A stretch of DNA of 64,000 bases from Bacteroidales bacterium (GTDB taxonomy: Bacteria; Bacteroidota; Bacteroidia; Bacteroidales; VadinHA17). Positions 1-64,000 of this stretch are shown in pieces; the stretch's first letter is position 1; every line of letters begins with the position of its first letter. The translations under genes and the position numbers were made by a program. Where the stretch lies: NCBI GenBank assembly GCA_016928075.1, contig JAFGLJ010000028.1:1-64000 (forward strand), given 5' to 3'. The notes beneath the pieces were generated by a model. The model was given only the letters and a program-made list of their open reading frames with translations. It searched no databases and was not told the DNA's origin.

Positions 1-111
1 AAATGTTCTTACCATTTCATATCTTATCATAACATATTCTACACAATACTTAGAACTTCTGTGACAATTATATGACCCCTCGCGGGGACAGGGGAAGGAA
101 GAGTATCGAAT

Positions 112-1365
112 CTATGAAGGTTGAAAATGAAAATACCTCATTACAGCAGGAAGCAGGATATCGCGGTAAAACAGTCCTGGTGGTGACTGGGACAGTCCGC
201 TGTGCATGGCACCGACATTTGCCAGTGACACTACAATGATATCGGTGCCTTCTATCCAGAACATCATGGCAGTAAAGCCCAGGGTACCCCCCGAGTGGCC
301 GGTTACATCCTTTTCATTAATATAATCTTCAATCCTGGAGATCCCCTGCATATACTTCATCCTTGAATCAGGACCTTCTGCCGGTGGGTAGTAAGTAAAG
401 TGCTCCCTGTGCATTGAATCCCCCAGCAGATCACCGTCACGCAGGGCCTGCGCCCAGCGTACCAGGTCGCCAGCAGTGGCTACCATGCCGCCGGCTGCCC
501 ATTCGGGTGAGAGGTTGCCGGCAGTTGATTCAACCAGGTAGGGCCGTATCTCTGGAAAATCTTTATGCACTCCGGCAGTCTTTATAAACCGGGGCGTAGC
601 GTAATGGTAATGGTGAACGTATCCCCCGGGTACCTGCTCAAAAGATTCAAGATAGGTGTTATCTATATTAAGTGGTTGAAATATCCGGTTCCGTATCTCT
701 GTCATAACATCATTACCCGTAACAGCTTCAATGATGAGGCCAAGGACAGTGTAGTTGGTATTTGAATAGGAATACCTTTCACCGGGCTCGAAATCGGCCC
801 GGCATTTATCAGCGGTAACATATTCAAGTGTCTCTGTCTTGCCCCAGGTATGGTCCAGGTCCATCTCCTCACCCCGTCCCTTCCTGATCCAGCCGGGCTG
901 GAATTCCCATGTAGGGATCCCGCTCTGGTGGTTCAACAGTTCCCTCAGGCTTGCACGATCCGTGTTGGGCACGGCCAGTACGATATCCTGGTCGAGGTAG
1001 TCGGCAGGTACTTTGTCAAGGTCGAGTTTGCCTTCCTCAACCAGCTGAAGGATTACCACGGCAATAAAGGTCTTTGTGATACTGCCGATACCGAATTTAT
1101 CAGAAGTCATTACAGGCACCCTTCCCTGCAGGTCACTGTAGCCTGCCGTGCCTGTCCATGCAATGCTGTCCCCTTTGCCGACAGCTACCGAGATACCGGG
1201 AATACCCATTACTATTCCGTTTATTAAAGCCTCATTAAGTATATCCTCATCATATTTGATTTCCTGCTTACCGTTGGTCCTGGTACATCCAACAGTGGCG
1301 TTCAGCAGGATAAATGCCAGGGCGATTACCTGACAAGGCTTGATAATCAGACTGTAACGGATCAT
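112..1365 (-). CDS. Serine hydrolase lipoprotein, class C beta-lactamase fold
   Basis: This is an exported serine hydrolase of the beta-lactamase/DD-peptidase superfamily (Pfam Beta-lactamase, PF00144), probably acting on a peptide or ester in the periplasm. The protein starts with a lipoprotein signal peptide whose lipobox cysteine follows ATVG, at about residue 27. The three active-site motifs are visible: SITK (Ser nucleophile and Lys) near residue 97, YSN near residue 199 and HSG near residue 358. The length of 417 aa is usual for the family. It is the last gene of a minus-strand run, 18 bp downstream of a second enzyme of the same family, so the two are probably ancient tandem duplicates. 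The substrate cannot be read from sequence, and beta-lactam resistance should not be assumed. Confidence 0.88.
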   Translation of the reverse strand: MIRYSLIIKPCQVIALAFILLNATVGCTRTNGKQEIKYDEDILNEALINGIVMGIPGISVAVGKGDSIAWTGTAGYSDLQGRVPVMTSDKFGIGSITKTFIAVVILQLVEEGKLDLDKVPADYLDQDIVLAVPNTDRASLRELLNHQSGIPTWEFQPGWIRKGRGEEMDLDHTWGKTETLEYVTADKCRADFEPGERYSYSNTNYTVLGLIIEAVTGNDVMTEIRNRIFQPLNIDNTYLESFEQVPGGYVHHYHYATPRFIKTAGVHKDFPEIRPYLVESTAGNLSPEWAAGGMVATAGDLVRWAQALRDGDLLGDSMHREHFTYYPPAEGPDSRMKYMQGISRIEDYINEKDVTGHSGGTLGFTAMMFWIEGTDIIVVSLANVGAMHSGLSQSPPGLFYRDILLPAVMRYFHFQPS

Positions 1366-1383
1366 AATTTTCTTTTTTGATTA

Positions 1384-2514
1384 CTATTTAATGACTTTAT
1401 GATTATATTTTTCAAATAAAACACAGGCTTCCGTGATGATGTTTCTGAAATTTTCGGATGGCCGGTTAAATAAGCCGATGAATAGAATTTCTTTTTCCGG
1501 GATTACCAGGTAAATGGATAAAAAACCTCCCTGGCTGCCCGTGTGATATACAAACTCCGTGTCAAAAGTATGCTGCCCCCTGAAAAGGAAATCCTGGTCG
1601 AGAAACCAGGAAAAACCAATATAAGGTTTAATAGTGTCGGCCCAGTTCGATGGGGAGAAGACAGTCCTGGATTCAGCAGTTAATTCCTTGTTTAAAAAGA
1701 CGTTATTCTTAATGGCATTTTCATACTTTGCCAGTTCCAGTACTGAACTCCACACACCCCCGTTGCCGGCGGCAGCAAATTTAGGACATTCACCGTAATC
1801 GAACTCTTTATACACAGTACCTTCCTTTATATAAGCATGGGCGACACCTGATTCCGGGTGGGGCCCGTCTGTTATCGTACTGGTAATCATTCCTGAAGGG
1901 ATGAAAATATTATTTATTATATATTCCTGCCATTTCGTCCCGGTAACCTGCTCTATCACCAGGGCAAGTCCGTTGAAAGCGGGATTGGAGTATTCATATT
2001 TTTCACCAGGTTCAAAATTAAATGACTGAGCCCTTTTTATCGGTTCGAAATTTTCCAGGTCATTTGCCGCCAGGTAGAAAATGCTATCCCCGTAGTTGTC
2101 CCTGATGTCGGGTAAGCCTGACGTATGGCTCAGCAGATGCTTTATTTTAACTTTTCGGGCAATCCCGGGATTGTCAAAATCGGGGAAATATTTATAGATA
2201 CTGTCTTCCAGTGATATCCTGTTTTCCTCCACCAGCTTTAAAATCCCGTAGGCTACAAAGGTTTTGGAGATGGATCCTATATTGAAGAGTGTGTTAGGAG
2301 TAATTTTCTCTTTTGTTTCCAGGTCTGCCAGACCGAAACTTTTCAAATAAACAGTGCTGTCTCCTTTCATAACTACAAACGAACCACCGGGTTCATCCCC
2401 TGAAAATTCTTTTTCTAATAGTGAATCCAGTTCATATTCAAAGCTAATTTGTGGGTGCTTTGGATTACAGGCAACTACGAATAAAATACTGAAGATGAAT
2501 ATACTGTGTTTCAT
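1384..2514 (-). CDS. Serine hydrolase lipoprotein, class C beta-lactamase fold (second copy)
   Basis: A 376-aa paralogue of the neighbouring downstream gene, with a lipoprotein signal peptide ending in VVAC at residue 16. Its active-site motifs are SISK (near residue 82), YSN (near 176) and HTG (near 324), in the order expected for class C beta-lactamase-like hydrolases. The C-terminal end VIPEKEILFIGLFNRP resembles the closing strand of the fold. It starts 3 bp after the stop of the GNAT-YoaP gene, so the three genes are likely co-transcribed. Whether it is a DD-peptidase, esterase or aminopeptidase is open. Confidence 0.88.
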   Translation of the reverse strand: MKHSIFIFSILFVVACNPKHPQISFEYELDSLLEKEFSGDEPGGSFVVMKGDSTVYLKSFGLADLETKEKITPNTLFNIGSISKTFVAYGILKLVEENRISLEDSIYKYFPDFDNPGIARKVKIKHLLSHTSGLPDIRDNYGDSIFYLAANDLENFEPIKRAQSFNFEPGEKYEYSNPAFNGLALVIEQVTGTKWQEYIINNIFIPSGMITSTITDGPHPESGVAHAYIKEGTVYKEFDYGECPKFAAAGNGGVWSSVLELAKYENAIKNNVFLNKELTAESRTVFSPSNWADTIKPYIGFSWFLDQDFLFRGQHTFDTEFVYHTGSQGGFLSIYLVIPEKEILFIGLFNRPSENFRNIITEACVLFEKYNHKVIK

Positions 2515-2517
2515 ATG

Positions 2518-3294
2518 TCATTGCAATTTCTTGTTCATTATATTTTCAAACCTGGTGTTGCTGATAGGGTGGTGGCTGATAATCTCACCCTCATATATAA
2601 TGCAAAAGGTACCGAAAGGGCTCGGGTTCTCCTGTGCAGAAATTGCATCATTAAGATTTATTAACCTGCACTCTATTTCAAGCTTACGGGCTGTTTGCAG
2701 GATGGCATTGACATTTTTTTCAGTATAAGGACACTGGAAAGACCTCAATATTGTCAATCCCTTATTATACTTTTTCAGATTTTCATTCATGTTTGACTTG
2801 AAGCCAGGGTTTTTTCCCTTCCCGTCAAACTTTCTCACCAGTAAATCGAAATCGGGACTGCAATGATCGGCTATCTGAAAGCCTTTCTTTAGAAATATCC
2901 GGTTATCAGCCATGAATGATCCTTTCCTGGTAACCACGGCCACACCCAACATTTCTTTCTCTTTTGCATCCTTGATGCATTCATCAAGCAGCGCGGATGC
3001 GAGCCCCCTACCTTTATATTCGTTCCTGAAGCCAACGAAAAGACAATGGATAAACATATAATCCTCCGCATCAACGGGTCGGTGGGCAAATCTCCCGGGA
3101 ATATATTCGATCATACCCTGGTAACCTCCTTTCTCCAGTATGACAGCCTTTATCCTTAGACCTTTATTATAATATTCACTGAACCAGTCAATTTTATGCC
3201 TCAGTTCAACCTGCTTTTTCACGTCCTTATATCCGCAAACACCATATGCAGAGATATTCTCAGGTGTGAGATCAATAATCTGTATACCTTCCAT
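2518..3294 (-). CDS. GNAT acetyltransferase with C-terminal YoaP-like domain
   Basis: The N-terminal half (about residues 1-150) is a GNAT N-acetyltransferase: the acetyl-CoA loop is seen as RNEYKGRGLASALL, followed by AKEKEMLGVAVVT and an FLKKGF segment near residue 135. The C-terminal 85 residues, after a basic linker, look like the YoaP domain that follows GNAT domains in a known family: a strand-rich segment starting TILRSFQCPYTEKN, with a Cys-Pro-Tyr turn reminiscent of thioredoxin-fold proteins, and ending with the FENIMNKKL tail. The substrate is unknown. It is the first gene of a three-gene run with two serine hydrolases. Start context is a plain ATG without a clear Shine-Dalgarno. 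Confidence 0.82.
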   Translation of the reverse strand: MEGIQIIDLTPENISAYGVCGYKDVKKQVELRHKIDWFSEYYNKGLRIKAVILEKGGYQGMIEYIPGRFAHRPVDAEDYMFIHCLFVGFRNEYKGRGLASALLDECIKDAKEKEMLGVAVVTRKGSFMADNRIFLKKGFQIADHCSPDFDLLVRKFDGKGKNPGFKSNMNENLKKYNKGLTILRSFQCPYTEKNVNAILQTARKLEIECRLINLNDAISAQENPSPFGTFCIIYEGEIISHHPISNTRFENIMNKKLQ

Positions 3295-3411
3295 AATTAC
3301 TTCTATTGTTGAAATGTTGAATTGTTAAATTGTTGAACTGGGATTTTATTCAAAGCCTGTATAGCCCCTTTAACAATTTAAGAGCATCACTTGATAGTTG
3401 GGTAATAACCT

Positions 3412-3879
3412 TTACCAGGTGATGCGCAGTCCGAGTGCTCCGCCCCAGCCCAAGCCGTGAACCTCACCCAGGAAATCCCAGATGGGTCGTGTATCAAGGC
3501 TTACTAGGAAGGGGAGGTCCCTGAAATTATATTCTATCCCGATCTGTCCGCCAAGGCCTACATTAACCGAACTGTTGTTATCATAGCTGTCAAACGAGAC
3601 ACTGGCACCGGGACCAATATACCAGTTAAATCCACCCAGCAGGTGCCAGTCCCAGTGGTAAATGCCAATCAGGGCAAGCCTGGTATTATCGTTTTTAAAA
3701 CCGAAACTTGCATCAAGTTCCAACCGGTTCCTGTTGTTAAGGCCTTTCTGGAAAGATAGTTCAGCACCATTATAGTATTCGCCCCCGTAAATACGTGCAC
3801 CCAGTGCATAAGGACTCACCTGTGCGGAAACAATAATACATGTGCCTATCAGTGCAATAAATAAAAGTATTTTTTTCAT
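3412..3879 (-). CDS. Small outer-membrane beta-barrel protein
   Basis: A 155-aa protein with a clear Sec signal peptide (MKKILLFIALIGTCIIVSAQ) followed by alternating hydrophobic/aromatic strands and a C-terminal sequence LGLRITW whose last residue is aromatic, as in outer-membrane barrels. The length fits a barrel of about eight strands. A longer reading from position 3960 adds 27 residues with no signal-peptide character, so I choose the internal ATG at 3877-3879. It stands alone between a GNAT gene and a repeat-rich gap. Function is unknown; it may be a structural barrel or lipid/adhesion protein. Confidence 0.7.
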   Translation of the reverse strand: MKKILLFIALIGTCIIVSAQVSPYALGARIYGGEYYNGAELSFQKGLNNRNRLELDASFGFKNDNTRLALIGIYHWDWHLLGGFNWYIGPGASVSFDSYDNNSSVNVGLGGQIGIEYNFRDLPFLVSLDTRPIWDFLGEVHGLGWGGALGLRITW

Positions 3880-3949
3880 GATGAATAATTTACCTATTCC
3901 CCACATTAAATACAAAGAACAGTTAAAGATAATATAATGATGGGGAAAT

Positions 3950-3980
3950 AAAGTTGACAAAGTTGATAAAGTTGATAAGG
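3950..3980. repeat. Short tandem repeat, unit AAAGTTGAT
   Basis: Three near-perfect copies of a 9-bp unit (one with GAC for GAT) run through this gap, followed by a degenerate fourth. Similar AT-rich TTGTTGAA tandem sequence lies at 3304-3338. No coding or promoter role is apparent. Confidence 0.6.
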
Positions 3981-3989
3981 TTTATAAAG

Positions 3990-4076
3990 TAGAGACGCCA
4001 GTCATGGCGTCTGAAGGGAATTTTGCAGGAAGATTGCAATGATTACCAACCGTAGAGACGCGCTTCAGCACGTCTC
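3990..4076. repeat. Two dispersed palindromes with GTAGAGACGC core
   Basis: Two hairpin elements lie side by side. The first pairs AGACGCCA (3994-4001) with TGGCGTCT (4006-4013); the second pairs GAGACG (4055-4060) with CGTCTC (4071-4076). Both are preceded by GTAGA and the stretch between them has the flank TTTTGCAGGAAGATT, which recurs near 46934 and 47040. Together with the tandem repeat they fill the 3880-4241 gene-free stretch; nothing else is visible there. Confidence 0.7.
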
Positions 4077-4241
4077 AAGGTAATTCTGCAGAAAGATCAG
4101 TATGGTTACCAATTATTGCGTGAATTCCTATTCCTCTTAAAATACATCCTTATCTCCTTAATCAGTTTTACAATGCACCCGTCTCTGCGGAACTTGAGGA
4201 TTAGAAATGCAGATTCAAAAAAAAGTTTAACTTTATATAAA

Positions 4242-4706
4242 ATGAGATCAACCTTATTTATAATCGGGGTATTGGCTCTTATTCTTGGGTCGATAGAATA
4301 TTTTGCCGGCAGGCCTGACAGCATTGTTCATTTTCAATTATATTTCAGTAATGCAAGTATTGCTCCTGCGGTGCCGGACATCTATGGTGCTTTAGGTAAT
4401 TATGCACCTACTTTTTTTCATGCCTTATCATTTTCCCTTATTTCAATCTCATTGTTGGCGGGCTGGTTCACAAAAGAGTTCTTATGCATTTTCTGGTTTC
4501 TTCTTGACTCTTTGCTGGAGTTGGGGCAACTAATTATAACCAGGTCACTGGCATATAAAATAATTCCTGGTTCATTATCCGAAAGTCAGGTAATAAACAG
4601 AGTCATTGATTTTTTCGAGCATGGCACTTATGATCTGTTAGATGTTCTTTCAATATTCCTTGGTTGTCTTATTGCTTATTTGATTGGAGTTCTAATTTCT
4701 AAATAA
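4242..4706 (+). CDS. Small four-helix membrane protein, unknown function
   Basis: A 154-aa integral membrane protein with four predicted membrane helices: LFIIGVLALILGSIEYFA near the start, FFHALSFSLISISLLAGWF, FLCIFWFLLDSLLELGQLI, and DVLSIFLGCLIAYLIGVLI at the C terminus. I use the ATG at 4242 because the residues encoded upstream (from 4116) are basic and partly overlap repeat sequence. It is followed after 1 bp by the propeller gene, so the two are probably co-expressed. I do not recognise the family. Confidence 0.6.
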   Translation: MRSTLFIIGVLALILGSIEYFAGRPDSIVHFQLYFSNASIAPAVPDIYGALGNYAPTFFHALSFSLISISLLAGWFTKEFLCIFWFLLDSLLELGQLIITRSLAYKIIPGSLSESQVINRVIDFFEHGTYDLLDVLSIFLGCLIAYLIGVLISK

Positions 4707-4707
4707 T

Positions 4708-5682
4708 ATGGTTATGGCAAAAAAATTAACTGCTTTTCTGCTATTTACAGGTATAGTTATACTGGGAATCCTCACTGCTCTTGAGAGTCGTCCTGAACCA
4801 CTGCCAGAGTTTAAAAAATGGGAAGTTGTTTATTCCTACTCTTCAACCGGTCACACTCTGAACGGGATCTGGGGAACAGCTGCAAATGATATTTGGGCAT
4901 ATGGGCCTTATGACAGGATGTTTCACTGGGATGGAACAGCCTGGACTGAGGTTAGCATCCCCATAGCAACGAGTTCCATCGAAAGCATGTGGGGTAACTC
5001 CTCTGATGATATCTGGGCTATAGGACAGCCCGGCAGGGATGAGGGTGAAATCCTCCACTGGGATGGAAGTGCCTGGTTAAAAGCAAGTACCACCAGCAAT
5101 CCATACCCCGGTACAGATTATCTTGCATATCCCTTATTGGGAATATGGGGAAATAATTCAGATGATATCTGGATTGTCGGGGAATTTGGTAAGATAATAC
5201 ACTGGAACGGGAACAACTGGACTATTGTTCCATCCAATACTGACAAATCTTTATTTGAAGTCTGGGGTTTCTCAAACAATGATGTATGGGCAGTCGGGGA
5301 TGCCGGATGTATTATGCACTGGAATGGTTCTGCCTGGTCGGAGATACAAAGTAATACTACAGAACGTTTGGAAGGTATATGGGGATCAGCCGCCAATGAT
5401 TTCTGGGTATGTGGTAATACCGGTATATTACTTCACCGGGATGGTAACAATTTCAGTTTAACGGATGTTTCACCATATCATATTACATCATTATGGGGTA
5501 CTGGCAATAATGATATATGGGGAACTGGTTTTGAAGTATATCACTGGGATGGGAATGAATGGTCAAAAATATATGTCCCTGCCGGAGAGGGCCCGGCTAC
5601 TTCAATAGGATTGGAAAAAATATGGGCCTGTGATACCACTAATGTCTGGGGTGTTGCCGGACAAAATATATTCCGGTATTAG
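4708..5682 (+). CDS. Exported beta-propeller protein with WG..DIW repeats
   Basis: A 324-aa protein with an N-terminal membrane/signal segment (LTAFLLFTGIVILGILTAL) and about seven repeats of roughly 40 residues of the type GIWGxxxxDIWxxG ... HWDGxxW. This repeat is common in exported proteins of Bacteroidota and Myxococcota and is expected to fold as a beta-propeller related to BNR/kelch blades. The helix lacks a lipobox cysteine, so the protein may be anchored or secreted. A second in-frame ATG lies at 4714. It follows the small membrane protein with 1 bp between them. Binding partner unknown. Confidence 0.72.
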   Translation: MVMAKKLTAFLLFTGIVILGILTALESRPEPLPEFKKWEVVYSYSSTGHTLNGIWGTAANDIWAYGPYDRMFHWDGTAWTEVSIPIATSSIESMWGNSSDDIWAIGQPGRDEGEILHWDGSAWLKASTTSNPYPGTDYLAYPLLGIWGNNSDDIWIVGEFGKIIHWNGNNWTIVPSNTDKSLFEVWGFSNNDVWAVGDAGCIMHWNGSAWSEIQSNTTERLEGIWGSAANDFWVCGNTGILLHRDGNNFSLTDVSPYHITSLWGTGNNDIWGTGFEVYHWDGNEWSKIYVPAGEGPATSIGLEKIWACDTTNVWGVAGQNIFRY

Positions 5683-5683
5683 G

Positions 5684-6364
5684 ATGCAAATGCCCACTCA
5701 TTACCTTGAATCGTCCATGTTCAATGCGAGTTTTCGAGTACTACTGGATAAGGTGAGGGATTTGATGCCTTGCCCGGAACTTTAGCCCCTGGAATCCTCT
5801 CCCGGACTTGCGGAGATACTCATCTCCGCAAACGAATTCCGCCACATGGATATTCTCTATCCCTATAACGAAGTGGACATTGCTATCCCGGTATGCTATC
5901 GCCCGAACAAGAACACAGTCGTGCCGGCAGCGTTGTGGCACCTGCATCTCCCTGTGTCGACTGAGGACGCATGTTGGCCTGGCGTAAAGAACTACGGGTT
6001 CCCGAAATTCGTGAGTGAGATAAACATCGACTTCACTGCCGAAGGTGCAAGTTGCCACTGGTTGCACGATAAGAGAAGAGTGCTTACGCTAAGTGTTAAG
6101 AAGTTGGATACCACATTTACGCAGTGGGAAGTTAAAAACATTACACTGCGCAACGGTCGCCTGATACAGAGTATATTCAACGGACAGGGACAAAAGGGTG
6201 TAGATCAGTCACCCGGTGGTGGATCGGTAAGTTTCGGCGATCATCCGATAGCAGAACAACTTCTGGCGTTGAATGTCGAAACCAGGTCGTTTCGTCACGA
6301 ATACATACCGGTAGCTGAAGGCACTCTTGGTATCGCCATCGAGTTACAAAGCTCAGGGCATTGA
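5684..6364 (+). pseudogene. Acetoacetate decarboxylase-like gene interrupted by one in-frame TAG
   Basis: A continuous reading frame from 5684 to 6364 is broken only by TAG at 5783-5785. Before the stop it reads MFNASFRVLLDKVRDLMPCP, after it PLESSPGLAEILISANEF, and then PYNEVDIAIPV and NYGFPKFVSEI, the pattern of the acetoacetate decarboxylase (ADC) family in which the lysine in the GFPK segment forms the Schiff base. Both sides of the stop match what the family needs, so the stop probably replaces a sense codon such as AAG or CAG. A shorter product could start at ATG 5846 but would lack the N-terminal strand. Either a recent nonsense mutation or a sequencing error is possible. It begins directly after the propeller gene. 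Confidence 0.7.
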
Positions 6365-6574
6365 AGGTCGGGGGGGTAAAGGAATTCTGCATGAAGAATA
6401 CAATAATTGACAACTGTAGAAACCCTGGAATTCTTATTTTAAGAATAATTAAAAATAGTTTAATATTTTTGCTAAAAACATATAAAATCGAAACAATATT
6501 ATCTTTATACCGAATGTTTTCTGAATTCTGATGCGAATATTGGGAATTTAATAAAAACTTAATCTTGAAACAAG

Positions 6575-7408
6575 ATGTCTAAGGTCCTGGCTTTTGCTAC
6601 AGAAAAACAGGCATATTTTGATCTATTTATAGAATCGTGCAATAGACATAATATTAATCCTGTTATACTGGGATGGGGGAAAAAATGGATTGGCTTCGGG
6701 GGAAAAATGATGACAATACGGGAGTATATAGATGATTTGCCCGATGATGAAATTATTATGTCAGTTGATCCTTTTGATGTTATTTTTTTGTGTGGGCTAG
6801 ATGAAATAGAACATAAATTTAAAAATATAAAAGCCTCCTTCCTGTGCGGTGCACTTAACCTGAATTTCTTCAATGCGATAGTATATAATTATGAATTCAA
6901 TAAAACCAGGAAGAAAACCCCAAGAACTCTTACTAATTATAATTTCCTGAATACCGGTACATGGATATCAAGAGCCGGATATGCCAGATTCATAATTGAT
7001 GAACTTGTTGGCAAATACCAGATGAATGGGACCTCAATGGATCAGCAACTGCTAACTGGTATTTATATCCAGAATTCCTACAGTGTGGATATCGACTGGA
7101 ATTGTGAAATATTCCATAACCTTCTGTTCAAGGATTTCATTACACGCAGGCCAGATCTCAAAGACCTGCAATTTTATGACGGCAGGGTTATCAATACCGC
7201 ATCTGATTCGAAACCCTGCATTCTTCATGCTTCAGGCAATGCTGACCTTAAAAAGCTGGCAATCAGGCTTGGATATGATCCCGAAATTACCGTTCCTGTA
7301 AATGACAATATCTATTTCTGGAAGAAGAGCCTTTTCCATATCGGTCAATTATTAAAACCTTACAGGAATTTCATGCCCTGGAACGGCCAGAATAACCGTC
7401 AGAACTGA
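6575..7408 (+). CDS. PLOD/GT25-like glycosyltransferase
   Basis: A 277-aa cytoplasmic protein that looks like the glycosyltransferase domain of procollagen lysyl hydroxylase (PLOD) and related GT-A enzymes. Signs are the N-terminal VLAFATEKQAYF strand, the acidic metal-binding segment IIMSVDPFDVIFL near residue 65, FLNTGTWISRAGYA near residue 130 (the N-x-G turn) and the SMDQQLL segment near residue 155. It probably transfers a sugar from a nucleotide sugar in a surface glycan or protein glycosylation pathway, but no pathway genes flank it. Upstream, TATTTTTG at 6464-6471 matches the Bacteroidota -7 box, without a clear TTTG partner. Confidence 0.7.
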   Translation: MSKVLAFATEKQAYFDLFIESCNRHNINPVILGWGKKWIGFGGKMMTIREYIDDLPDDEIIMSVDPFDVIFLCGLDEIEHKFKNIKASFLCGALNLNFFNAIVYNYEFNKTRKKTPRTLTNYNFLNTGTWISRAGYARFIIDELVGKYQMNGTSMDQQLLTGIYIQNSYSVDIDWNCEIFHNLLFKDFITRRPDLKDLQFYDGRVINTASDSKPCILHASGNADLKKLAIRLGYDPEITVPVNDNIYFWKKSLFHIGQLLKPYRNFMPWNGQNNRQN

Positions 7409-7464
7409 AAAAATCATGTACCGGAGGACGAGGCATGGGGCAGGGAGGTTACAATAATTGGCAA

Positions 7465-7490
7465 CCGTAGAGACGCGCTGCCAGCGCGTC
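7465..7490. repeat. Dispersed palindrome, GTAGAGACGC family
   Basis: GACGCGCTG (7472-7480) pairs with CAGCGCGTC (7482-7490), preceded by CAACCGTA as in the copies near 4051 and 46964. It lies in the 183-bp gap between the glycosyltransferase and the HEAT-repeat lipoprotein. Confidence 0.7.
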
Positions 7491-7591
7491 GTTAAATTTT
7501 GCGGGAGGTTCAATTATTTTTCTACTTTTTCACGTATCTTTATTATCATGTTCTTATTGTTTACTATTAAACAACTGTCTATTTTGTTATT

Positions 7592-8419
7592 ATGAGCTTA
7601 TCTATTAGATTGTTTCTTTTGTTTACATTACTGGTTATTGTCAGTTGTCAATCCAAAAAGAGTCGGAATCTGGAATTAATTATTATACCGCTACCTGAAT
7701 ATATTCAGGATTTACCTCCAAGTGAATCCCGGTATCTTTTAATTAACATCGGGACTGGTGAAAGAAGCTTTGTATATCCTCTTGGTGTACAGGATATTAG
7801 GTCAGGCGGACAGGAGCCAGGTTCTTTTACAAATATAGGTGTGACGGTTAATAATTGGGGTCCGGGTGCTGAGCATGCATTTAATTTCGATCAAACAGAA
7901 TACGGTATTCCACAATTTGAAATATCTATAAAAACAGAACCGGACTTTCCACTAACTTTTAAGGTAGGCAAAGAAGGTTATGTTTATTTATGTGGGGCTG
8001 GTACAGTGATTTTACAAGATGGATCAGAATATGTACTGGGATATAATATCACGGATGATCAATGGATTAATGGTCTTAAAAGCACGGAACATTATATCAG
8101 GCAGGGATCCTGTGAAGCACTGGGACGACTGGGTGTAAAAAATGCTCTACCACATCTGTTGAGTGTTCTGAATGATACAATCTGGGAGGTAAGACGCAAT
8201 GCCTGCGAGTCGCTGGGATTATTAGGGGATTTAACCGTTGTACCTGATCTTGAAAAAATGCTGAATGATGAAAACGAGCATGTAAGGGATGCAGCTGAAT
8301 ATTCAATAAATCAAATACGCGGAACACTGGAAGAAAATCTTTCAAAGTTATTGATGGAAGCAGTCGGTACAAACAGATATATGTTTATTACAAGGGATAC
8401 TTCAAGAACTGGCAATTAG
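7592..8419 (+). CDS. Lipoprotein with C-terminal HEAT repeats
   Basis: A 275-aa protein with a lipoprotein signal (lipobox LLVIVSC, Cys at about residue 19). Residues 20-155 are a strand-rich region of unknown type. Residues 165-245 carry two to three PBS-lyase-type HEAT repeats: IRQGSCEALGRLG, VRRNACESLGLLG and VRDAAEYSINQIRG, each preceded by a short helix. HEAT repeats make a curved protein-binding surface, so a scaffold role at the cell envelope is likely. No operon partner is apparent, as the downstream gap is 235 bp. Confidence 0.72.
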   Translation: MSLSIRLFLLFTLLVIVSCQSKKSRNLELIIIPLPEYIQDLPPSESRYLLINIGTGERSFVYPLGVQDIRSGGQEPGSFTNIGVTVNNWGPGAEHAFNFDQTEYGIPQFEISIKTEPDFPLTFKVGKEGYVYLCGAGTVILQDGSEYVLGYNITDDQWINGLKSTEHYIRQGSCEALGRLGVKNALPHLLSVLNDTIWEVRRNACESLGLLGDLTVVPDLEKMLNDENEHVRDAAEYSINQIRGTLEENLSKLLMEAVGTNRYMFITRDTSRTGN

Positions 8420-8572
8420 TCTAACAGGATTATATCTTTCTACAGGAATCGTGTGTTGCCTTTTCCAGATGGCTCAATAGTTAACGTTTTGTGGTTATTT
8501 CAAAATTATTTTAATATTTTTAATAAAACACTAAGAAGTGTTACCGTAATAAAACATTTCGGGAGGTTAAAT

Positions 8573-8641
8573 ATGAAAGTAAGTATTACAGGTTTGATTA
8601 CTGAGCAGAGGGGCTCCGCGGGGTATCCAAAGGGGCTTTAA
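8573..8641 (+). CDS. Possible 22-codon leader peptide or misread start
   Basis: ATG at 8573 is preceded by GGGAGG seven bases upstream, an unusually good ribosome site for this genome, and opens 22 codons ending in TAA at 8639-8641, 13 bp before the proposed TTG start of the next gene. It could be a leader peptide, or the original start of the next gene now out of frame. No homologue is recognised. Confidence 0.2.
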   Translation: MKVSITGLITEQRGSAGYPKGL

Positions 8642-8654
8642 TAAAAAATTACTT

Positions 8655-9758
8655 TTGAAGCAAGAAAAAAATATTGATGAACTAAAGATCAAGGTCAAAA
8701 GCAAAGAAGGCAAACAATGCATCTATGTTGAAAGAGATCTGTTAGTACACTCAATAATTGACAATATTGAATCATCGGATTGGGGAGTCAGGATTAAACT
8801 GTCTGATTTGGATTCAAAGGGATTTACAGGCGAAATCATGAGAGACCAGGAAGGTAGAACAATGAATGTTTCTGCCAGCTGGGAGGTATTTTCATATTCG
8901 CCCAACAAGTGGGGTGCCAGTTACATTGGATGGACCATATATTTTAACCCGGGACTGGTGGAAACAACATGCAGGTATGCAGAAAAAATAGTTAACCTGG
9001 ATACAAGGGAGCGCTCCTGGTCTTTAAAAAAGTGCATTTCCCTGACTCAGAGGAGCAGCCTGCTATCGAATGTTACAAATAAATTTCTTTTCCCTGAGGG
9101 TTGGATCCCGGCCGGTATGGGTGAACCCTGGGATATATTTGGCACCTACGGTCGTATACCGTTCAATTTACTACCACCTGTAGATACCAGTTCGTATGAC
9201 AATGAATTTGAATGGTTGCCTGAGCTGGACGAGAAATGGGAAAAATTTGCGATGATGGAAGACCTGGGAAAGACTTTCGACTCACTTCGTGATTCAGCAA
9301 AAAGTAATGGGATTGTGCTCCCAAAACCATTCCTTATATTCTTTGAATCCCCTTATCATCAGAACTGCATGATTTCTGTCACAGATTGTTATTTTGAACT
9401 TTCAGACCAAATAGTTGAAATCCCGGGTGGCCAGTCAGGTTTTTTTATCCGGTTTATGAATGACAGTCAGGGAGTAATGCACTGGTATCTATACATTGAT
9501 GGAGAAAATAATCACAGGGTAGCTGCCACAAACTGGATGCTGGACAGTGAATATCCCATTGGTAAGAGTCTGGAAAGCAAGCTTGAAGATGTAATTATTT
9601 GTTCAAATTCTTTTGTAGAGTTTATATACCGTTTCTGGATTGAAAATAAAATCTGGATTTCCGGTACCTATAAACTCCCGAGATTAAAAGAAGAGACCGA
9701 ATATATAAAGGAAGTTAAAAAGAGGGCAAAAAAATACTCAGATGAAAAGGAGGGGTAG
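8655..9758 (+). CDS. Conserved-looking protein of unknown function, TTG start
   Basis: A 367-aa soluble protein with no signal peptide or membrane helix. The N-terminal 110 residues are strand-rich, with charged edges (ELKIKVKSKEGKQCIYVERD) and a tryptophan-rich stretch near residue 90; the C terminus is a basic helix ending KKRAKKYSDEKEG. Several aromatic motifs (WIPAGMGEPWDIFGTYG, near residue 150) suggest a defined fold that I cannot name. No ATG lies near the start, so TTG at 8655 is used; a 22-codon reading frame with a good ribosome site lies just upstream in another frame. The gene converges on the WD40 cluster, with 11 bp between the stops. Confidence 0.55.
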   Translation: MKQEKNIDELKIKVKSKEGKQCIYVERDLLVHSIIDNIESSDWGVRIKLSDLDSKGFTGEIMRDQEGRTMNVSASWEVFSYSPNKWGASYIGWTIYFNPGLVETTCRYAEKIVNLDTRERSWSLKKCISLTQRSSLLSNVTNKFLFPEGWIPAGMGEPWDIFGTYGRIPFNLLPPVDTSSYDNEFEWLPELDEKWEKFAMMEDLGKTFDSLRDSAKSNGIVLPKPFLIFFESPYHQNCMISVTDCYFELSDQIVEIPGGQSGFFIRFMNDSQGVMHWYLYIDGENNHRVAATNWMLDSEYPIGKSLESKLEDVIICSNSFVEFIYRFWIENKIWISGTYKLPRLKEETEYIKEVKKRAKKYSDEKEG

Positions 9759-9769
9759 AAGAAAATTTC

Positions 9770-12457
9770 TTAATATTCTTCAGCAAATTTCTTTTTTAAC
9801 TGCTCAAGAGTGAAACTGCTTTTACACCTTGGGCATTTGTACAGTCCGTGTTCGCCTATTTTTTTGTGAGAATCTATGATTGCTCTGCAGGTCGGGCATA
9901 TATACCATTTAGTTGTGAGAGCAGTCCACAGGATGACGATAGCAAACAGAATAAGGGGACCTGCCAGCAACCATAACCAGTTGGAGAGTAGGGTCAGGGC
10001 ATAGCCACCTCCAGCAAACACTGCAGCCATTGCTAAAGCAATCAGATTGGTCAACAAAATGCTTATTATCCTGGCTCGTGAAGAAGCTTTATGTTTACCT
10101 GGTTTTATTTCCGGGATCGGCCGGGTTTTTGAGAAGGGATACTTATCCCTTTTAAACTCTTTCTCTGTATCGTCTTCAGTTTTCCTGGTGACGGGTGCTT
10201 TTTCCCACCGCCTTTCGGGTGGAGTGGGATGAGGTATCTTCTGTTTAACAGGTTCGGTTCCTAAACCTATGAGTTCCAGGATATAGACGTTTCCGCCGCT
10301 ATCACCAAGGACATAAAATTTTCCTGTAGTGCTAACAGAAATAGCTGATATATTTCCGAGGCAGGGGAATGAATTAACAGGTTCCCTTGAATTAGCATCC
10401 CATATCGTCAAAATATTGTCTTTTATGAATGATGTTTTTGCCTTCCCATCAGTCTCAAATGCGCTGAACCATTTGCCGCCTTCAACACCCTGGAAGACTT
10501 TTTTTTCTTTTCCTGTCTCAACATCCCATAACCTGAGAGTATTATCGCTGCTTGCAGAAGCAATTGTTTTTGCATCCGGGCTGAAACAAACAGAGTAAAG
10601 TGAATCTGTATGTCCTGTGAGCGTAAGTCGCTCTTTTCCTGTTTGTGCATCCCATAGTTTAATGGTTCCGTAGTTGTAGTCTGAAGCTAATGATTCCCCA
10701 TCAGGAGAAAATACACAATCTATGCTCTCTACATTAATCCTGTATATTTTCTCCCTTGCCTCCATATCCCACATAGTGATTCCATCACCTATAAAAATCA
10801 TCCTGTTACCGTCAGGGCTGAACTTGCAGGAAGACCATGCTGCATCTTTTTCTATTACTTCAATATGATTGTTGTTCTTCAGATCACATAAAATGACATT
10901 CCCTTCGCCTGCACCACTATCTTTCCCTGAAACTGCGACAATTTTTTCCCCATCCGGGCTAAAGGAAATATAATTTATCGCAGCTTCATCTTCATAGATA
11001 GTAGTTCTCCGTGGTGTTAGCCTGACCAGCTTATTATAATTACCCTGTTTCAATAAAATAATTTCCCCCATTGTTGTTCCTATTACTATATCTTTCCTGT
11101 CAGGGCTGAAACCACAATAGGTGATTGGTGATTCAATCTGCTTGTTATGATGCACAAAGTCTCCGGTATAGGCGTCATAAATAATAAGATTACTGTCGAG
11201 ACTTCCTGCCATTACCTTCGAATCGTCAAGATTGAAGGCACAGCAGGAGACCCTGTCCGTAAGAAAATCATCCTCATAGACAGTCTCTACACGGGCTCTT
11301 GTTGCATCCCAGATTTTAATTGTACCATCAATGCTGCTTGAAGCAATCGATTTCCCATCCGGGCTATATATACATTTGCTTATTTTATCGTTGTGACCTA
11401 TCAGTTTGCTTAGAAATTCAAAACTATCTGCATCCCAGAGCAACAAAAAATTATCTGCCCCTCCTGTGATAATAACAGAGCCATCCGGACTATATGCACA
11501 TGCAGTAATTTCTTTCGAGTGTGTTTCTCCCCTGGGAACATCCTCGAAATCACCTTCAGAATCAAGTTCGTCATTCTCTGTTATATAGAATATCTCCGGC
11601 AAATGATATCCTTTGCCGGAATCCCCACCTGTTACAATATCTACTCCATTCGAATTTAAAGCACAACAGCTTAAACTTCCTTTCAACCGCTCATAGCTTA
11701 ATTCCTCATAACTATCTGCATCCACCAAAGCAATTTCCCCGTCGTCGTTTGTTTTAACAATAATTCTGCCATCCGGGCTATAAGAACATGAAGTTATTGG
11801 ACGATAACCTGATGTTATTGTCCAACATTCCTGGAATGTTATTGAATCCCAAAATTTAATCTCACCATCATCACTTCCGGAAACAATCGTTTTTCCATCC
11901 GGGCTGAATGCCAATGCATTGACTATATCAGAATGTCCCTCCAGCCTTGCCAGTTCTTTATATGTTAAAGAATTCCAGATTATAAGGTTATTATCCTGGC
12001 CTCCTGATACAATAAGTTTACCGTCAGGAGAGTAGCTGCAACAATTCACTCCTTCATCATGAGCTTTTAGTGTCTTTATTTCCGTAAGGGTTTTTACATT
12101 CCAAATTTTTACGGTTTTGTCATCACCTGCTGAAAGAATCAGCCTGTTGTCAGGAGAAAAGGCGCATGAATTAATTGGATTTCCATGTTCTTTTATTGTA
12201 GCCAAAATCACCGACTCAGATTCAGCAAGTGCATTTTTTAATTTAAACCAGGGCTCTGAGCCCGGTTTACTTCTGTTTTCTAATACTGACTTAATAATCC
12301 CTGAAATCAATCCGTTACCACCCTCACGGTCAACCCACTGCAGACGGTTATACATCTGCTGCCAGAGAATCTCAGGCCGCTCGCGCAGATTGTGAAGCTC
12401 CTGGCCCAGGACCTTCCGGAAAGCTTCTAAAACTGTTTTTTGCTCTGTGCGGTTCAT
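9770..12457 (-). CDS. WD40 protein with N-terminal helical module, two membrane helices and zinc ribbon
   Basis: An 895-aa protein. Residues 1-60 form a helical module (MNRTEQKTVLEAFRKVLG, then ILWQQMYNRLQW) shared with the other WD40 protein of the cluster. Residues about 75-710 contain 15 recognisable WD40 blades, typical ones ending SGSDDGEIKFW or SASSDNTLRLW, enough for two seven-to-eight-bladed propellers. Residues about 780-840 hold two membrane helices (ISILLTNLIALAMAAVFAGG and LWLLAGPLILFAIVILW), followed by a four-cysteine zinc ribbon (CPTC ... CPRC). The propellers are therefore probably held at the inner membrane on its cytoplasmic side. It is the last gene of the minus-strand cluster, 57 bp after the Nudix gene. 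Many blades are diverged, so it is older or less homogenised than its paralogue. Confidence 0.85.
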   Translation of the reverse strand: MNRTEQKTVLEAFRKVLGQELHNLRERPEILWQQMYNRLQWVDREGGNGLISGIIKSVLENRSKPGSEPWFKLKNALAESESVILATIKEHGNPINSCAFSPDNRLILSAGDDKTVKIWNVKTLTEIKTLKAHDEGVNCCSYSPDGKLIVSGGQDNNLIIWNSLTYKELARLEGHSDIVNALAFSPDGKTIVSGSDDGEIKFWDSITFQECWTITSGYRPITSCSYSPDGRIIVKTNDDGEIALVDADSYEELSYERLKGSLSCCALNSNGVDIVTGGDSGKGYHLPEIFYITENDELDSEGDFEDVPRGETHSKEITACAYSPDGSVIITGGADNFLLLWDADSFEFLSKLIGHNDKISKCIYSPDGKSIASSSIDGTIKIWDATRARVETVYEDDFLTDRVSCCAFNLDDSKVMAGSLDSNLIIYDAYTGDFVHHNKQIESPITYCGFSPDRKDIVIGTTMGEIILLKQGNYNKLVRLTPRRTTIYEDEAAINYISFSPDGEKIVAVSGKDSGAGEGNVILCDLKNNNHIEVIEKDAAWSSCKFSPDGNRMIFIGDGITMWDMEAREKIYRINVESIDCVFSPDGESLASDYNYGTIKLWDAQTGKERLTLTGHTDSLYSVCFSPDAKTIASASSDNTLRLWDVETGKEKKVFQGVEGGKWFSAFETDGKAKTSFIKDNILTIWDANSREPVNSFPCLGNISAISVSTTGKFYVLGDSGGNVYILELIGLGTEPVKQKIPHPTPPERRWEKAPVTRKTEDDTEKEFKRDKYPFSKTRPIPEIKPGKHKASSRARIISILLTNLIALAMAAVFAGGGYALTLLSNWLWLLAGPLILFAIVILWTALTTKWYICPTCRAIIDSHKKIGEHGLYKCPRCKSSFTLEQLKKKFAEEY

Positions 12458-12514
12458 CAGCTTGGAGCTTATAGATATTTGAAATGTTCTTCCTGTATAC
12501 GAAATATTCTGATA

Positions 12515-12940
12515 CTAATATGACTGATTCTTGATATCCCTGGTCAGTTCCAGGTAGGCACTTACCTGCTCTTCCATTGAAGTGCTCCATGGATATTCTT
12601 TGTATTCTTCAGGCTTAATCCAGGCATGTGCGTCGTGCTCGGGACTTAAGCTGATGCTTCCGCTGACATAGTCGCATACAAAGGTTATGCCTGTTACCCA
12701 GAATGGCTCCTTGATAAAGTGCCATGTCTTGAAGGGTCGTCCAACATGGATATCTATTCCTGTTTCTTCCTCTACCTCTCTTTTCAGTGCATCAGTCAGG
12801 TCCTCCCCGTAATCCATCTTTCCGCCCGGAAGCTCCCACTTACCAGGGTCATGACTGCTTTTTTGCGCACGTTGAAGTATCAGTATCTTTTCATTTTTCC
12901 TGATGATAGCTTTTCCTGCTACCCCTAATGGTTTGTTCAT
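12515..12940 (-). CDS. Nudix hydrolase
   Basis: A 141-aa Nudix pyrophosphohydrolase. The Nudix box is seen as GGKMDYGEDLTDALKREVEE followed by ETGI, with the metal-binding REVEEE core intact. The N-terminal VAGKAIIRKNEKILILQR and WELPGG segments resemble MutT/ADP-ribose-type enzymes; the exact nucleotide substrate is unknown. I choose ATG 12938-12940 because it overlaps the TGA of the upstream WD40 gene (ATGA) and has GGGAGGG nine bases before it, so its translation is coupled to that gene. Its placement between two WD40 genes suggests it works with the cluster, perhaps hydrolysing a nucleotide signal or damaged nucleotide; that is inference. Confidence 0.85.
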   Translation of the reverse strand: MNKPLGVAGKAIIRKNEKILILQRAQKSSHDPGKWELPGGKMDYGEDLTDALKREVEEETGIDIHVGRPFKTWHFIKEPFWVTGITFVCDYVSGSISLSPEHDAHAWIKPEEYKEYPWSTSMEEQVSAYLELTRDIKNQSY

Positions 12941-15900
12941 TTTAGTTCCCTCCCGCATTTTTTACAATATTTATTTGTTGATGAATTTATATACCCACAT
13001 TTACATATGATGGTTTCAGATTTTTCAGCAGGAGGTCCAGGCTGTTTAGCTCCTCCTGCTTTTTTATTTTCTGTCTTAAAAGCAGCCTGGAGCATTCCCA
13101 CTGCGGCCTGATACCGTACCTCATTGCTTATGCTCTCATTTTTAGCCACAGACTCAAGTGCATTCATGGCTTCTGCGCCACCAATCTGTCCGAGTGCTTT
13201 TGCAGCGTTAACCGCGACCCCGCTATTTTCATCGTAGAGGCAGCCGGTTAAGACCTTAACTGCAGCCGGGTCCTCCAGTTTGCCGAGTGCCCAAATCATA
13301 GCGCTTCTGACCTCAGGTACAGCTTCATGCATCAAGGCAACAATGAGACCATGTGTGGCCCTTTTGTCCTTAAGAAAACCAAACAAACCGGCAAATATCA
13401 ACTTTATGTTGGTGTCAGGATTTAAGAATACCAGGGAACAGATATCAAATGCATCGGCCTTTCTCAATCTGAGGGTTGCCCATATACAGGCACTGATGGT
13501 CATAATAGAGTCAGATGTAATACCCATTTTCAAACTATCTGCAAGGATGTCAAACTTTTCTGTTGGATAGTTTAACTGGGATCCTCCTTGTACAGAAAAA
13601 AGAATTTCTGCCGCTTCCTGGCGATGCTGCTCTTCTTTTGAGCCGAGTATTTTGATAAGCTGATGTATGGCGGTCGGTCTTTCAGATGTACCCATAATAC
13701 GCCGGCTAATATCCTCCGGCTTAACGCAATCCAGTGTACCTTCCGATAATTTCTGTTCAAGAAAAAGGAAGAAGGCCTTTTCTTCTATTTGCGCAATTTT
13801 TCTCAAGCCTGTTATCCCCTCTTGACCAGTTCCGGGTCTGTCAACTTCAATTTTGGCCTTGGAGTCAGTAGAAGGTTTTAAAGGCGTTTCTTTTACTGAA
13901 GAGCCTATATTGAAACCGTATAGATCCAGAATATAAATATTGCCACCTGTATCACCGCAACAAATTCTTGACTCTTTTAAGCTATAGCTTACGGATTTTA
14001 CTTCTCCCAAGGAGGGGAAAAAACCAATAGGTTCTCCATTATTTATATTCCAAAGTTTCATGGTATTATCTGAGCATGCAGAGACTATTTTGGTCCCATC
14101 AGGGGAAAAGATGATTTTGTTACCAAATGCATGTCCTTTAGGGGCTTTGATCTCGGCCCCTGACTCTGCATCCCATAGCTTCAGGGTATTATCCGAGCTT
14201 TCCGATACTATCTTTTTCCCATCCGGTGAATAGGCGTATGATCCGATACTTTCCGTATGGAGATTTCTTTTAGTGGCGCCTGACTCTGAGTCATAAAGCT
14301 TTAATGTCTTATAGGATATAGTGAGTATCTGTTTTCCATCCGGAGAAAATATGACATCGGAATTAAATAGGTGGCCTTCGAGGGTCTTGATTTCGGCTCC
14401 TGACCCTGCATCCCAGAGCTTTAAGCTATCGCTTACCGAAAGTATCTGTTTTCCGTCAGGGGAAAAGGTGCAGGATTTGATTCTCCATGTGTGTCCTTTG
14501 AAGGTGTTGACCTCGGCTCCTGACTCTGTATCCCAAAGCTTTAAGGTATTGTCCATGCTTGCCGAGAGTATCTTTCCCCCATCAGGGGAAAAAGTGCAGA
14601 AATTAATACTGGATGTATGACCTATGAGGGTCTTGATCTCGGCTCCTGACTTCACATCCCAGATCTTTATCGTATTTTCAGGGCCAGGCGAGACAATGTT
14701 TTTTCCATCCGGGGAAAAGGTGCGGTGGTCAACACCAAAGGTATAGCCTTTCCGGGTCATGATTTCATCTCCTGACTTCACATCCCAGAGTTTTAAGGTC
14801 ATATCATCGCTGGTGGTAGCTATCTTTTTCCCATCAGGGGAAAAAGCACAGGAATTGACACCAGATGTGTGGCCTTTGCTCGCAGTGGTACTGTTTGTTG
14901 AATCTGCTGCCCAGAGCCTTAAGGTATTATCCCGGCTTGCCGAGACTATTTTTTTCCCATCCGTTGAAAAAGCGAAGGAATTGATTCTGGATGAGTGGCC
15001 TTTGAGAGTTTTGATCTCGGCTCCAGATTCTGTATCCCAGAGTTTTAATGTCATCCAGCCTCCTGAGAGTATATTATTCCCATCAGGTGAAAAGACGCAG
15101 AAATTAACAGGATCATTGTGGCCTTTGATGTTCGTTATCTCTTCTCCTGACTCTGCATCCCATAATTTTAAGGTCTTATCAATGCTCGCTGAGACTATCT
15201 TTCTTCCATCGGGTGAAAAAGCGCAGGAATTGACACTTTGAGTGTGTCCTCTGAGGGTTGTGACCTCTGTTCCGGATTCTACATCCCAGATCTTTAAGAT
15301 TTTAACCACGCTTGACGATACTATCTTATTCCCATCCGGTGAAAAGGCACAGGATTCTATCTTATATTTGTGACCTTCTAGTGTGCTGATCTCGACTCCA
15401 GTCTCTGTATCCCAGACTTTCAAGGTATTATCCAAGGCTGCAACAATCATTTTTCCATCCGGGGAGAAGACACAGGAATTGACCCACTTACTGTTGAAGG
15501 TCCTGATCTCGGTTCCTGACTCAGCATTCCTGAGTTGTAACCCAATCCCGATAGCTGAGAGTATCTTATTCCCATCAGGGGAAAAGGAGCAGGAATATGC
15601 ACTATTTTTTTGAACTTTCAGAGTCGTGATATCAGCTCCTGACTCTACATCCCAAAGTTTTAAGGTCTTATCCTGGCTTGCTGAGACTATCTTTTTTCCA
15701 TCCGGTGAAAAGGCGCATGATTCGACACTTTCAGTATGACCTTTTAAGGTTCTTATTATAGACTCCGACTCTACTGTTCTGTTTATCTGGTGAAACCATG
15801 GATTGCTTCCCGGATGTATTCTTTTCTTAAACTCAGGAGCTAAAATATTTGAAACTGGTCCATCCCCATCTTCTCCATCCTCCCACTGCAGTCTATTGTA

Positions 15901-16005
15901 CATCTGCTGCCAGAGGATATCAGGCCATATCATCAGATTGTGAAGTTCCTTGCCCAGGACCTTTCGGAATGCCTCTAAAACTTTTTTTTGCTCTTTTCGG
16001 TTCAT
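12937..16005 (-). CDS. WD40-HEAT protein with C-terminal zinc ribbon
   Basis: A 1022-aa protein. Residues 1-60 are a helical module (MNRKEQKKVLEAFRKVLG, ILWQQMYNRLQW) nearly identical to that of the other WD40 protein. Residues about 75-690 hold 15 WD40 blades; most are close copies of FSPDGKKIVSASxDNTLKLW followed by SGAEIKTLKGHT, which points to recent internal duplication. A linker leads to about five HEAT repeats (residues 730-985, e.g. VRSAMIWALGKLEDPAAVKVL), and the last 24 residues are a zinc ribbon (CKCG ... CKKCGRELK) matching the end of the Clp-like ATPase. ATG 16003-16005 is preferred over 16044: it matches the paralogue's start and has GGAG seven bases upstream. Likely a multi-site binding scaffold. 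Confidence 0.88.
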   Translation of the reverse strand: MNRKEQKKVLEAFRKVLGKELHNLMIWPDILWQQMYNRLQWEDGEDGDGPVSNILAPEFKKRIHPGSNPWFHQINRTVESESIIRTLKGHTESVESCAFSPDGKKIVSASQDKTLKLWDVESGADITTLKVQKNSAYSCSFSPDGNKILSAIGIGLQLRNAESGTEIRTFNSKWVNSCVFSPDGKMIVAALDNTLKVWDTETGVEISTLEGHKYKIESCAFSPDGNKIVSSSVVKILKIWDVESGTEVTTLRGHTQSVNSCAFSPDGRKIVSASIDKTLKLWDAESGEEITNIKGHNDPVNFCVFSPDGNNILSGGWMTLKLWDTESGAEIKTLKGHSSRINSFAFSTDGKKIVSASRDNTLRLWAADSTNSTTASKGHTSGVNSCAFSPDGKKIATTSDDMTLKLWDVKSGDEIMTRKGYTFGVDHRTFSPDGKNIVSPGPENTIKIWDVKSGAEIKTLIGHTSSINFCTFSPDGGKILSASMDNTLKLWDTESGAEVNTFKGHTWRIKSCTFSPDGKQILSVSDSLKLWDAGSGAEIKTLEGHLFNSDVIFSPDGKQILTISYKTLKLYDSESGATKRNLHTESIGSYAYSPDGKKIVSESSDNTLKLWDAESGAEIKAPKGHAFGNKIIFSPDGTKIVSACSDNTMKLWNINNGEPIGFFPSLGEVKSVSYSLKESRICCGDTGGNIYILDLYGFNIGSSVKETPLKPSTDSKAKIEVDRPGTGQEGITGLRKIAQIEEKAFFLFLEQKLSEGTLDCVKPEDISRRIMGTSERPTAIHQLIKILGSKEEQHRQEAAEILFSVQGGSQLNYPTEKFDILADSLKMGITSDSIMTISACIWATLRLRKADAFDICSLVFLNPDTNIKLIFAGLFGFLKDKRATHGLIVALMHEAVPEVRSAMIWALGKLEDPAAVKVLTGCLYDENSGVAVNAAKALGQIGGAEAMNALESVAKNESISNEVRYQAAVGMLQAAFKTENKKAGGAKQPGPPAEKSETIICKCGYINSSTNKYCKKCGRELK

Positions 16006-16110
16006 TGGAGTCTCCTGATCTTCAGCAATAAGATTATGGCTCATATCATATTATTTCTGATAATTATTTTATTACCAGGGTACTACTAAAATCACAAATA
16101 CTGGGACCTG

Positions 16111-16335
16111 TCAGTCCTGCGGCGGACCCTGTATCGTTACTTTATTTCCGCAATTTGGACAGCGACCATTGTTCTTTTCGACACAACGGTCACAGTGTAT
16201 GTAACCGCAATTCTCACATCTGGCATAATAAAAGGCCATAGTGTCAGGATTCTCATCTTTTCCAACCGGGTTACCTCCAGGGATTGCCGAAATTGAAATA
16301 AACCTGTTACATGTCGGGCAAATGTTAATAGTCAT
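16111..16335 (-). CDS. Small zinc-ribbon protein
   Basis: A 74-aa protein with four CxxC pairs: CPTC at residue 6, CENC near 41, CDRC near 49 and CPNC near 59. This gives two possible zinc sites, the second of a RING/rubredoxin-knuckle type. It has a strong Shine-Dalgarno, AGGAGG eight bases before the ATG, unusual for Bacteroidota. It lies in the cluster between the 74-aa unknown protein (25 bp upstream) and the WD40-HEAT gene (105 bp downstream). Its likely role is as an adaptor that bridges cluster proteins carrying similar ribbons; this is inferred from composition and position only. Confidence 0.7.
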   Translation of the reverse strand: MTINICPTCNRFISISAIPGGNPVGKDENPDTMAFYYARCENCGYIHCDRCVEKNNGRCPNCGNKVTIQGPPQD

Positions 16336-16360
16336 AATTATTTCCTCCTAAATATGTTTA

Positions 16361-16585
16361 TTAAAAATGATAGATGATTGCCTTAGCCCCGAGCTGACTT
16401 TTTTGCTCATTGGGATCCTGGCATACAGCGATATCTACTGTTTGTCCCGGATAATGTGCCTTGCGGTATTGCTCCGCAGGCAATATTTGATTTTCATGCC
16501 AGACCAGCATGATGAAGTCAGCGCTTCCATCATAAAGATCATTTTTACCAAGGTGATAAACCTTATTGAATCCGTACTTTTCCAT
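16361..16585 (-). CDS. Small protein of unknown function in the STAND/WD40 cluster
   Basis: A 74-aa protein starting 3 bp after the STAND NTPase stop codon, so it is almost certainly translated from the same message. It is a mixed alpha/beta sequence (NDLYDGSADFIMLVWHENQ, then AHYPGQTVDIAVCQ) with no signal peptide, membrane helix or metal motif. I do not recognise the family. Tight linkage suggests a partner, inhibitor or effector of the NTPase. Confidence 0.55.
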   Translation of the reverse strand: MEKYGFNKVYHLGKNDLYDGSADFIMLVWHENQILPAEQYRKAHYPGQTVDIAVCQDPNEQKSQLGAKAIIYHF

Positions 16586-16588
16586 ATA

Positions 16589-18931
16589 TTATTCTTGTGG
16601 TAAGTTATTAATTGTCAGATCATAGTCTTCGAGCAATGCGAGGGGTCCCGTATAGGATTTTGTCTTATTTCCTTTTGCATCAATATTTTCCTGTACACCC
16701 ACCCTGGCTGCTTTTTGTTCTAAAAACCGGAAATCAACAAGTATTTCAAAGAGCTCGTCCCACCTCTCTGCCCTGGCGAGGTGGAAAGGGAGTTCGCTCA
16801 GCGCCCGCGAGGATCCCAGCCAGGTTTTCTTTCGCATGTTCTTCTCCGGGTCTCTTTCCGTATCTGCCTGGTTAAGAAGATAATCTGCCAGCACCTGCTG
16901 GTACGACTGTTCATTCTTATCCAGGTATTTGTTTTTTGAAACTTCGCCAAGCTCACGGTGAAAGAAGGTGAGCAAAGTAGTGCTTTCGTGATTTCTTTCG
17001 GAAAGATAGGGTTCAAGGTCAAAGTACAATCGTGCCCAGACAGCCACAGGCAGTCTCCTTTCCGGTGGTTCGTGTTTAACCTTTTCCAGGAATTTATCAA
17101 AAAACGTCTTATCGGAAGACAGTACTTCAAGCAACTCATCCTCGGCCAGACCATTCATTTCACGGGTGGCTGCTATATATCCAAAGCATCGTGCCACAAG
17201 AAGTTCACCATGTTCCTGTTCCAGCCTCTTAAGTAGATTGTTACGGATAATTCCCTCTGTACCGGAGGCAAGGCTTACTTCCCCTGTATACGATTTCCAT
17301 AGTCGGGCTTCTTCGAAGGCAAGTTTAAGGTAAAGGGGCCATCCGCAGGCGGAAAACTTATCAAGAACCTCCTTCTTTTGAAAATCCTGCAGCTTCCTGC
17401 CGGTGTCTTTCAGCCATCTGTCGAGCAACAGTTCTCCTTCTGATATACTCATGGGCTCAAGGTTATATATACTATCCTGGGGTATTCTGTTTCTGATGGC
17501 AACCAGGTATTCGCCGGGCCTGGTGCTTACAACCATTTTGACATTATCGGGTAACTCAGCAGGCAGCCAGTTAAGGCTACCGGCATTATATGCTGTTGAA
17601 AGCTGATCTATGGAGTCAAGAAATAGAACCAGGGGTTTATCCCCGGTAGCCAGGGCGAGCCGTCCCGGAAACTCCTGCACGAGGTCTTCATAGCTTGTCG
17701 GTATATCTTCATCCGCACCATAGGCACGGGATATCTGGCGGCAAAGATCTTCCAGCAGGGACCGGACTATGGATGAATTAGGTGTTGCCCCTATAAATCG
17801 GGATATAATCTCTGCCCGGCCGTTTTCTGCCCTGACCTGCTTCAGTGCGAAAGCCAGCAAGGCTGATTTACCCGAGCCTCCTTCACCATATATGCATATT
17901 GGGTGATTGCTACCCCCTGAAATATATCCGTTTATTGTTTCCAAGGCAGAGCTTCGGCCAACGAAAACCCTTGCCCTTTCTTCACCAAAACGTACGTGAT
18001 CCTCTATTTCTTTTTCCAGGTACGGTTTGGCTTTGATCTGTTCTATTTCGCTAAGAATAACCTTCTCCAGTGATGAATAAACATCCCTGCAAAGATCATT
18101 AATATGATTCTTTGTTATTCCGTCTTCTGTCCACCTCGCTTTATATTTGAAGATATTTCCGGAAAGATCTTCCTCGAGCTGGTTCTTTAATTTATCCAGC
18201 TTCTCTCTTGATAGTTCGTCTGGTTTTCCGTCATCTTCCAGGTCAACAAAATTTTTATCCACGGGTAGCACTCCTTCGAATTCCCTGAAAAAGCAAAAGA
18301 CATGTTCCCGGGCATCATTTATACTAAGAGCGCCCTTATATATTTCCTGTTCAGTAGCCGAAGCAAGATATTTAAGTCTTTTATCCTGTGTGATGGATAA
18401 CTTTGCCTCGGCTTTATCCAGTATATTGCGCATGTTCCTTTCAACTTTATTTTCCCAGATATTAAAATCCACAAATTCGCCCGTACGTGGCTGAAGGTCA
18501 TGCACCGGGACAGTAATGTTGTCTGTCTCGAAAACAGCATTATCGTCTCGCCTGTACCAGGTTTCAAGAAGTTTTCTTTCATCCAGGTCAGGTGTGTGGT
18601 TGAGGATCTGCTCAAATTCGTCTGCCGGTATCTTTTCCGGCAGTGGCTGCCACCCGTAGCGGTTGCCCAGGAGCAATAAAAAGTTTGGCCTTGGTGAGGT
18701 ATGCTGGCACCTTTTCAATTCATCAAGGCATATTTCCATCGTTCTCTGGTCAATGCCGGCCTCTTCGCCTATTCCCCAGCGCAGGTCAATGGCCTGAAAC
18801 TGACAGTCGTTATCCCTGCATAATTTCTTCAATGCAGGAAAAACTTCTTTTTGGAGTGCGTTTCTCTCTTCCTGGAGGTCGGTAAATGTTGAGCTGATAA
18901 ATATGCGGAATGTCTTGCCTGTATGCGCCAT
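16589..18931 (-). CDS. DUF4062-STAND (NACHT-like) P-loop NTPase
   Basis: A 780-aa signalling NTPase. Residues 8-105 are a DUF4062 domain (FRIFISSTFTDLQEERNALQ, IDLRWGIGEEAG, LLLLGNRYGW). The NTPase domain follows: Walker A GEGGSGKSA near residues 347-356, Walker B LVLFLDSIDQL near 435, and a sensor-like VVSTRPGEY near 478. The C-terminal third is helical and ends with ELPFHLARAERWDELFEIL and ALLEDYDL, the region that precedes WD40 repeats in eukaryotic DUF4062-NACHT-WD40 proteins such as NWD1. Here the chain stops at that point and WD40 propellers are encoded separately downstream. STAND NTPases are ATP-driven sensors that oligomerise on ligand binding. A role in defence or stress sensing is plausible; the trigger and output are not known. 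Confidence 0.87.
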   Translation of the reverse strand: MAHTGKTFRIFISSTFTDLQEERNALQKEVFPALKKLCRDNDCQFQAIDLRWGIGEEAGIDQRTMEICLDELKRCQHTSPRPNFLLLLGNRYGWQPLPEKIPADEFEQILNHTPDLDERKLLETWYRRDDNAVFETDNITVPVHDLQPRTGEFVDFNIWENKVERNMRNILDKAEAKLSITQDKRLKYLASATEQEIYKGALSINDAREHVFCFFREFEGVLPVDKNFVDLEDDGKPDELSREKLDKLKNQLEEDLSGNIFKYKARWTEDGITKNHINDLCRDVYSSLEKVILSEIEQIKAKPYLEKEIEDHVRFGEERARVFVGRSSALETINGYISGGSNHPICIYGEGGSGKSALLAFALKQVRAENGRAEIISRFIGATPNSSIVRSLLEDLCRQISRAYGADEDIPTSYEDLVQEFPGRLALATGDKPLVLFLDSIDQLSTAYNAGSLNWLPAELPDNVKMVVSTRPGEYLVAIRNRIPQDSIYNLEPMSISEGELLLDRWLKDTGRKLQDFQKKEVLDKFSACGWPLYLKLAFEEARLWKSYTGEVSLASGTEGIIRNNLLKRLEQEHGELLVARCFGYIAATREMNGLAEDELLEVLSSDKTFFDKFLEKVKHEPPERRLPVAVWARLYFDLEPYLSERNHESTTLLTFFHRELGEVSKNKYLDKNEQSYQQVLADYLLNQADTERDPEKNMRKKTWLGSSRALSELPFHLARAERWDELFEILVDFRFLEQKAARVGVQENIDAKGNKTKSYTGPLALLEDYDLTINNLPQE

Positions 18932-18956
18932 GGTAAATTATTGATATGTTTCTTAT

Positions 18957-19094
18957 TTAGTATAGGCTGTTAATTGCAGGTATGACCTTATCTTTTCTTC
19001 CATTGGAACCGCATAAACGCAGGTTGTACAGGTTTCCACCTGTATCACCACAGCAAAACCTGAAATCAGTCGGGCTAAACACCACCACTTTGTG
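18957..19094 (-). pseudogene. Remnant of a third WD40 gene (last blade)
   Basis: Read on the minus strand, these 45 codons encode VVVFSPTDFRFCCGDTGGNL followed by YNLRLCGS and a stop. This matches the last blade of the WD40-HEAT protein (RICCGDTGGNIYILDLYGF) and of the other WD40 protein (VLGDSGGNVYILELIG). The remnant begins inside, and one frame off from, the final codons of the YbjN-like membrane gene and has no start of its own. It is best explained by deletion of most of a third WD40 gene that once lay between the membrane-protein gene and the STAND gene. Confidence 0.78.
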
Positions 19095-19977
19095 CTTTCA
19101 TCCATGCACTTCTTCTTTTTTCATCGTCATGTGTTTCTTCCAGGCTGATACGCGGTAATAATATTGCCGCTATGAACCGACCCAGGAACAACCCGCCGAT
19201 GTATCCAATGAGAGCCGCAAGCCACCATATCTCCCACAATTCATAGGTTCCCAAAAGCAGGGCAACACCAACAACCGGATGAAGGGCAAAGAATATAAAG
19301 CGTTTGATTTTGTGAGGATCGGTGATAAGATCGGGGATAGCCCTTGCCACAATAAACTGTGTCCATAGGAAAACAAAAATGGCCAGTGCCCAGGAGGTTG
19401 TTCTGGTATAAGTATATATACCTGCTGCGATTGCAGATGCAAGCCCCAATAATGAAAAAATAGTCCTTAATTTTTGAACACCCTGCCTGTTATCACTTCG
19501 CGGCCTGCTTAAAGTAAATGGATTCATTGCATTAAGGTATTGACCCCAGGTACCAGCTTTAGGGCTGTACATCACTACGCCTTTAGTGTCAAAGTCTTTA
19601 GCCAGGATATTGATGTATCTGCCAGATACTGTGGCAACAGTATTAATAGCCCTTTGTAACTCTTCGTAATCAAGGTTCACAAGAGGTCTTTTTATTTGAA
19701 GATCAATTGTGCCAACTCTTTCATTGATGGCAAAAGCAGCGTCCTGGGTATCGGTAAGATTAAGAGTAAGCAGCTTTCTGAAAAGAGGCAATAAATTCTG
19801 TTCGGGTAAACTGATCACTGGTGAAGAAACCAGGAGAAGGTCTTTTTTGGGAACAGCAACCACGGCCACAGGTATGTTGCCCTGTTTAAGCATAGCCTTA
19901 TTGTTTTTATCAAGGCTGATATTATACATCTTTTTCAGGAACTTGTTCAGGTTATCAATATTCTTTTTTTCTGACAT
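19075..19977 (-). CDS. YbjN/CesT-like domain protein with four membrane helices
   Basis: A 300-aa protein. Residues 1-135 have the alternating pattern of YbjN/CesT-type (type III chaperone-like) domains: LLLVSSPVISLPEQNLLPLF, then DAAFAINERVGTIDLQIKR, and YEELQRAINTVATVSGRY. Residues about 168-275 hold four membrane helices (IFSLLGLASAIAAGIYTYT, ALAIFVFLWTQFIVARAI, FIFFALHPVVGVALLLGTY, WWLAALIGYIGGLFLGRFIA). The cytoplasmic tail ends SAWMKAQSGGV, and its last codons overlap a WD40 remnant in another frame, so the original C terminus may have been replaced. It lies 29 bp after the Clp-like gene. It may recruit the cluster proteins to the membrane. Domain naming is by pattern only. Confidence 0.65.
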   Translation of the reverse strand: MSEKKNIDNLNKFLKKMYNISLDKNNKAMLKQGNIPVAVVAVPKKDLLLVSSPVISLPEQNLLPLFRKLLTLNLTDTQDAAFAINERVGTIDLQIKRPLVNLDYEELQRAINTVATVSGRYINILAKDFDTKGVVMYSPKAGTWGQYLNAMNPFTLSRPRSDNRQGVQKLRTIFSLLGLASAIAAGIYTYTRTTSWALAIFVFLWTQFIVARAIPDLITDPHKIKRFIFFALHPVVGVALLLGTYELWEIWWLAALIGYIGGLFLGRFIAAILLPRISLEETHDDEKRRSAWMKAQSGGV

Positions 19978-20006
19978 TTTTTATCTCTTATATTTATATT
20001 AGTTAT

Positions 20007-22610
20007 TTATTTAAGATCTCTACCACATTTCCAGCACCATCTGTTCGAAGAAGGATTAACGGCACCGCATCCCTTGCACTTTTTGGATTCTAATGTTTCT
20101 TTGCTTTTGTCCGGTTCGGATTTACTATCCAGCAAATTCTGCAGTATTTCATCAGGAGCAGCTGTTTTTCCGGGTCCTTCTTTTTTAGGTAACGGATCTT
20201 TTTTTTCTCTCTCGTCTTCCTCTATTACTTTTTCATCATCTTTCTTAACATCCTGTTTGACAACACGTTTTGCTTTAAATGTAATTACTCCATCCGACAA
20301 TCCAAGTTTTATTATATCATGCTCTGAAATTTGCCCCCTGATTATTTCATTTGCCAGGGGGTCCACCACCAGGTTTTCAATTGTCCTTCTCAGTGGCCGA
20401 GCTCCCATTGTCGGGTCATAACGGGCATTCACCAAAAAATCAATCACTTCCTTATCAGCTTCAACCTTAACTTTCAGCTTTGATAACATAATGGAGGCAA
20501 TTTTTTTCAGATCCTCTTTTTTGAGTGGATTGAAAATAACAGTTTCATCGATGCGGTTCATGAATTCGGGACTGAGCTTTATTCTCAATTGTTTTTCAAT
20601 ATCGCCACGTATGTCAGTAATTGTAAGTCCCTTCTCTTTCTCTTCCGATGTTTTGAAACCCATCCCGAAAGCGCTGCGCTCGTTTATTTTCTGTGAACCT
20701 ATATTGGAAGTCATAATAACAACGGTATTCCTGAAGTTCACCGGCCTGCCCAGTCCGTCTGTAAGGCGGCCTTCCTCAAGGATCTGAAGCATTATCCGGA
20801 GTACTTCGGGGTGAGCTTTTTCAATCTCATCAAAAAGGACGACCGAGTAGGGTTGCTTCTTAACTGCCTCGGTTAACTGACCACCCAGTTCTGAGTCAAC
20901 ATATCCATGAGGAGAACCTATCAGGCGGGAGATAGTATGTTTCTCATAAAATTCCGACATATCGATCTGGGTTATACGGTCTTCATCGTCAAACAGTATT
21001 CCTGCAAGGGTTTTGGCCAGCTCGGTCTTACCTACTCCTGTCGGACCAAGAAAAAGAAAGGAGCCTATTGGTCTTTTAGGGTTGCCAAGTCCGGAGCGTG
21101 ACTTCCTGATAGATCTGGCAATGGCGGATATGCCCTGTTCCTGACCGACAATTTTCTTTCTCATAAGTTCTTCCAGGGCAAGCAGTTTAACGCTCTCTTT
21201 TTCAGTTAGCTTACCGGAAGGAATTCCGGTCCATTCGGAAACAACGCGTGCTACGTCCTCATAGGAAATTAAGATTGATTTTGGAGTTTCCTGTGTTCGT
21301 GTTTTATCTGAGAAAAGGTCACGTTTCTCTTCCTTTGTAAGCTGTCCGAGGTCACGTACTCCGTAATATAGTCTCAGTTTCTTCTGGGAGCAGGCCTGGT
21401 CGATGAGGTCAATGGCCTTGTCTGGCAGGCGCCTGTCTCCAATGTACCTGGAAGATAGTTCCACAGCTGCTTCAACTGCTTCGTCCAGTATTTTAACATT
21501 GTGAAATTCCTCATATTTAGGTCTCAGGCCCCACAATATATCAAGCGTTTCATCCGTGGTAGGCTCACCGACAAAGACCGGTTGAAATCGCCGTACCATA
21601 GCCTGGTCTTTCTCAATATGTTTTCTGTATTCTTCGTTTGTAGTTGCTCCAATACACTTGAGGCGACCGCGGCTGAGTGCCGGTTTCAAAATATCAGCTG
21701 CACCCATAGCTCCTCCCCGTGCAGCCATTAAGGTGTGTATCTCATCGATAAAGAGGATGAGGTCAGGGTTTCCCTCAGCTTCTTTAATAATCTCATTCAG
21801 CTTTTTTTCAAACTCACCGAGGAACATGGTGCCGGAAGCAAACACTGATACCATTTCTATACTCCGAAGCCTTTTTCCCTCCAGGTCAGGCGGAACCTTT
21901 TTTGATACCATAACCTGCGCAAGGCCTTCCACAATAGCTGTTTTACCTACTCCTGCATCACCTACAATGATACAGTTATTCTTTCGTCTTCCTGTAAGGA
22001 TCTTTATTATTTCAAGAATAGTATCTTCGCGTCCAATTATCGGATCAAGCTTACCCTGCTCGGCATCAGCGGTAAGGTCGCGTCCCAGTTTTTTAAGCAA
22101 GCCTGATGACTTATCTATCCCTGGTTGCTCAACCGTTTTTCTTTCTCCATAAAATTTATTCGGCCATTCTCCCTTGCGCATCATCTCACGCAGGCCGTGG
22201 GATAATTTTGTAGGATCAGCTCCAAGGCTCCTGATGACTTTAAACAGTCCGCTTAAATCATTATCAAGGATGCCCAACAGTATATGTGGAGCCTCAACTT
22301 TATCCTGGCCCAGGCTGGCTGCCTCCCTTTGAGCTACCTCCAGGCTTTTTCTTACCTCCAGGGAGAGAAAAATTTGAACGCCGATTTTACCGCCCCCGGC
22401 TGAAAGCATTTTCCATATCTTATCACGCAGATTATTAATATCAAGGCCGACTTTTTGAAACTGTATTTGAATATGAACATCTTTCAGTTCAACCACACCA
22501 AGGAAAAGATGCCCTGTCTCCATATTCACAAAGCGCAACTGGCGGGTAATCTGTTCAGCAAAAGTTAATGCGAGTTTACCTGACTCACCAAGTTTATCGA
22601 TGCTTATCAT
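20007..22610 (-). CDS. ClpC/ClpA-like double AAA+ ATPase with C-terminal zinc ribbon
   Basis: An 867-aa Clp/Hsp100 unfoldase. Residues 1-145 are a double Clp N motif (HLFLGVVELK; APHILLGILD). NBD1 has Walker A GDAGVGKT near 217 and Walker B LILFIDEIH near 288; NBD2 has Walker A GPTGVGKT near 527 and VVLFDEIEKAHPE near 593. There is no long ClpB-type middle domain. After NBD2 Walker B, in the place of the ClpP-docking loop of ClpA/ClpC, the sequence reads AFGMGFKTSEE, so ClpP binding is possible. An acidic-basic linker and a zinc ribbon (CKGCG ... CWKCGRDLK) end the chain; the ribbon closely matches the end of the WD40-HEAT protein. It is the first gene of the cluster. A type VI ClpV role is unlikely, since no secretion genes are present. 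Confidence 0.9.
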   Translation of the reverse strand: MISIDKLGESGKLALTFAEQITRQLRFVNMETGHLFLGVVELKDVHIQIQFQKVGLDINNLRDKIWKMLSAGGGKIGVQIFLSLEVRKSLEVAQREAASLGQDKVEAPHILLGILDNDLSGLFKVIRSLGADPTKLSHGLREMMRKGEWPNKFYGERKTVEQPGIDKSSGLLKKLGRDLTADAEQGKLDPIIGREDTILEIIKILTGRRKNNCIIVGDAGVGKTAIVEGLAQVMVSKKVPPDLEGKRLRSIEMVSVFASGTMFLGEFEKKLNEIIKEAEGNPDLILFIDEIHTLMAARGGAMGAADILKPALSRGRLKCIGATTNEEYRKHIEKDQAMVRRFQPVFVGEPTTDETLDILWGLRPKYEEFHNVKILDEAVEAAVELSSRYIGDRRLPDKAIDLIDQACSQKKLRLYYGVRDLGQLTKEEKRDLFSDKTRTQETPKSILISYEDVARVVSEWTGIPSGKLTEKESVKLLALEELMRKKIVGQEQGISAIARSIRKSRSGLGNPKRPIGSFLFLGPTGVGKTELAKTLAGILFDDEDRITQIDMSEFYEKHTISRLIGSPHGYVDSELGGQLTEAVKKQPYSVVLFDEIEKAHPEVLRIMLQILEEGRLTDGLGRPVNFRNTVVIMTSNIGSQKINERSAFGMGFKTSEEKEKGLTITDIRGDIEKQLRIKLSPEFMNRIDETVIFNPLKKEDLKKIASIMLSKLKVKVEADKEVIDFLVNARYDPTMGARPLRRTIENLVVDPLANEIIRGQISEHDIIKLGLSDGVITFKAKRVVKQDVKKDDEKVIEEDEREKKDPLPKKEGPGKTAAPDEILQNLLDSKSEPDKSKETLESKKCKGCGAVNPSSNRWCWKCGRDLK

Positions 22611-22995
22611 AGTTTTTCGATTAAATTAGATCAATATTCTGGTTGGATTCACTTTTTAATGGATATAGCCTACTCCTAAGTGTATTTAAGTTAACGGAAG
22701 GTACTTCGTCCGTTTATATTCATGTCGATGTTCATATTTTAATTATTTTCTGTTAATGCGACTTTCAGTTTTCAAAATCATAAATTCTCTGAGAAGACCA
22801 AAACCGTCTATGCAAAATAATTTGCGTCATCCCATTTTCAGTCCTGGCAAATAGCATTGTGCTGGTATTTTTTTTGACGGGCTAAAATCTTAATTAACGT
22901 AAAAACATCCCAGCAAACTAAGTTAGATAAATGAGTTTGAAATACAAATAAAACTTCAAGGTTACACAACATGTGCATTACCTGATAATTTATGT
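22611..22995. other. Gene-free stretch upstream of the cluster
   Basis: 385 bp between the Clp-like gene and the isoprenoid-synthase-like gene. It should contain the promoter of the minus-strand cluster, but I find no full match to the Bacteroidota consensus (CAAAnnTA with a CAAA partner on this strand). No remnant reading frame or strong hairpin was seen. Confidence 0.5.
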
Positions 22996-23991
22996 TTAAA
23001 TATTCTTCAGATAATACCGGAAAAGTCTCAGGTGGTTGTATTTCTTTTCCATGTCGCAGATAAGGTTTTCCCTGGGGGGGGATGGGATGTCAAAAACACC
23101 GCCTGACTGTGCTTCCTGTTTTTGTAGATGATCGAGGCAGACAAGTCCGCGGGATGAGACCAGTGAAACGAATCGCAAAAATCTTTTCCTGTTTCCGGAT
23201 GGATAGTCCACCTGTTTTACCATAGTGAAAACATCATACATCAATGATAAATATGCAGCCCTGAGGTTGCTGATCCTTGTTTCTTTTGTGGCCAGCGTGC
23301 ATATACTATCCCGGTGATCCTTGTATATGTCGAAAATATCGTTCTCGAGCTGGCCCAGTCCTCCCAGGTGATATAGCATCCGGCGTTCGTTCTCACTTAC
23401 CTGTTCCGGGAAGGCACACCTGTAGAACAGGAGGGAGCTGCCTCCCTTTTCCATGGTGATATACCTGATTTCTTCTTTGCTAATACCTGGGTCCTTCTGC
23501 CTTTTACTCAAAACCTGTGCATCGAAAACCCTGTTTAAATGTTCCTTTACACGGAGTGGATCTCCACTGTTGAGGACTTTCACGTAAAAACGAATGAATA
23601 ATTTTTCATGGGAGTTTCTTGTGATTTGCTCCCCCGCGTTGTTCACCAGTTCCTTTATATGGCTTTCTTCAGTATTCTTCTCGTCAAAAAAATCATCGAA
23701 CAGTCCCGTAAGTGCCCCCATGTAGGTAAGCCGGTACCTTTCGTTTTCCGTCATTTTCTTTCCCCTTAGCAAACAATAGCCTTCCCCCAGAACTGCAGGA
23801 ACGGCTGATCCATAGTATGTGAAGATCTTTTTGAAGTCTTTTTCAGTCAATGTGTTATCAATATCCTTTTTTATCTCGAGGATATCAACAGCAATGGTTT
23901 TTTTAATGAATTCCTGCTGTTTCTTTAAGTTTGTTCGAAACTGACTTATCAGAACCGGCAGAGTAAATATTTTTTCAACTGACATAAACAT
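22996..23991 (-). CDS. Class I isoprenoid synthase-like protein
   Basis: A 331-aa, all-alpha soluble protein with two acidic motifs placed as in class I isoprenoid synthases: DDFFDE at residues 99-104 (first Asp-rich motif) and NDIFDIYKD at residues 217-225, preceded by GQLE. The spacing of about 115 residues fits terpene cyclases and squalene/phytoene-synthase relatives, in which such motifs bind magnesium-diphosphate. Upstream, YGSAVPAVLGEGYCLL resembles the helix before the first motif. Substrate and product are unknown, and no prenyl-diphosphate or cytochrome genes are nearby. The start could be ATG 23991 or 23985. It may share a message with the downstream DUF3795 gene region, although it lies 26 bp after that gene's end. 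Confidence 0.65.
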   Translation of the reverse strand: MFMSVEKIFTLPVLISQFRTNLKKQQEFIKKTIAVDILEIKKDIDNTLTEKDFKKIFTYYGSAVPAVLGEGYCLLRGKKMTENERYRLTYMGALTGLFDDFFDEKNTEESHIKELVNNAGEQITRNSHEKLFIRFYVKVLNSGDPLRVKEHLNRVFDAQVLSKRQKDPGISKEEIRYITMEKGGSSLLFYRCAFPEQVSENERRMLYHLGGLGQLENDIFDIYKDHRDSICTLATKETRISNLRAAYLSLMYDVFTMVKQVDYPSGNRKRFLRFVSLVSSRGLVCLDHLQKQEAQSGGVFDIPSPPRENLICDMEKKYNHLRLFRYYLKNI

Positions 23992-24017
23992 TGGAAGATC
24001 TTATTGATCTGATACAG

Positions 24018-24377
24018 TTATGAGTGGTTCCTGATTTGTTCAAGCCTTTTCTTTGCATCCTGGTCAAGAGAGAAATTATTACTGAGTATCTCGCAGGGGT
24101 AATCGTCACAATATGCACAACTATCAATTCTTTTCTGCCCGGCACATTTCCTAATTTCACATTTCAAACAACCGGGAAATATCCGTTCATTACCAGCGCG
24201 ACATCCATCACAATCCGTAATATCTCCAGGTTTTATATTCATTCCGTACAGATCGGAGCACTCCTCTGCAATAGATTCTTTCATAGCTTGTTTACGGGAT
24301 TCATCCTCCTCCAGTGTTACCAGGTAAATAGGACAGGTATCGCACCTCAAACCGCAATATGCTATCATATCTGCCAT
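24018..24377 (-). CDS. DUF3795 cysteine-rich protein
   Basis: A 119-aa protein of the DUF3795 family: MIAYCGLRCDTCPIY at the start and three further cysteine groups (DCDGC, GCLKCEIRKC, CAYCDDYPC). Thirteen cysteines in 119 residues indicate bound zinc or an iron-sulfur cluster. The function of the family is unknown. Translation may begin at residue 4, whose sequence is the family's usual start. It is transcribed in the same direction as the isoprenoid-synthase-like gene, which starts 26 bp downstream. Confidence 0.8.
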   Translation of the reverse strand: MADMIAYCGLRCDTCPIYLVTLEEDESRKQAMKESIAEECSDLYGMNIKPGDITDCDGCRAGNERIFPGCLKCEIRKCAGQKRIDSCAYCDDYPCEILSNNFSLDQDAKKRLEQIRNHS

Positions 24378-24419
24378 TATTGTTTATAATTAATAAAAGT
24401 TATGCTCCCTGTTGATAAT

Positions 24420-25640
24420 TCAGGATGGAACGTATTTAACGGATTGTTTGATGCCATCTTTATACTTTACTATTGAGTCAAGTTTACCGTCTGCAGACCA
24501 GTAAGACCATTCGCCATCCATCAACCGATGCTTAAAATATCCTTCTACCTTTATATTACCGCTTTCATAATATACCAGATACCTTCCATCAAGGATTTCA
24601 GGGTTTAAACTCGAATAATATGATACCCCCTGTAGAGTATCATTCATAAAGTAATCTTTCATTATATAAAGGTTTGATTCCGGGTCTTTTTCTATCTTCC
24701 TGTAATATTTTGCCTTTTTTCTTCTTGTGGTTTTTTCCCATTTTTTATCAAGCAGAATTACCTCATTATTACCTGTCAGATATCGATCATCATGAATTTC
24801 AATATCTCTTATGTTATTAATCTCATTGATAACTAAATCGGATAAGAAATATGAGTGTTTTCCTTTATGTAGCTCCTCAGATATATTGATCTTGAAGATT
24901 TGATCAAAATCACCGTTAACACTTATATAAATATCCCCGGTACCCAGGTCACATACCGTTGAATATATAGTTTTCGCGACAATATTGTTTTGATGTGTTG
25001 CATCAAGAATTGAAAAAAAATTATCAACCGTCATTTCCAGCTCATTTATCATTTTTTCTGCTTTCCTTAACCTCCTGCTCCCGATGTTATACCAGTGGAA
25101 ATTCTCTGAATCTTCCCTGCAATTAATTCTGAAGTTTGTACATACCTGGTGGTTACCAGCTTTTTTTGTGACAGTCAGTTCATTGTTGTAATAAGTAATT
25201 ATTGCATTTTCCCCCGTTTTATCAACTACCATAAGCTGTGCAACCCGAAATCCTTCCCAGTAGTATTTTTCAAAAAGGCTAATTACATCATCGACAGTTG
25301 CACATTCTTCTGCGATTTTATGTAAAACATTACCCCCGATGTCCAGTCTCTCACAAATATTACCGGCTTCGGTATACGGGTATGCTCTTAAACCGTCCCA
25401 GAACAGTCCTTTTTCATTGATCCCTGCCTGAACAGAGCCATCATATCCAAACAAAGCATAACCATATCTTCCTTCACTTGCAGGTATAAACCACACCTGG
25501 GAGTTCCTCTTTTTGAAATCTTCATTGCTCCCGACCAGAGTTCTCTTACCATCTGTACACATAAATACCGTACATGCAAATAATTGCATGCCTGCTTGTA
25601 GTAAAAGAACTAAAAGCGCTATTGATTTTGAGTATTTCAT
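24420..25640 (-). CDS. Exported Ntn amidohydrolase (choloylglycine hydrolase-like) with MORN-like tail
   Basis: After a signal peptide (KSIALLVLLLQAGMQLFA) the mature chain would begin with CTVF, placing a cysteine at the new N terminus as needed for N-terminal nucleophile hydrolases of the penicillin V acylase/acid ceramidase group. Downstream residues fit that group: GSNEDFK, GYDGSVQAGINEKGLFWDG and a FEKYYWEGFRVAQLMVVDK segment. About 110 C-terminal residues include two MORN-like repeats (GNIKVEGYFKHRLMDGEWSY). I use the start at 25640, since the five residues encoded upstream add nothing. The enzyme probably cleaves a linear amide in the periplasm; bile-salt activity should not be assumed. 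Confidence 0.72.
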   Translation of the reverse strand: MKYSKSIALLVLLLQAGMQLFACTVFMCTDGKRTLVGSNEDFKKRNSQVWFIPASEGRYGYALFGYDGSVQAGINEKGLFWDGLRAYPYTEAGNICERLDIGGNVLHKIAEECATVDDVISLFEKYYWEGFRVAQLMVVDKTGENAIITYYNNELTVTKKAGNHQVCTNFRINCREDSENFHWYNIGSRRLRKAEKMINELEMTVDNFFSILDATHQNNIVAKTIYSTVCDLGTGDIYISVNGDFDQIFKINISEELHKGKHSYFLSDLVINEINNIRDIEIHDDRYLTGNNEVILLDKKWEKTTRRKKAKYYRKIEKDPESNLYIMKDYFMNDTLQGVSYYSSLNPEILDGRYLVYYESGNIKVEGYFKHRLMDGEWSYWSADGKLDSIVKYKDGIKQSVKYVPS

Positions 25641-25687
25641 TATTATGCATTTCAATTGTAGGTTGAAATAATTAAGGTCAGAAATTG

Positions 25688-26824
25688 TTACAGTCTTGAT
25701 GAGCTGTTCATTTCGATAATTTCAGACAGGATTTTCTCTGATTTACTGTCTAAAGACCTGTTATATATATTTTTTTCTATAATCAGGCAGGAAAATGAAT
25801 TGTGTCTTTGCTCAAGGGCACTACTTATACCGCTACCCAGAAAAAAAGGATCATAATTTGCTTTATTTATATTCAAGAAAAGAATAACGTTGTCATAATA
25901 TAACTGTGAGAATCCGGTTTTTGAACTTAATTCAATTCGAAGTGTATGATTATCTACAGGTTGTATGAATCCCGTATAAGTCATATCTTTAATATTCAGT
26001 ACAGCCCGTGAATCTTCATAACAAGTGAGTTCAGATCTAATCAACTCTTTATTTGTCTTGGGATAAAACATGTAATATTCAGAGGCAAATTTTTTTATCA
26101 TCCAGAAAGCTGTTGGCAGATCATCAAGTGTATTAGGGGTAAAGGTTTCTGTTACAAATACTTTATTAAACAAAAAATTTGCAATCCTATGATCAACATC
26201 AGCTTTTAGTTTTTTATTAATATCATTTTTATTCACCCGCTCAAAAAAGACCTTACCGGCTGCCGGGATTCCGTCTCTTTTAACAGTACTATATGTTCCG
26301 AGGAGAAACGGGCGGCCTGTTTTTTTTGTACCGCTAAACAAGCAAATAAGTTTCTTAACAGGAGTTACTTCACCTTTTTTCTGAACCGATATAAAGGTAT
26401 AATTCTCAATTATTTCATATATCCCCTCCCAGTGTTCATCATAATGATAATCAATAATAGCGTGTTTATTATTAATAATCCTGACTTTAGCCCGTGCAAT
26501 TAGATCTCGTAAAAAAGCAAAATAATACATAATAAAATACTGATCTTCTTCATCATTATCCTTTTCTTTTTTAATATGCCCTGGTGTTACCTTACTACTT
26601 TTCTCATCATATATCAGACCATATTCAGTTAATAATTTTTCATATAATTCCTTGCGGCTCAGTTTCTCAATAATAGTCTGAGGATACTTTTCATAGTTTT
26701 TCGCTTTACTTAATGAGGTATAATTAAGTCGTTCTTCAATCTCATATTGTGATATTTTATTATTCTTTAAATATTCTATTATAGAACTTATCCTCTTTGC
26801 ATATTCTTTTTGCGTACTTTCCAT
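25688..26824 (-). CDS. Protein of unknown function with possible N-terminal helix-turn-helix
   Basis: A 378-aa soluble protein. Residues 5-45 (YAKRISSIIEYLKNNKISQY, then EIEERLNYTSLSKAKNY) have the spacing of a Cro/XRE-type helix-turn-helix; the remainder is mixed alpha/beta with no named domain (segments KRDGIPAAGKVFFER and FLFNKVFVTETF near the middle). I start at ATG 26824 because the 14 residues encoded upstream look like intergenic sequence. It is divergent from susC, with an 8-bp dyad between them, so it might regulate that operon. A mobile-element or defence role is an alternative. Confidence 0.5.
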   Translation of the reverse strand: MESTQKEYAKRISSIIEYLKNNKISQYEIEERLNYTSLSKAKNYEKYPQTIIEKLSRKELYEKLLTEYGLIYDEKSSKVTPGHIKKEKDNDEEDQYFIMYYFAFLRDLIARAKVRIINNKHAIIDYHYDEHWEGIYEIIENYTFISVQKKGEVTPVKKLICLFSGTKKTGRPFLLGTYSTVKRDGIPAAGKVFFERVNKNDINKKLKADVDHRIANFLFNKVFVTETFTPNTLDDLPTAFWMIKKFASEYYMFYPKTNKELIRSELTCYEDSRAVLNIKDMTYTGFIQPVDNHTLRIELSSKTGFSQLYYDNVILFLNINKANYDPFFLGSGISSALEQRHNSFSCLIIEKNIYNRSLDSKSEKILSEIIEMNSSSRL

Positions 26825-26885
26825 TTCTTTTCCTAAGTATTTATTAAATATTTGAAATATAATCAAATATACAGAAATTTTCTGA

Positions 26886-26904
26886 AATATTCTAAAAGAA
26901 TATT
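26886..26904. promoter_or_regulatory. Candidate operator dyad between divergent genes
   Basis: AATATTCT (26886-26893) and AGAATATT (26897-26904) form a perfect inverted repeat around AAA. It sits 62 bp upstream of the possible regulator and 107 bp upstream of susC. A second small palindrome (CAGAAATTTTCTG) lies just before it. This fits a dimeric repressor site, though AT-rich DNA makes chance dyads common. Confidence 0.35.
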
Positions 26905-27011
26905 CTTCTGGTTTTAAAATGATAGCGAATAGAATCTTATGCTTTAAATTGCATAACTAAGACCTAATAAATCTTCTAATTTATATTGTTAACCACGAAA
27001 AGCATAACAAA

Positions 27012-29999
27012 ATGAAAAAACTACTGTTATCAATTTCTTTTATGTTGCTGATAATTCCCTTACAGGTAATGGGGCAACAAAAAACGGTAACAGGCAAGAT
27101 TACATCCTCCACTGACGGGAGTCCGCTTCCGGGAGTGAATGTGGTTATTAAAGGTACTATGACAGGTACTACCACTAATATTGATGGAGAATATTCAATC
27201 ACCATCGATGAGGGAAATACTCTTGTCTTTACTTTTGTCGGGTATTCTACTCAAGAAATTATAGTAGGAACACAAACAGTAATTGATGTTACCCTTGAAG
27301 AAAGACTTGAAGCTCTTGATGAGGTTGTGGTTATTGGTTATGGTGAGACTACAAGGAAGAGCTTTACAGGATCTCTGAGTTCTGTGGAATCTCAGGCAAT
27401 TGAAAATATTCCTCAGGAAAATGCGATTAAAATGATGCAAGGCCGTGCTGCAGGTGTATATGTAACGGATGCAGACGGTCAGCCTGGTTCATCTGCATCA
27501 ATTCTTATCCGTGGTCTTGGTACCTTCGTCGGTTCAGGCTCTCCACTCTATGTAATTGATGGAATTCCGGCTTCAAATTTTGATTCATTTAACCCGAGTG
27601 ATATTGAATCAATTACATTCCTGAAGGACGCGGCTGCAACATCCATTTATGGATCGAGAGCGTCTGCAGGTGTAGTAATAATTACCACAAAAAAAGGTAC
27701 ACCTGGCAAAACGAAAATCGATTTTATTGCCCAATATGGTTTCTCTGATATCGAGAATCCAAATGACTTCAAGTTAATGAATAGAGAAGAATATCTTGAA
27801 TACTATAGAGAAGCAGCGATAAATGCTGGAATTGATCCGGAGGATCCTGCAAGTGGTATATTATACCTGCCGTTGAGTGGTCAATATTACGATACTGATT
27901 GGTTCGACGCTGTTACCCGACAGGGCACTACACAAAATTATGAGTTATCTCTTAACGGAGGTAGTGATAAAACTACTTATTTCTTTTCTCTGGGATATTT
28001 TGATCAGACCGGTACTGTATTAGGTACAAGCTTCGATAGGTTTACAGGCAGATTAAACCTGAATCATAAGATTTCAGATAAAATTGATTTTGAGCTTAAA
28101 GTACTTGGATCAGTTAACAACAGGTATGATCGGAGAGGAGGTGGAGGAGGCCGATCCGGGAATCTATCCGGAGCATACAGGGTGTCTCCACTCAGTTCGA
28201 TTTATGCCGACGAGAATACACCTTTTATTTACAATGGATTGGGGTTCAATTTTGATTTACCCTCAAACGCCGGGCATAATCCTGTTGCAGTTGCAGAGCT
28301 TACCGAAAATTATTTACAGGAGTATCGTGCTCTGCCGTCATTAAGAGTGAATTTTTCTCCAATAAAGAATCTTAAGTTATGGGCATCAGCCGCTTACGAT
28401 TTTATTTATGCAACAAGAAAAGAGTTCATGTCAAAATATTATCTGGGAGAAACAGAAGGTGGCAGATCAGATCAATCATGGTACCAGAATATATCATCAA
28501 ACTATAATGCTGTCGCAGAATATTTGTGGAATGTCAATCCGGATAATAACCTTAAATTTCTTGCAGGTACTGAAGTTTATAAATATGTAGGAGAGGTTGC
28601 CGAAGCAGGTTCTACAACTTTTGGCTTTGATGCCATAAATAATTTTGCAGCCGGTCAGGCCACCTCAGTGGGTAAACTTGGTTATTCGTATAATGGAAAC
28701 ACCCTTATATCAGTTTTTACCAGGATTGATTATACCTACAAGGATAGATTGTTTGCACATGGTTCCTTCCGTCGTGACGGATCATCTGTTTTCGGACCTG
28801 GTAACAGGTGGGGTAACTTTTATGCTCTGGGAGTCGGTTATTCCTTAACAGAGGCACCATTCATTGAATCGATTGATCTGGTTTCCACTTTAAAATTGAA
28901 GGCTAGTTATGGAATTGCCGGTAATCCTAATTCAGGTGATTTTGCCTGGAGGAATACTTATAGCCCGGGCGGAGCATACAATTTACCTGGCTCGCCCAAT
29001 CCTGGAACGGTTATAAACACTCCCGGCAACCCAAATCTTAAGTGGGAACAGAGTGCACAGGCTAATGCTGGATTTGATTTAGGTTTACTTAACGACAGAA
29101 TAATGATGAGTCTTGAGTACTATGATATTAGATCAATTGATTTAATATCTAATCGGCCTATTTCAGTGACATCTGGTTATACCAGTATTATTGACAATAT
29201 AGCCGAGATTAAAAATAATGGCATTGAAGTAGTCTTAACTACAACCAACATTTCAACTCCGGACTTTATTTGGTCAACTACATTAAATATTACCGCCAAT
29301 TCAAACGAGGTAGTATCATTAACTACAGATGCAGACACTCTTATACTTAACAACAGGGTGGCCCATATAAAAGGTCAACCTGCTTATCAATGGTTTATGC
29401 CAACATATGCTGGAGTTGATCCTGCAACCGGTAGACCACTTTATTATACTGAAACAGGTGAAGTCACCTATGATTACAGTAATGCTGAAGTAAAAGTACA
29501 GGGGACTAATCCAAATGTAGCACCTTCATTTTATGGAGGCTTTGAAAATACTTTTACATACAAGGGCATACGCCTTTCAGGTTTGTTTTACTTCAGGTAC
29601 GGAGGAAAGATATTCAGGGGGCTTTACCAGGATCTTATGATGAGTGGAGGAGGAGGAGGTTCCAATATGTGTGTTGATGACCTTGAAAGGTGGCAAAAAC
29701 CTGGTGATATTACTGATGTACCAAGACTGGATGCTACATATACTGATCCGGGACCATCAAGCAGGTGGCTCGAAGATGCATCATATATAAGACTCAGAAA
29801 TCTAAGTTTATCTTATACTTTCCCCAAAAGCCTGGTTTCAAGCATTGGACTATCAGATCTGACTCTAAGCGTAAATGGTGTCAATATCATAACATTTACT
29901 AAATACGGAGGCTTGAATGTTACAACCGGAGCAGAAGAAGATGATGATGTTTATCCTGCTTCAAGGACAATTACATTCGGCATAAATGCAAAATTCTAA
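27012..29999 (+). CDS. SusC/RagA-family TonB-linked outer-membrane transporter
   Basis: A 995-aa outer-membrane transporter. It has a signal peptide, a CarboxypepD-regulatory-like domain (VTGKITSSTDGSPLPGVNVV, FVGYSTQEI), the TonB-interaction segment LDEVVVIGYG near residue 100, the plug domain (GRAAGVYVTDADGQPGSSAS, LYVIDGIPASNF, DAAATSIYGSRASAGVV) and a 22-strand barrel ending SRTITFGINAKF. With SusD it imports an oligomer captured at the surface, powered by TonB. It heads a long plus-strand locus; the enzymes that follow act on amino acids and peptides, so the ligand is probably peptidic. No anti-sigma or hybrid sensor gene lies beside it. Confidence 0.95.
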   Translation: MKKLLLSISFMLLIIPLQVMGQQKTVTGKITSSTDGSPLPGVNVVIKGTMTGTTTNIDGEYSITIDEGNTLVFTFVGYSTQEIIVGTQTVIDVTLEERLEALDEVVVIGYGETTRKSFTGSLSSVESQAIENIPQENAIKMMQGRAAGVYVTDADGQPGSSASILIRGLGTFVGSGSPLYVIDGIPASNFDSFNPSDIESITFLKDAAATSIYGSRASAGVVIITTKKGTPGKTKIDFIAQYGFSDIENPNDFKLMNREEYLEYYREAAINAGIDPEDPASGILYLPLSGQYYDTDWFDAVTRQGTTQNYELSLNGGSDKTTYFFSLGYFDQTGTVLGTSFDRFTGRLNLNHKISDKIDFELKVLGSVNNRYDRRGGGGGRSGNLSGAYRVSPLSSIYADENTPFIYNGLGFNFDLPSNAGHNPVAVAELTENYLQEYRALPSLRVNFSPIKNLKLWASAAYDFIYATRKEFMSKYYLGETEGGRSDQSWYQNISSNYNAVAEYLWNVNPDNNLKFLAGTEVYKYVGEVAEAGSTTFGFDAINNFAAGQATSVGKLGYSYNGNTLISVFTRIDYTYKDRLFAHGSFRRDGSSVFGPGNRWGNFYALGVGYSLTEAPFIESIDLVSTLKLKASYGIAGNPNSGDFAWRNTYSPGGAYNLPGSPNPGTVINTPGNPNLKWEQSAQANAGFDLGLLNDRIMMSLEYYDIRSIDLISNRPISVTSGYTSIIDNIAEIKNNGIEVVLTTTNISTPDFIWSTTLNITANSNEVVSLTTDADTLILNNRVAHIKGQPAYQWFMPTYAGVDPATGRPLYYTETGEVTYDYSNAEVKVQGTNPNVAPSFYGGFENTFTYKGIRLSGLFYFRYGGKIFRGLYQDLMMSGGGGGSNMCVDDLERWQKPGDITDVPRLDATYTDPGPSSRWLEDASYIRLRNLSLSYTFPKSLVSSIGLSDLTLSVNGVNIITFTKYGGLNVTTGAEEDDDVYPASRTITFGINAKF

Positions 30000-30010
30000 A
30001 CTCAGCAATC

Positions 30011-31510
30011 ATGAAAAAATTGATATTATTATTAATAGTTATTATAGGAATAAGTTATTCCTGTGAGGATTTTCTCGACTTCCAGCCAAAAACACTTCTT
30101 ACTCCTGAAGCTGCTTTACATAGTCAGGAAGATGTGGTCCTGGCACTCAACGGAGTATACTCATCATTGCAAAAAGCCGGATATTTTGGTACCGAGTTCA
30201 TTATAATTCCAGATGCAGCAACTGATAATGGATGCTGGCCTGCTGATCGCGAATCTGCAGGTACTGGGTGGGATCGATTGCCATATGCATATTCTTTGGA
30301 ACTTAATGCTAATAATACTGCAAATGAATTTTGGAAGGACGGTTATTTTACTATTGCAAGTGTAAATAATATTTTAGCACGTCTTGAAGATGTTAGTTTC
30401 GATGAGGATTTTGACAATAGAGTTAAAGCAGAGTGCTTTGCAATCAGGGCTATGACTCATTTTGATTTGACCAGAATTTATGCACAGGATTATAATTTCA
30501 CCGCTGATCAAAGTCATTATGCAGTACCATATCAATTCGAATCAGTCCCCGGTACCGACCCGGGGAGAAACACAATGGCAGAGGTTTATGATTATGCTAT
30601 GACTGATTTAAATGAGGCAATAAGCTTACTTAAAAATCTTGACGGATCAGAGATTGATAATTTTCGATCCGGTGATGATATATTTTTCATGAATTATTAT
30701 TCAGCTATTGGTATAAGGGCGAGAATGTATTTTTATATGGGTGATTATGATAATGCCCTGATTGATTCTGATGAAATATTGGCTGGCCCATACAGTTTGT
30801 CTGATTATACAATTACACAAAAGATACCTCCTTCATTTTCTGATCCTACTGATTTCCTGGATGAATGGTATCGACTTGCACCAATAGTAGAGGATGAAGC
30901 CATTTTTCAGCTCGAAGTGGATGAAGACGATGGAGATTTTGCCAACAGATCATTAATTGATATTTACCTTGCTAATGATGGCAATGCAGCACATGGTGCA
31001 TCAGCAGATTTGCTCGCACTATTTGAGGCAGGTGACTTGAGAAATAACTGGTTTGTTGATGAACCGGCTACACCTGCTCCTGACCGGCATGTTTATAAAT
31101 ATCCTGGTAGCCTGGGGATAAATGCAGATGCTCATGCAATACCAGTCATGAGGCTATCAGAGTTTGTTCTTATGTCTGCTGAGTGTGAAGCAAGGGTAGG
31201 CAGTGAAACCAGAGCACTTACCTTGGTAAACAGAATTACCAGCAGGGCAAATGCTTCAGAAATTACTTCCACAGGAAGTCAGTTAATTGAAGATATTATT
31301 ACGGAAAGAAGAAAAGAGCTTTCTTTTGAGGGACACAGGTTATTTGATTTAAAAAGGCTACAAAGAGGATTTACCCGAGGTGCCGATTGCACATTAACAA
31401 ACGGAAACTGCACGGTGACATATCCGACTAACCTTTATGCCTGGCCTATTCCCATTTATGAAATAAATGCTAATCCTGTTATCAGGGAGCAGCAAAATCC
31501 CGGATATTAA
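30011..31510 (+). CDS. SusD/RagB-family surface lipoprotein
   Basis: A 499-aa SusD-like lipoprotein, with signal peptide ending ISYSC and the typical acidic/aromatic start EDFLDFQPKTLLTPE. Helical TPR-like segments follow (SVNNILARLEDVSF; ECFAIRAMTHFDLTRIYAQD; GIRARMYFYMGDYDNALIDS), and the family C-terminal pattern DIITERRKELSFEGHRLFDL is intact. It forms the lid of the SusC barrel 11 bp upstream and captures its ligand. Confidence 0.94.
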   Translation: MKKLILLLIVIIGISYSCEDFLDFQPKTLLTPEAALHSQEDVVLALNGVYSSLQKAGYFGTEFIIIPDAATDNGCWPADRESAGTGWDRLPYAYSLELNANNTANEFWKDGYFTIASVNNILARLEDVSFDEDFDNRVKAECFAIRAMTHFDLTRIYAQDYNFTADQSHYAVPYQFESVPGTDPGRNTMAEVYDYAMTDLNEAISLLKNLDGSEIDNFRSGDDIFFMNYYSAIGIRARMYFYMGDYDNALIDSDEILAGPYSLSDYTITQKIPPSFSDPTDFLDEWYRLAPIVEDEAIFQLEVDEDDGDFANRSLIDIYLANDGNAAHGASADLLALFEAGDLRNNWFVDEPATPAPDRHVYKYPGSLGINADAHAIPVMRLSEFVLMSAECEARVGSETRALTLVNRITSRANASEITSTGSQLIEDIITERRKELSFEGHRLFDLKRLQRGFTRGADCTLTNGNCTVTYPTNLYAWPIPIYEINANPVIREQQNPGY

Positions 31511-31534
31511 AATCTAATAGAAATAATTAGTAAT

Positions 31535-32638
31535 ATGAAAAAAATTAGGATATATATAGTAATGTTGCTGCTTTCGACAGTAACTGTCTCCTGTTTTGAG
31601 GAGAATGAATTTATAATACCTGAGGATTTTACATGGGTAGGATTCAAATCCAGTTCAATTATGGTAGATGAAGCCTCAGGATCAGGAGTTAGTGCTGAAA
31701 TACTGATTTCATCCAGGCCCCTGTCGAGTCCTGTTACAATTAATTATACTGTAAGCTCAGATGATGCCAGTGAAGGGGTAGATTATAATCTTCCTGCGGG
31801 CAGTGGTTCTACTACAATCCCTGCAGGATCTGCCTCTGTCGAAGTTACTCTTATCGAATCAGTTATTAACAATTCCGAGATTGCAGGTAGACGGACAGTA
31901 TTATTTACCATTACTGATGCCGGAGGTTACACCATAGGAGGACCTGACGGAGAGTACGGTCCAGAACTTACTGTCACCATAGCTGAGGATGATTTTAATA
32001 CATATGGTTATACAAGTTTTGAAGAACCAGAAGTGTCACCCCTGGGAATATACAATGTCCCTGAGGCAGGAACACCTGAAGGAACTTCTTTGCCAAATCA
32101 TCCCGGAGAAAATCCTGTTGATTATGTATCTGTAGGAGGAGAATTGGGATTTGACCTGTATTATACAGAAGGGGATGAAGGTGGATCAGATGATATACAT
32201 CTGGGGGTTATTGATATCACGGACCTTGATGATGGTGTTGGTGCTTTCTATGATGGTTCACAGGGATACGTTTCAGAAGATTGCGATGGAGAGCTTAATC
32301 TCGAATTCGATGAAATTACATTGGATCCCGGGATGACTATTCTGAGAGTCGATATCGGCTTCTACTTTACTACAGGTTCATCATTCGAGGATGACGATTA
32401 TTTTACAGCAGTTTGGCGTACTGAAGACGGAGACGAAGAGTTATTCGAGATTACCGGAGGATATGGAGATGGAGGTGATGAGGTTTTTTCTCCATCAGGT
32501 GAATCTATCATTGGTAAATGGACAACTATTTCAGGATACCCTGAGAATATGAAAACAGGTAAACTGGTCATTATATTCAGAACCAGCTCAGGTGGCGAAT
32601 TTGTCTATTTTGATAAGATAGCAATTGTAGGATTCTAG
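31535..32638 (+). CDS. Surface lipoprotein with Calx-beta-like domain, SusCD-linked
   Basis: A 367-aa lipoprotein (lipobox TVSC, Cys 20). Residues about 40-145 resemble a Calx-beta/immunoglobulin-like domain: SSDDASEGVDYNLPAGSGST and AGSASVEVTLIE, ending in an acidic TIAEDDF. The second half is a separate beta-rich domain (GYTSFEEPEVSPLGIYN; YFDKIAIVGF at the end) that may bind the ligand or calcium. It is 24 bp after susD and very probably a third member of the uptake complex at the cell surface. It ends in TAG, showing amber is a normal stop in this genome. Confidence 0.75.
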   Translation: MKKIRIYIVMLLLSTVTVSCFEENEFIIPEDFTWVGFKSSSIMVDEASGSGVSAEILISSRPLSSPVTINYTVSSDDASEGVDYNLPAGSGSTTIPAGSASVEVTLIESVINNSEIAGRRTVLFTITDAGGYTIGGPDGEYGPELTVTIAEDDFNTYGYTSFEEPEVSPLGIYNVPEAGTPEGTSLPNHPGENPVDYVSVGGELGFDLYYTEGDEGGSDDIHLGVIDITDLDDGVGAFYDGSQGYVSEDCDGELNLEFDEITLDPGMTILRVDIGFYFTTGSSFEDDDYFTAVWRTEDGDEELFEITGGYGDGGDEVFSPSGESIIGKWTTISGYPENMKTGKLVIIFRTSSGGEFVYFDKIAIVGF

Positions 32639-32661
32639 GTATTTTACTCTTAAAAGAACTA

Positions 32662-32761
32662 TAACCCTAATGATTTAACAAGAAAGGGATTTAAGTACCG
32701 GATTTCTAATCTTGTTATATAGATAAGGGATTAATATTATCTTAACATATCATTAGGGTTA
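32662..32761. other. Three-way-junction-like inverted repeat (structured RNA or MITE-like)
   Basis: TAACCCTAATGAT (32662-32674) and ATCATTAGGGTTA (32749-32761) are a perfect 13-bp inverted repeat. Between them are two smaller hairpins: TAACAAGA (32676-32683) with TCTTGTTA (32710-32717), and AGATAA (32721-32726) with TTATCT (32737-32742). All three stems are compatible, so the transcript can fold as a three-way junction. It fills nearly all of the 138-bp gap between the surface lipoprotein and the aminotransferase genes. It could be a processing or attenuation structure in the operon, or a small inverted-repeat element. Confidence 0.6.
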
Positions 32762-32776
32762 CATTAATTAGCTAAT

Positions 32777-33961
32777 ATGAGAAACATGCTAAAAATATCA
32801 GACAGGGTTATGAATTCTGAACACTCTTCAACTGTCGGTATAGCTGATATCGCATCACGTTTGAAAGAGAATGGAGTAAATGTCTTTGACTTTTCCGCTG
32901 CAAGAGCCTTTGAACCCACCCCGGCATACATTATAGATGAAGCAATAAGAGCTATGCGGGAGGGCGATACTCATCAAACAATGGCCAGGGGAACAACAGA
33001 TTACAGAAAGGCTATTGCTGAAAAACTTAAGAGAGAAAACGATATAGACGCAGATCCCGAGAAGGAGATTATTGCTACTATGGGAGTTAAACAAGGCCTG
33101 ACGATAAGTTTCCTGGCACTAATAAATCCAGGTGATGAAGTAATTGTCGAAGATCCTTGCTTCCCAAGCTATAAACAACTTATCAATTATCTCGGTGGTA
33201 AACCTATAGCGGTTCCGCTTAGAGCCAAAAACAAATTCAGATGGGATAAGGATGAACTTGAGAACAATATTACGGACAAAACCAGAGCAATACTATTAAA
33301 TTCTCCTCAGAATCCTACTGGTGTGGTTCATAATAAGGAAGATCTTGAATTAATAGCTTCTCTAGCTATAAAGTATAATCTGTATGTACTATCAGATGAA
33401 GTATACGAAAGAATACCGTGGGGAGGCAGAATACATCAGAATATATGCAAACTGGATGGAATGAAAGAGAGAACAGTTACGCTTACCAGCCTTACAAAGA
33501 GCTTTTCAATGGGTGGTTGGAGAATTGGTTTTATATATGGACCTGAAAAGATTATTACTTCTTTAAATAAGTTACAGCAGCATCTTATTACCAGTTGTAA
33601 TTCATTCGTACAGGCGGGTGCGGCTCTGGCTTTTAGAGAACCTCCAAGGAAAGTGGTTACAAATTATTGGAAAGAATGGGAGAAAAAAACTCGATTCGTA
33701 GCTGAGGAGCTGGATAGTATCCCAGGTGTTCAATGCCCGATGCCGGAAGGCGCATTCTTTGTATGGGCAGATATAAGTAAATTAGGTATACCATCTAAAG
33801 AATTTGTTGAAAGGTTGCTGAATGAGGAAAAAGTAGCACTTGTTCATGGATCCTCATTTGGGACTAATGGTGAAGGTTATTTCAGAATGACATGTTCGAA
33901 AACCTGGGATGATAATAAAGAAGGACTTGTAAGAATTCGTAGATTTATAGAAAAGTTATAA
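32777..33961 (+). CDS. PLP-dependent class I/II aminotransferase
   Basis: A 394-aa fold-type I aminotransferase of the aspartate aminotransferase superfamily. Seen are the NSPQNPTGVV segment (near residue 177), SDEVYERIPWGG (PLP-binding Asp and Tyr), the lysine in SLTKSFSMGGWRIGF (near 240), and FRMTCSKTW with the substrate-carboxylate Arg near the end. The product is cytoplasmic. Amino donor and acceptor cannot be deduced. It stands 138 bp after the SusCD lipoprotein and 23 bp before the S41-like gene, and is likely part of amino-acid breakdown after peptide uptake. Confidence 0.9.
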   Translation: MRNMLKISDRVMNSEHSSTVGIADIASRLKENGVNVFDFSAARAFEPTPAYIIDEAIRAMREGDTHQTMARGTTDYRKAIAEKLKRENDIDADPEKEIIATMGVKQGLTISFLALINPGDEVIVEDPCFPSYKQLINYLGGKPIAVPLRAKNKFRWDKDELENNITDKTRAILLNSPQNPTGVVHNKEDLELIASLAIKYNLYVLSDEVYERIPWGGRIHQNICKLDGMKERTVTLTSLTKSFSMGGWRIGFIYGPEKIITSLNKLQQHLITSCNSFVQAGAALAFREPPRKVVTNYWKEWEKKTRFVAEELDSIPGVQCPMPEGAFFVWADISKLGIPSKEFVERLLNEEKVALVHGSSFGTNGEGYFRMTCSKTWDDNKEGLVRIRRFIEKL

Positions 33962-33984
33962 ATAAAACCTAATAAATAAACGGA

Positions 33985-35580
33985 ATGATTTATACAAGAA
34001 AAAGCATCACTATGATAATTTGCTTCACTCTTGTCCTGTCTTCTTGTATTGGGCCAGAGTCAAATACCAGTACCAAGAAAGACCGGGAGCTACTTTTTGA
34101 TTATATTATTGAAAAGACAAAAATACGTGAAGCGTTTTCGCCCATCAAAAACAAGATAATGGACTTTAATCCCCTGGAAGAAATGATGGCCTTCAGGGAA
34201 GAAATGATAAATGCAGATACGGATGAGGAATTATTCGCCGTATTGATGAAGATCAGTAACGCCAGGCGCGACAGACACCTGAGTATTTCTACAATCGATG
34301 GAGGTCTTGAAATTGACGATACTACAGATCTGGCAGCACCAATAATTTTCAGGGTCGATTATACTGATGATAATAATTATTTTCTTTTTGTCGGTGATTA
34401 TGCAAAGAATATAAGTGATTTTGCTAAAGGATTACAGCCTGAGATAGGTGATAAGCTTATAGGTGTTAACGGGAAATCATTTCCAGACTTCTTTAATGAT
34501 ATTACACCTTATACCAGGTATTCCACCATCAAGGGTCTCTGGAAGAGTGTGGCTTCGGAAATGACACTTAAGAATCATCAGCATCCTCTTTCGATGATGA
34601 ATGATGAAATTTTCCTTGAACTTGAAAAGGTCACAGGAGAAACATATGAAATAACCCTGCCATACTTTGACCCCGACAATATCGACTGGCTCGATACCTA
34701 TAAATCACATGGTGAGAACCGCTACAACGGGTTTGAACTCCTGCTCGACAGGGATACCTATGATCTATATATATCTGCGGAACATAAAAACCTGTTACTG
34801 ATAGACTGGTATGGATTCCAGGATCATATTATCGAAGATATGGATTTCCTTGTTGATTACGCTTCTGAGAATAATATGCTCGATTATGACATTATCTGGG
34901 ACGGAACCCGGTCAAGGGGAGGATCGCTGGGAGCGTATGCCGTGCAACGCCTGTTCCCCAAAGAATTTAAAACAACTTTTGGGAATGTGAAGATCAGTGA
35001 TGTTATACCAATATTTATTGAAAGAAGGGAGAGAGCCTACGAGCAGCGCAAAGATGTTTTGGACGGCGGTGTAACCGAGTTGCTGGACGATGGTACATGG
35101 CTTATTGAATGGCTCAGGACAGATGTAACAGAAGCAATAGAGAGAGGCGATGACTATTCGAATAATGTTCCTTTCAAACTGGCTCACCTCCCCAAGGATT
35201 CTGATGGAATAATTTACCCGGCTGAGAAGCATTTCACCGGTAAGGCAGTTTGCCTGTTCGGTCCGCATGGAGGATCCCACCTCGACCAGTTTGCTTCAAT
35301 AGTTGTAGATAATAACCTTGCCTATACTGTTGGTATGTCAACAGGAGGATACAGTAATACCTGGGAATGGGAAGAAGACCTGGTATTCCCCCTGAGCGGA
35401 AAACCCGTGGTAAGTTTCATGTGGGATATAGGACATACCATAAGACCTAATGGCGAAATACTTGAGGGTAACCCGGCCCAAGTTGACAAATTCATTCCGC
35501 AGGGAAGAGAAAATTATCTGAATTACTATGATCTATTGCTCAAAGAAGCATTAAGCTATTTAAACAGGTATGCTTATTGA
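33985..35580 (+). CDS. S41-like peptidase lipoprotein
   Basis: A 531-aa lipoprotein (lipobox VLSSC, Cys 21). The N-terminal helical region is followed by a PDZ-like segment (LQPEIGDKLIGVNGKSFPDF, near residue 155) and a C-terminal half with the layout of tail-specific protease/S41 enzymes: LLLIDWYGFQDHI, DIIWDGTRSRGGSLGAYAVQ, and CLFGPHGGSHLDQFASIVV, where a nucleophile serine would sit. The exact catalytic Ser-Lys pair is not certain. It probably trims peptides in the periplasm. Its stop overlaps the start of the symporter gene by 4 bp. Confidence 0.7.
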   Translation: MIYTRKSITMIICFTLVLSSCIGPESNTSTKKDRELLFDYIIEKTKIREAFSPIKNKIMDFNPLEEMMAFREEMINADTDEELFAVLMKISNARRDRHLSISTIDGGLEIDDTTDLAAPIIFRVDYTDDNNYFLFVGDYAKNISDFAKGLQPEIGDKLIGVNGKSFPDFFNDITPYTRYSTIKGLWKSVASEMTLKNHQHPLSMMNDEIFLELEKVTGETYEITLPYFDPDNIDWLDTYKSHGENRYNGFELLLDRDTYDLYISAEHKNLLLIDWYGFQDHIIEDMDFLVDYASENNMLDYDIIWDGTRSRGGSLGAYAVQRLFPKEFKTTFGNVKISDVIPIFIERRERAYEQRKDVLDGGVTELLDDGTWLIEWLRTDVTEAIERGDDYSNNVPFKLAHLPKDSDGIIYPAEKHFTGKAVCLFGPHGGSHLDQFASIVVDNNLAYTVGMSTGGYSNTWEWEEDLVFPLSGKPVVSFMWDIGHTIRPNGEILEGNPAQVDKFIPQGRENYLNYYDLLLKEALSYLNRYAY

Positions 35581-36827
35581 TGAAAAGAATTTCAAGACTC
35601 TATCGTAAATACCGGGCACTCTCCCTTGGTACAAGAATAATGATTTTTATGGGTATCGGTACAATTGCCGGAGTTATATTCGGGGAGGATGCCGTAGCAG
35701 TACAACCTATTGGTGACCTTTTTATAAAACTCCTGATGCTGGCCGCTATTCCCCTTGTATTTTTCAATTTATTGAACGGACTGGCGGGATTAAGCGACAT
35801 TAAAAGCCTGGGACGCATTACTGTAAAAATAGGATTATTCTATGCAGGCACATCCACACTATCATTTGTACTGGGTTATTTTACTATGAATACTCTTGAA
35901 CCAGGCAAAGGATTTAATCTTAACAGTGCCCCTCCTGAGGATATTGGAGAAATGCCTAATGTTATTGATATGCTGCTGGACATGATCCCTGATAATGTTT
36001 TCAAATCCTTTGCGGAAGCCAACATGGTCCAGATAGTCATTTTTGCAGTATTACTAGGTATCACTATTCTTACACTGCCAAAAGATATAAAAAGACCTAT
36101 TGTGAAAGGATTGGAAGTACTTTCACGATTGTTTCGCGAACTTGTTTCTCTTGTTCTGGAAGTTAGTCCCCTCGGTATTGGAGCATTGATGGCTGCAACT
36201 TTCGGAGTATATGGATCCAAAATGTTTGGGCCACTTGCTTTTTTCTTAGGGGGTGTGTGGGGGACACAACTGGTGATGATGGGGGTATTTCTGATATTAT
36301 TGTTCCTGTTCACCAGGATGACACCGGGTAAGTTCTTTAACAGAACAGGAACTTTGTATGCTACAGCCGTAGCAACATGCAGTAGCTGGGCCTGCCTGGC
36401 TGTGGGCCTGGAGCTGGCAGAGAAAAAACTTCATCTGCCAAAGCATATATATTCTTTCACCCTGCCACTCGGCATCCAGTTAAATAAGAACGGTACAGCA
36501 ATAATGCTTATAGGAGTATTGCTATTTACAGCTCAGGCTTCAGGTATTACATTTGATCCGGCATCAGTAGTAACAATAATTCTGATTGGTTTACTTCTGG
36601 AGACAGGATCAGGAGGAATACCGGGGGGAGGACTGGTGATAGCACTTATTTTTGTCAAGGCTTTTAACCTCCCACTTGAAATTGCAGCGATAGTAGGAGG
36701 TATATACAGGCTTGTAGATATGGGTAACACTACCATAAACGTAATGGGGGATATGGTAGGAACAATTATCGTTTCAAATTCGGAAGAGAAACGTTTGCAG
36801 AGAAAAAGTATAAAGGAAAGTGAATAA
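35577..36827 (+). CDS. Dicarboxylate/amino acid:cation symporter (DAACS family)
   Basis: A 416-aa inner-membrane transporter of the glutamate/dicarboxylate family (SDF, PF00375). Family signatures are IKLLMLAAIPLVFFNLLNGL in the second helix, the substrate-binding segment QLNKNGTAIML (counterpart of NMDGTA, near residue 310) and YRLVDMGNTTINVMGD (counterpart of the DRxRT/NV..D segment) near residue 380. The Asn-Lys in place of Asn-Met-Asp is unusual and may change ion coupling. It overlaps the S41-like gene by 4 bp. It would import an acidic amino acid or dicarboxylate released from peptides. Confidence 0.92.
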   Translation: MMKRISRLYRKYRALSLGTRIMIFMGIGTIAGVIFGEDAVAVQPIGDLFIKLLMLAAIPLVFFNLLNGLAGLSDIKSLGRITVKIGLFYAGTSTLSFVLGYFTMNTLEPGKGFNLNSAPPEDIGEMPNVIDMLLDMIPDNVFKSFAEANMVQIVIFAVLLGITILTLPKDIKRPIVKGLEVLSRLFRELVSLVLEVSPLGIGALMAATFGVYGSKMFGPLAFFLGGVWGTQLVMMGVFLILLFLFTRMTPGKFFNRTGTLYATAVATCSSWACLAVGLELAEKKLHLPKHIYSFTLPLGIQLNKNGTAIMLIGVLLFTAQASGITFDPASVVTIILIGLLLETGSGGIPGGGLVIALIFVKAFNLPLEIAAIVGGIYRLVDMGNTTINVMGDMVGTIIVSNSEEKRLQRKSIKESE

Positions 36828-36845
36828 AAAATAATTTCTGGAGAT

Positions 36846-39794
36846 ATGAAAAATATAATTTACCTGGCAACTATATTTTTATTGCTTATTTACCCTCATG
36901 ATTCTTATACTCAGCCTGTGTCCTCACCACAGAATACTCCTCGTGGAGAAGAAATGGTTGTTCAATATGGTGAACCTTTACAATACCGGTGTATCGGCCC
37001 TTCACGTGGTGGACGTGTAACAGCAGTTTCAGGGGTGCCTGGTCAGGCAGGTATCTTTTATATGGGTGCAACCGGAGGTGGCCTATGGAAAACCACTGAT
37101 TACGGAATCCACTGGAAAAATATCTCAGACGGATATTTAGCTACTCCTTCAATCGGAGCAATTGCGGTGAGTGAAAAAAATCCGGATATTGTCTATGTTG
37201 GAACAGGTTCGGATGCAATCAGGAGTAATGTTATTGTTGGTAAGGGAGTTTACAAGAGCAAGGATGCAGGTAATACTTGGATTTTCTGTGGTTTAAAGGA
37301 TGCAGGGCAGATTGGATCATTACTTGTTCACCCTGATAATTCTGATAGAGTTTATGCTGCTGTGATTGGTCAACCCTTCAGAAAGTCTGAAATGAGGGGA
37401 ATCTATCAAACATTGGACGGTGGAACAACATGGAAGAACATCTTTTTTCTTTCAGATTCCGTTGGTGCACTCGACCTTGAATTTGCACCAGGCAATCCGG
37501 ATATAATATATGCTACCATGTGGCGTGCTGAACGTAAACCATGGACAATAATCAGTGGGGGTGCAGAAGATGGCTTTTACAAAACTACCGATGGAGGATT
37601 AAACTGGGAAAAAAAGACAGATGGATTACCTCAAGGTTTGATCGGTAAAGCAGACCTTGCAGTAAGTGCAGCTATGCCTTCAAGGGTATGGGCTCAGGTA
37701 CAGGCTTCCGGAGGGGAAGAGGGATTGTACAGATCGGACGATTTTGGAGAGACATGGACCAGGGTGATAATGCCTGCTGCAACCCACAAAAGCATTATGT
37801 ACAGGCCATTTTATTTTACAAACCTTACCGCAGACCCTAATGATGCGGATAGAATATGGGCGGGTACAAAAATATTCTGGAATTCGAAGGATGGCGGAAA
37901 AACCTGGAGCAAAGTACCGGTAACGCATTCGGATCATCACGATCTCTGGATTGATCCCAATAATCCGGAAATTATGATTGAAGGAAATGATGGAGGGGCA
38001 GCTGTAAGCAGGGATGGAGGGGAAAACTGGTCAACACTATTTAATCAGCCAACAGCAGAACTCTACAGTTGCGATGTTGACGACCAGTACCCATACTACC
38101 TCTATTCAGGCCAGCAGGATAACACTACAATAAGGATTCCAAGCAGGCAACCTTATCTTGATGTGTTAACCAGCAATGATAATCATGGATTGAATGAATT
38201 GATGTACTGGGAGGATATGGGAGGATGTGAGACAGGCCCAGTTGTACCTAAACCTGGAAATCCTGATATAATATATGCAAATTGTAAAGGACAATTTACG
38301 CTATATAATGTCAATCTCGGCATTGAGCATCATTACTATGTTGGTGCAGAAAGCCTCTATGGGAACCATCCTGATGATATAACATACAGGTTCCAGAGGG
38401 TAACTCCGGTAGAGGTATCTCCTCATAATCCGGAGGTTGTTTATTATGGTTCCCAGCATGTCCACAGGACTGATAACGGGGGGAAAGAATGGCAAACCAT
38501 TTCTCCTGACCTGACAGCAAACAGGAAAGAATACAGAATGAGAAGCGGTGGACCAATTGATGAGGATATCTCCGGCGAAGAATATTATGCTGTACTTTAT
38601 GCAATAGAAGAATCACCAATAGAAAAGGGTGTTATATGGACAGGATCCAATGATGGTTTATTTTATATTACCAGGGATGGAGGACAATCATGGAAGAATG
38701 TAACTCCTGCTATGCCTGAAGGGGGCAGGGTTTCGAACATAGAGGCTTCACCACATAATCCTGGAAGAGCATTCTATGCGGTATACCGGGATTACCTAGG
38801 GGATGACAGGCCATATATATATGTTACTGACAATTACGGTGAAAACTGGACACTTCTGACCGATGGTAAAAATGGTATCCCTCCTGATTTCCCAACGCGT
38901 GTTGTCAGGGAAGATACTCAAAGGGAGGGACTACTTTTCGCTGGGACAGAATTTGGAATTTATTTTTCAGTCAATATGGGTAAGCAATGGCACTCGCTGC
39001 AACGTAATCTGCCGGTTGTCCCGGTGACAGATATCAGGATCATAAGGGATGATCTTGCTCTTTCAACATTGGGACGCTCTTTCTGGATACTTGATGATAT
39101 CTCTGTCCTGAGACATATTGAAGAAGATTATAATCCATCATTTAAACTTTTTAAACCCCGTAATACAATCGGATATGAACAAAGGATCTTCTTCATCATC
39201 CCAGATGACATGTCTGACAAGAGAATAAACCTGGAAATACTGAAAGGAGACAATTCCGTAATCAATGATGATTTCAACACAGCAGATTTAATTGCTGATG
39301 ATCTGGGATTTTATATGGTGCAGTGGAATCTTCATCACTATCTGAAGGAGGGCAATGAATATATCGAGGGTCCTTTTGTTTCGCCTGGTGAATATACAGT
39401 GATGATTAGCTGGAACGGTCAAACAGTGGAAGAAAACTTTCAATACCTGATAAATCCGGAGCTGGAAATTCTTGGCACCTGTGAGAAAGACCTGGTTGAG
39501 CAGGAAGAACTGGCACTTGAAGTAGCCAGGCTCTGTATTGAAATAAGGAAGGAAATCTCAGTTACAAAAGAAGAGATTGACAAAACAAAAAATAAAAAGA
39601 ATATAGAATACCTGAACAAAAAGCTGTCATTGCTTGAAAAAGGACCTGCCAGATATGACCAGCCAATGCTGATTGATCATGCTGAGTACCTTCTCGAAAT
39701 GATAAGCCATACACCTCAGAAAGTGGGACGTGATGCTTTTGCAAGATTTTCAGTTTTAAAGGAGCAGTTTGATAAGCTAAAAGAAAGCAAATAA
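36846..39794 (+). CDS. Exported sortilin/BNR-repeat propeller protein
   Basis: A 982-aa protein with a signal peptide (IIYLATIFLLLIYPHDSYT) and many Asp-box/BNR blades, e.g. GLWKTTDYGIHWKNI, YKSKDAGNTWIF, YRSDDFGETWTRV, NSKDGGKTWSKV and YVTDNYGENWTLL. It has the size and layout of the VPS10/sortilin-like exported proteins of Bacteroidota, with probably a ten-bladed or double propeller (residues 40-760), then a beta domain and a C-terminal coiled coil (ALEVARLCIEIRKEISVTKE). It may be an uncharacterised hydrolase or peptide-binding protein. It lies 18 bp after the symporter and 16 bp before the SelA-like gene. Confidence 0.8.
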   Translation: MKNIIYLATIFLLLIYPHDSYTQPVSSPQNTPRGEEMVVQYGEPLQYRCIGPSRGGRVTAVSGVPGQAGIFYMGATGGGLWKTTDYGIHWKNISDGYLATPSIGAIAVSEKNPDIVYVGTGSDAIRSNVIVGKGVYKSKDAGNTWIFCGLKDAGQIGSLLVHPDNSDRVYAAVIGQPFRKSEMRGIYQTLDGGTTWKNIFFLSDSVGALDLEFAPGNPDIIYATMWRAERKPWTIISGGAEDGFYKTTDGGLNWEKKTDGLPQGLIGKADLAVSAAMPSRVWAQVQASGGEEGLYRSDDFGETWTRVIMPAATHKSIMYRPFYFTNLTADPNDADRIWAGTKIFWNSKDGGKTWSKVPVTHSDHHDLWIDPNNPEIMIEGNDGGAAVSRDGGENWSTLFNQPTAELYSCDVDDQYPYYLYSGQQDNTTIRIPSRQPYLDVLTSNDNHGLNELMYWEDMGGCETGPVVPKPGNPDIIYANCKGQFTLYNVNLGIEHHYYVGAESLYGNHPDDITYRFQRVTPVEVSPHNPEVVYYGSQHVHRTDNGGKEWQTISPDLTANRKEYRMRSGGPIDEDISGEEYYAVLYAIEESPIEKGVIWTGSNDGLFYITRDGGQSWKNVTPAMPEGGRVSNIEASPHNPGRAFYAVYRDYLGDDRPYIYVTDNYGENWTLLTDGKNGIPPDFPTRVVREDTQREGLLFAGTEFGIYFSVNMGKQWHSLQRNLPVVPVTDIRIIRDDLALSTLGRSFWILDDISVLRHIEEDYNPSFKLFKPRNTIGYEQRIFFIIPDDMSDKRINLEILKGDNSVINDDFNTADLIADDLGFYMVQWNLHHYLKEGNEYIEGPFVSPGEYTVMISWNGQTVEENFQYLINPELEILGTCEKDLVEQEELALEVARLCIEIRKEISVTKEEIDKTKNKKNIEYLNKKLSLLEKGPARYDQPMLIDHAEYLLEMISHTPQKVGRDAFARFSVLKEQFDKLKESK

Positions 39795-39810
39795 TCTTAT
39801 TATATCAGGA

Positions 39811-41001
39811 ATGAAGGAATATCCGTATAAAAGCCAGGTCCTTGAGAAGCTTGGTGTCAGATCCTGTATTAATGCCCGCAACTGGTCTACAAATATTGGA
39901 GGTAACTGGATTGATGACCGGGTGCTGGATGCAATGAATGAGGTTGCGAGAACCTTTGTTGACATGCATGAATTATTTGCCAAAACTGATCAAAAGGTGG
40001 CAGCGTTATGTGAAACAGAGGAAGCTCATATAACAAGTGGTGCAGGCGGAGCAATTGAACTGGCTGTTGCAGGCTGCATGGCTGGGAACAACTATGGACT
40101 ATGGAGCAGACTTCCACATACTGAAAATATGCCCAATGAAATCCTTCTGCATCGGGGGCACTACATTAATTATACTCCCCAGTGGATAGCTTCAGGTGCA
40201 AAAGCGGTTGAGTTTGGGATTGCAGGAACATTGAAATCCTCAAAGAGAGAGCTCGAAGGAGCAATTACAGAGAAAACATGTTGCATCTCATATACCTTCT
40301 CCTATAATAATGTACCACGCGGTTATCTACCATTTGAGGAGGTAGTTGAGATCGCCGGGAAATATGATTTACCAGTAGTGGTTGATGCAGCATCTGAACT
40401 CCCCCCTGTCGGTAACTTGAAAAAATTCATAGCAATGGGTGCGGATATTGTATGCTTCAGTGGAGGGAAAGCCGTAAGAGCACCTAATAATACAGGTTTC
40501 ATGATTGGTAAAGGGAAGGGAGCAGAAATCATCAAAGGAATCCGTGATCATTCATTTCCCCATCCTGGTTGGGGCCGCGGACACAAAGTAAGCAAGGAGC
40601 AGATTGTTGGGTTGGCGGTAGCTCTGGAAATATTTACCCAGGAGGGAGATCAGCTGTATGACCAGCAACGGAAACTTGCAGAATATCTACAGACTGAACT
40701 TCATAAAATTCCTGGATTATCAGTATCCATTATCCCGAATGATGGAATTTCCTACGAACACCTTATGATGCCTCATGTGCCAAGGGTGTTGATGGAATGG
40801 GATAGGGGAAAAATAGGCTTCAATGCAGAAGACCTGGATCGTTTCATGACAGAGGATGACCCTCCAATATTTTTGCGTAATATCCATTATTTTAATTATT
40901 ACAGCAATCGTGAATGGCGAATGATTGATACTTTTTTCCTCAGATCTCCTGAAGAGGAGATTATTGTCGAAAGATTAAATAAGTACTTCAGGAAAGTGTG
41001 A
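39811..41001 (+). CDS. SelA-like PLP-dependent enzyme
   Basis: A 396-aa fold-type I PLP enzyme related to L-seryl-tRNA(Sec) selenium transferase and D-glucosaminate-6-phosphate ammonia-lyase (DgaE). Signs are RSCINARNWSTNIGG at the start, ITSGAGGAIELAVAGCM (cofactor phosphate loop), PVVVDAASELPP (Asp to the pyridine N) and the lysine in VCFSGGKAVRAPNNTGFMIG near residue 220. A selenocysteine role is unlikely, as no selB/selD or SECIS-type gene is present. A lyase, racemase or aminotransferase activity on an amino acid fits the locus. Confidence 0.82.
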   Translation: MKEYPYKSQVLEKLGVRSCINARNWSTNIGGNWIDDRVLDAMNEVARTFVDMHELFAKTDQKVAALCETEEAHITSGAGGAIELAVAGCMAGNNYGLWSRLPHTENMPNEILLHRGHYINYTPQWIASGAKAVEFGIAGTLKSSKRELEGAITEKTCCISYTFSYNNVPRGYLPFEEVVEIAGKYDLPVVVDAASELPPVGNLKKFIAMGADIVCFSGGKAVRAPNNTGFMIGKGKGAEIIKGIRDHSFPHPGWGRGHKVSKEQIVGLAVALEIFTQEGDQLYDQQRKLAEYLQTELHKIPGLSVSIIPNDGISYEHLMMPHVPRVLMEWDRGKIGFNAEDLDRFMTEDDPPIFLRNIHYFNYYSNREWRMIDTFFLRSPEEEIIVERLNKYFRKV

Positions 41002-41006
41002 AATAA

Positions 41007-41144
41007 TTGAATTCTATTGCCCTGAAAGGCGAGGATGAATGGAAACCGAACAGAAAAATCAGCCATACCCGGTGGATAGGAACCGATGGTTCAGGACAGG
41101 TCAGGTTAATTAACTTTCCTCAAGGAGAGCAAAATCCAGTGTAA
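41007..41144 (+). other. 45-codon open frame, possible gene remnant
   Basis: A TTG-initiated frame reading KISHTRWIGTDGSGQVRLIN and ending FPQGEQNPV, with protein-like composition but no start signal and no recognised family. It may be the last part of a lost gene or mere chance. The rest of the gap is featureless. Confidence 0.2.
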
Positions 41145-41247
41145 TCACCTGATGTGATGTTGATAGCATTCATCTCCATAGCAGGGTAGTGCAAAAATTC
41201 CCATGCATTCATCCTCCTGGGAAAAGGAGGAGTAAAATAGAAAGAGT

Positions 41248-42753
41248 ATGTTTAGATTTCCTATTAACCTGATGATTCTTTTATCCTTAGCAATAATATT
41301 TTGTTGCACATGCAACAAACATGGCGAATCATATACAATAGCCAAAATAGCGGTTTTGCCTATCTCTTCTATCAATCAAGATACCCTTTACAAGCATATC
41401 GGGGAAGGCCTGACCTATGATCTGATATCTTGGTTGTCCTGCCAGAAGGAATTGAGCGTAAGGTCACTTGGTTCTGTGAAAAACATTGATATCACTGGAT
41501 TGAAACATTCTGAACTAAGAAATAAACTGGATATAGAGTACCTGGCTGAGGGGAAGTATGAAATAAATAATGATAGTCTTATGCTGGATCTGGAATTGAT
41601 CAATTTCCCTGAAGGTAATATAATCCGTACTATGAATTTTATAATTTCCATAGAGTCACTGAGCAGACTGCCGGGAATTGTCGCGAGGGAGATTGTTTCT
41701 GAGATGAGCATAAAGCCGGACAGGGCAATAAACAGAAAACCATCAACGGATGTGTCGACAGATTCGGATGCATACCAGCTTTATCTTAAAGCAGTTGCAG
41801 CCGACCTTAAAAATGCTGGTGACTGGATTAAATGCATTACACTTCTGGAACAGTCAGTGAAGAAAGATTCTATGTTTAAACCTGCCTGGACCTACCTGGG
41901 ACATTCCTGCCTGGAATACTCAGGTCTTGTGGGAGGAGAGGAGGGATTTTACTACAGGGCTGAAGAAAGCCTCGTCAGGGCTCTTGAGCTTAATGAAGAA
42001 TCTCCGGATGCAATTTATTACCTGGCTTCACTTTATGCCAAAACCGGCAAATCAGAATCATCTCTCAAACTATTTTCGGGTGGATCAAAGATGTATCCCG
42101 GCTACTCACCCTTTTTTTCAGGCCTTGGTTATATTAACCGGTATGCCGGGAAAATGGAGGGATCAATAGAGGCGTATCGTAAATCACAGATTCTTGACTC
42201 AAGCCTGGCAAATCTTGTGAGCAGCCAGATGCAAATCTTGAAATCACAGATCTATTTGGGAAATTATACCGCTGCCAGATTATCTTTTGAGGAAGTATGT
42301 AACAATTTAAATGCCCTGGGCGAAAAGCCGGATGAAAAGCAACTTTTTTATGCCGGTGTTATTCATATGTACATGAAAGACACTCTCACGGCGATTCAAC
42401 TTTTTGATTCAGCTTCGGTTGCAGACCCTGTAAGTGTCTGGACAAAATTTGGCCAGTCCTATAAAGCTGCACTCACCGGCGATGGAGTAGAACTGTCTGA
42501 CCTGATACATTCACTCGAATCAAGAGGTATTGTGGATGGTGAACGCAGGTACAGGATGGTACATTTCTATACCATGGCCGGTAATTATACCAAAGCATTG
42601 AATCATCTGAAAGCATCAATAAATGCCGGATTCTTCAATTACCCTTATATAATAAGTGATCCGCTGACTGCAAGGCTGAGGGAGGTGGGTGAATTTCGGG
42701 TTGTTGCCGATGAGGCTGCAAAACGGTATAAATCCTTTAGTGTAAAGCAATAA
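41248..42753 (+). CDS. TolB/FlgO-like domain TPR lipoprotein
   Basis: A 501-aa protein with a short signal peptide and a C-C-T-C lipobox region near residue 17. Residues about 25-155 match the FlgO/TolB-N-like domain found before TPRs in cyclase-linked proteins: IAVLPISSIN, IGEGLTYDLISWLS, LDIEYLAEGKYEI and IAREIVSEM-like helices. Residues 160-500 contain about six TPR repeats (AWTYLGHSCLEYSG, AIYYLASLYAKTGKSESSL, PFFSGLGYINRYAGKMEGSI). It is a scaffold at the envelope, probably not catalytic. The 246-bp upstream gap holds only a 45-codon remnant-like frame. Confidence 0.78.
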   Translation: MFRFPINLMILLSLAIIFCCTCNKHGESYTIAKIAVLPISSINQDTLYKHIGEGLTYDLISWLSCQKELSVRSLGSVKNIDITGLKHSELRNKLDIEYLAEGKYEINNDSLMLDLELINFPEGNIIRTMNFIISIESLSRLPGIVAREIVSEMSIKPDRAINRKPSTDVSTDSDAYQLYLKAVAADLKNAGDWIKCITLLEQSVKKDSMFKPAWTYLGHSCLEYSGLVGGEEGFYYRAEESLVRALELNEESPDAIYYLASLYAKTGKSESSLKLFSGGSKMYPGYSPFFSGLGYINRYAGKMEGSIEAYRKSQILDSSLANLVSSQMQILKSQIYLGNYTAARLSFEEVCNNLNALGEKPDEKQLFYAGVIHMYMKDTLTAIQLFDSASVADPVSVWTKFGQSYKAALTGDGVELSDLIHSLESRGIVDGERRYRMVHFYTMAGNYTKALNHLKASINAGFFNYPYIISDPLTARLREVGEFRVVADEAAKRYKSFSVKQ

Positions 42754-42782
42754 AATGATTTTATAAAATTTCTTGAAAAAAC

Positions 42783-43886
42783 ATGAAGATGAAAAGAATT
42801 TTCAACAGAAGAACATCGGGGTTAGTATTTAAACTAGTTAGGATGTTTATAATATGCCTGGTTTCACTCTTTTGCCTGTTATTCTGCTCTAAACCATCGG
42901 ACAGACAGAAAGATGCCAGCACCTATGCTATTGTTATACATGGTGGTGCGGGAGTAAGGTACAGAGAGGAGATGACATCCGAACTTGAAAAAGAGTACCT
43001 GGTTGAACTTGAAAAATCGCTCATGGCGGGATATGAAATACTTGCAGGAGGAGGCAACAGTGTTGCTGCCGTTGAAGCAGCAATCAGGGTAATGGAAGAC
43101 TCACCTCTTTTTAATGCCGGTAAGGGTGCCAGTTTTACCCGGGATGGAATAAATGAACTGGATGCATCTATTATGAACGGGAATACACTACGTGCTGGAG
43201 GGGTGGGTGCCGTTCGAAGTGTAAAAAATCCTATAAGCCTGGCAAGATTGGTCATGGAAGAGTCCCCGCATGTATTGCTTGTAGGTCAGGGTGCTCTTGC
43301 ATTTGCAAAAGAGATGAACGCTGAAATCATGCCTGATGAATATTTCTTTACTGAACGACAATGGAATTCACTTCAGAGAAGACTGAAAGAAGATATACCC
43401 TATGGAGGGATGCTTCCGCCTGAAAAGAATGATTCGGTGACATCTGGTAAATCATACGGAAATGAAGACCTGTATGAAACTGTAGGTGCGGTTGCCCTGG
43501 ATAAAGATGGGAATCTGGCTGCAGGAACTTCCACAGGTGGGCGTGTCAAGAAAAGACCCGGCAGGGTGGGTGATTCTCCTATTATTGGGGCCAGTACTTA
43601 TGCAAATAATAAAACATGTGCCGTTTCGACAACAGGGCTTGGTGAAAAGCACATGGTGTTACTAACCGGCAAAGAGATCTCTTCCCTCCTGGACCATAAA
43701 GGACTTCAATTAAAGGATGCAGTTCATGATGTGATTTTAAAGCAGCTTGTCAGCATAGGCGGCGAAGGAGGAGCCATTTCAATTGATAAACAGGGAAATA
43801 TAGCATGGGCATTTACCGGTAATGGTATGTATCGGGGTTTTGTAAAACCGGATGGTAAGTTCGTTATAAAAATATATGAAGACTAG
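42783..43886 (+). CDS. Isoaspartyl peptidase/L-asparaginase (Ntn, family T2), lipoprotein
   Basis: A 367-aa plant-type asparaginase. The start of the alpha subunit reads YAIVIHGGAGVRY, and the autocleavage site lies before the threonine in YETVGAVALDKDGNLAAGTS (about residue 237), followed by TGGRVKKRPGRVGDSPIIGA (substrate-binding Arg and Asp) and STTGLGE. Two subunits would form after self-cleavage. A hydrophobic signal with LLFC (lipobox) puts it in the periplasm. The enzyme removes isoaspartyl residues from peptides or deamidates Asn, which agrees with the peptide theme of the locus. It is 30 bp after the TPR lipoprotein. Confidence 0.9.
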   Translation: MKMKRIFNRRTSGLVFKLVRMFIICLVSLFCLLFCSKPSDRQKDASTYAIVIHGGAGVRYREEMTSELEKEYLVELEKSLMAGYEILAGGGNSVAAVEAAIRVMEDSPLFNAGKGASFTRDGINELDASIMNGNTLRAGGVGAVRSVKNPISLARLVMEESPHVLLVGQGALAFAKEMNAEIMPDEYFFTERQWNSLQRRLKEDIPYGGMLPPEKNDSVTSGKSYGNEDLYETVGAVALDKDGNLAAGTSTGGRVKKRPGRVGDSPIIGASTYANNKTCAVSTTGLGEKHMVLLTGKEISSLLDHKGLQLKDAVHDVILKQLVSIGGEGGAISIDKQGNIAWAFTGNGMYRGFVKPDGKFVIKIYED

Positions 43887-43923
43887 AAACCTGATTAAAT
43901 AACAAATAATTTATACCTATAAA

Positions 43924-44577
43924 ATGAAAATTGCCAATGTTCTGAAAACCGGGCTTATAATAATTATTTTAAGCAAGTACAACTTCCTCTCCGGACAGGA
44001 GATTCTATCTCCATCCTGATTTTTCGGTCATGAAATGGGGGCTGATTATAAACTGGTGCTTTATGATGACCTGATTGGGTATTATTATCATCTGGATAAA
44101 CACTCAGAAAGGATCCGGTTTCGGGATGTTGGAAAAACAACAAAAGGGCGGTCCTTGCTCCTGTTGGGATTTCAAACCCTACCAACATTCAAAACCTGGC
44201 CAAACATCAAGAGGCCCAGAATGCAATTGCTGATCCAAGGCTTATTACCAGTGAAGAGGGAAATAATCGCCTTATTCATGACAGCAGGATAGTGGTATGG
44301 ATCAATTGTCAGCTGCATTCAACTGAAGCGGCAGCCAGCCAGATGGCTCCTGAACTGGCGTATGACCTGGTTACCGGTAAGACTCCTGAGATAGAATCTG
44401 CTTGAGAGCGGATGGATTCGTGGTGCAAACCTTATTGAAGGCCAATCCGCAATACTTGAAATCAAACAAGGGCAGGGTAAGATTGTACTACTTGGTTTCA
44501 GAGTACAGCACAGGACGCAGACGCATTCAACATTCCGTATTCTCTTTAATGCAATTCACCTCAGTACATTTGATTAA
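43924..44577 (+). pseudogene. Decayed M14 zinc carboxypeptidase
   Basis: Pieces of a once ~800-aa exported M14 peptidase are in order: signal peptide and SGQEILSPS, stop TGA at 44017-44019, then in the same frame ADYKLVLYDDLIGYYYHLD and FRDVGKTTKGRSLLL. A frame change near 44165 leads to ISNPTNIQNLAKHQ and VVWINCQLHSTEAAASQMAP, which holds the zinc-binding H-x-x-E. After 44400 the frame jumps to GKIVLLGFRVQHRTQTHSTF and FRILFNAIHLSTFD, the usual C terminus of such proteins, so the middle (several hundred codons) is deleted. At least three inactivating events are visible. Confidence 0.82.
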
Positions 44578-44593
44578 TAAAAATGAATATTAT

Positions 44594-44623
44594 GGACGAG
44601 AATATTGTTATTGATATTCGTCC
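44594..44623 (+). terminator. Hairpin after the pseudogene, possible terminator
   Basis: GGACGAGAATAT pairs with ATATTCGTCC around TGTTATTG, with one bulged G. It lies just after the decayed peptidase, where the long plus-strand locus ends and a minus-strand gene converges. A T-tract does not follow directly, so the role is tentative. Confidence 0.45.
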
Positions 44624-44682
44624 TGTTGTCATGATATCAGAATATATAGTTAAAAATTCCTTTCTCGGGTAGTAGTATTTTA

Positions 44683-45012
44683 TTAAAAGATCTTAGCCAG
44701 GTAATACATTATCCCTGCCAGGAATAAAATACTAATTATCAGCGCTTCTGTCCTTCGCTCTCCTTTTGTTACCCTCTGATACCAGTAATAACTGTTTGGA
44801 ATAAGGCCAATGGTTATTATTGCAACCAGTAAGAATGTATCTGACGGGAGAAAAACGTAGCAGATAAAAAATGCAAGAATTGTCAGGTATGATAATATAG
44901 CTGCTATAGTAATATTCTCTGATTGAATAAATTGCAAATTTCTCAGGATATCAAGGATAACCAGGAGAATTATTATGATTAATAAAATTATGTTAACGCT
45001 GAATCCTGCCAT
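44683..45012 (-). CDS. Small integral membrane protein
   Basis: A 109-aa protein that is mostly four hydrophobic helices: IILLIIIILLVILDILR, IAAILSYLTILAFFICYVFL, FLLVAIITIGLIPNSYYW and LIISILFLAGIMYYLA. A basic loop (RVTKGERRTE) precedes the last helix. No family is recognised. It stands alone, convergent with the pseudogene region and divergent from the DPP III gene. Confidence 0.55.
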   Translation of the reverse strand: MAGFSVNIILLIIIILLVILDILRNLQFIQSENITIAAILSYLTILAFFICYVFLPSDTFLLVAIITIGLIPNSYYWYQRVTKGERRTEALIISILFLAGIMYYLAKIF

Positions 45013-45086
45013 GGGATAGTTAGTTGATTAGAATAGCCTACTAAATATAGCATATTTCCCAGAATAGGGCAATAACTGTAATATAT

Positions 45087-45120
45087 GCAGGGAGCAGGGA
45101 GCAGGGAGCAGGGGGCAGGG
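45087..45120. repeat. GCAGGGA tandem repeat
   Basis: About five copies of a 7-bp unit GCAGGGA with one G insertion. The same unit occurs at 46905-46934 and, reversed, at 59841-59890, always in intergenic DNA. The number of copies may vary between strains. Confidence 0.75.
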
Positions 45121-45255
45121 AAGTTGATAAGAGGTTGATAAGGATTATACTATAAATTCGAATCATGGTGTGTTTAAACTACTAAACCTCTAAAATCACT
45201 TAAACTCTATTAAATTTCTTACCTTAGCATTCATTACTGAAAAACCCAAAAAACA

Positions 45256-46890
45256 ATGAAAACACGTATAATAAACATGCTGGTCATCCTGCTTGCAGTG
45301 ATAATGGCAGGATGTGTTACAACAGAAACTGAATACGATCAAGAAATGAAAGACAAGCTTGCACAATTTGACGAGGTTACCCTGGAAACGGACCTCAGCT
45401 GGTTAAGCGACAGCGAGAAGGAAATAATTGGCATCCTGATTGAAGTGGCAGATATTATGGACGATATATTCTGGATGCAGGCCTATGGTGATAAGGAAGA
45501 ACTGCTTGAGAGCATTGATAGTGAATATGCCAGGGAATATGCATTGATCCATTACGGCCCCTGGGACCGCCTTAAAAATAATGAACCGTTTATTCCCGGT
45601 GTGGGGCCAAAGCCGGCCATGGCACAGTTTTACCCCGAGGATATGACCGTTGAGGAATTTGAGGCATGGGACAATCCTGACAAGACAAGTCTGTATACAC
45701 TTGTTCGTCGCGATGAAGAGGGAAACCTGGTTACCGTTCCCTATTCCGAAGCGTACAAGGAAAAGCATGAGAAGGCAGCTGAGCTCATGCGCAAGGCAGC
45801 AGAAATAGCAGAAGATGAAGGTCTGAAGAATTACCTTAATGCACGTGCCGAGGCACTGCTGACAGATATATACCAGCCAAGTGATTTTGCATGGATGGAG
45901 ATGAAGGAATCAAATATCGATTTTGTGGTCGGGCCTATTGAAAATTACGAGGACGGCCTGTTCGGTTACAAGGCTGCACATGAGTCGTTCGTACTGGTAA
46001 AAGACCCTGACTGGAGTGCCAGGCTGGCTAAATTCAATGCCATGCTGACCGACCTGCAGGCCGGTTTGCCCGTTGCAGAGGAATATAAATCTGAAACGCC
46101 GGGCACCGATGCCGATATGAATGTTTATTATGCACTCTATTATGCAGGTGACTGCAATGCGGGTAGCAAGACAATAGCCATTAACCTACCCAACGACCCC
46201 GAGATACACCTGGCCGTGGGCAGCCGTAAGCTGCAGCTGAAGAATGCCATGGAAGCCAAATTTAACAAGATACTTGTTCTCATTGCCAATATACTTATCG
46301 ACGAGAGCCAGCGTCAGTATATAACCTTTGATGCCTTCTTCGAAAACACCACCTTCCACGAAGTATCACATGGTATGGGTATAAAAAATACCATCAATGG
46401 CAAAGGAACTGTCAGGGAAGCACTTAAAGAACAGTATTCGGCACTCGAAGAAGCAAAAGCCGATATCATGGGCCTTTACCTTGTAACCAAACTCTACGAG
46501 ATGGGTGAACTGAGCAGCGGGGAGGTAATGAATAATTACGTTACCTTCTTTTCCGGTATCTTCCGCTCCAGCCGCTTCGGCGCAGCCAGTGCCCATGGCA
46601 AGGCCAATATGCTCAGTATGAAATATTTTGCCGACAATAATGCTTTCGTTTACCAGGATGACGGTACCTATATGGTCAATTTCGAGAAGATGAAAAGTGC
46701 GGTGGAATCACTGGTTGAAAAAATACTTACAGTACAGGGTGATGGTGACTACGAGGCTGCAAAAGAATGGATCGAGAATGACGGTGTGATGACCGAACAG
46801 CTGCGTGCCGATCTCGATAAGGTGAACGAGGCAGGTATTCCTGTGGATATTGTGTTTAAGCAGGGGAAAGATGTGCTAGGCCTGGAATAG
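45256..46890 (+). CDS. Dipeptidyl-peptidase III-like metallopeptidase (M49) with HExxH site
   Basis: A 544-aa zinc peptidase of the DPP III type, with lipobox MAGC at Cys 20. The catalytic motif is FHEVSHGMG near residue 372, that is HExxH rather than the HExxxH of eukaryotic DPP III; the second metal motif is EEAKADIMG near residue 400. Upstream LHYGPWDRL- and FIPGVGPKPAMAQFYPEDM-type segments match bacterial M49 relatives sometimes labelled dihydrofolate reductase or Zn hydrolase. It would remove dipeptides in the periplasm. It is a single gene, 243 bp from the membrane protein; TACCTTAG at 45220 is a weak -7 box. Confidence 0.8.
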   Translation: MKTRIINMLVILLAVIMAGCVTTETEYDQEMKDKLAQFDEVTLETDLSWLSDSEKEIIGILIEVADIMDDIFWMQAYGDKEELLESIDSEYAREYALIHYGPWDRLKNNEPFIPGVGPKPAMAQFYPEDMTVEEFEAWDNPDKTSLYTLVRRDEEGNLVTVPYSEAYKEKHEKAAELMRKAAEIAEDEGLKNYLNARAEALLTDIYQPSDFAWMEMKESNIDFVVGPIENYEDGLFGYKAAHESFVLVKDPDWSARLAKFNAMLTDLQAGLPVAEEYKSETPGTDADMNVYYALYYAGDCNAGSKTIAINLPNDPEIHLAVGSRKLQLKNAMEAKFNKILVLIANILIDESQRQYITFDAFFENTTFHEVSHGMGIKNTINGKGTVREALKEQYSALEEAKADIMGLYLVTKLYEMGELSSGEVMNNYVTFFSGIFRSSRFGAASAHGKANMLSMKYFADNNAFVYQDDGTYMVNFEKMKSAVESLVEKILTVQGDGDYEAAKEWIENDGVMTEQLRADLDKVNEAGIPVDIVFKQGKDVLGLE

Positions 46891-46904
46891 CACAGGGCAC
46901 AGAG

Positions 46905-46934
46905 AGCAGGGAGCAGGGAGCAGGGAGCAGGGAG
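46905..46934. repeat. GCAGGGA tandem repeat, second copy
   Basis: Four copies of the 7-bp unit directly after the DPP III stop codon, followed by the TTTTGCAGGAAGATT flank of the neighbouring palindromes. Confidence 0.75.
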
Positions 46935-46965
46935 AATTTTGCAGGAAGATTACTAGGATTCCCAA

Positions 46966-47035
46966 CCGTAGAGACGCCAGGCATGGCGTCTAAATGGAAT
47001 TTTGCAGAAAGTAGAGGCGCAATATCTTGCGCCTC
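46966..47035. repeat. Two dispersed palindromes, GTAGAGACGC family
   Basis: AGACGCCA (46972-46979) pairs with TGGCGTCT (46984-46991), and GAGGCGCAA (47014-47022) pairs with TTGCGCCTC (47027-47035). The flank TTTTGCAG appears before and after each. Same family as the elements at 3990-4076 and 7465-7490. Confidence 0.75.
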
Positions 47036-47068
47036 GATAAATTTTGCAGGATAGGTAAAATATTATTC

Positions 47069-47154
47069 ACCCCCTCCGGGGCTGTAAATATTTTTTTCGT
47101 ATCCCGTTCCCACAGGTAAGACTGTGGCTATTGCTGTTTACCGCCGCAGGCGGT
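47069..47154. other. Three small hairpins in the gap before the PadR gene
   Basis: CCCC/GGGG around TCC near 47072, CCACAG (47110-47115) with CTGTGG (47122-47127), and ACCGCC (47140-47145) with GGCGGT (47149-47154). The first is followed, after CTGTAAATA, by a run of T, so it may end the DPP III transcript. The others have no evident role. Confidence 0.4.
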
Positions 47155-47213
47155 ATAAGCCCGAAACAGGTAAGTGCCGGATAGGTAGCAATATGAAAAA
47201 TTCTTATATATAA

Positions 47214-47244
47214 TTTGCATATATATAAAATAGTTATATATTTG
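47214..47244 (+). promoter_or_regulatory. Bacteroidota-type promoter of the PadR gene
   Basis: TTTG (47214-47217), 19 bp spacer, TATATTTG (47237-47244) is a full match to the Bacteroidota primary-sigma consensus (TTTG-N19-21-TAnnTTTG). Transcription should begin around 47249-47251, at or next to the ATG of the PadR gene, so the message may be leaderless. Confidence 0.7.
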
Positions 47245-47248
47245 CATT

Positions 47249-47581
47249 ATGATAGCAAATGATTTGTTAAAAGGTACCTTAAGAACGATCGTTCTGAAAT
47301 TATTGGCTGATAACAGAAGGATGTACGGATACGAGATTACCAAGAAAGTAGAGGAGCTTTCTGATGGGAAGATTGTCCTTACATTCGGTGCGCTCTACCC
47401 GGTTTTGCATAAACTGGAGGCTGACGGACATATTAAGACAGATATCGAATATATCGGTAAGCGTGTCCGGAAGTATTACACTCTTACAGAGGTGGGAAGA
47501 TCATGGGCAGAACGAAAAGTTGATGAGTTTTTTGATTTTGTAAACACATTGACTTACGTACTGAAACCAACTCCCGCCTGA
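47249..47581 (+). CDS. PadR-family transcriptional regulator
   Basis: A 110-aa winged-helix repressor of the PadR type. Its core is LRTIVLKLLADNRRMYGYEI followed by TKKVEEL, the recognition segment LTFGALYPVLHKLEADGHI and the wing RVRKYYTLTEVGR. It lies 1 bp before the GldL-like membrane gene, and it probably controls that gene and itself in response to a small molecule or membrane stress, as many PadR pairs do. A strong promoter lies directly at its start. Confidence 0.92.
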   Translation: MIANDLLKGTLRTIVLKLLADNRRMYGYEITKKVEELSDGKIVLTFGALYPVLHKLEADGHIKTDIEYIGKRVRKYYTLTEVGRSWAERKVDEFFDFVNTLTYVLKPTPA

Positions 47582-47582
47582 T

Positions 47583-48803
47583 ATGATTGCTGACATCATT
47601 GATGATAATGTCGATCGTATAAGAATAGATATTATCAATCTTGGTTTAACATATGAACCTCTGGTTGATGATGTCTTGGACCATCTATGCTGCATGGTTG
47701 AGGAAAACATGGAGAATGGCGATTCTTTTGAAAATTCATATGCGAAAGCCTTTATCTCCATAGGTGATAACCGCCTGCCTGAGTTACAGCATCAGACCTT
47801 ACTTCTTTTAAATAAAAAACACCAAAAAATGAAAAAGCTTACATATTTCCTGGGACTGGCTTCAGCAATAATACTGCTATTTGGAGCTATATCAAAACAT
47901 ATGCACTGGCCGGGTGCGGGTATTGAATTAACACTGGGACTTTTAGTGATAATACTTGGATTCCTGCCACTGTATTTAATAGTAACATACCGTGAACAGA
48001 CTGATAAAAAAAGTATTATCTATCCGGTTGTTGCATATCTGACAATTGCCTTTCTGCTAACAGCGGCCGTATTCAGGATTCAGCACTGGCCAGCTGCACG
48101 GATTGTTACAACTATAGGGCTGGCCATTCTTATTATTGGATTTGTGCCACTCTATATTGTGAATGCTTTCCAGAAGGCCAGGAAAGGTAAGGTTAACCCG
48201 GCTTATATCATATTGTTGCTTGTTGGCGTGGCAATTATCGCGCTGATGTTTAATGTCAGATTCGGGAAAGAGGCTCTTGATACTTACAGGAATGAAGCGA
48301 TATTGAACGAAAGCAGGATTTTTGAGACTGAACATCAGATCCAGCTTATTATAGATAGTGCAATAGAGAATGAACATAAAGCCCTGGATGAAATACAGGA
48401 AATACATGCTGAGGCAGAGAATCTTCAAAAAATGATTGACGAAATGTTAGACAAGCTGCTGGCGTCAGTTAATGAAGAGGGTTCCTCCCTGGAAGAACTC
48501 AGGAAAATGGACTATGAAGGAGCAGGAAGGGATGTAATAGTAAAAAGTGGTTGGGCAAGAGATTTCATTACGAGTGCAAGGAAGTTTAGAAACAATCTTA
48601 CGGAGATTGTTGACGATCCGGTTACCGTGAACCAGATCCAGGATCACCTCGAATTTACCGGGAGTGTCTGGTTTATGGAATTCGGACCTGAAGAGGTTAT
48701 ATATGATCCCGTAATAAAGATCTATTATAAACATACGGATGTCTCAAAAGGGATTGCCCTTGCTGAATATGTAGCAATTAGCAGTTTGATGGATTCTGAG
48801 TAA
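47583..48803 (+). CDS. PadR-linked membrane protein with duplicated GldL-like segment
   Basis: A 406-aa protein. A cytoplasmic N-terminal helical region of about 80 residues (IADIIDDNVDRIRIDIINLG, LDHLCCMVEENMENG) resembles the domain carried by PadR-paired membrane proteins. Two similar helix pairs follow, each with an HWP motif at its middle: AIILLFGAISKHMHWPGAG and FLLTAAVFRIQHWPAARIV, resembling the membrane segment of the gliding motor protein GldL; a fifth helix (YIILLLVGVAIIALMF) leads to a C-terminal coiled-coil-rich domain. Gliding is not implied: gldK, gldM and gldN are absent. It is co-transcribed with the PadR regulator. Confidence 0.72.
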   Translation: MIADIIDDNVDRIRIDIINLGLTYEPLVDDVLDHLCCMVEENMENGDSFENSYAKAFISIGDNRLPELQHQTLLLLNKKHQKMKKLTYFLGLASAIILLFGAISKHMHWPGAGIELTLGLLVIILGFLPLYLIVTYREQTDKKSIIYPVVAYLTIAFLLTAAVFRIQHWPAARIVTTIGLAILIIGFVPLYIVNAFQKARKGKVNPAYIILLLVGVAIIALMFNVRFGKEALDTYRNEAILNESRIFETEHQIQLIIDSAIENEHKALDEIQEIHAEAENLQKMIDEMLDKLLASVNEEGSSLEELRKMDYEGAGRDVIVKSGWARDFITSARKFRNNLTEIVDDPVTVNQIQDHLEFTGSVWFMEFGPEEVIYDPVIKIYYKHTDVSKGIALAEYVAISSLMDSE

Positions 48804-48817
48804 GCAGGACTCCTTGT

Positions 48818-51598
48818 TTACCTGTAGATAAGGTATTTACGTCTTATCTCAAGGAATTCTTCAATATCCTGCCGGCATGCTTCGACAACCTGTTCAACTG
48901 TGGTGCCGGGTTCATCGAGCATCTTCAGAAGGGGAGGAGGCGACCATACAAGTGAATCGGGGCTGTTTTTACGGTAAGCATCGATAATATGAAGTGTTGT
49001 TTCCACGGACCTGTAATCCCTGTAATCGGTTACCATGACTTCGACGCCACCGCTCATCATGTTCCATGGTTTACCCCGGGGGTTAGGTAAAGTATCAAAG
49101 TTATAGGGTATAAAGTATGCCGGCCTGAACATGACCCCGGGTATTGCCCTGCTGTTGAGGTCTGCAGCAGCCTGTTCGGCATTTATCCATGTTGAGCCTG
49201 TCAGCAGGAAAGGTTTGGTTGTACCCCTGCCCTCGGAGATATTTGACCTTTCAAAAAGACACTGGCCGGGGTATACTGCTGCTGTTTCAAAGTTGCCCAT
49301 ATTGGGTGAGGTCATAACCCAGAGCAGTCCGGTCTCGGGCCATAGCATATTCCTTCGCCAGCCTTTCATCTGTATTACTTCAAGGTTTGCACCGAAGCCT
49401 TCCATCTCGTTCCACATCATGGCCAGTTCACCGTAGGTCATTCCATGTCGTAATGGCAGGGGGTGCCTGAAGATGCCTCCCATATCAAGCGTAGGCCCTT
49501 CCACTATACGTCCGCCCAGCGGGTTGGGCCTGTCGAGGACAATAAAAGTTATACCGGCTTCAGCACAAGCCTCCATGGCAAATGACATGGAATATTTGAA
49601 GGTATACCAGGCGGAGCCTACTCCCTGGATATCGAAAATGAGTATATCAAGATCCTGCAGCCATTCCTTACGGGGAGCCAGTGAATCGCCATAAAGGCTG
49701 TAAACGGGTATGCCTGTTACTGGATCCGGTTCACCTTCCATGATTATTTTACCCTGCCTTGCGCCCCGCACGCCGTGTTCGGCACCGAAGAGCGCCACCA
49801 GGTTAACACCCGGAGTGCCTGCCAGGATATCGATGCTGCTTCTCAGGTCGGATCCTACAGCGGAAGGATTGGTTATCAGGCCTACTCTTTTATTCATTAT
49901 CAGGTCGAGGTGATCTTCTATGAGTACGTCTATCCCTGGTTTAACTGCAGGCTCTTCGTATGCAGCCGGCCGTTGCATGACCGGGTATTGAGCCATTAGC
50001 TCCTCAAGTGAGGGAGCAACATCATAAGAGATACCTGTAACGGTTTTTTCAACCACACTGCTTTCGTTACCGTACCTGTCGACAGCACTAACTGCAACCT
50101 GTTTAAGTGGTGTAAGTATTTCTGCTCTGCTGGTGATAGATTGACGGTCATCACTTTCGAGCAGATCAGTATTGATATCAAATGCAGGAACAGTGATGTT
50201 ATTTATTCCCTTCCCATAAATATTATAACCCCATAAGGGACCGTATCTGTTGTATACCACCCAACCGGGGATATCGTCAAAATTGGTATGAGTCCAGGAA
50301 ATGCGCAGGGAGTCTTTTTCATGGGTAATGGTGAACGATGGTGGCTGCGGATTTTTATTGTCGAGCCAGGGAGAGGGTGGTACCAGGGCTTCTTTTTCGT
50401 ATGGTCCCTCCGAGATGGCACTTACCAGTTCAGGATTGAGAGCCAGGGGCCCGATGCTCCAGTGAACCACCCCGGGGCTTTGGGGCAGCATGCCACGGGT
50501 TACCATTATCTGGCTGATAGTTTCAATTATTGCCCTTTCACCCGTATACCTGCCAATATTTATACCAGGCCACAGGTGGCGATTTTTTTTATTTTCCTTT
50601 GACCACCAGCCAAGGAGCACAGGGTAACTCTGTTCCATCTGTCCAACGGGCCAATAAAGTTGCGGCGCATAATAATCGATCCATCCTTTATTGAGCCACA
50701 GGCGCGCATCGGCATACAGCACCTCATGCTGGTCGAAGCCGGATACTGAAGGGGGATTATAGGGTCGCCAGATGCCAAAGGGGCTCAGGCCGAACTTCAC
50801 GTGAGGCTTTTCATCTTTTATACCCTCATATACTCGCTTGATGAAGGCATTTACGTTTTCCCTTCTCCAGTCGCTGCGGCTGAGCTTTCCACCGCTATCA
50901 AGATAAGCCTGCCAGCTTTCATCATCAGGGAAGTCATTGAAATTGTTATAGTCGGGGTAGGGGTAGAAGTAATCGTCAAAATGAATACCATCGAGATCAT
51001 AGCGGCGCACCAGGTCCATCACCACATTGAAAGAATGGTCCTGTGTTGCCTCCAGTGCCGGGTCGAGCCACCAGTATCCCCTTTCCAGGAAGAGGGCAAG
51101 CCCAGGCTTCCTTTTTACTATTGAGGTTTCAGTTACCGGTCCGCCTGCCACATGATGGGCACGATATGGATTGAGCCATGCATGCAGTTCCATGCCCCTT
51201 TTATGGGCCTCGTTAATCCAGAATTCCAGGGGGTCGTAAAAAGGTTCCGGCGCCCGGCCCTGTTCCCCGGTAAGGTAATATGACCATGGTTCAAGGTCAC
51301 TTTGATATAGTGCGTCACAATGCGGTCGCACCTGGAAAATAACGGCATTGAAATTATTCTCGTGCAGGAGGTCGAGCAGTTCAATGGCATCTTTTTTCTG
51401 CTCTTCAACGGGCATGCCCGGCTCAGCGGGCCAGTTGATGTTGGCCACCGTGGCCACCCAGGCAGCCCGGAACTCTCGTACGGCCGATGGTGTGCGGCCC
51501 GAAGGGTCGCCCGTAACGAGCTGCCGGCTGGTGTAGCATCTTGTTAATGTGAGGAATAGAATTATTGTAACCGTAAAAAGTGCAGCTCTTCTGTACAT
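48818..51598 (-). CDS. GHL10 glycosidase-NamZ (GH171, DUF1343) fusion lipoprotein
   Basis: A 926-aa lipoprotein (lipobox LTLTRC). Residues about 45-420 are a GHL10 (DUF187-type) glycosidase domain: FRAAWVATVANINWPAEPG, NNFNAVIFQVRPHCDALYQS and GMELHAWLNPYRAHH. A FnIII-like domain (about 440-525) follows, and the last 375 residues are DUF1343, the exo-beta-N-acetylmuramidase NamZ family (GH171): KRVGLITNPSAVGSD, VALFGAEHGVRG, ILIFDIQGVGSAWYTF and FIVLDRPNPLGG. The fusion would cut peptidoglycan-derived sugars in the periplasm. The ATG at 51596-51598 is preferred over 51667, since it begins a normal lipoprotein signal. NamZ releases MurNAc, whereas GHL10 activity is uncertain. Confidence 0.88.
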   Translation of the reverse strand: MYRRAALFTVTIILFLTLTRCYTSRQLVTGDPSGRTPSAVREFRAAWVATVANINWPAEPGMPVEEQKKDAIELLDLLHENNFNAVIFQVRPHCDALYQSDLEPWSYYLTGEQGRAPEPFYDPLEFWINEAHKRGMELHAWLNPYRAHHVAGGPVTETSIVKRKPGLALFLERGYWWLDPALEATQDHSFNVVMDLVRRYDLDGIHFDDYFYPYPDYNNFNDFPDDESWQAYLDSGGKLSRSDWRRENVNAFIKRVYEGIKDEKPHVKFGLSPFGIWRPYNPPSVSGFDQHEVLYADARLWLNKGWIDYYAPQLYWPVGQMEQSYPVLLGWWSKENKKNRHLWPGINIGRYTGERAIIETISQIMVTRGMLPQSPGVVHWSIGPLALNPELVSAISEGPYEKEALVPPSPWLDNKNPQPPSFTITHEKDSLRISWTHTNFDDIPGWVVYNRYGPLWGYNIYGKGINNITVPAFDINTDLLESDDRQSITSRAEILTPLKQVAVSAVDRYGNESSVVEKTVTGISYDVAPSLEELMAQYPVMQRPAAYEEPAVKPGIDVLIEDHLDLIMNKRVGLITNPSAVGSDLRSSIDILAGTPGVNLVALFGAEHGVRGARQGKIIMEGEPDPVTGIPVYSLYGDSLAPRKEWLQDLDILIFDIQGVGSAWYTFKYSMSFAMEACAEAGITFIVLDRPNPLGGRIVEGPTLDMGGIFRHPLPLRHGMTYGELAMMWNEMEGFGANLEVIQMKGWRRNMLWPETGLLWVMTSPNMGNFETAAVYPGQCLFERSNISEGRGTTKPFLLTGSTWINAEQAAADLNSRAIPGVMFRPAYFIPYNFDTLPNPRGKPWNMMSGGVEVMVTDYRDYRSVETTLHIIDAYRKNSPDSLVWSPPPLLKMLDEPGTTVEQVVEACRQDIEEFLEIRRKYLIYR

Positions 51599-51681
51599 CT
51601 GAATTGTTCTTATTGGTATAACATTAAATAGTAAAAATAGTAAAAGTGGAATTACATTTGAAAACAAGTTGAATTGAAAAA

Positions 51682-51755
51682 GTTTAAGTGGTTTAAGTGG
51701 TTTAAGTGGTTTAGGGGAGCAGTACTAATTAAACTCTTAAACCACTTAAACCACT
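51682..51755. repeat. Tandem GTTTAAGTG repeat with inverted copy
   Basis: Four copies of the unit TTTAAGTGG (51682-51714) are followed after 21 bp by the complementary CTTAAACCACTTAAACCACT (51736-51755). The arms can pair as a long hairpin in the gap between the VOC gene and the NamZ fusion gene and may end the VOC transcript. Confidence 0.65.
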
Positions 51756-51764
51756 GATTCAGAC

Positions 51765-51792
51765 ATCCCCCTAACCCCCTTGAAAGGGGGAT
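51765..51792. repeat. Dispersed ATCCCCC...GGGGGAT palindrome
   Basis: ATCCCCC (51765-51771) pairs with GGGGGAT (51786-51792), with CCCCCTT/AAAGGGGG extending the inner part. Related copies lie at 57479-57528 and 58741-58835, and a half-copy at 61116-61124. Confidence 0.7.
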
Positions 51793-51799
51793 CCGTTGG

Positions 51800-52183
51800 T
51801 TAATCAAAATGAAATTCCATGAGTTCTATGGGTGCGCCATTATGCTCGATCATGGCAACCCTGACGCCGGCAGAGGGCTTGTTTGGCGGGGTGATCACCC
51901 TGAAGCCCCGTGCCGACAGTTCATGATCAAGATCAGTAACAACAAAAGCCAGGTGCGGAACTGTTTGTATAAGCCTGTCAACAGGGCTGTCTTTTTCGAA
52001 CCTCATCCATTCAATCCCGAAAGGACTGCTTTCAAATCCTGATACATAGAATTTGAATTGCGGCAGGTATTTCTCACCAGGTATTGTTTTATCAGTGGGT
52101 ATACCCAGGTGGTGATATTTCCAGCCCCATTCTTCTGTGGCAAGGGGCGGTTGGTGATCTAAGCGGTTTTTTTTCAAAATCAA
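51800..52183 (-). CDS. VOC-family (glyoxalase-fold) protein
   Basis: A 127-aa vicinal-oxygen-chelate fold protein. The pattern KYHHLGIPTD near residue 22 gives the first metal histidine, PHLAFVVTDLD near residue 77 the second, and IELMEFHFD at the end the last glutamate. Length fits a one-module member. The reaction is unknown. It is transcribed on its own or with the NamZ fusion, 200 bp upstream of that gene's start. A longer N terminus is not available, as a stop lies just upstream. Confidence 0.78.
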   Translation of the reverse strand: MILKKNRLDHQPPLATEEWGWKYHHLGIPTDKTIPGEKYLPQFKFYVSGFESSPFGIEWMRFEKDSPVDRLIQTVPHLAFVVTDLDHELSARGFRVITPPNKPSAGVRVAMIEHNGAPIELMEFHFD

Positions 52184-52304
52184 ATTTGCTTTTATCTATT
52201 ATTGTTTAAATGCGTATTTAATAATTTATACGCACATATCTGAATCTTTAAAATTGTTTTTATTTCACTTTGCTAAGATAGTCAGATATGCAAATTAAAA
52301 ATGC

Positions 52305-53969
52305 TTACTGTAATTGTGTTATTGTCAGAATATAGTTGAATGGTTCAAGTAGTACACCCATCCAGGCGACACCATGTTCAGTATATCCATCTTCGAACTT
52401 AACAGAGAAAGGAGGATTAGTTCCACTTTCCAGAGGATGCAAGCAGCCAAGGCCATCCTCAACTTCCTCATTATTAGTAAAAGTTGTTTCCCCAATGCTA
52501 TATTCAATTACTAGATTAATATTCCAGGATGCCCAACAACAACCACCTCCAAAGTCATGAATATGAGTTGGGTGCTGAATCGCAAGTTCAGCTTCTTTCG
52601 TTTGCGTATTCACCCAGGAATAGTCAGTTTTAAAGGAATATGATGGTGGAAAATTGGAGCCAGCTAACTGAGCGCTTAAACAGTGAGCAAATTGAAAAGG
52701 TATATCATTTTTTGAAACGCTAATGGATCCTAAGGTTTGAGTCCCGGTCCCGTATATACCAGAAATATCTATTGTGCCGGTATCTCCTTTTGGTAGAATA
52801 ACTTCAAAACTCATATGGGCTGAATATGTTAAGCTCATATCATAGTACCAATTATGCTCAGGGGACCTCTGGGCATTCTGGGCTGATATATCAATATCAA
52901 CCTGGTAGATTTCAGTAGAATCCTTTATTATAATGTCAATATCTTCTTTGAGTTCTTCAGTTATTAAAGGGCTATGATATTCCTCTCCATTAGCAATTAT
53001 TTCGTACGTATAATAGCTAACGGTTGCTCTTGCCTGCACCCTGGAGGTTCCTTCTGTATCTCCGGCTGTAAATACTATTGATGCATTACCATTTTCATCT
53101 GTTTCCATGTAAGAGGGGTACAGGGTACCAAGTTCATCGTGAAAGAAATCCACACTTTGATCTTCTATTGGTTTGCATCCCAACATGACGGTTGACTTTA
53201 TATCTGTTCTTTCATTTCTGGCAATAATTCTTTCTGCAGCAGTTAATGTAAGTTTTGGTTTGCATCCGGGTGATACCTCTTTAAAGATTGCTTCTTCAAC
53301 AGTATTACATTCTAAGAATTCGACTCTCACTTTACTTTCGGAAATGTTACAACTTGATACACTTCCCCCACCAATGAGATCACTGGCAATACCACTGCAT
53401 GAATAATCAAGATCTAATTGTTCAATTTTTATAGTACCACAACGACAGGGATTAATCTCACATTCAGCACTTTTAAATTGCTTAGATGTGTGGATAACAT
53501 AATCTGAAAAATGATAGGCTGAAAAGCTTAATTCATATTCATGTGGATCATACATAACAGTAGTAACAGGCATGAAATATTCATAAGCATCATAATCGAC
53601 CTGATGTACGATTGGAATTGATCCTTCCTCTAACTGAACTCCAGAAATCATTAACTGCACAGGAAAATTGAATTCCAGTTCAGATGGTAGGGCTTCAACA
53701 GAACAAATAATATCATTTAAGTCAACGTCAAGAGGATTTAATACTTCTGCGGCATCATAATCATTGGTAAATGACACCTTGACATTGATTTTCGAATCTA
53801 CTGCTCCAGCAGGAACAACCATTATGATTCCATTCTTAAACTCATAAGAACCTCCTTCCGGGCTAATTTCAAATTCAAGTTTTTTCTTTCTATTGCATGT
53901 TAAGAACAGACAAAATACCAGGATCAGATATATGGAAAGTTTGTAATTTATATTACTGAATTTGATCAT
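52305..53969 (-). CDS. Large lipoprotein with Ig-like and ZU5-like domains
   Basis: A 554-aa surface lipoprotein (lipobox FLTC, Cys 25). After the signal, EISPEGGSYEFKNGIIMVVP begins a ZU5-like domain, the autoproteolysis-linked fold common in Bacteroidota surface proteins. Residues about 235-320 resemble a bacterial Ig-like (Big) domain: RNERTDIKSTVMLGCKPI and GNASIVFTAGDTEGTSRVQA. The remaining 230 residues are beta-rich, with several cysteines near 180-215 (NPCRCG; SVSSCNI). No enzyme motif is visible. It is transcribed alone and divergent from the DUF3892 protein gene. Confidence 0.6.
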   Translation of the reverse strand: MIKFSNINYKLSIYLILVFCLFLTCNRKKKLEFEISPEGGSYEFKNGIIMVVPAGAVDSKINVKVSFTNDYDAAEVLNPLDVDLNDIICSVEALPSELEFNFPVQLMISGVQLEEGSIPIVHQVDYDAYEYFMPVTTVMYDPHEYELSFSAYHFSDYVIHTSKQFKSAECEINPCRCGTIKIEQLDLDYSCSGIASDLIGGGSVSSCNISESKVRVEFLECNTVEEAIFKEVSPGCKPKLTLTAAERIIARNERTDIKSTVMLGCKPIEDQSVDFFHDELGTLYPSYMETDENGNASIVFTAGDTEGTSRVQARATVSYYTYEIIANGEEYHSPLITEELKEDIDIIIKDSTEIYQVDIDISAQNAQRSPEHNWYYDMSLTYSAHMSFEVILPKGDTGTIDISGIYGTGTQTLGSISVSKNDIPFQFAHCLSAQLAGSNFPPSYSFKTDYSWVNTQTKEAELAIQHPTHIHDFGGGCCWASWNINLVIEYSIGETTFTNNEEVEDGLGCLHPLESGTNPPFSVKFEDGYTEHGVAWMGVLLEPFNYILTITQLQ

Positions 53970-54280
53970 TCAAATTATATTTTATAATGTTTCCGCTCCC
54001 TTATTATAATAAACAAGTTACAAAATAATTCCCATACCGCCATCATGTTATTACTCTACTATAGACTGAATTCAAATGAGAAATCAGTTTAAAACATCAG
54101 TCTGATATTTTTCTCAGATTCACACTTATTTATAATAGATATATTCATAATTAAGAACATCCTATTTGCTGTTTTATCCAGGCTGTTAAAAATGAGATGA
54201 AAAATTGAAACTAAAAGATCTTCAAGTTCTTATAATTTATTAAATTAGTATAAAAATCTGCTAAAATAATAATATATAAT
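53970..54280. other. Divergent intergenic region
   Basis: 311 AT-rich bases between a minus-strand lipoprotein gene and a plus-strand gene. It should carry two promoters, but I see no full TTTG/TAnnTTTG match on either strand and no strong hairpin. Confidence 0.5.
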
Positions 54281-55918
54281 ATGATTGAAACATCAAGAAT
54301 ACAATCCGGTTTTGATGCCGAGTTATTACTCGGTGGTAAATGGTTTCTCACTGCAATCCACGCGCTTAACGAAAATGATGCAATAGATATTCCAGACGGA
54401 ATTACTATTAATGACATTACTGTAAATAATGATCCAGATTGGGATTTAGATTTAATCACGAATTTTGGTCCAGTAAAAGCCAGATTAACAATTGAGGATA
54501 ACCAGTTCAGGCTTGTAACCAATATTGGGGATATTGATTTCAAGATTGATATGCCAAATTTTGGCCAACTGGCAGATACTCCAGTTTTAAACAAAGTATT
54601 TGGAAATGATGATTATGAAAATGCAATGGCACTTTTATTTAATCTGGATATCAGGGCCTGCCCCCAGGACCAGGAACCAAAACCTACAGGTGAACATTAT
54701 CCAAGGGGTAATGCAGATGATGCAGTCTCATTTTTACCTAATGGACAGCATGTTGCACTTGGCATAGCAAGAGAATCATTTAAAAGGTTTGCTAATAATA
54801 TATGGCATACTGAATTAAGAGATGTTGATGGTTCTCATCCTCTGCCTATGCCAGGTGAAGAAAAAAAAGGAGATTGGAAAAAAGTTAAGGTTTCTGTTAA
54901 TAAAAAACGAATCAAATTTACCCTTGAAGGAGAAGTGCCTATTGATTTCTGGCCTGATGCGGATGTATCTTTAGAGATTGAGCTTAAACCAAGACTAGTA
55001 AAAGGTAAATTAACTTTTTCAATAGATACTGATTTAGATGTAGATACCGGATTCTGGGGAGATCTGCTTGCTTTTACTATTGGAGCATTATTGGGTCTAT
55101 TAATTGGTTTTCTCACCGGTGGATTATTGATACTTGTTCCAGCTTTAGGTTTAAGGGCTGTCATTGTCCTAGAAGTTGGGGAATTTATTGCAGGTGAGGT
55201 CATTGAGCGAAGAATCCTGGCTAAGGATGAAGATGGTAATATAATTTCGGGATTATCGTGTGATGAGAAAATAGTAAAACTAACCCATCCTGAACCATCC
55301 GATGATAGCATTTCTATTGGAGTATTGGATACTATACCTACCTCTATCCCAGTTCATATTGATGAAGATGATCCTTTATTCAACAGAATGATAACCGTAA
55401 AAGCCATTTTTGATGAAATTGAATTAGAAGGAGACGGTTTAGCAGTGGCAGGCAAAACAGAGGCATCTGAATTATTTCAGATTAATGTTGCCAGGATTGA
55501 AGAATCAATTTATGCAGGTGACGAACTTAAGCAGTTAAAATATAAAATACCGGGTGATAATAACGAAATCCTTGTTGATGTGGAAGATATTTACGAAAGG
55601 CTTAATTCAAATGAATTACAACCTCCATTGAAGTTAAGTTCCCATATTGAAAATCCGATTTATCAAATCCCTTCGGGCAAATTATGTTGTGCATGTTTAC
55701 AACCTACTCATATAAGACGAAAAGATACCGTAATTACCAGAATAAAATTTGATACCGGACTGGAATTAAATACCCAGGATGCTGTCAATCTTCAGGATAG
55801 TGGAGGTATTTATTTGAAAGGGTTACAGCTTATTCATCCAAAGGATGGCAAGCCTTACTTCAGGGCTCCGGCAAATGATAGTACTGATGATAACCTGGAG
55901 TCTTTACCTGAATTTTAA
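54281..55918 (+). CDS. Unknown 545-aa protein with central hydrophobic helix pair and DUF3892-like C terminus
   Basis: A 545-aa protein with no N-terminal signal. Residues 1-115 are beta-rich (GFDAELLLGGKWFLTAIHAL at the start), with alternating hydrophobicity somewhat like lipid-binding TULIP/P47-type folds (weak). Near residues 265-300 a hydrophobic hairpin (LLAFTIGALLGLLIGFLTGG) could insert into a membrane. The C-terminal 75 residues contain CCACLQPTH and TVITRIKFDTGLEL, then PANDSTDDNLESLPEF, the signature of DUF3892 domains. Function unknown; the combination suggests a membrane-active or lipid-carrying protein. No partner genes flank it. Confidence 0.6.
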   Translation: MIETSRIQSGFDAELLLGGKWFLTAIHALNENDAIDIPDGITINDITVNNDPDWDLDLITNFGPVKARLTIEDNQFRLVTNIGDIDFKIDMPNFGQLADTPVLNKVFGNDDYENAMALLFNLDIRACPQDQEPKPTGEHYPRGNADDAVSFLPNGQHVALGIARESFKRFANNIWHTELRDVDGSHPLPMPGEEKKGDWKKVKVSVNKKRIKFTLEGEVPIDFWPDADVSLEIELKPRLVKGKLTFSIDTDLDVDTGFWGDLLAFTIGALLGLLIGFLTGGLLILVPALGLRAVIVLEVGEFIAGEVIERRILAKDEDGNIISGLSCDEKIVKLTHPEPSDDSISIGVLDTIPTSIPVHIDEDDPLFNRMITVKAIFDEIELEGDGLAVAGKTEASELFQINVARIEESIYAGDELKQLKYKIPGDNNEILVDVEDIYERLNSNELQPPLKLSSHIENPIYQIPSGKLCCACLQPTHIRRKDTVITRIKFDTGLELNTQDAVNLQDSGGIYLKGLQLIHPKDGKPYFRAPANDSTDDNLESLPEF

Positions 55919-55932
55919 GATGATTAAATGAA

Positions 55933-56883
55933 CTAAACCATCTCCTTCTTTCCTGCTTTATCTGAAACAGAGCCAAGTATAGAAATCTCAGTATGATGTT
56001 CAGTATCTAACCCGATTATTTTTCTTGCTTCTGCAGGTGTGGCAACAGGACGGTATATTTCATCGGCTATCCTTTTCAGTCTTTTTACAAGGTCAAGGTT
56101 TGTTGCCAGCTTTTTCTTGTCGTAATCATAAAAGATATTGTCCTCGATACCCACGCGAACATTACCTCCCATGATTATTGCAGCGGCATTCATTGGCAGC
56201 TGGAACTGGCCTATTCCTGCAGCAGCCCACACAGAATCATCCGGGAGAATGGAAACAAGATAATTGATACTTTTTGTATCAGCAGGGGTACTGTTCATAC
56301 TACCAAACAATAAATTCCAGTATTTTCTACCCTGTATAACTCCTTTTGACTCCAGGATTTTTCCAAGGTTAATCATACCTGCATCAAATACTTCAAGTTC
56401 AGGCATAATACCCTTATCCCTCATAGTGGTGGCAAGGGCAGTGACCATCTCGATAGAATTAAGACTCGGGCCTGTCGGAAAATTGAGAGAGCCCAGGGTG
56501 AGGCTTCCCATGTCAGGTTTTGCCGATCCTGTCAGGTGCAGAACCTCTGACCGTTTTTCAAACTCTGACCATGTTCTTCCAGACGTTGATGCACAGCAGA
56601 TAAGATCGGGCCGTTCTTTACGAATTAGATTTAACATCTTTTCGTATACTTCAGCTTTCCATGTAGGTTTACCATCATCACCCCTCGCGTGCAAATGAAC
56701 AATGCTTGCACCGGCATCACAGCACATAATTGCATCTTCTGCTATCTCTTCCGGGGTTATCGGAACAAACTCCGTCATATCTTTTGTGGGGATCATCCCT
56801 GTAAGGCAAACATTAATGATCAGGGGTGGGTATTGCGCCAGTGGTGGCGGCATGTTTCTGTTAATGTACTCTCTTTTATCCAT
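55933..56883 (-). CDS. BKACE-family beta-keto acid cleavage enzyme (DUF849)
   Basis: A 316-aa enzyme of the BKACE/DUF849 family, which split beta-keto acids with acetyl-CoA (the type member is 3-keto-5-aminohexanoate cleavage enzyme, Kce, of lysine fermentation). Markers are FVPITPEEIAEDAI, GASIVHLHARGDDGKPT with the two metal histidines, ICCASTSGR, and GNVRVGIEDNIFYD with a metal/substrate glutamate. Here the first loop is LTGMIPTK in place of the more usual TNGA/E sequence. Its start overlaps the preceding GNAT gene by 8 bp. The acid it cleaves is unknown; no other lysine-fermentation gene is near. Confidence 0.86.
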   Translation of the reverse strand: MDKREYINRNMPPPLAQYPPLIINVCLTGMIPTKDMTEFVPITPEEIAEDAIMCCDAGASIVHLHARGDDGKPTWKAEVYEKMLNLIRKERPDLICCASTSGRTWSEFEKRSEVLHLTGSAKPDMGSLTLGSLNFPTGPSLNSIEMVTALATTMRDKGIMPELEVFDAGMINLGKILESKGVIQGRKYWNLLFGSMNSTPADTKSINYLVSILPDDSVWAAAGIGQFQLPMNAAAIIMGGNVRVGIEDNIFYDYDKKKLATNLDLVKRLKRIADEIYRPVATPAEARKIIGLDTEHHTEISILGSVSDKAGKKEMV

Positions 56884-57325
56884 AATATTTATCTAAATCC
56901 ATTTCAATAGTGGTCCATTCGTCCACATCCTCTTTCCCAAACGAATGAATTTTCTTCAGTTTACCTATTTCGTAATATCCGAAATGTTTCTTATACCACT
57001 CAATAGTTGCAGGACGATCGGCATTTGTTATCACCTTTTTTGCACCCATCTCATACATCTTTTTTAATCGGGCTTCCTGCAATGCCATTCCTATTCCTTT
57101 GCCTTTTGCTTCCGGATCAACTCCCAGCAATGTGGTTTTACCAACTTCGGGAGACAGCATTTTATAGCCGGAAGCCCCGACAACTTTTCCGTCCTCCTCT
57201 GCAATAAAGAAACAGGAGATATCCAGTTCGGGCATCTCCTCGGAAGGAACATGATGCATGTTCCAGAATTCCATTATTCGCAGAATTTCATCACGATCTC
57301 CATTCCTGGCTTTTCTTATTATCAT
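56876..57325 (-). CDS. GNAT-family N-acetyltransferase
   Basis: A 149-aa GNAT enzyme. The acetyl-CoA loop is GVDPEAKGKGIGMALQEARL, with GASGYKMLSPEVGKTTLLGV before it and ITNADRPATIEWYKKHFGYY after. These show a standard single-domain acetyltransferase. Its 3' end overlaps the start of the BKACE gene by 8 bp, so the two are made together and the acetyltransferase may act on the amino group of the same substrate. The actual acceptor is not known. Confidence 0.85.
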   Translation of the reverse strand: MIIRKARNGDRDEILRIMEFWNMHHVPSEEMPELDISCFFIAEEDGKVVGASGYKMLSPEVGKTTLLGVDPEAKGKGIGMALQEARLKKMYEMGAKKVITNADRPATIEWYKKHFGYYEIGKLKKIHSFGKEDVDEWTTIEMDLDKYYG

Positions 57326-57478
57326 ATTAGGTTTGTTCTTTTATTGACTGAAAAACGACTTGTAGACAGCCTCCAATCTGAACCAAATTATGCAAAAGAT
57401 AATTATCCGGCAATTATTTATGATGAATGGTAAATGACTAATGACGAATGTCAAACATTATGGGATAAAAGGATTAAC

Positions 57479-57528
57479 ATCCCCCTGTCCCTTCACTTCG
57501 TTCGGGACGTCCCCCTTCAAAGGGGGAT
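57479..57528. repeat. Dispersed CCCCC...GGGGG element with inner hairpin
   Basis: ATCCCCCT at 57479 and GGGGGAT at 57522-57528 enclose an inner hairpin GTCCC ... GGGAC. It ends on the last base of the downstream M24 gene's stop codon. Same family as 51765-51792. Confidence 0.65.
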
Positions 57529-58661
57529 CAGATAGTGTAGTCGTATGGATATTCGTATAAGACGACGCCGCCATACTCGGTGACCCTGTAAATATCTTCA
57601 AAGCGCACGCCTCCCACTCCCGGTATGGCCAATACGGTGTGTCCCACGGTATTTGTCATATCTTTCCGCAATTTCGTTGCGGCATGAGCAGGTATGATGG
57701 TTGAGGCCGGGTTTTCCTCAAAACGCAGGCCGATGCCGTGTGAAATACCTTTGATATGATACTTGCCCAATCCATGTTTTTCACATATCTCCTTGCCCAT
57801 CTTATCAAGGTTTCCCGGTGTATTTCCCGGCTTCAGTTCTTTCCTGGTTGCCTCATGCATTTCAAGGTATGTGTCAAATAATTTCTGTTGTGTCTCATCA
57901 GGTTGCCCGATAATGAATGTCCTTGCCAGGTTGGAACAATAACCTTCAAATGTTGGGGTTAAATCGATTACTACTAATTCTCCTTCTTTAACAGGATCCT
58001 TTGTGACAGTACCATGAATCCAGCAGCTTCTTTTACCAACGTTAATATGCATCGGAGTGCTGGTTCCTTCAGCGCCGGCTTTCATCATTGTATAGGTTAT
58101 TTCAGTTGCCAGCTCATGCCCGGTAATACCGGGTTTAAGCAATTGCTTTGCAGTGTCCATGCCCTTTGCCGCTATTGACTGTGCCTTTTTCATTTTATCG
58201 ATCTCTTCCTCATCCTTAACCATTCTGAGCTCGTCCATTACAGGGTCAGAAGGCACCAGTTCAACCTGTTTATTGACCTTCCTGAACAGGTCGACAAGGA
58301 AGGCAGGTGTATCAAACCACATCTGCATGCCAACCTTTGGATTTTCGCGATGACTCATTCCGGGAGGGGCTCCCTTAAAGATGTTTTGAAACACTTCCTT
58401 TATATTGGAGATCTGTTCACCGACATGGCTGAACAGCATGATTTCGTGGTTCTTAACCTGCTCCCTGAGCTCATCTTCCTCGGCCCTGAAGCCAACCAGT
58501 ATCGGTGGTCCTGAAGCAGGAATTATTGCGCGGGGTTGCACACGAAGATCATTAAAGAAATATATGTAATCGTCGTGGTTCATAATCATTAATCCAAGCA
58601 TTCCTTCTTTTTTCATCAGCTCCTGTGCTTTCCTGATGCGTTCGTGGTTTATTTTAATCAT
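57528..58661 (-). CDS. M24-family peptidase (Xaa-Pro aminopeptidase-like) with altered metal site
   Basis: A 377-aa pita-bread-fold protein with an N-terminal creatinase-like domain (residues 1-140, NHERIRKAQELMKKEGMLGL) and an M24 domain. Metal-site segments are VVIDLTPTFEGYCSNLARTF (first Asp present, second replaced by Asn), HGIGLRFEENP (His and first Glu) and GVRFEDIYRV (last Glu). Since one metal ligand differs, activity may rely on one metal ion or on a changed mechanism. It is a cytoplasmic enzyme likely to act on X-Pro peptides or a related compound. It lies alone between two dispersed repeats. Confidence 0.85.
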   Translation of the reverse strand: MIKINHERIRKAQELMKKEGMLGLMIMNHDDYIYFFNDLRVQPRAIIPASGPPILVGFRAEEDELREQVKNHEIMLFSHVGEQISNIKEVFQNIFKGAPPGMSHRENPKVGMQMWFDTPAFLVDLFRKVNKQVELVPSDPVMDELRMVKDEEEIDKMKKAQSIAAKGMDTAKQLLKPGITGHELATEITYTMMKAGAEGTSTPMHINVGKRSCWIHGTVTKDPVKEGELVVIDLTPTFEGYCSNLARTFIIGQPDETQQKLFDTYLEMHEATRKELKPGNTPGNLDKMGKEICEKHGLGKYHIKGISHGIGLRFEENPASTIIPAHAATKLRKDMTNTVGHTVLAIPGVGGVRFEDIYRVTEYGGVVLYEYPYDYTI

Positions 58662-58740
58662 AATGTTTAAATATTTGTCTTTCAGAGACTAATTTAGACA
58701 ATTATAGCGAATCTTTAACATTTGGATTGATTAATACAAC

Positions 58741-58835
58741 CCCCCTAGCCATGTTGACTCCCTATGGTCGTCGATCTCATCCTCCGATAAATCTTCGGAT
58801 GACAAAGTCCGCTTTGCTTTGGTGCAAAGGGGGAT
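58741..58835. repeat. Dispersed CCCCC...GGGGG element, longer variant
   Basis: CCCCC (58741-58745) and AAAGGGGGAT (58826-58835) bracket smaller inverted pieces such as TCCGAT/ATCTTCGGA near 58782-58799. It fills the gap between the M24 and TraB/GumN genes. Confidence 0.55.
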
Positions 58836-58842
58836 GCTGGTA

Positions 58843-59748
58843 TCAAATCTTCTCCACTGTATAACCTTTCTTTTCAAGTAGTTCCCTGACATTATCCGGG
58901 CCGAAATAATGACCCGCACCCACAAGGACAAAATATGTTGCAGGTTGTTCTTCAGCCAGTTTTTCAAATTTTTCCACCCAGTTTTTATTCCTGCTGGTAA
59001 AAACCATATCATAGGCCTGCTTAACCTGTGGATTGGTGAGATCCATGCTTTTAAGGAATTCTTCTTCAAACAGGGCCAGATTGTCAGAAAAATAAGATTC
59101 CAGTAGTGGTAGTTCCTTTTCTGCCTGTGACTCCATATTGCTTATGGTGTTTTCCAGCACCTGCACCTGCATGATTACCGGTGCATCAAATTCAAACAAT
59201 ACAATCTGGGTTTTTATATCATCAAGCCCTATAATTTCTTTATTGTCCTTTGTTGCTAATTGGTGAAAATGCCTGTCAACAGCCAGTAAGGGATCAAATC
59301 CCACAAGCTTGGATTTGGTGCCTGTAATAGTCATATTCAGAAGCCATCCTTCGTATTTAAAATATTTGTCCAGTTCGTCTTCTGTAAAAATTTTCTTGAG
59401 TTTCTCAATGCTTTCGGGCTTCAGGTAGTTATTAAGGCAATCACTTTCAGGCAGTGTATCTTTTTGTGCATAATTAAAAATTTCCTGTTCGATTCCCTCA
59501 AAATCCTTTTCCAGTTCCAGAATTAGCTTGTCAGCTTTTTGGTAATAGTCAGTATATGTTTCAGGAAGAGGGTAGTATGCTTCCTTTGCGGAATGTATTG
59601 AGCCGGCCAGGTAGAATGTTGAGCCGTTTATTTCGGTTTTCCATATTATGCATTCCGAAGGTTCTTTCTGAGTACATGCCGCTGCGAACATAATGAGCCC
59701 GGCAAAGATCAACGGCATGGAGATTCTTTGAAATAATTTTCTTTTCAT
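58843..59748 (-). CDS. TraB/GumN-family lipoprotein
   Basis: A 301-aa protein of the TraB/PrgY/GumN family, now viewed as Tiki-like metalloproteases. The first motif is FYLAGSIHSAKEAYYPLPE (GxIH), followed by KADKLILELEKDFE, and the C-terminal FVLVGAGHYFGPDNVRELL followed by KGYTVEKI is the family end. The N-terminal signal ends in FAAAC (lipobox). It is thus an envelope protein, perhaps a peptidase. The gene is single, with 94-bp repeat DNA after it. Confidence 0.86.
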   Translation of the reverse strand: MKRKLFQRISMPLIFAGLIMFAAACTQKEPSECIIWKTEINGSTFYLAGSIHSAKEAYYPLPETYTDYYQKADKLILELEKDFEGIEQEIFNYAQKDTLPESDCLNNYLKPESIEKLKKIFTEDELDKYFKYEGWLLNMTITGTKSKLVGFDPLLAVDRHFHQLATKDNKEIIGLDDIKTQIVLFEFDAPVIMQVQVLENTISNMESQAEKELPLLESYFSDNLALFEEEFLKSMDLTNPQVKQAYDMVFTSRNKNWVEKFEKLAEEQPATYFVLVGAGHYFGPDNVRELLEKKGYTVEKI

Positions 59749-59840
59749 GTGATTTGTTTTAGTAAGTTAGTTTTTGCAAGGATAAATTTAGGAATTAATT
59801 TCAATCTAGAAGTTGTTCCGTGTTTCAGGTTTATGTACTG

Positions 59841-59940
59841 CCCCCTGCTCCCTGTTCCCTGCTCCCTGCCCCCTGCTCCCTGCCCCCTGCTTTGTCAGCC
59901 GAAGTCCCGGATCATCGGGACGAAGGCTGGCTCCCTGCTT
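59841..59940. repeat. TCCCTGC tandem repeat with inner palindrome
   Basis: Seven or so copies of TCCCTGC/CCCCTGC (reverse of GCAGGGA) run from 59841 to 59890 and return at 59931. Between them is a hairpin: CAGCC-GAA-GTCCCG pairs with CGGGAC-GAA-GGCTG (59896-59929). Confidence 0.75.
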
Positions 59941-59946
59941 TATCTC

Positions 59947-61047
59947 TCATAACTCATCTCTCACAACTTCCTCCCTCAGGATTTTATTAAACTTATCCGG
60001 TTCCTCGTAGATGGGGCTGTGAGCTGAATTGCTGAATGTATAGAATTGTTTTTCCGGTGCTTTCAAACGGTTAAAGAATTCTTCTGCAACGATATGTGGT
60101 GTCTGGTAATCATATAAACCCTGGAAGATATATACTGGTAAATGTATACTGTCGATATCATTAAAAAGGTTATTATGCATTACGTCTGACCAGAGATTGG
60201 TCAGGGAATACATGCTTCCCCGCAGGAAGTTTATCTTATCACCAAAAGTATATTCCCTTGCATCGAGCACCATTTTGATAACAGGCCACATACCGGTAAT
60301 GTCACGCGCAATACCTCCTCCGAATTTGTTGACATATTTACGTTCATATCTAAGGAAATTCATCCAGGTTTTACTGTCTGCCGACAGTGAATCGGGGAAT
60401 GTCATATTACTGATTCGCTCAAGGGCCTTTTCATCGTTCCTCTGTTCAGCCTGTTCTCTTATCCAGTCGAATGACACCCTTTCTCCCCTGTACTGGTGGG
60501 CAACCTGCCCGATTCCAATATATGAATGGTACAGTTCAGGATACCTGTGTGCAGTGAGTATTCCAAGGAATGAGCCCCATGAATGGCCTGCCAGGTATAT
60601 CTTTTCCCTGTTAAACCTTTTTATCAGGATTTCAGTAAGTTCCCGGGTGTCAGAAATCATTTGTTCCAGGTTCATGCTTTCAGGTGGAATGTCTGTAGAA
60701 AATGATTTGCCTGCACCTCTCTGTTCCCAGTACACTATCAGGAAATCATTTTCAAGGCCGGGATTCATATTCTTCATTGGAGCCATCTCAGGGCTGCCCG
60801 GTCCGCCATGAAGGAAAAGCATAACAGGCTTTGTGGTATCAGCGCCACGGATTATCAGGTACTGATCGAGACCGCCAAGATTTATTTTTTCAATTGTTGA
60901 TATACTTGCAGGTAAAATATTACCATCGGTCCCGGTCAGCGGCTCTGCTCTGCCGGGGCTCTTTATCCATAAAATAATTATAGCAGCCAGGACAACTATA
61001 ATCAATGAGCCCACCAGATAAAGGAGTACTTTCAAGATTTTTTTCAT
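59947..61047 (-). CDS. Alpha/beta hydrolase, prolyl aminopeptidase-like (S33)
   Basis: A 366-aa alpha/beta hydrolase with an N-terminal membrane anchor (VLLYLVGSLIIVVLAAIIIL). Motifs are MLFLHGGPGSPE (oxyanion loop), YWEQRGAGKS, and YLAGHSWGSFLG with the catalytic serine at about residue 157; aspartate is in IFQGLYDYQTP and histidine in FSNSAHSPIYEEP. The family includes proline iminopeptidases and tricorn-interacting factors, so a peptidase is likely. It may be held on the outside of the inner membrane. The gap downstream is filled with tandem repeats. Confidence 0.87.
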   Translation of the reverse strand: MKKILKVLLYLVGSLIIVVLAAIIILWIKSPGRAEPLTGTDGNILPASISTIEKINLGGLDQYLIIRGADTTKPVMLFLHGGPGSPEMAPMKNMNPGLENDFLIVYWEQRGAGKSFSTDIPPESMNLEQMISDTRELTEILIKRFNREKIYLAGHSWGSFLGILTAHRYPELYHSYIGIGQVAHQYRGERVSFDWIREQAEQRNDEKALERISNMTFPDSLSADSKTWMNFLRYERKYVNKFGGGIARDITGMWPVIKMVLDAREYTFGDKINFLRGSMYSLTNLWSDVMHNNLFNDIDSIHLPVYIFQGLYDYQTPHIVAEEFFNRLKAPEKQFYTFSNSAHSPIYEEPDKFNKILREEVVRDEL

Positions 61048-61179
61048 GATTGTCGAGTTTGATTTTTGTACGAATTTATTTATCCGGATAAGATTTGCAA
61101 ATAATTTTTAGTTAAAGGGGGATCCGGGTAAGGCATGATATTTGCATACAGATATATGATTGACCTGAACCTTTAAACC

Positions 61180-62583
61180 ATGAAACATCTACCTGCACTG
61201 ATGATGGCATTACTGCTATGTGAGGGCTCATCGGTAAGTTATTCGCAGAAACTAACAATTGGTCTCAACAGCGGGATAAACATTTCTGATATTCATTTAA
61301 TCTCTGATTATAACTATTCCGGCAAATGGAAATATAAGCCCGGTCCTTTGCAGGGTATTTTCATTGATTATTCCCTTAACCGATACCTGGGAATAAAGAC
61401 AGGTGCTGATTACTCAACGGTCTATTATGAGTATCACAATTATACTGAGATACCCCCTTATCCAATCTTAAACTGGTCCATATATTCAAGTTCAGCATTG
61501 CCTCTAAATAGTAGTACCCTTATTACAAGCTGGTATCCTGTCTCAAGGTGGATGAATTTCAGCTACCTGACTGTCCCATTTCAGCTCAGGGTAACCATCC
61601 CTTCCAGGCCACAGCTAAGTCTTGCTGCTGGGGCATACTATTCTTTTCTGCTGGCCAGCGATTATGAATATGATTATATCAAGGATGCAGATGATGAAAA
61701 GAATGACCTTGGTTTTATTTATTCTGCGGGCCTCAGCTACCCTGTTTCAGAAAGGATTGATGCCATGTTTAATGTAAGTTATGCCACAGGTCGCAGGAGA
61801 ATGCCAGGATTTGACAATTACTGGCACGGTTCGGCAGCTTTCGCACTGGGAGTGTCATACCGGATTATTCCCGGGAGACAGTATGATAATGAAGAGATTT
61901 TTGACTCCATTAATAATAAAATCTACCTGGCTTACAGAGGCGGGGTTAATTTTTCGTGGAACTCTAGTAAGCCGGACCGTGATAAATATTCGTTTTATGC
62001 AGGACCCTCACTTGGTTTTAATATAGGCTATAAGATATCACGGGGTACATATTTCCGAACCGGCTTATCTTTTGAACGGCTGGGTTATGTAATGAGGGAT
62101 TCCAGTGATTTCTATCACAGGTATAGTATTGAGGGCGATGCTGACTATTATGTCACGGCAAAGGTTAGCTCGGATTATATAGTAGTTCCTGCCCTGCTTG
62201 AGTTCTATGCCGGTGAGGCGAAGCAGTTTTATTTTAATACCGGGACATACCTTGGATTTAAGCTGAATGCACACTGTACCGGCAAGGCTGTTGAGGATCG
62301 AAGCAGGCATGGCAGATACAAACTTGAGGAAACCACAATTTATGAGAATCTTGAACAGGCAATTATTACTACCGATATCGGCATGGTTGCCGGCGCGGGG
62401 CTGGTACTGCAATTACCTGGTAAATGCAACCTGGATATAGGCCTGCAGTTCAGGCAGGGATTTCATGAAGTGTATGATACAGATGATATCAGTGAATCTC
62501 TGAGACCGGAGCGAGGAGAGTCAATTATTCGCAACAGCACGATTGCGCTTCATGCAGGTATCAGGCTTCCTGTTTACAAATAA
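61180..62583 (+). CDS. Outer-membrane protein made of two PorT-like barrels
   Basis: A 467-aa outer-membrane protein with signal peptide (MALLLCEGSSVSYSQ). It contains two similar halves: residues 20-235 start LTIGLNSGINISDIHL and contain GIKTGADYSTVYYEY; residues 245-467 start KIYLAYRGGVNFSWNSS and contain FRTGLSFERLGYVM. Each half has the Gly-rich first strand, the fifteen-residue Tyr-rich loop and the layout of the PorT-like barrel family. This suggests a tandem duplication of a barrel domain. The next gene, 15 bp downstream, encodes a BNR lipoprotein, so the two may act together. Confidence 0.75.
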   Translation: MKHLPALMMALLLCEGSSVSYSQKLTIGLNSGINISDIHLISDYNYSGKWKYKPGPLQGIFIDYSLNRYLGIKTGADYSTVYYEYHNYTEIPPYPILNWSIYSSSALPLNSSTLITSWYPVSRWMNFSYLTVPFQLRVTIPSRPQLSLAAGAYYSFLLASDYEYDYIKDADDEKNDLGFIYSAGLSYPVSERIDAMFNVSYATGRRRMPGFDNYWHGSAAFALGVSYRIIPGRQYDNEEIFDSINNKIYLAYRGGVNFSWNSSKPDRDKYSFYAGPSLGFNIGYKISRGTYFRTGLSFERLGYVMRDSSDFYHRYSIEGDADYYVTAKVSSDYIVVPALLEFYAGEAKQFYFNTGTYLGFKLNAHCTGKAVEDRSRHGRYKLEETTIYENLEQAIITTDIGMVAGAGLVLQLPGKCNLDIGLQFRQGFHEVYDTDDISESLRPERGESIIRNSTIALHAGIRLPVYK

Positions 62584-62598
62584 AACTTAAAAGAAATA

Positions 62599-63882
62599 AT
62601 GAAACCACAATATATTCTTCCGGTAATCATTTTATTTCTAGTTGCATCCTGCACGCCTGACCCATCTTACAGGGTACTTGAATACTATTCATTCCACTTT
62701 ACAGGTAACGAGGGTAACCGCCTTCTGGCCGGTGAGTCAAAAGATATTGAAGTCACCTATAGCATAATCACCAATACAAATGCCCCGGTTGACTCTGTTA
62801 GGGCGGATTTTGAAGTGGTAACCGGGGGAGGCACCGTTACACAGGAATCAGCTTATGTTACTTCCGGGGAGACTGTCAGTGCAAAATGGCAGCTCGGATC
62901 AGAATCATTCAGGCAGGAGTTAAAAATATCATTTTATGACCTGGGTGGGAATTACCTGACTTATCTAGGGCAGATGGCATATGGTTTCAGGGATAATGAG
63001 TGGGATGGAATAAGCGAAGAACCTGATTACATGATTACTGATTTGGTTGCTGATACGGTGAAAAATTTCACGTTAATGATCTCCGCTGGTAATTTATACA
63101 GGCAGGGAGAAAAGTATTTCCTGTGGGATAAGGTGGATGATGTGATATGGGAAGAGGATGAATGCCGCACCATAGAGATCGATAGTGAGGGTGCAATATA
63201 TGTGAGTACCTGGGAAGGAGAAGTGTATAAAAGCACAGATCACGGTGAGAAATGGTCTGAATGCACGAAGCCGTACCCTGACAGGAATGAATATATTTAT
63301 AATTATGTTTCAAATGATAATGATGTATGGGTTTTTGCACACGGTAACCCTATAAAACGTTCAAAGGACGGTGGCATTACCTGGACAGTAATAAGCGGCC
63401 TTGAAGAAGCAGGATTTGGAGATGTCTACAGGCTTAATAATGGCAAGCTGTTATTTCACGGGTCAAACTGTTGCAGTCTTTACATCTCGGATGATGACGG
63501 TCTTACCTGGACCCACATACCCACTCCCGGATTATCTGTCGAGTTGTATGTAAGCGAGCATGATGAGATAATAATAGGAACCCAGCTTGGGGGAGGAGAG
63601 CTCTACCTATCAACGGATTATGGCGAAACCTTTACACATGTGCATCATGTCGGCCCGGGTTTCAGCGCATCAACATCGAATATTTTCAACAGGTGGAAGG
63701 ATTATTATTACGTCATTATTCCCCGAACGGGTATTTATAAAACCTATAACCTGGTGAATTATGAGAAATACTGGTCAAATACAGAAGCCAGGAACCTTTT
63801 TATTGACCATAATGGGGTACTTATAGTTAAGGTATGGGATAGTGATACTGTTTACTACAGGTATAATACAAACCAGGAATAA
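62599..63882 (+). CDS. BNR-repeat lipoprotein
   Basis: A 427-aa lipoprotein (lipobox LVASC, Cys 17). Residues 30-130 form an Ig-like domain with VEVTYSIITN-type strands. The second half is a propeller with Asp-box motifs YKSTDHGEKWSEC, KRSKDGGITWTVI, YISDDDGLTWTHI and YLSTDYGETFTHV. Such proteins bind or cleave ligands at the outer face; no catalytic pattern is visible. It lies 15 bp after the double barrel protein gene. Confidence 0.78.
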   Translation: MKPQYILPVIILFLVASCTPDPSYRVLEYYSFHFTGNEGNRLLAGESKDIEVTYSIITNTNAPVDSVRADFEVVTGGGTVTQESAYVTSGETVSAKWQLGSESFRQELKISFYDLGGNYLTYLGQMAYGFRDNEWDGISEEPDYMITDLVADTVKNFTLMISAGNLYRQGEKYFLWDKVDDVIWEEDECRTIEIDSEGAIYVSTWEGEVYKSTDHGEKWSECTKPYPDRNEYIYNYVSNDNDVWVFAHGNPIKRSKDGGITWTVISGLEEAGFGDVYRLNNGKLLFHGSNCCSLYISDDDGLTWTHIPTPGLSVELYVSEHDEIIIGTQLGGGELYLSTDYGETFTHVHHVGPGFSASTSNIFNRWKDYYYVIIPRTGIYKTYNLVNYEKYWSNTEARNLFIDHNGVLIVKVWDSDTVYYRYNTNQE

Positions 63883-64000
63883 CTGGCTGACAAGAATTAA
63901 TAATTGTTTTTTCAGCTTATAGGGTCAAAATTCAATAAGATAAAATATTGCCTGTACTCATTTGATTAAATCCTTATTACTGTATATTTGAGATATAATT

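What the first reader, a model, noticed from the sequence alone, without database searches (positions are those of the whole stretch)
18957..19094. Remnant of a third WD40 gene inside the cluster
Forty-five minus-strand codons encode a blade with CCGDTGGNLY, nearly the same as the last blade of the WD40-HEAT protein (CCGDTGGNIY). It overlaps the last codons of the YbjN-like membrane gene in another frame, so most of a third WD40 gene was probably deleted and that neighbour's C terminus may have changed. The WD40 number in this cluster seems to vary, as in systems where the sensor diversifies.
Basis: seen in the sequence. Interest (0 to 1): 0.62.

Follow-up and report, generated by a model that had tools for sequence, protein, structure and literature searches.

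The report
Leftover of a lost immune sensor
A 45-codon scrap in this genome is the tail end of a deleted sensor gene; in relatives the intact sensor sits at exactly this spot, next to a separately encoded immune-receptor core, and in one of them it has also been cut out, so these sensors seem to come and go around a core that stays.

Summary
Window 18957-19094 (minus) encodes the end of a WD40 last blade: 75% DNA identity over 56 bp to the last blade of the WD40-HEAT gene, and E=1.4e-4 to a profile built without any window sequence (best in the reversed window: 0.43). The predicted check comes out positive. In all five relatives that carry a split DUF4062-NACHT STAND gene and were found through the WD40 linker, an intact WD40 gene lies directly 5' of STAND, where the window has the scrap. 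The closest (Syntrophomonadaceae) shares STAND at 64%, Clp at 56-62% and NUDIX at 65% identity. A Chloroflexota genome found through STAND has lost almost exactly this gene (a clean deletion of about 1.9 kb relative to its close relative), keeping only its first codons. So the slot has been emptied at least twice, leaving opposite ends. The window's WD40 genes begin with a linker domain that, in a fused Dehalococcoidia protein, directly follows the STAND core. The cluster is therefore a split NLR: one TIR-like-NADase/NACHT core with several separate WD40 sensors. No such split was found in the papers searched. Ligands and docking are inferred; deletion at this exact locus cannot be shown without a sister strain.

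The parts
18957..19094 (-). remnant: 3' end of a WD40 sensor gene (last-blade homology 19008-19085, own tail and stop)
   Evidence: conserved position 5' of STAND in relatives
16589..18931 (-). STAND core: DUF4062 (TIR-like NADase family) + NACHT + NWD1-type winged helix; ends where the WD40 linker begins in the fused relative
   Evidence: Pfam; PDB matches TEP1 11gz and KpSwz 10wc; alignment A3; fused relative L016/L036
12937..16044 (-). WD40 sensor 1: linker domain (15724-16005), WD40 blades, last blade (13915-14037), HEAT repeats, zinc-ribbon tail
   Evidence: HEAT part matches stand-alone HEAT gene in L035 at 39%
9770..12457 (-). WD40 sensor 2: linker (12176-12457), WD40 blades, last blade (10265-10387), hydrophobic (likely membrane) segment and zinc ribbon
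19075..19977 (-). CesT/YbjN-like chaperone domain plus hydrophobic membrane region; 3' end overlaps the remnant
   Evidence: Pfam CesT E=2e-8; no relatives found
20007..22610 (-). ClpA/B/C-like double AAA+ unfoldase with zinc-ribbon tail shared with sensor 1
   Evidence: 56-62% identical to the Clp gene of L013/L035
12515..12958 (-). NUDIX hydrolase of the cluster
   Evidence: 65% identical to the NUDIX gene in L035
16361..16585 (-). small 74-aa conserved protein
   Evidence: 34% over 62 aa to a small gene 5' of the sensor in L015/L037, E=2e-5 and 6e-6
16111..16335 (-). small zinc-ribbon protein
   Evidence: Pfam DZR, weak, below gathering score

Best explanation
The fragment is the 3' end of a third WD40 sensor gene that stood directly 5' of the DUF4062-NACHT STAND gene and was removed by a deletion ending in its last blade. 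The cluster is a split NLR. The STAND core (TIR-like NADase domain, NACHT ATPase, winged helix) is one gene, and the sensor arm (helical linker plus WD40 propellers) is encoded separately, in several copies, around it. Most likely working, inferred: each sensor docks through its linker on the end of the STAND core and holds it inactive; ligand binding lets NACHT oligomerise and the TIR-like domain destroy NAD+, with the Clp, YbjN/CesT-like and NUDIX proteins as associated processing or effector partners. Sensor genes turn over by duplication and deletion while the core is kept. Shown: homology, gene order, split/fused architecture, a second deletion at the same slot. Inferred: docking, ligand, NADase activity, defence role (this mechanism alone: about 0.5).
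For: Homology of the fragment. Intact linker-WD40 gene immediately 5' of STAND on the same strand in L013, L037, L039, L043, L044. L013/L035 share five genes with the window: STAND 64%, Clp 56-62%, NUDIX 65%, HEAT 39%, sensor linker 57%. L048 (G1150) against L044: flanks align at 77% and 82% with a 1,922-bp gap that removes the sensor from about codon 22 to about 45 bp before STAND. L036/L016 encode STAND, linker and WD40 in one 1,760-aa frame, with the linker directly after the residue where the window STAND ends. L014 has a second truncated sensor in the L013 genome. DUF4062 is a NADase family (PMC13174449); the profile hits TEP1 and KpSwz in the PDB, and the motif S-A-T-E-Q-E, where the catalytic Glu is expected, is invariant in five STANDs.
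Against: No sister strain with the intact gene at this very locus was found; only about 26 residues are homologous, so which sensor lineage was lost cannot be said. The five loci of the 5/5 count were found through the linker, so the presence of a WD40 gene near STAND was selected for (its position was not); only L048 was found independently. The predicted STAND structure was poor (pTM 0.36). Nothing here tests docking, NADase activity or defence.
Confidence: 0.82

Rival explanations
1. Only the 3' end of a WD40 gene was ever copied here (partial duplication or gene conversion from the WD40-HEAT gene); no third intact sensor existed at this locus.
For: The fragment resembles the last blade of WD40-HEAT best (57% aa, 75% DNA over 56 bp).
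Against: It lies in the right orientation exactly where an intact sensor sits in 5 of 5 relatives and where L048 shows a sensor deletion. Its tail after the blade (SNGRKDKVIPAINSLY*) does not match WD40-HEAT, which runs on into HEAT repeats, so it ends as its own gene.
Confidence: 0.1
2. The blade is the true C terminus of the membrane gene, reached through a frameshift (programmed, or an assembly error), and not a remnant.
For: The two frames overlap by 20 nt and run in the same direction.
Against: A lone two-thirds of a blade is not expected to fold on its own; all full matches to the motif are the last blade of long propellers; the membrane gene has its own stop and a plausible tail.
Confidence: 0.04
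3. The cluster is not an immune receptor: DUF4062-NACHT with Clp, NUDIX and YbjN-like partners is a stress or protein-quality system, and the WD40 proteins are scaffolds. (This rival concerns function and is compatible with the remnant reading.)
For: Clp unfoldase, a ClpP-like gene and a RelA/SpoT-SLOG-RyR gene in L013/L035 would fit stress signalling; no PADLOC system is matched by the STAND.
Against: Patchy distribution: STAND 64% identical in a Bacillota MAG but only one remote homologue in 60 relatives of the window's genome; near-identical tandem blades in several relatives; sensor turnover; DUF4062 antiphage function in PMC13174449.
Confidence: 0.3

Closest known systems
DUF4062-NACHT-WD40 proteins (human TEP1, NWD1; APAF-1-like architecture)
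   Same: same order of parts: TIR-like DUF4062, NACHT, winged helix, linker, WD40 propellers; the last blade matches Pfam Beta-prop_TEP1_C
   Different: in the window and in six relatives the chain is cut between core and sensor arm, and several sensor arms are encoded for one core
Swarozyc (KpSwz) antiphage system, PMC13174449
   Same: same DUF4062 domain family (profile match to 10wc, weak)
   Different: KpSwz as described there senses the phage portal with its own C-terminal auxiliary domain; here NACHT follows DUF4062 and WD40 proteins are separate
bacterial STAND/NLR and ternary conflict systems (eLife 2020 e52696, PMC7159879; PNAS 2024 e2316469121, PMC10907252)
   Same: STAND core, variable repeat sensors, multi-gene loci, sensor diversification as a theme
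   Different: DUF4062 is not mentioned in either; diversification in the PNAS paper is by DGRs; here whole separate sensor genes are gained and lost, and no reverse transcriptase was found in this genome
plant helper/sensor NLR pairs
   Same: works like: one executor served by several sensors (general knowledge, a lead only)
   Different: plant sensors carry their own NB-ARC ATPase; here the sensor gene has no ATPase domain

Membership tests
WD40 sensor genes of this cluster | terminal blade GD[ST]xGxx[YH]xxxL at the gene's 3' end | tested here: met
   remnant found by a last-blade profile, E=6.6e-7, and 1.4e-4 without window rows
WD40 sensor genes of this cluster | N-terminal linker (..PDLLWQQLYNRLQW..) and full propeller | tested here: not met
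   no linker or blade left 5' of the fragment: it is a remnant, not a member gene
DUF4062-NACHT STAND proteins (TEP1/NWD1 type) | DUF4062 + NACHT + NWD1-type winged helix | tested here: met
   Pfam DUF4062 and NACHT above cut-off; HTH_NWD1 25.1 bits against a cut-off of 27 in the window protein, above it in L013
DUF4062-NACHT STAND proteins (TEP1/NWD1 type) | C-terminal sensor repeats in the same chain | tested here: not met
   the window STAND ends at the linker boundary; sensors are separate genes; fused only in L036
TIR-like NADases (DUF4062) | conserved catalytic Glu | tested here: inconclusive
   an invariant SATEQE motif (E194/E196) lies where it is expected, but no alignment to TEP1 E1008 or KpSwz E97 reached that far
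Swarozyc defence system | DUF4062 followed by the portal-sensing auxiliary domain | tested here: not met
   NACHT follows DUF4062 here
DGR-diversified sensors | reverse transcriptase with the target gene | tested here: not met
   no PF00078 match in the genome held, 76% complete
antiphage defence | protection in a phage challenge | not testable with these tools
   needs an experiment

The most novel reading that the evidence does not exclude
A bacterial split NLR in which one NADase-NACHT core is served by a changing set of separately encoded, interchangeable WD40 sensors, whose genes are gained, duplicated and deleted around a kept core; the fragment is the fossil of one such loss.
Probability: 0.45. 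Interest if true: 0.8.

Novelty: new variant of a known kind. Interest (0 to 1): 0.6.

Why it matters
NLR immune receptors are normally single chains of effector, switch and sensor. Here the sensor is detached and present in several versions, so sensing could evolve by swapping genes without touching the switch. If true, this gives a testable bacterial model of a one-executor, many-sensors immune network. The case also shows how one short fragment, read in the light of relatives, reveals repeated sensor loss at a fixed slot.

Tried and rejected
Relatives of the membrane gene as a way to the locus: none in 60 close genomes, 395 of the phylum, genome contigs, viral contigs or plasmids, so the suggestion that its C terminus changed stays untested. 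Linker alone in 395 phylum and 393 order genomes: one weak hit. Phage, plasmid and viral collections: no member of the cluster, only remote DUF4062 or WD40 matches. STAND in 197 genomes of the Dehalococcoidia class and 98 of the Syntrophomonadaceae class: no further genome at E 1e-60. Codon-position pattern of the fragment against WD40-HEAT (7/10/15 differences at positions 1/2/3) does not separate pseudogene from gene. AlphaFold model of STAND too weak to search folds with. DGR as source of variation: rejected, no RT. The third row of the query alignment A2 was a sequence composed from memory of the family consensus, used only to widen the search patterns; all relatives were confirmed with the window sequence.

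Full report
OBSERVATION. Window 18957-19094, minus strand, reads HKVVVFSPTDFRFCCGDTGGNLYNLRLCGSNGRKDKVIPAINSLY*. The last blade of the WD40-HEAT gene reads KSVSYSLKESRICCGDTGGNIYILDLYGFN, and that of the second WD40 gene VLGDSGGNVYILELIG. DNA: 75% identity over 56 bp to WD40-HEAT, E=2e-5. Protein: BLOSUM62 score 86 against a maximum of 44 in 500 shuffles. A last-blade profile from nine genes finds it at E=6.6e-7; one without the window rows at E=1.4e-4, while the reversed window gives 0.43 at best. The match covers profile positions 16-41 of 41. The frame overlaps the end of the CesT/YbjN-like membrane gene by 20 nt.

WHERE IT LIES. The cluster is on the minus strand in the order Clp (20007-22610), CesT-TM (19075-19977), remnant, STAND (16589-18931), two small genes, WD40-HEAT (12937-16044), NUDIX (12515-12958), WD40-TM (9770-12457). 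STAND has DUF4062 and NACHT above the Pfam cut-offs and a marginal NWD1-type winged helix. A STAND profile matches TEP1 (2.6e-17) and, weakly, KpSwz DUF4062 in the PDB. Both WD40 genes start with the same 90-residue domain (60% identical), called the linker here.

RELATIVES. Nothing close exists in the same genus or family: in 60 relatives only one genome has a STAND homologue, at 36%. A scan of the genome-contig collection (84,980 species) with the linker found ten loci. The best, L013 from a Syntrophomonadaceae MAG, carries in order: WD40 with linker, STAND, a RelA/SpoT-SLOG-RyR protein, a YbjN-like protein, Clp, and beyond it (L035) HEAT, NUDIX, a second YbjN-like protein and what reads as a ClpP (ClpP and the second YbjN by inspection). 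STAND is 64%, Clp 56-62%, NUDIX 65% and HEAT 39% identical to the window. In L013, L037, L039, L043 and L044, from Bacillota, Chloroflexota and Actinomycetota by record title, the gene immediately 5' of STAND is an intact WD40 gene with linker and last blade, on the same strand. That is the place of the window's fragment. These loci were found through the linker, so presence of a WD40 gene nearby was selected for; its position was not.

THE SAME LOSS IN A RELATIVE. A search by STAND in the class of one Chloroflexota genome gave one new genome, G1150. Its locus L048, compared with L044, aligns over the gene upstream and the first ~22 codons of the WD40 gene (77%), and then from about 45 bp before STAND onward (82%); 1,922 bp, nearly the whole WD40 gene, are absent. 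L044 and L039 keep it. So the same slot was emptied in Chloroflexota leaving a 5' stub, and in the window leaving a 3' stub. The Syntrophomonadaceae genome also holds a second, truncated sensor on another contig (L014): linker, about one blade with a stop inside, then unrelated sequence. Linker-bearing genes per genome range from 1 to 5.

A SPLIT RECEPTOR. In the Dehalococcoidia contig (L016/L036) one 1,760-aa frame holds an N-terminal TIR-like stretch (by inspection), DUF4062, NACHT, linker, WD40, last blade and zinc ribbon. The window STAND aligns up to residue 778 of 780, and the linker follows at once. The window STAND and L013 STAND end there. Thus the separate WD40 genes correspond to the C-terminal arm of the fused protein. 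The same contig also has a split STAND with a WD40 gene on each side (L037).

HOW IT LIKELY WORKS. Shown: domain content, order, split against fused form, sensor loss. From literature: DUF4062 is a TIR-like NADase acting in antiphage abortive infection and in TEP1, whose WD40 domains are proposed to respond to a signal and so promote NACHT oligomerisation (PMC13174449). Inferred: the WD40 proteins dock on STAND through the linker, sense something, and release the NADase. An SATEQE motif in the DUF4062 region is invariant in five STANDs, but no alignment to the known catalytic Glu reached that far. I put about 0.5 on this mechanism.

DIVERSIFICATION. Blades within a sensor are nearly identical at DNA level in some relatives (mean 0.87 in L043, 0.79 in L037), less so in WD40-HEAT (mean 0.53, best pairs up to 0.83), which points to blade duplication. 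No reverse transcriptase was found in the genome held, so a DGR is unlikely. Whole-gene gain and loss is the variation best shown here.

LIMITS. Few loci, mostly metagenome-assembled; 26 homologous residues in the fragment; no sister strain of the window's organism; one literature library. Searches for DUF4062 (9 papers) and for split or separately encoded STAND sensors found no description of this arrangement, which is not proof that none exists.

Noticed in passing
L016 6869-12151 (same as L036 8070-13412): Fused protein with an N-terminal TIR-like stretch in front of DUF4062-NACHT-linker-WD40: possibly two NADase-type domains in one chain.
   Followed up: partly
L014 1305-1800: Second truncated WD40 sensor in the Syntrophomonadaceae genome, whose upstream sequence resembles that of the intact sensor in L013: duplication with its 5' flank, then truncation.
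   Followed up: partly
L013 5290-7938; L020 6571-9894 and 17164-18966: RyR-domain proteins accompany these clusters (with RelA/SpoT and SLOG in L013, TrkA_N in L020), hinting at nucleotide signalling.
   Followed up: partly
L035 3-488: What reads as a ClpP protease gene at the end of the Syntrophomonadaceae cluster; the window Clp has an MGF tripeptide near the place of the ClpP-binding loop (by eye).
   Followed up: no
window 16361-16585: Small 74-aa protein conserved in the Dehalococcoidia cluster (E=6e-6), with no Pfam match.
   Followed up: partly
window 20010-20117 and 12940-13044: Clp and WD40-HEAT end in the same zinc-ribbon tail (47% over 36 aa), perhaps a shared docking tag.
   Followed up: partly
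L043 6660-6770 and 7275-9738: STAND gene of the Solirubrobacteraceae locus is frameshifted near its end and a short second STAND start lies on the other strand: further decay in these clusters.
   Followed up: no
window 24420-25655: C45-family autoproteolytic hydrolase-like protein next to the cluster, below the NCBIfam cut-off.
   Followed up: no
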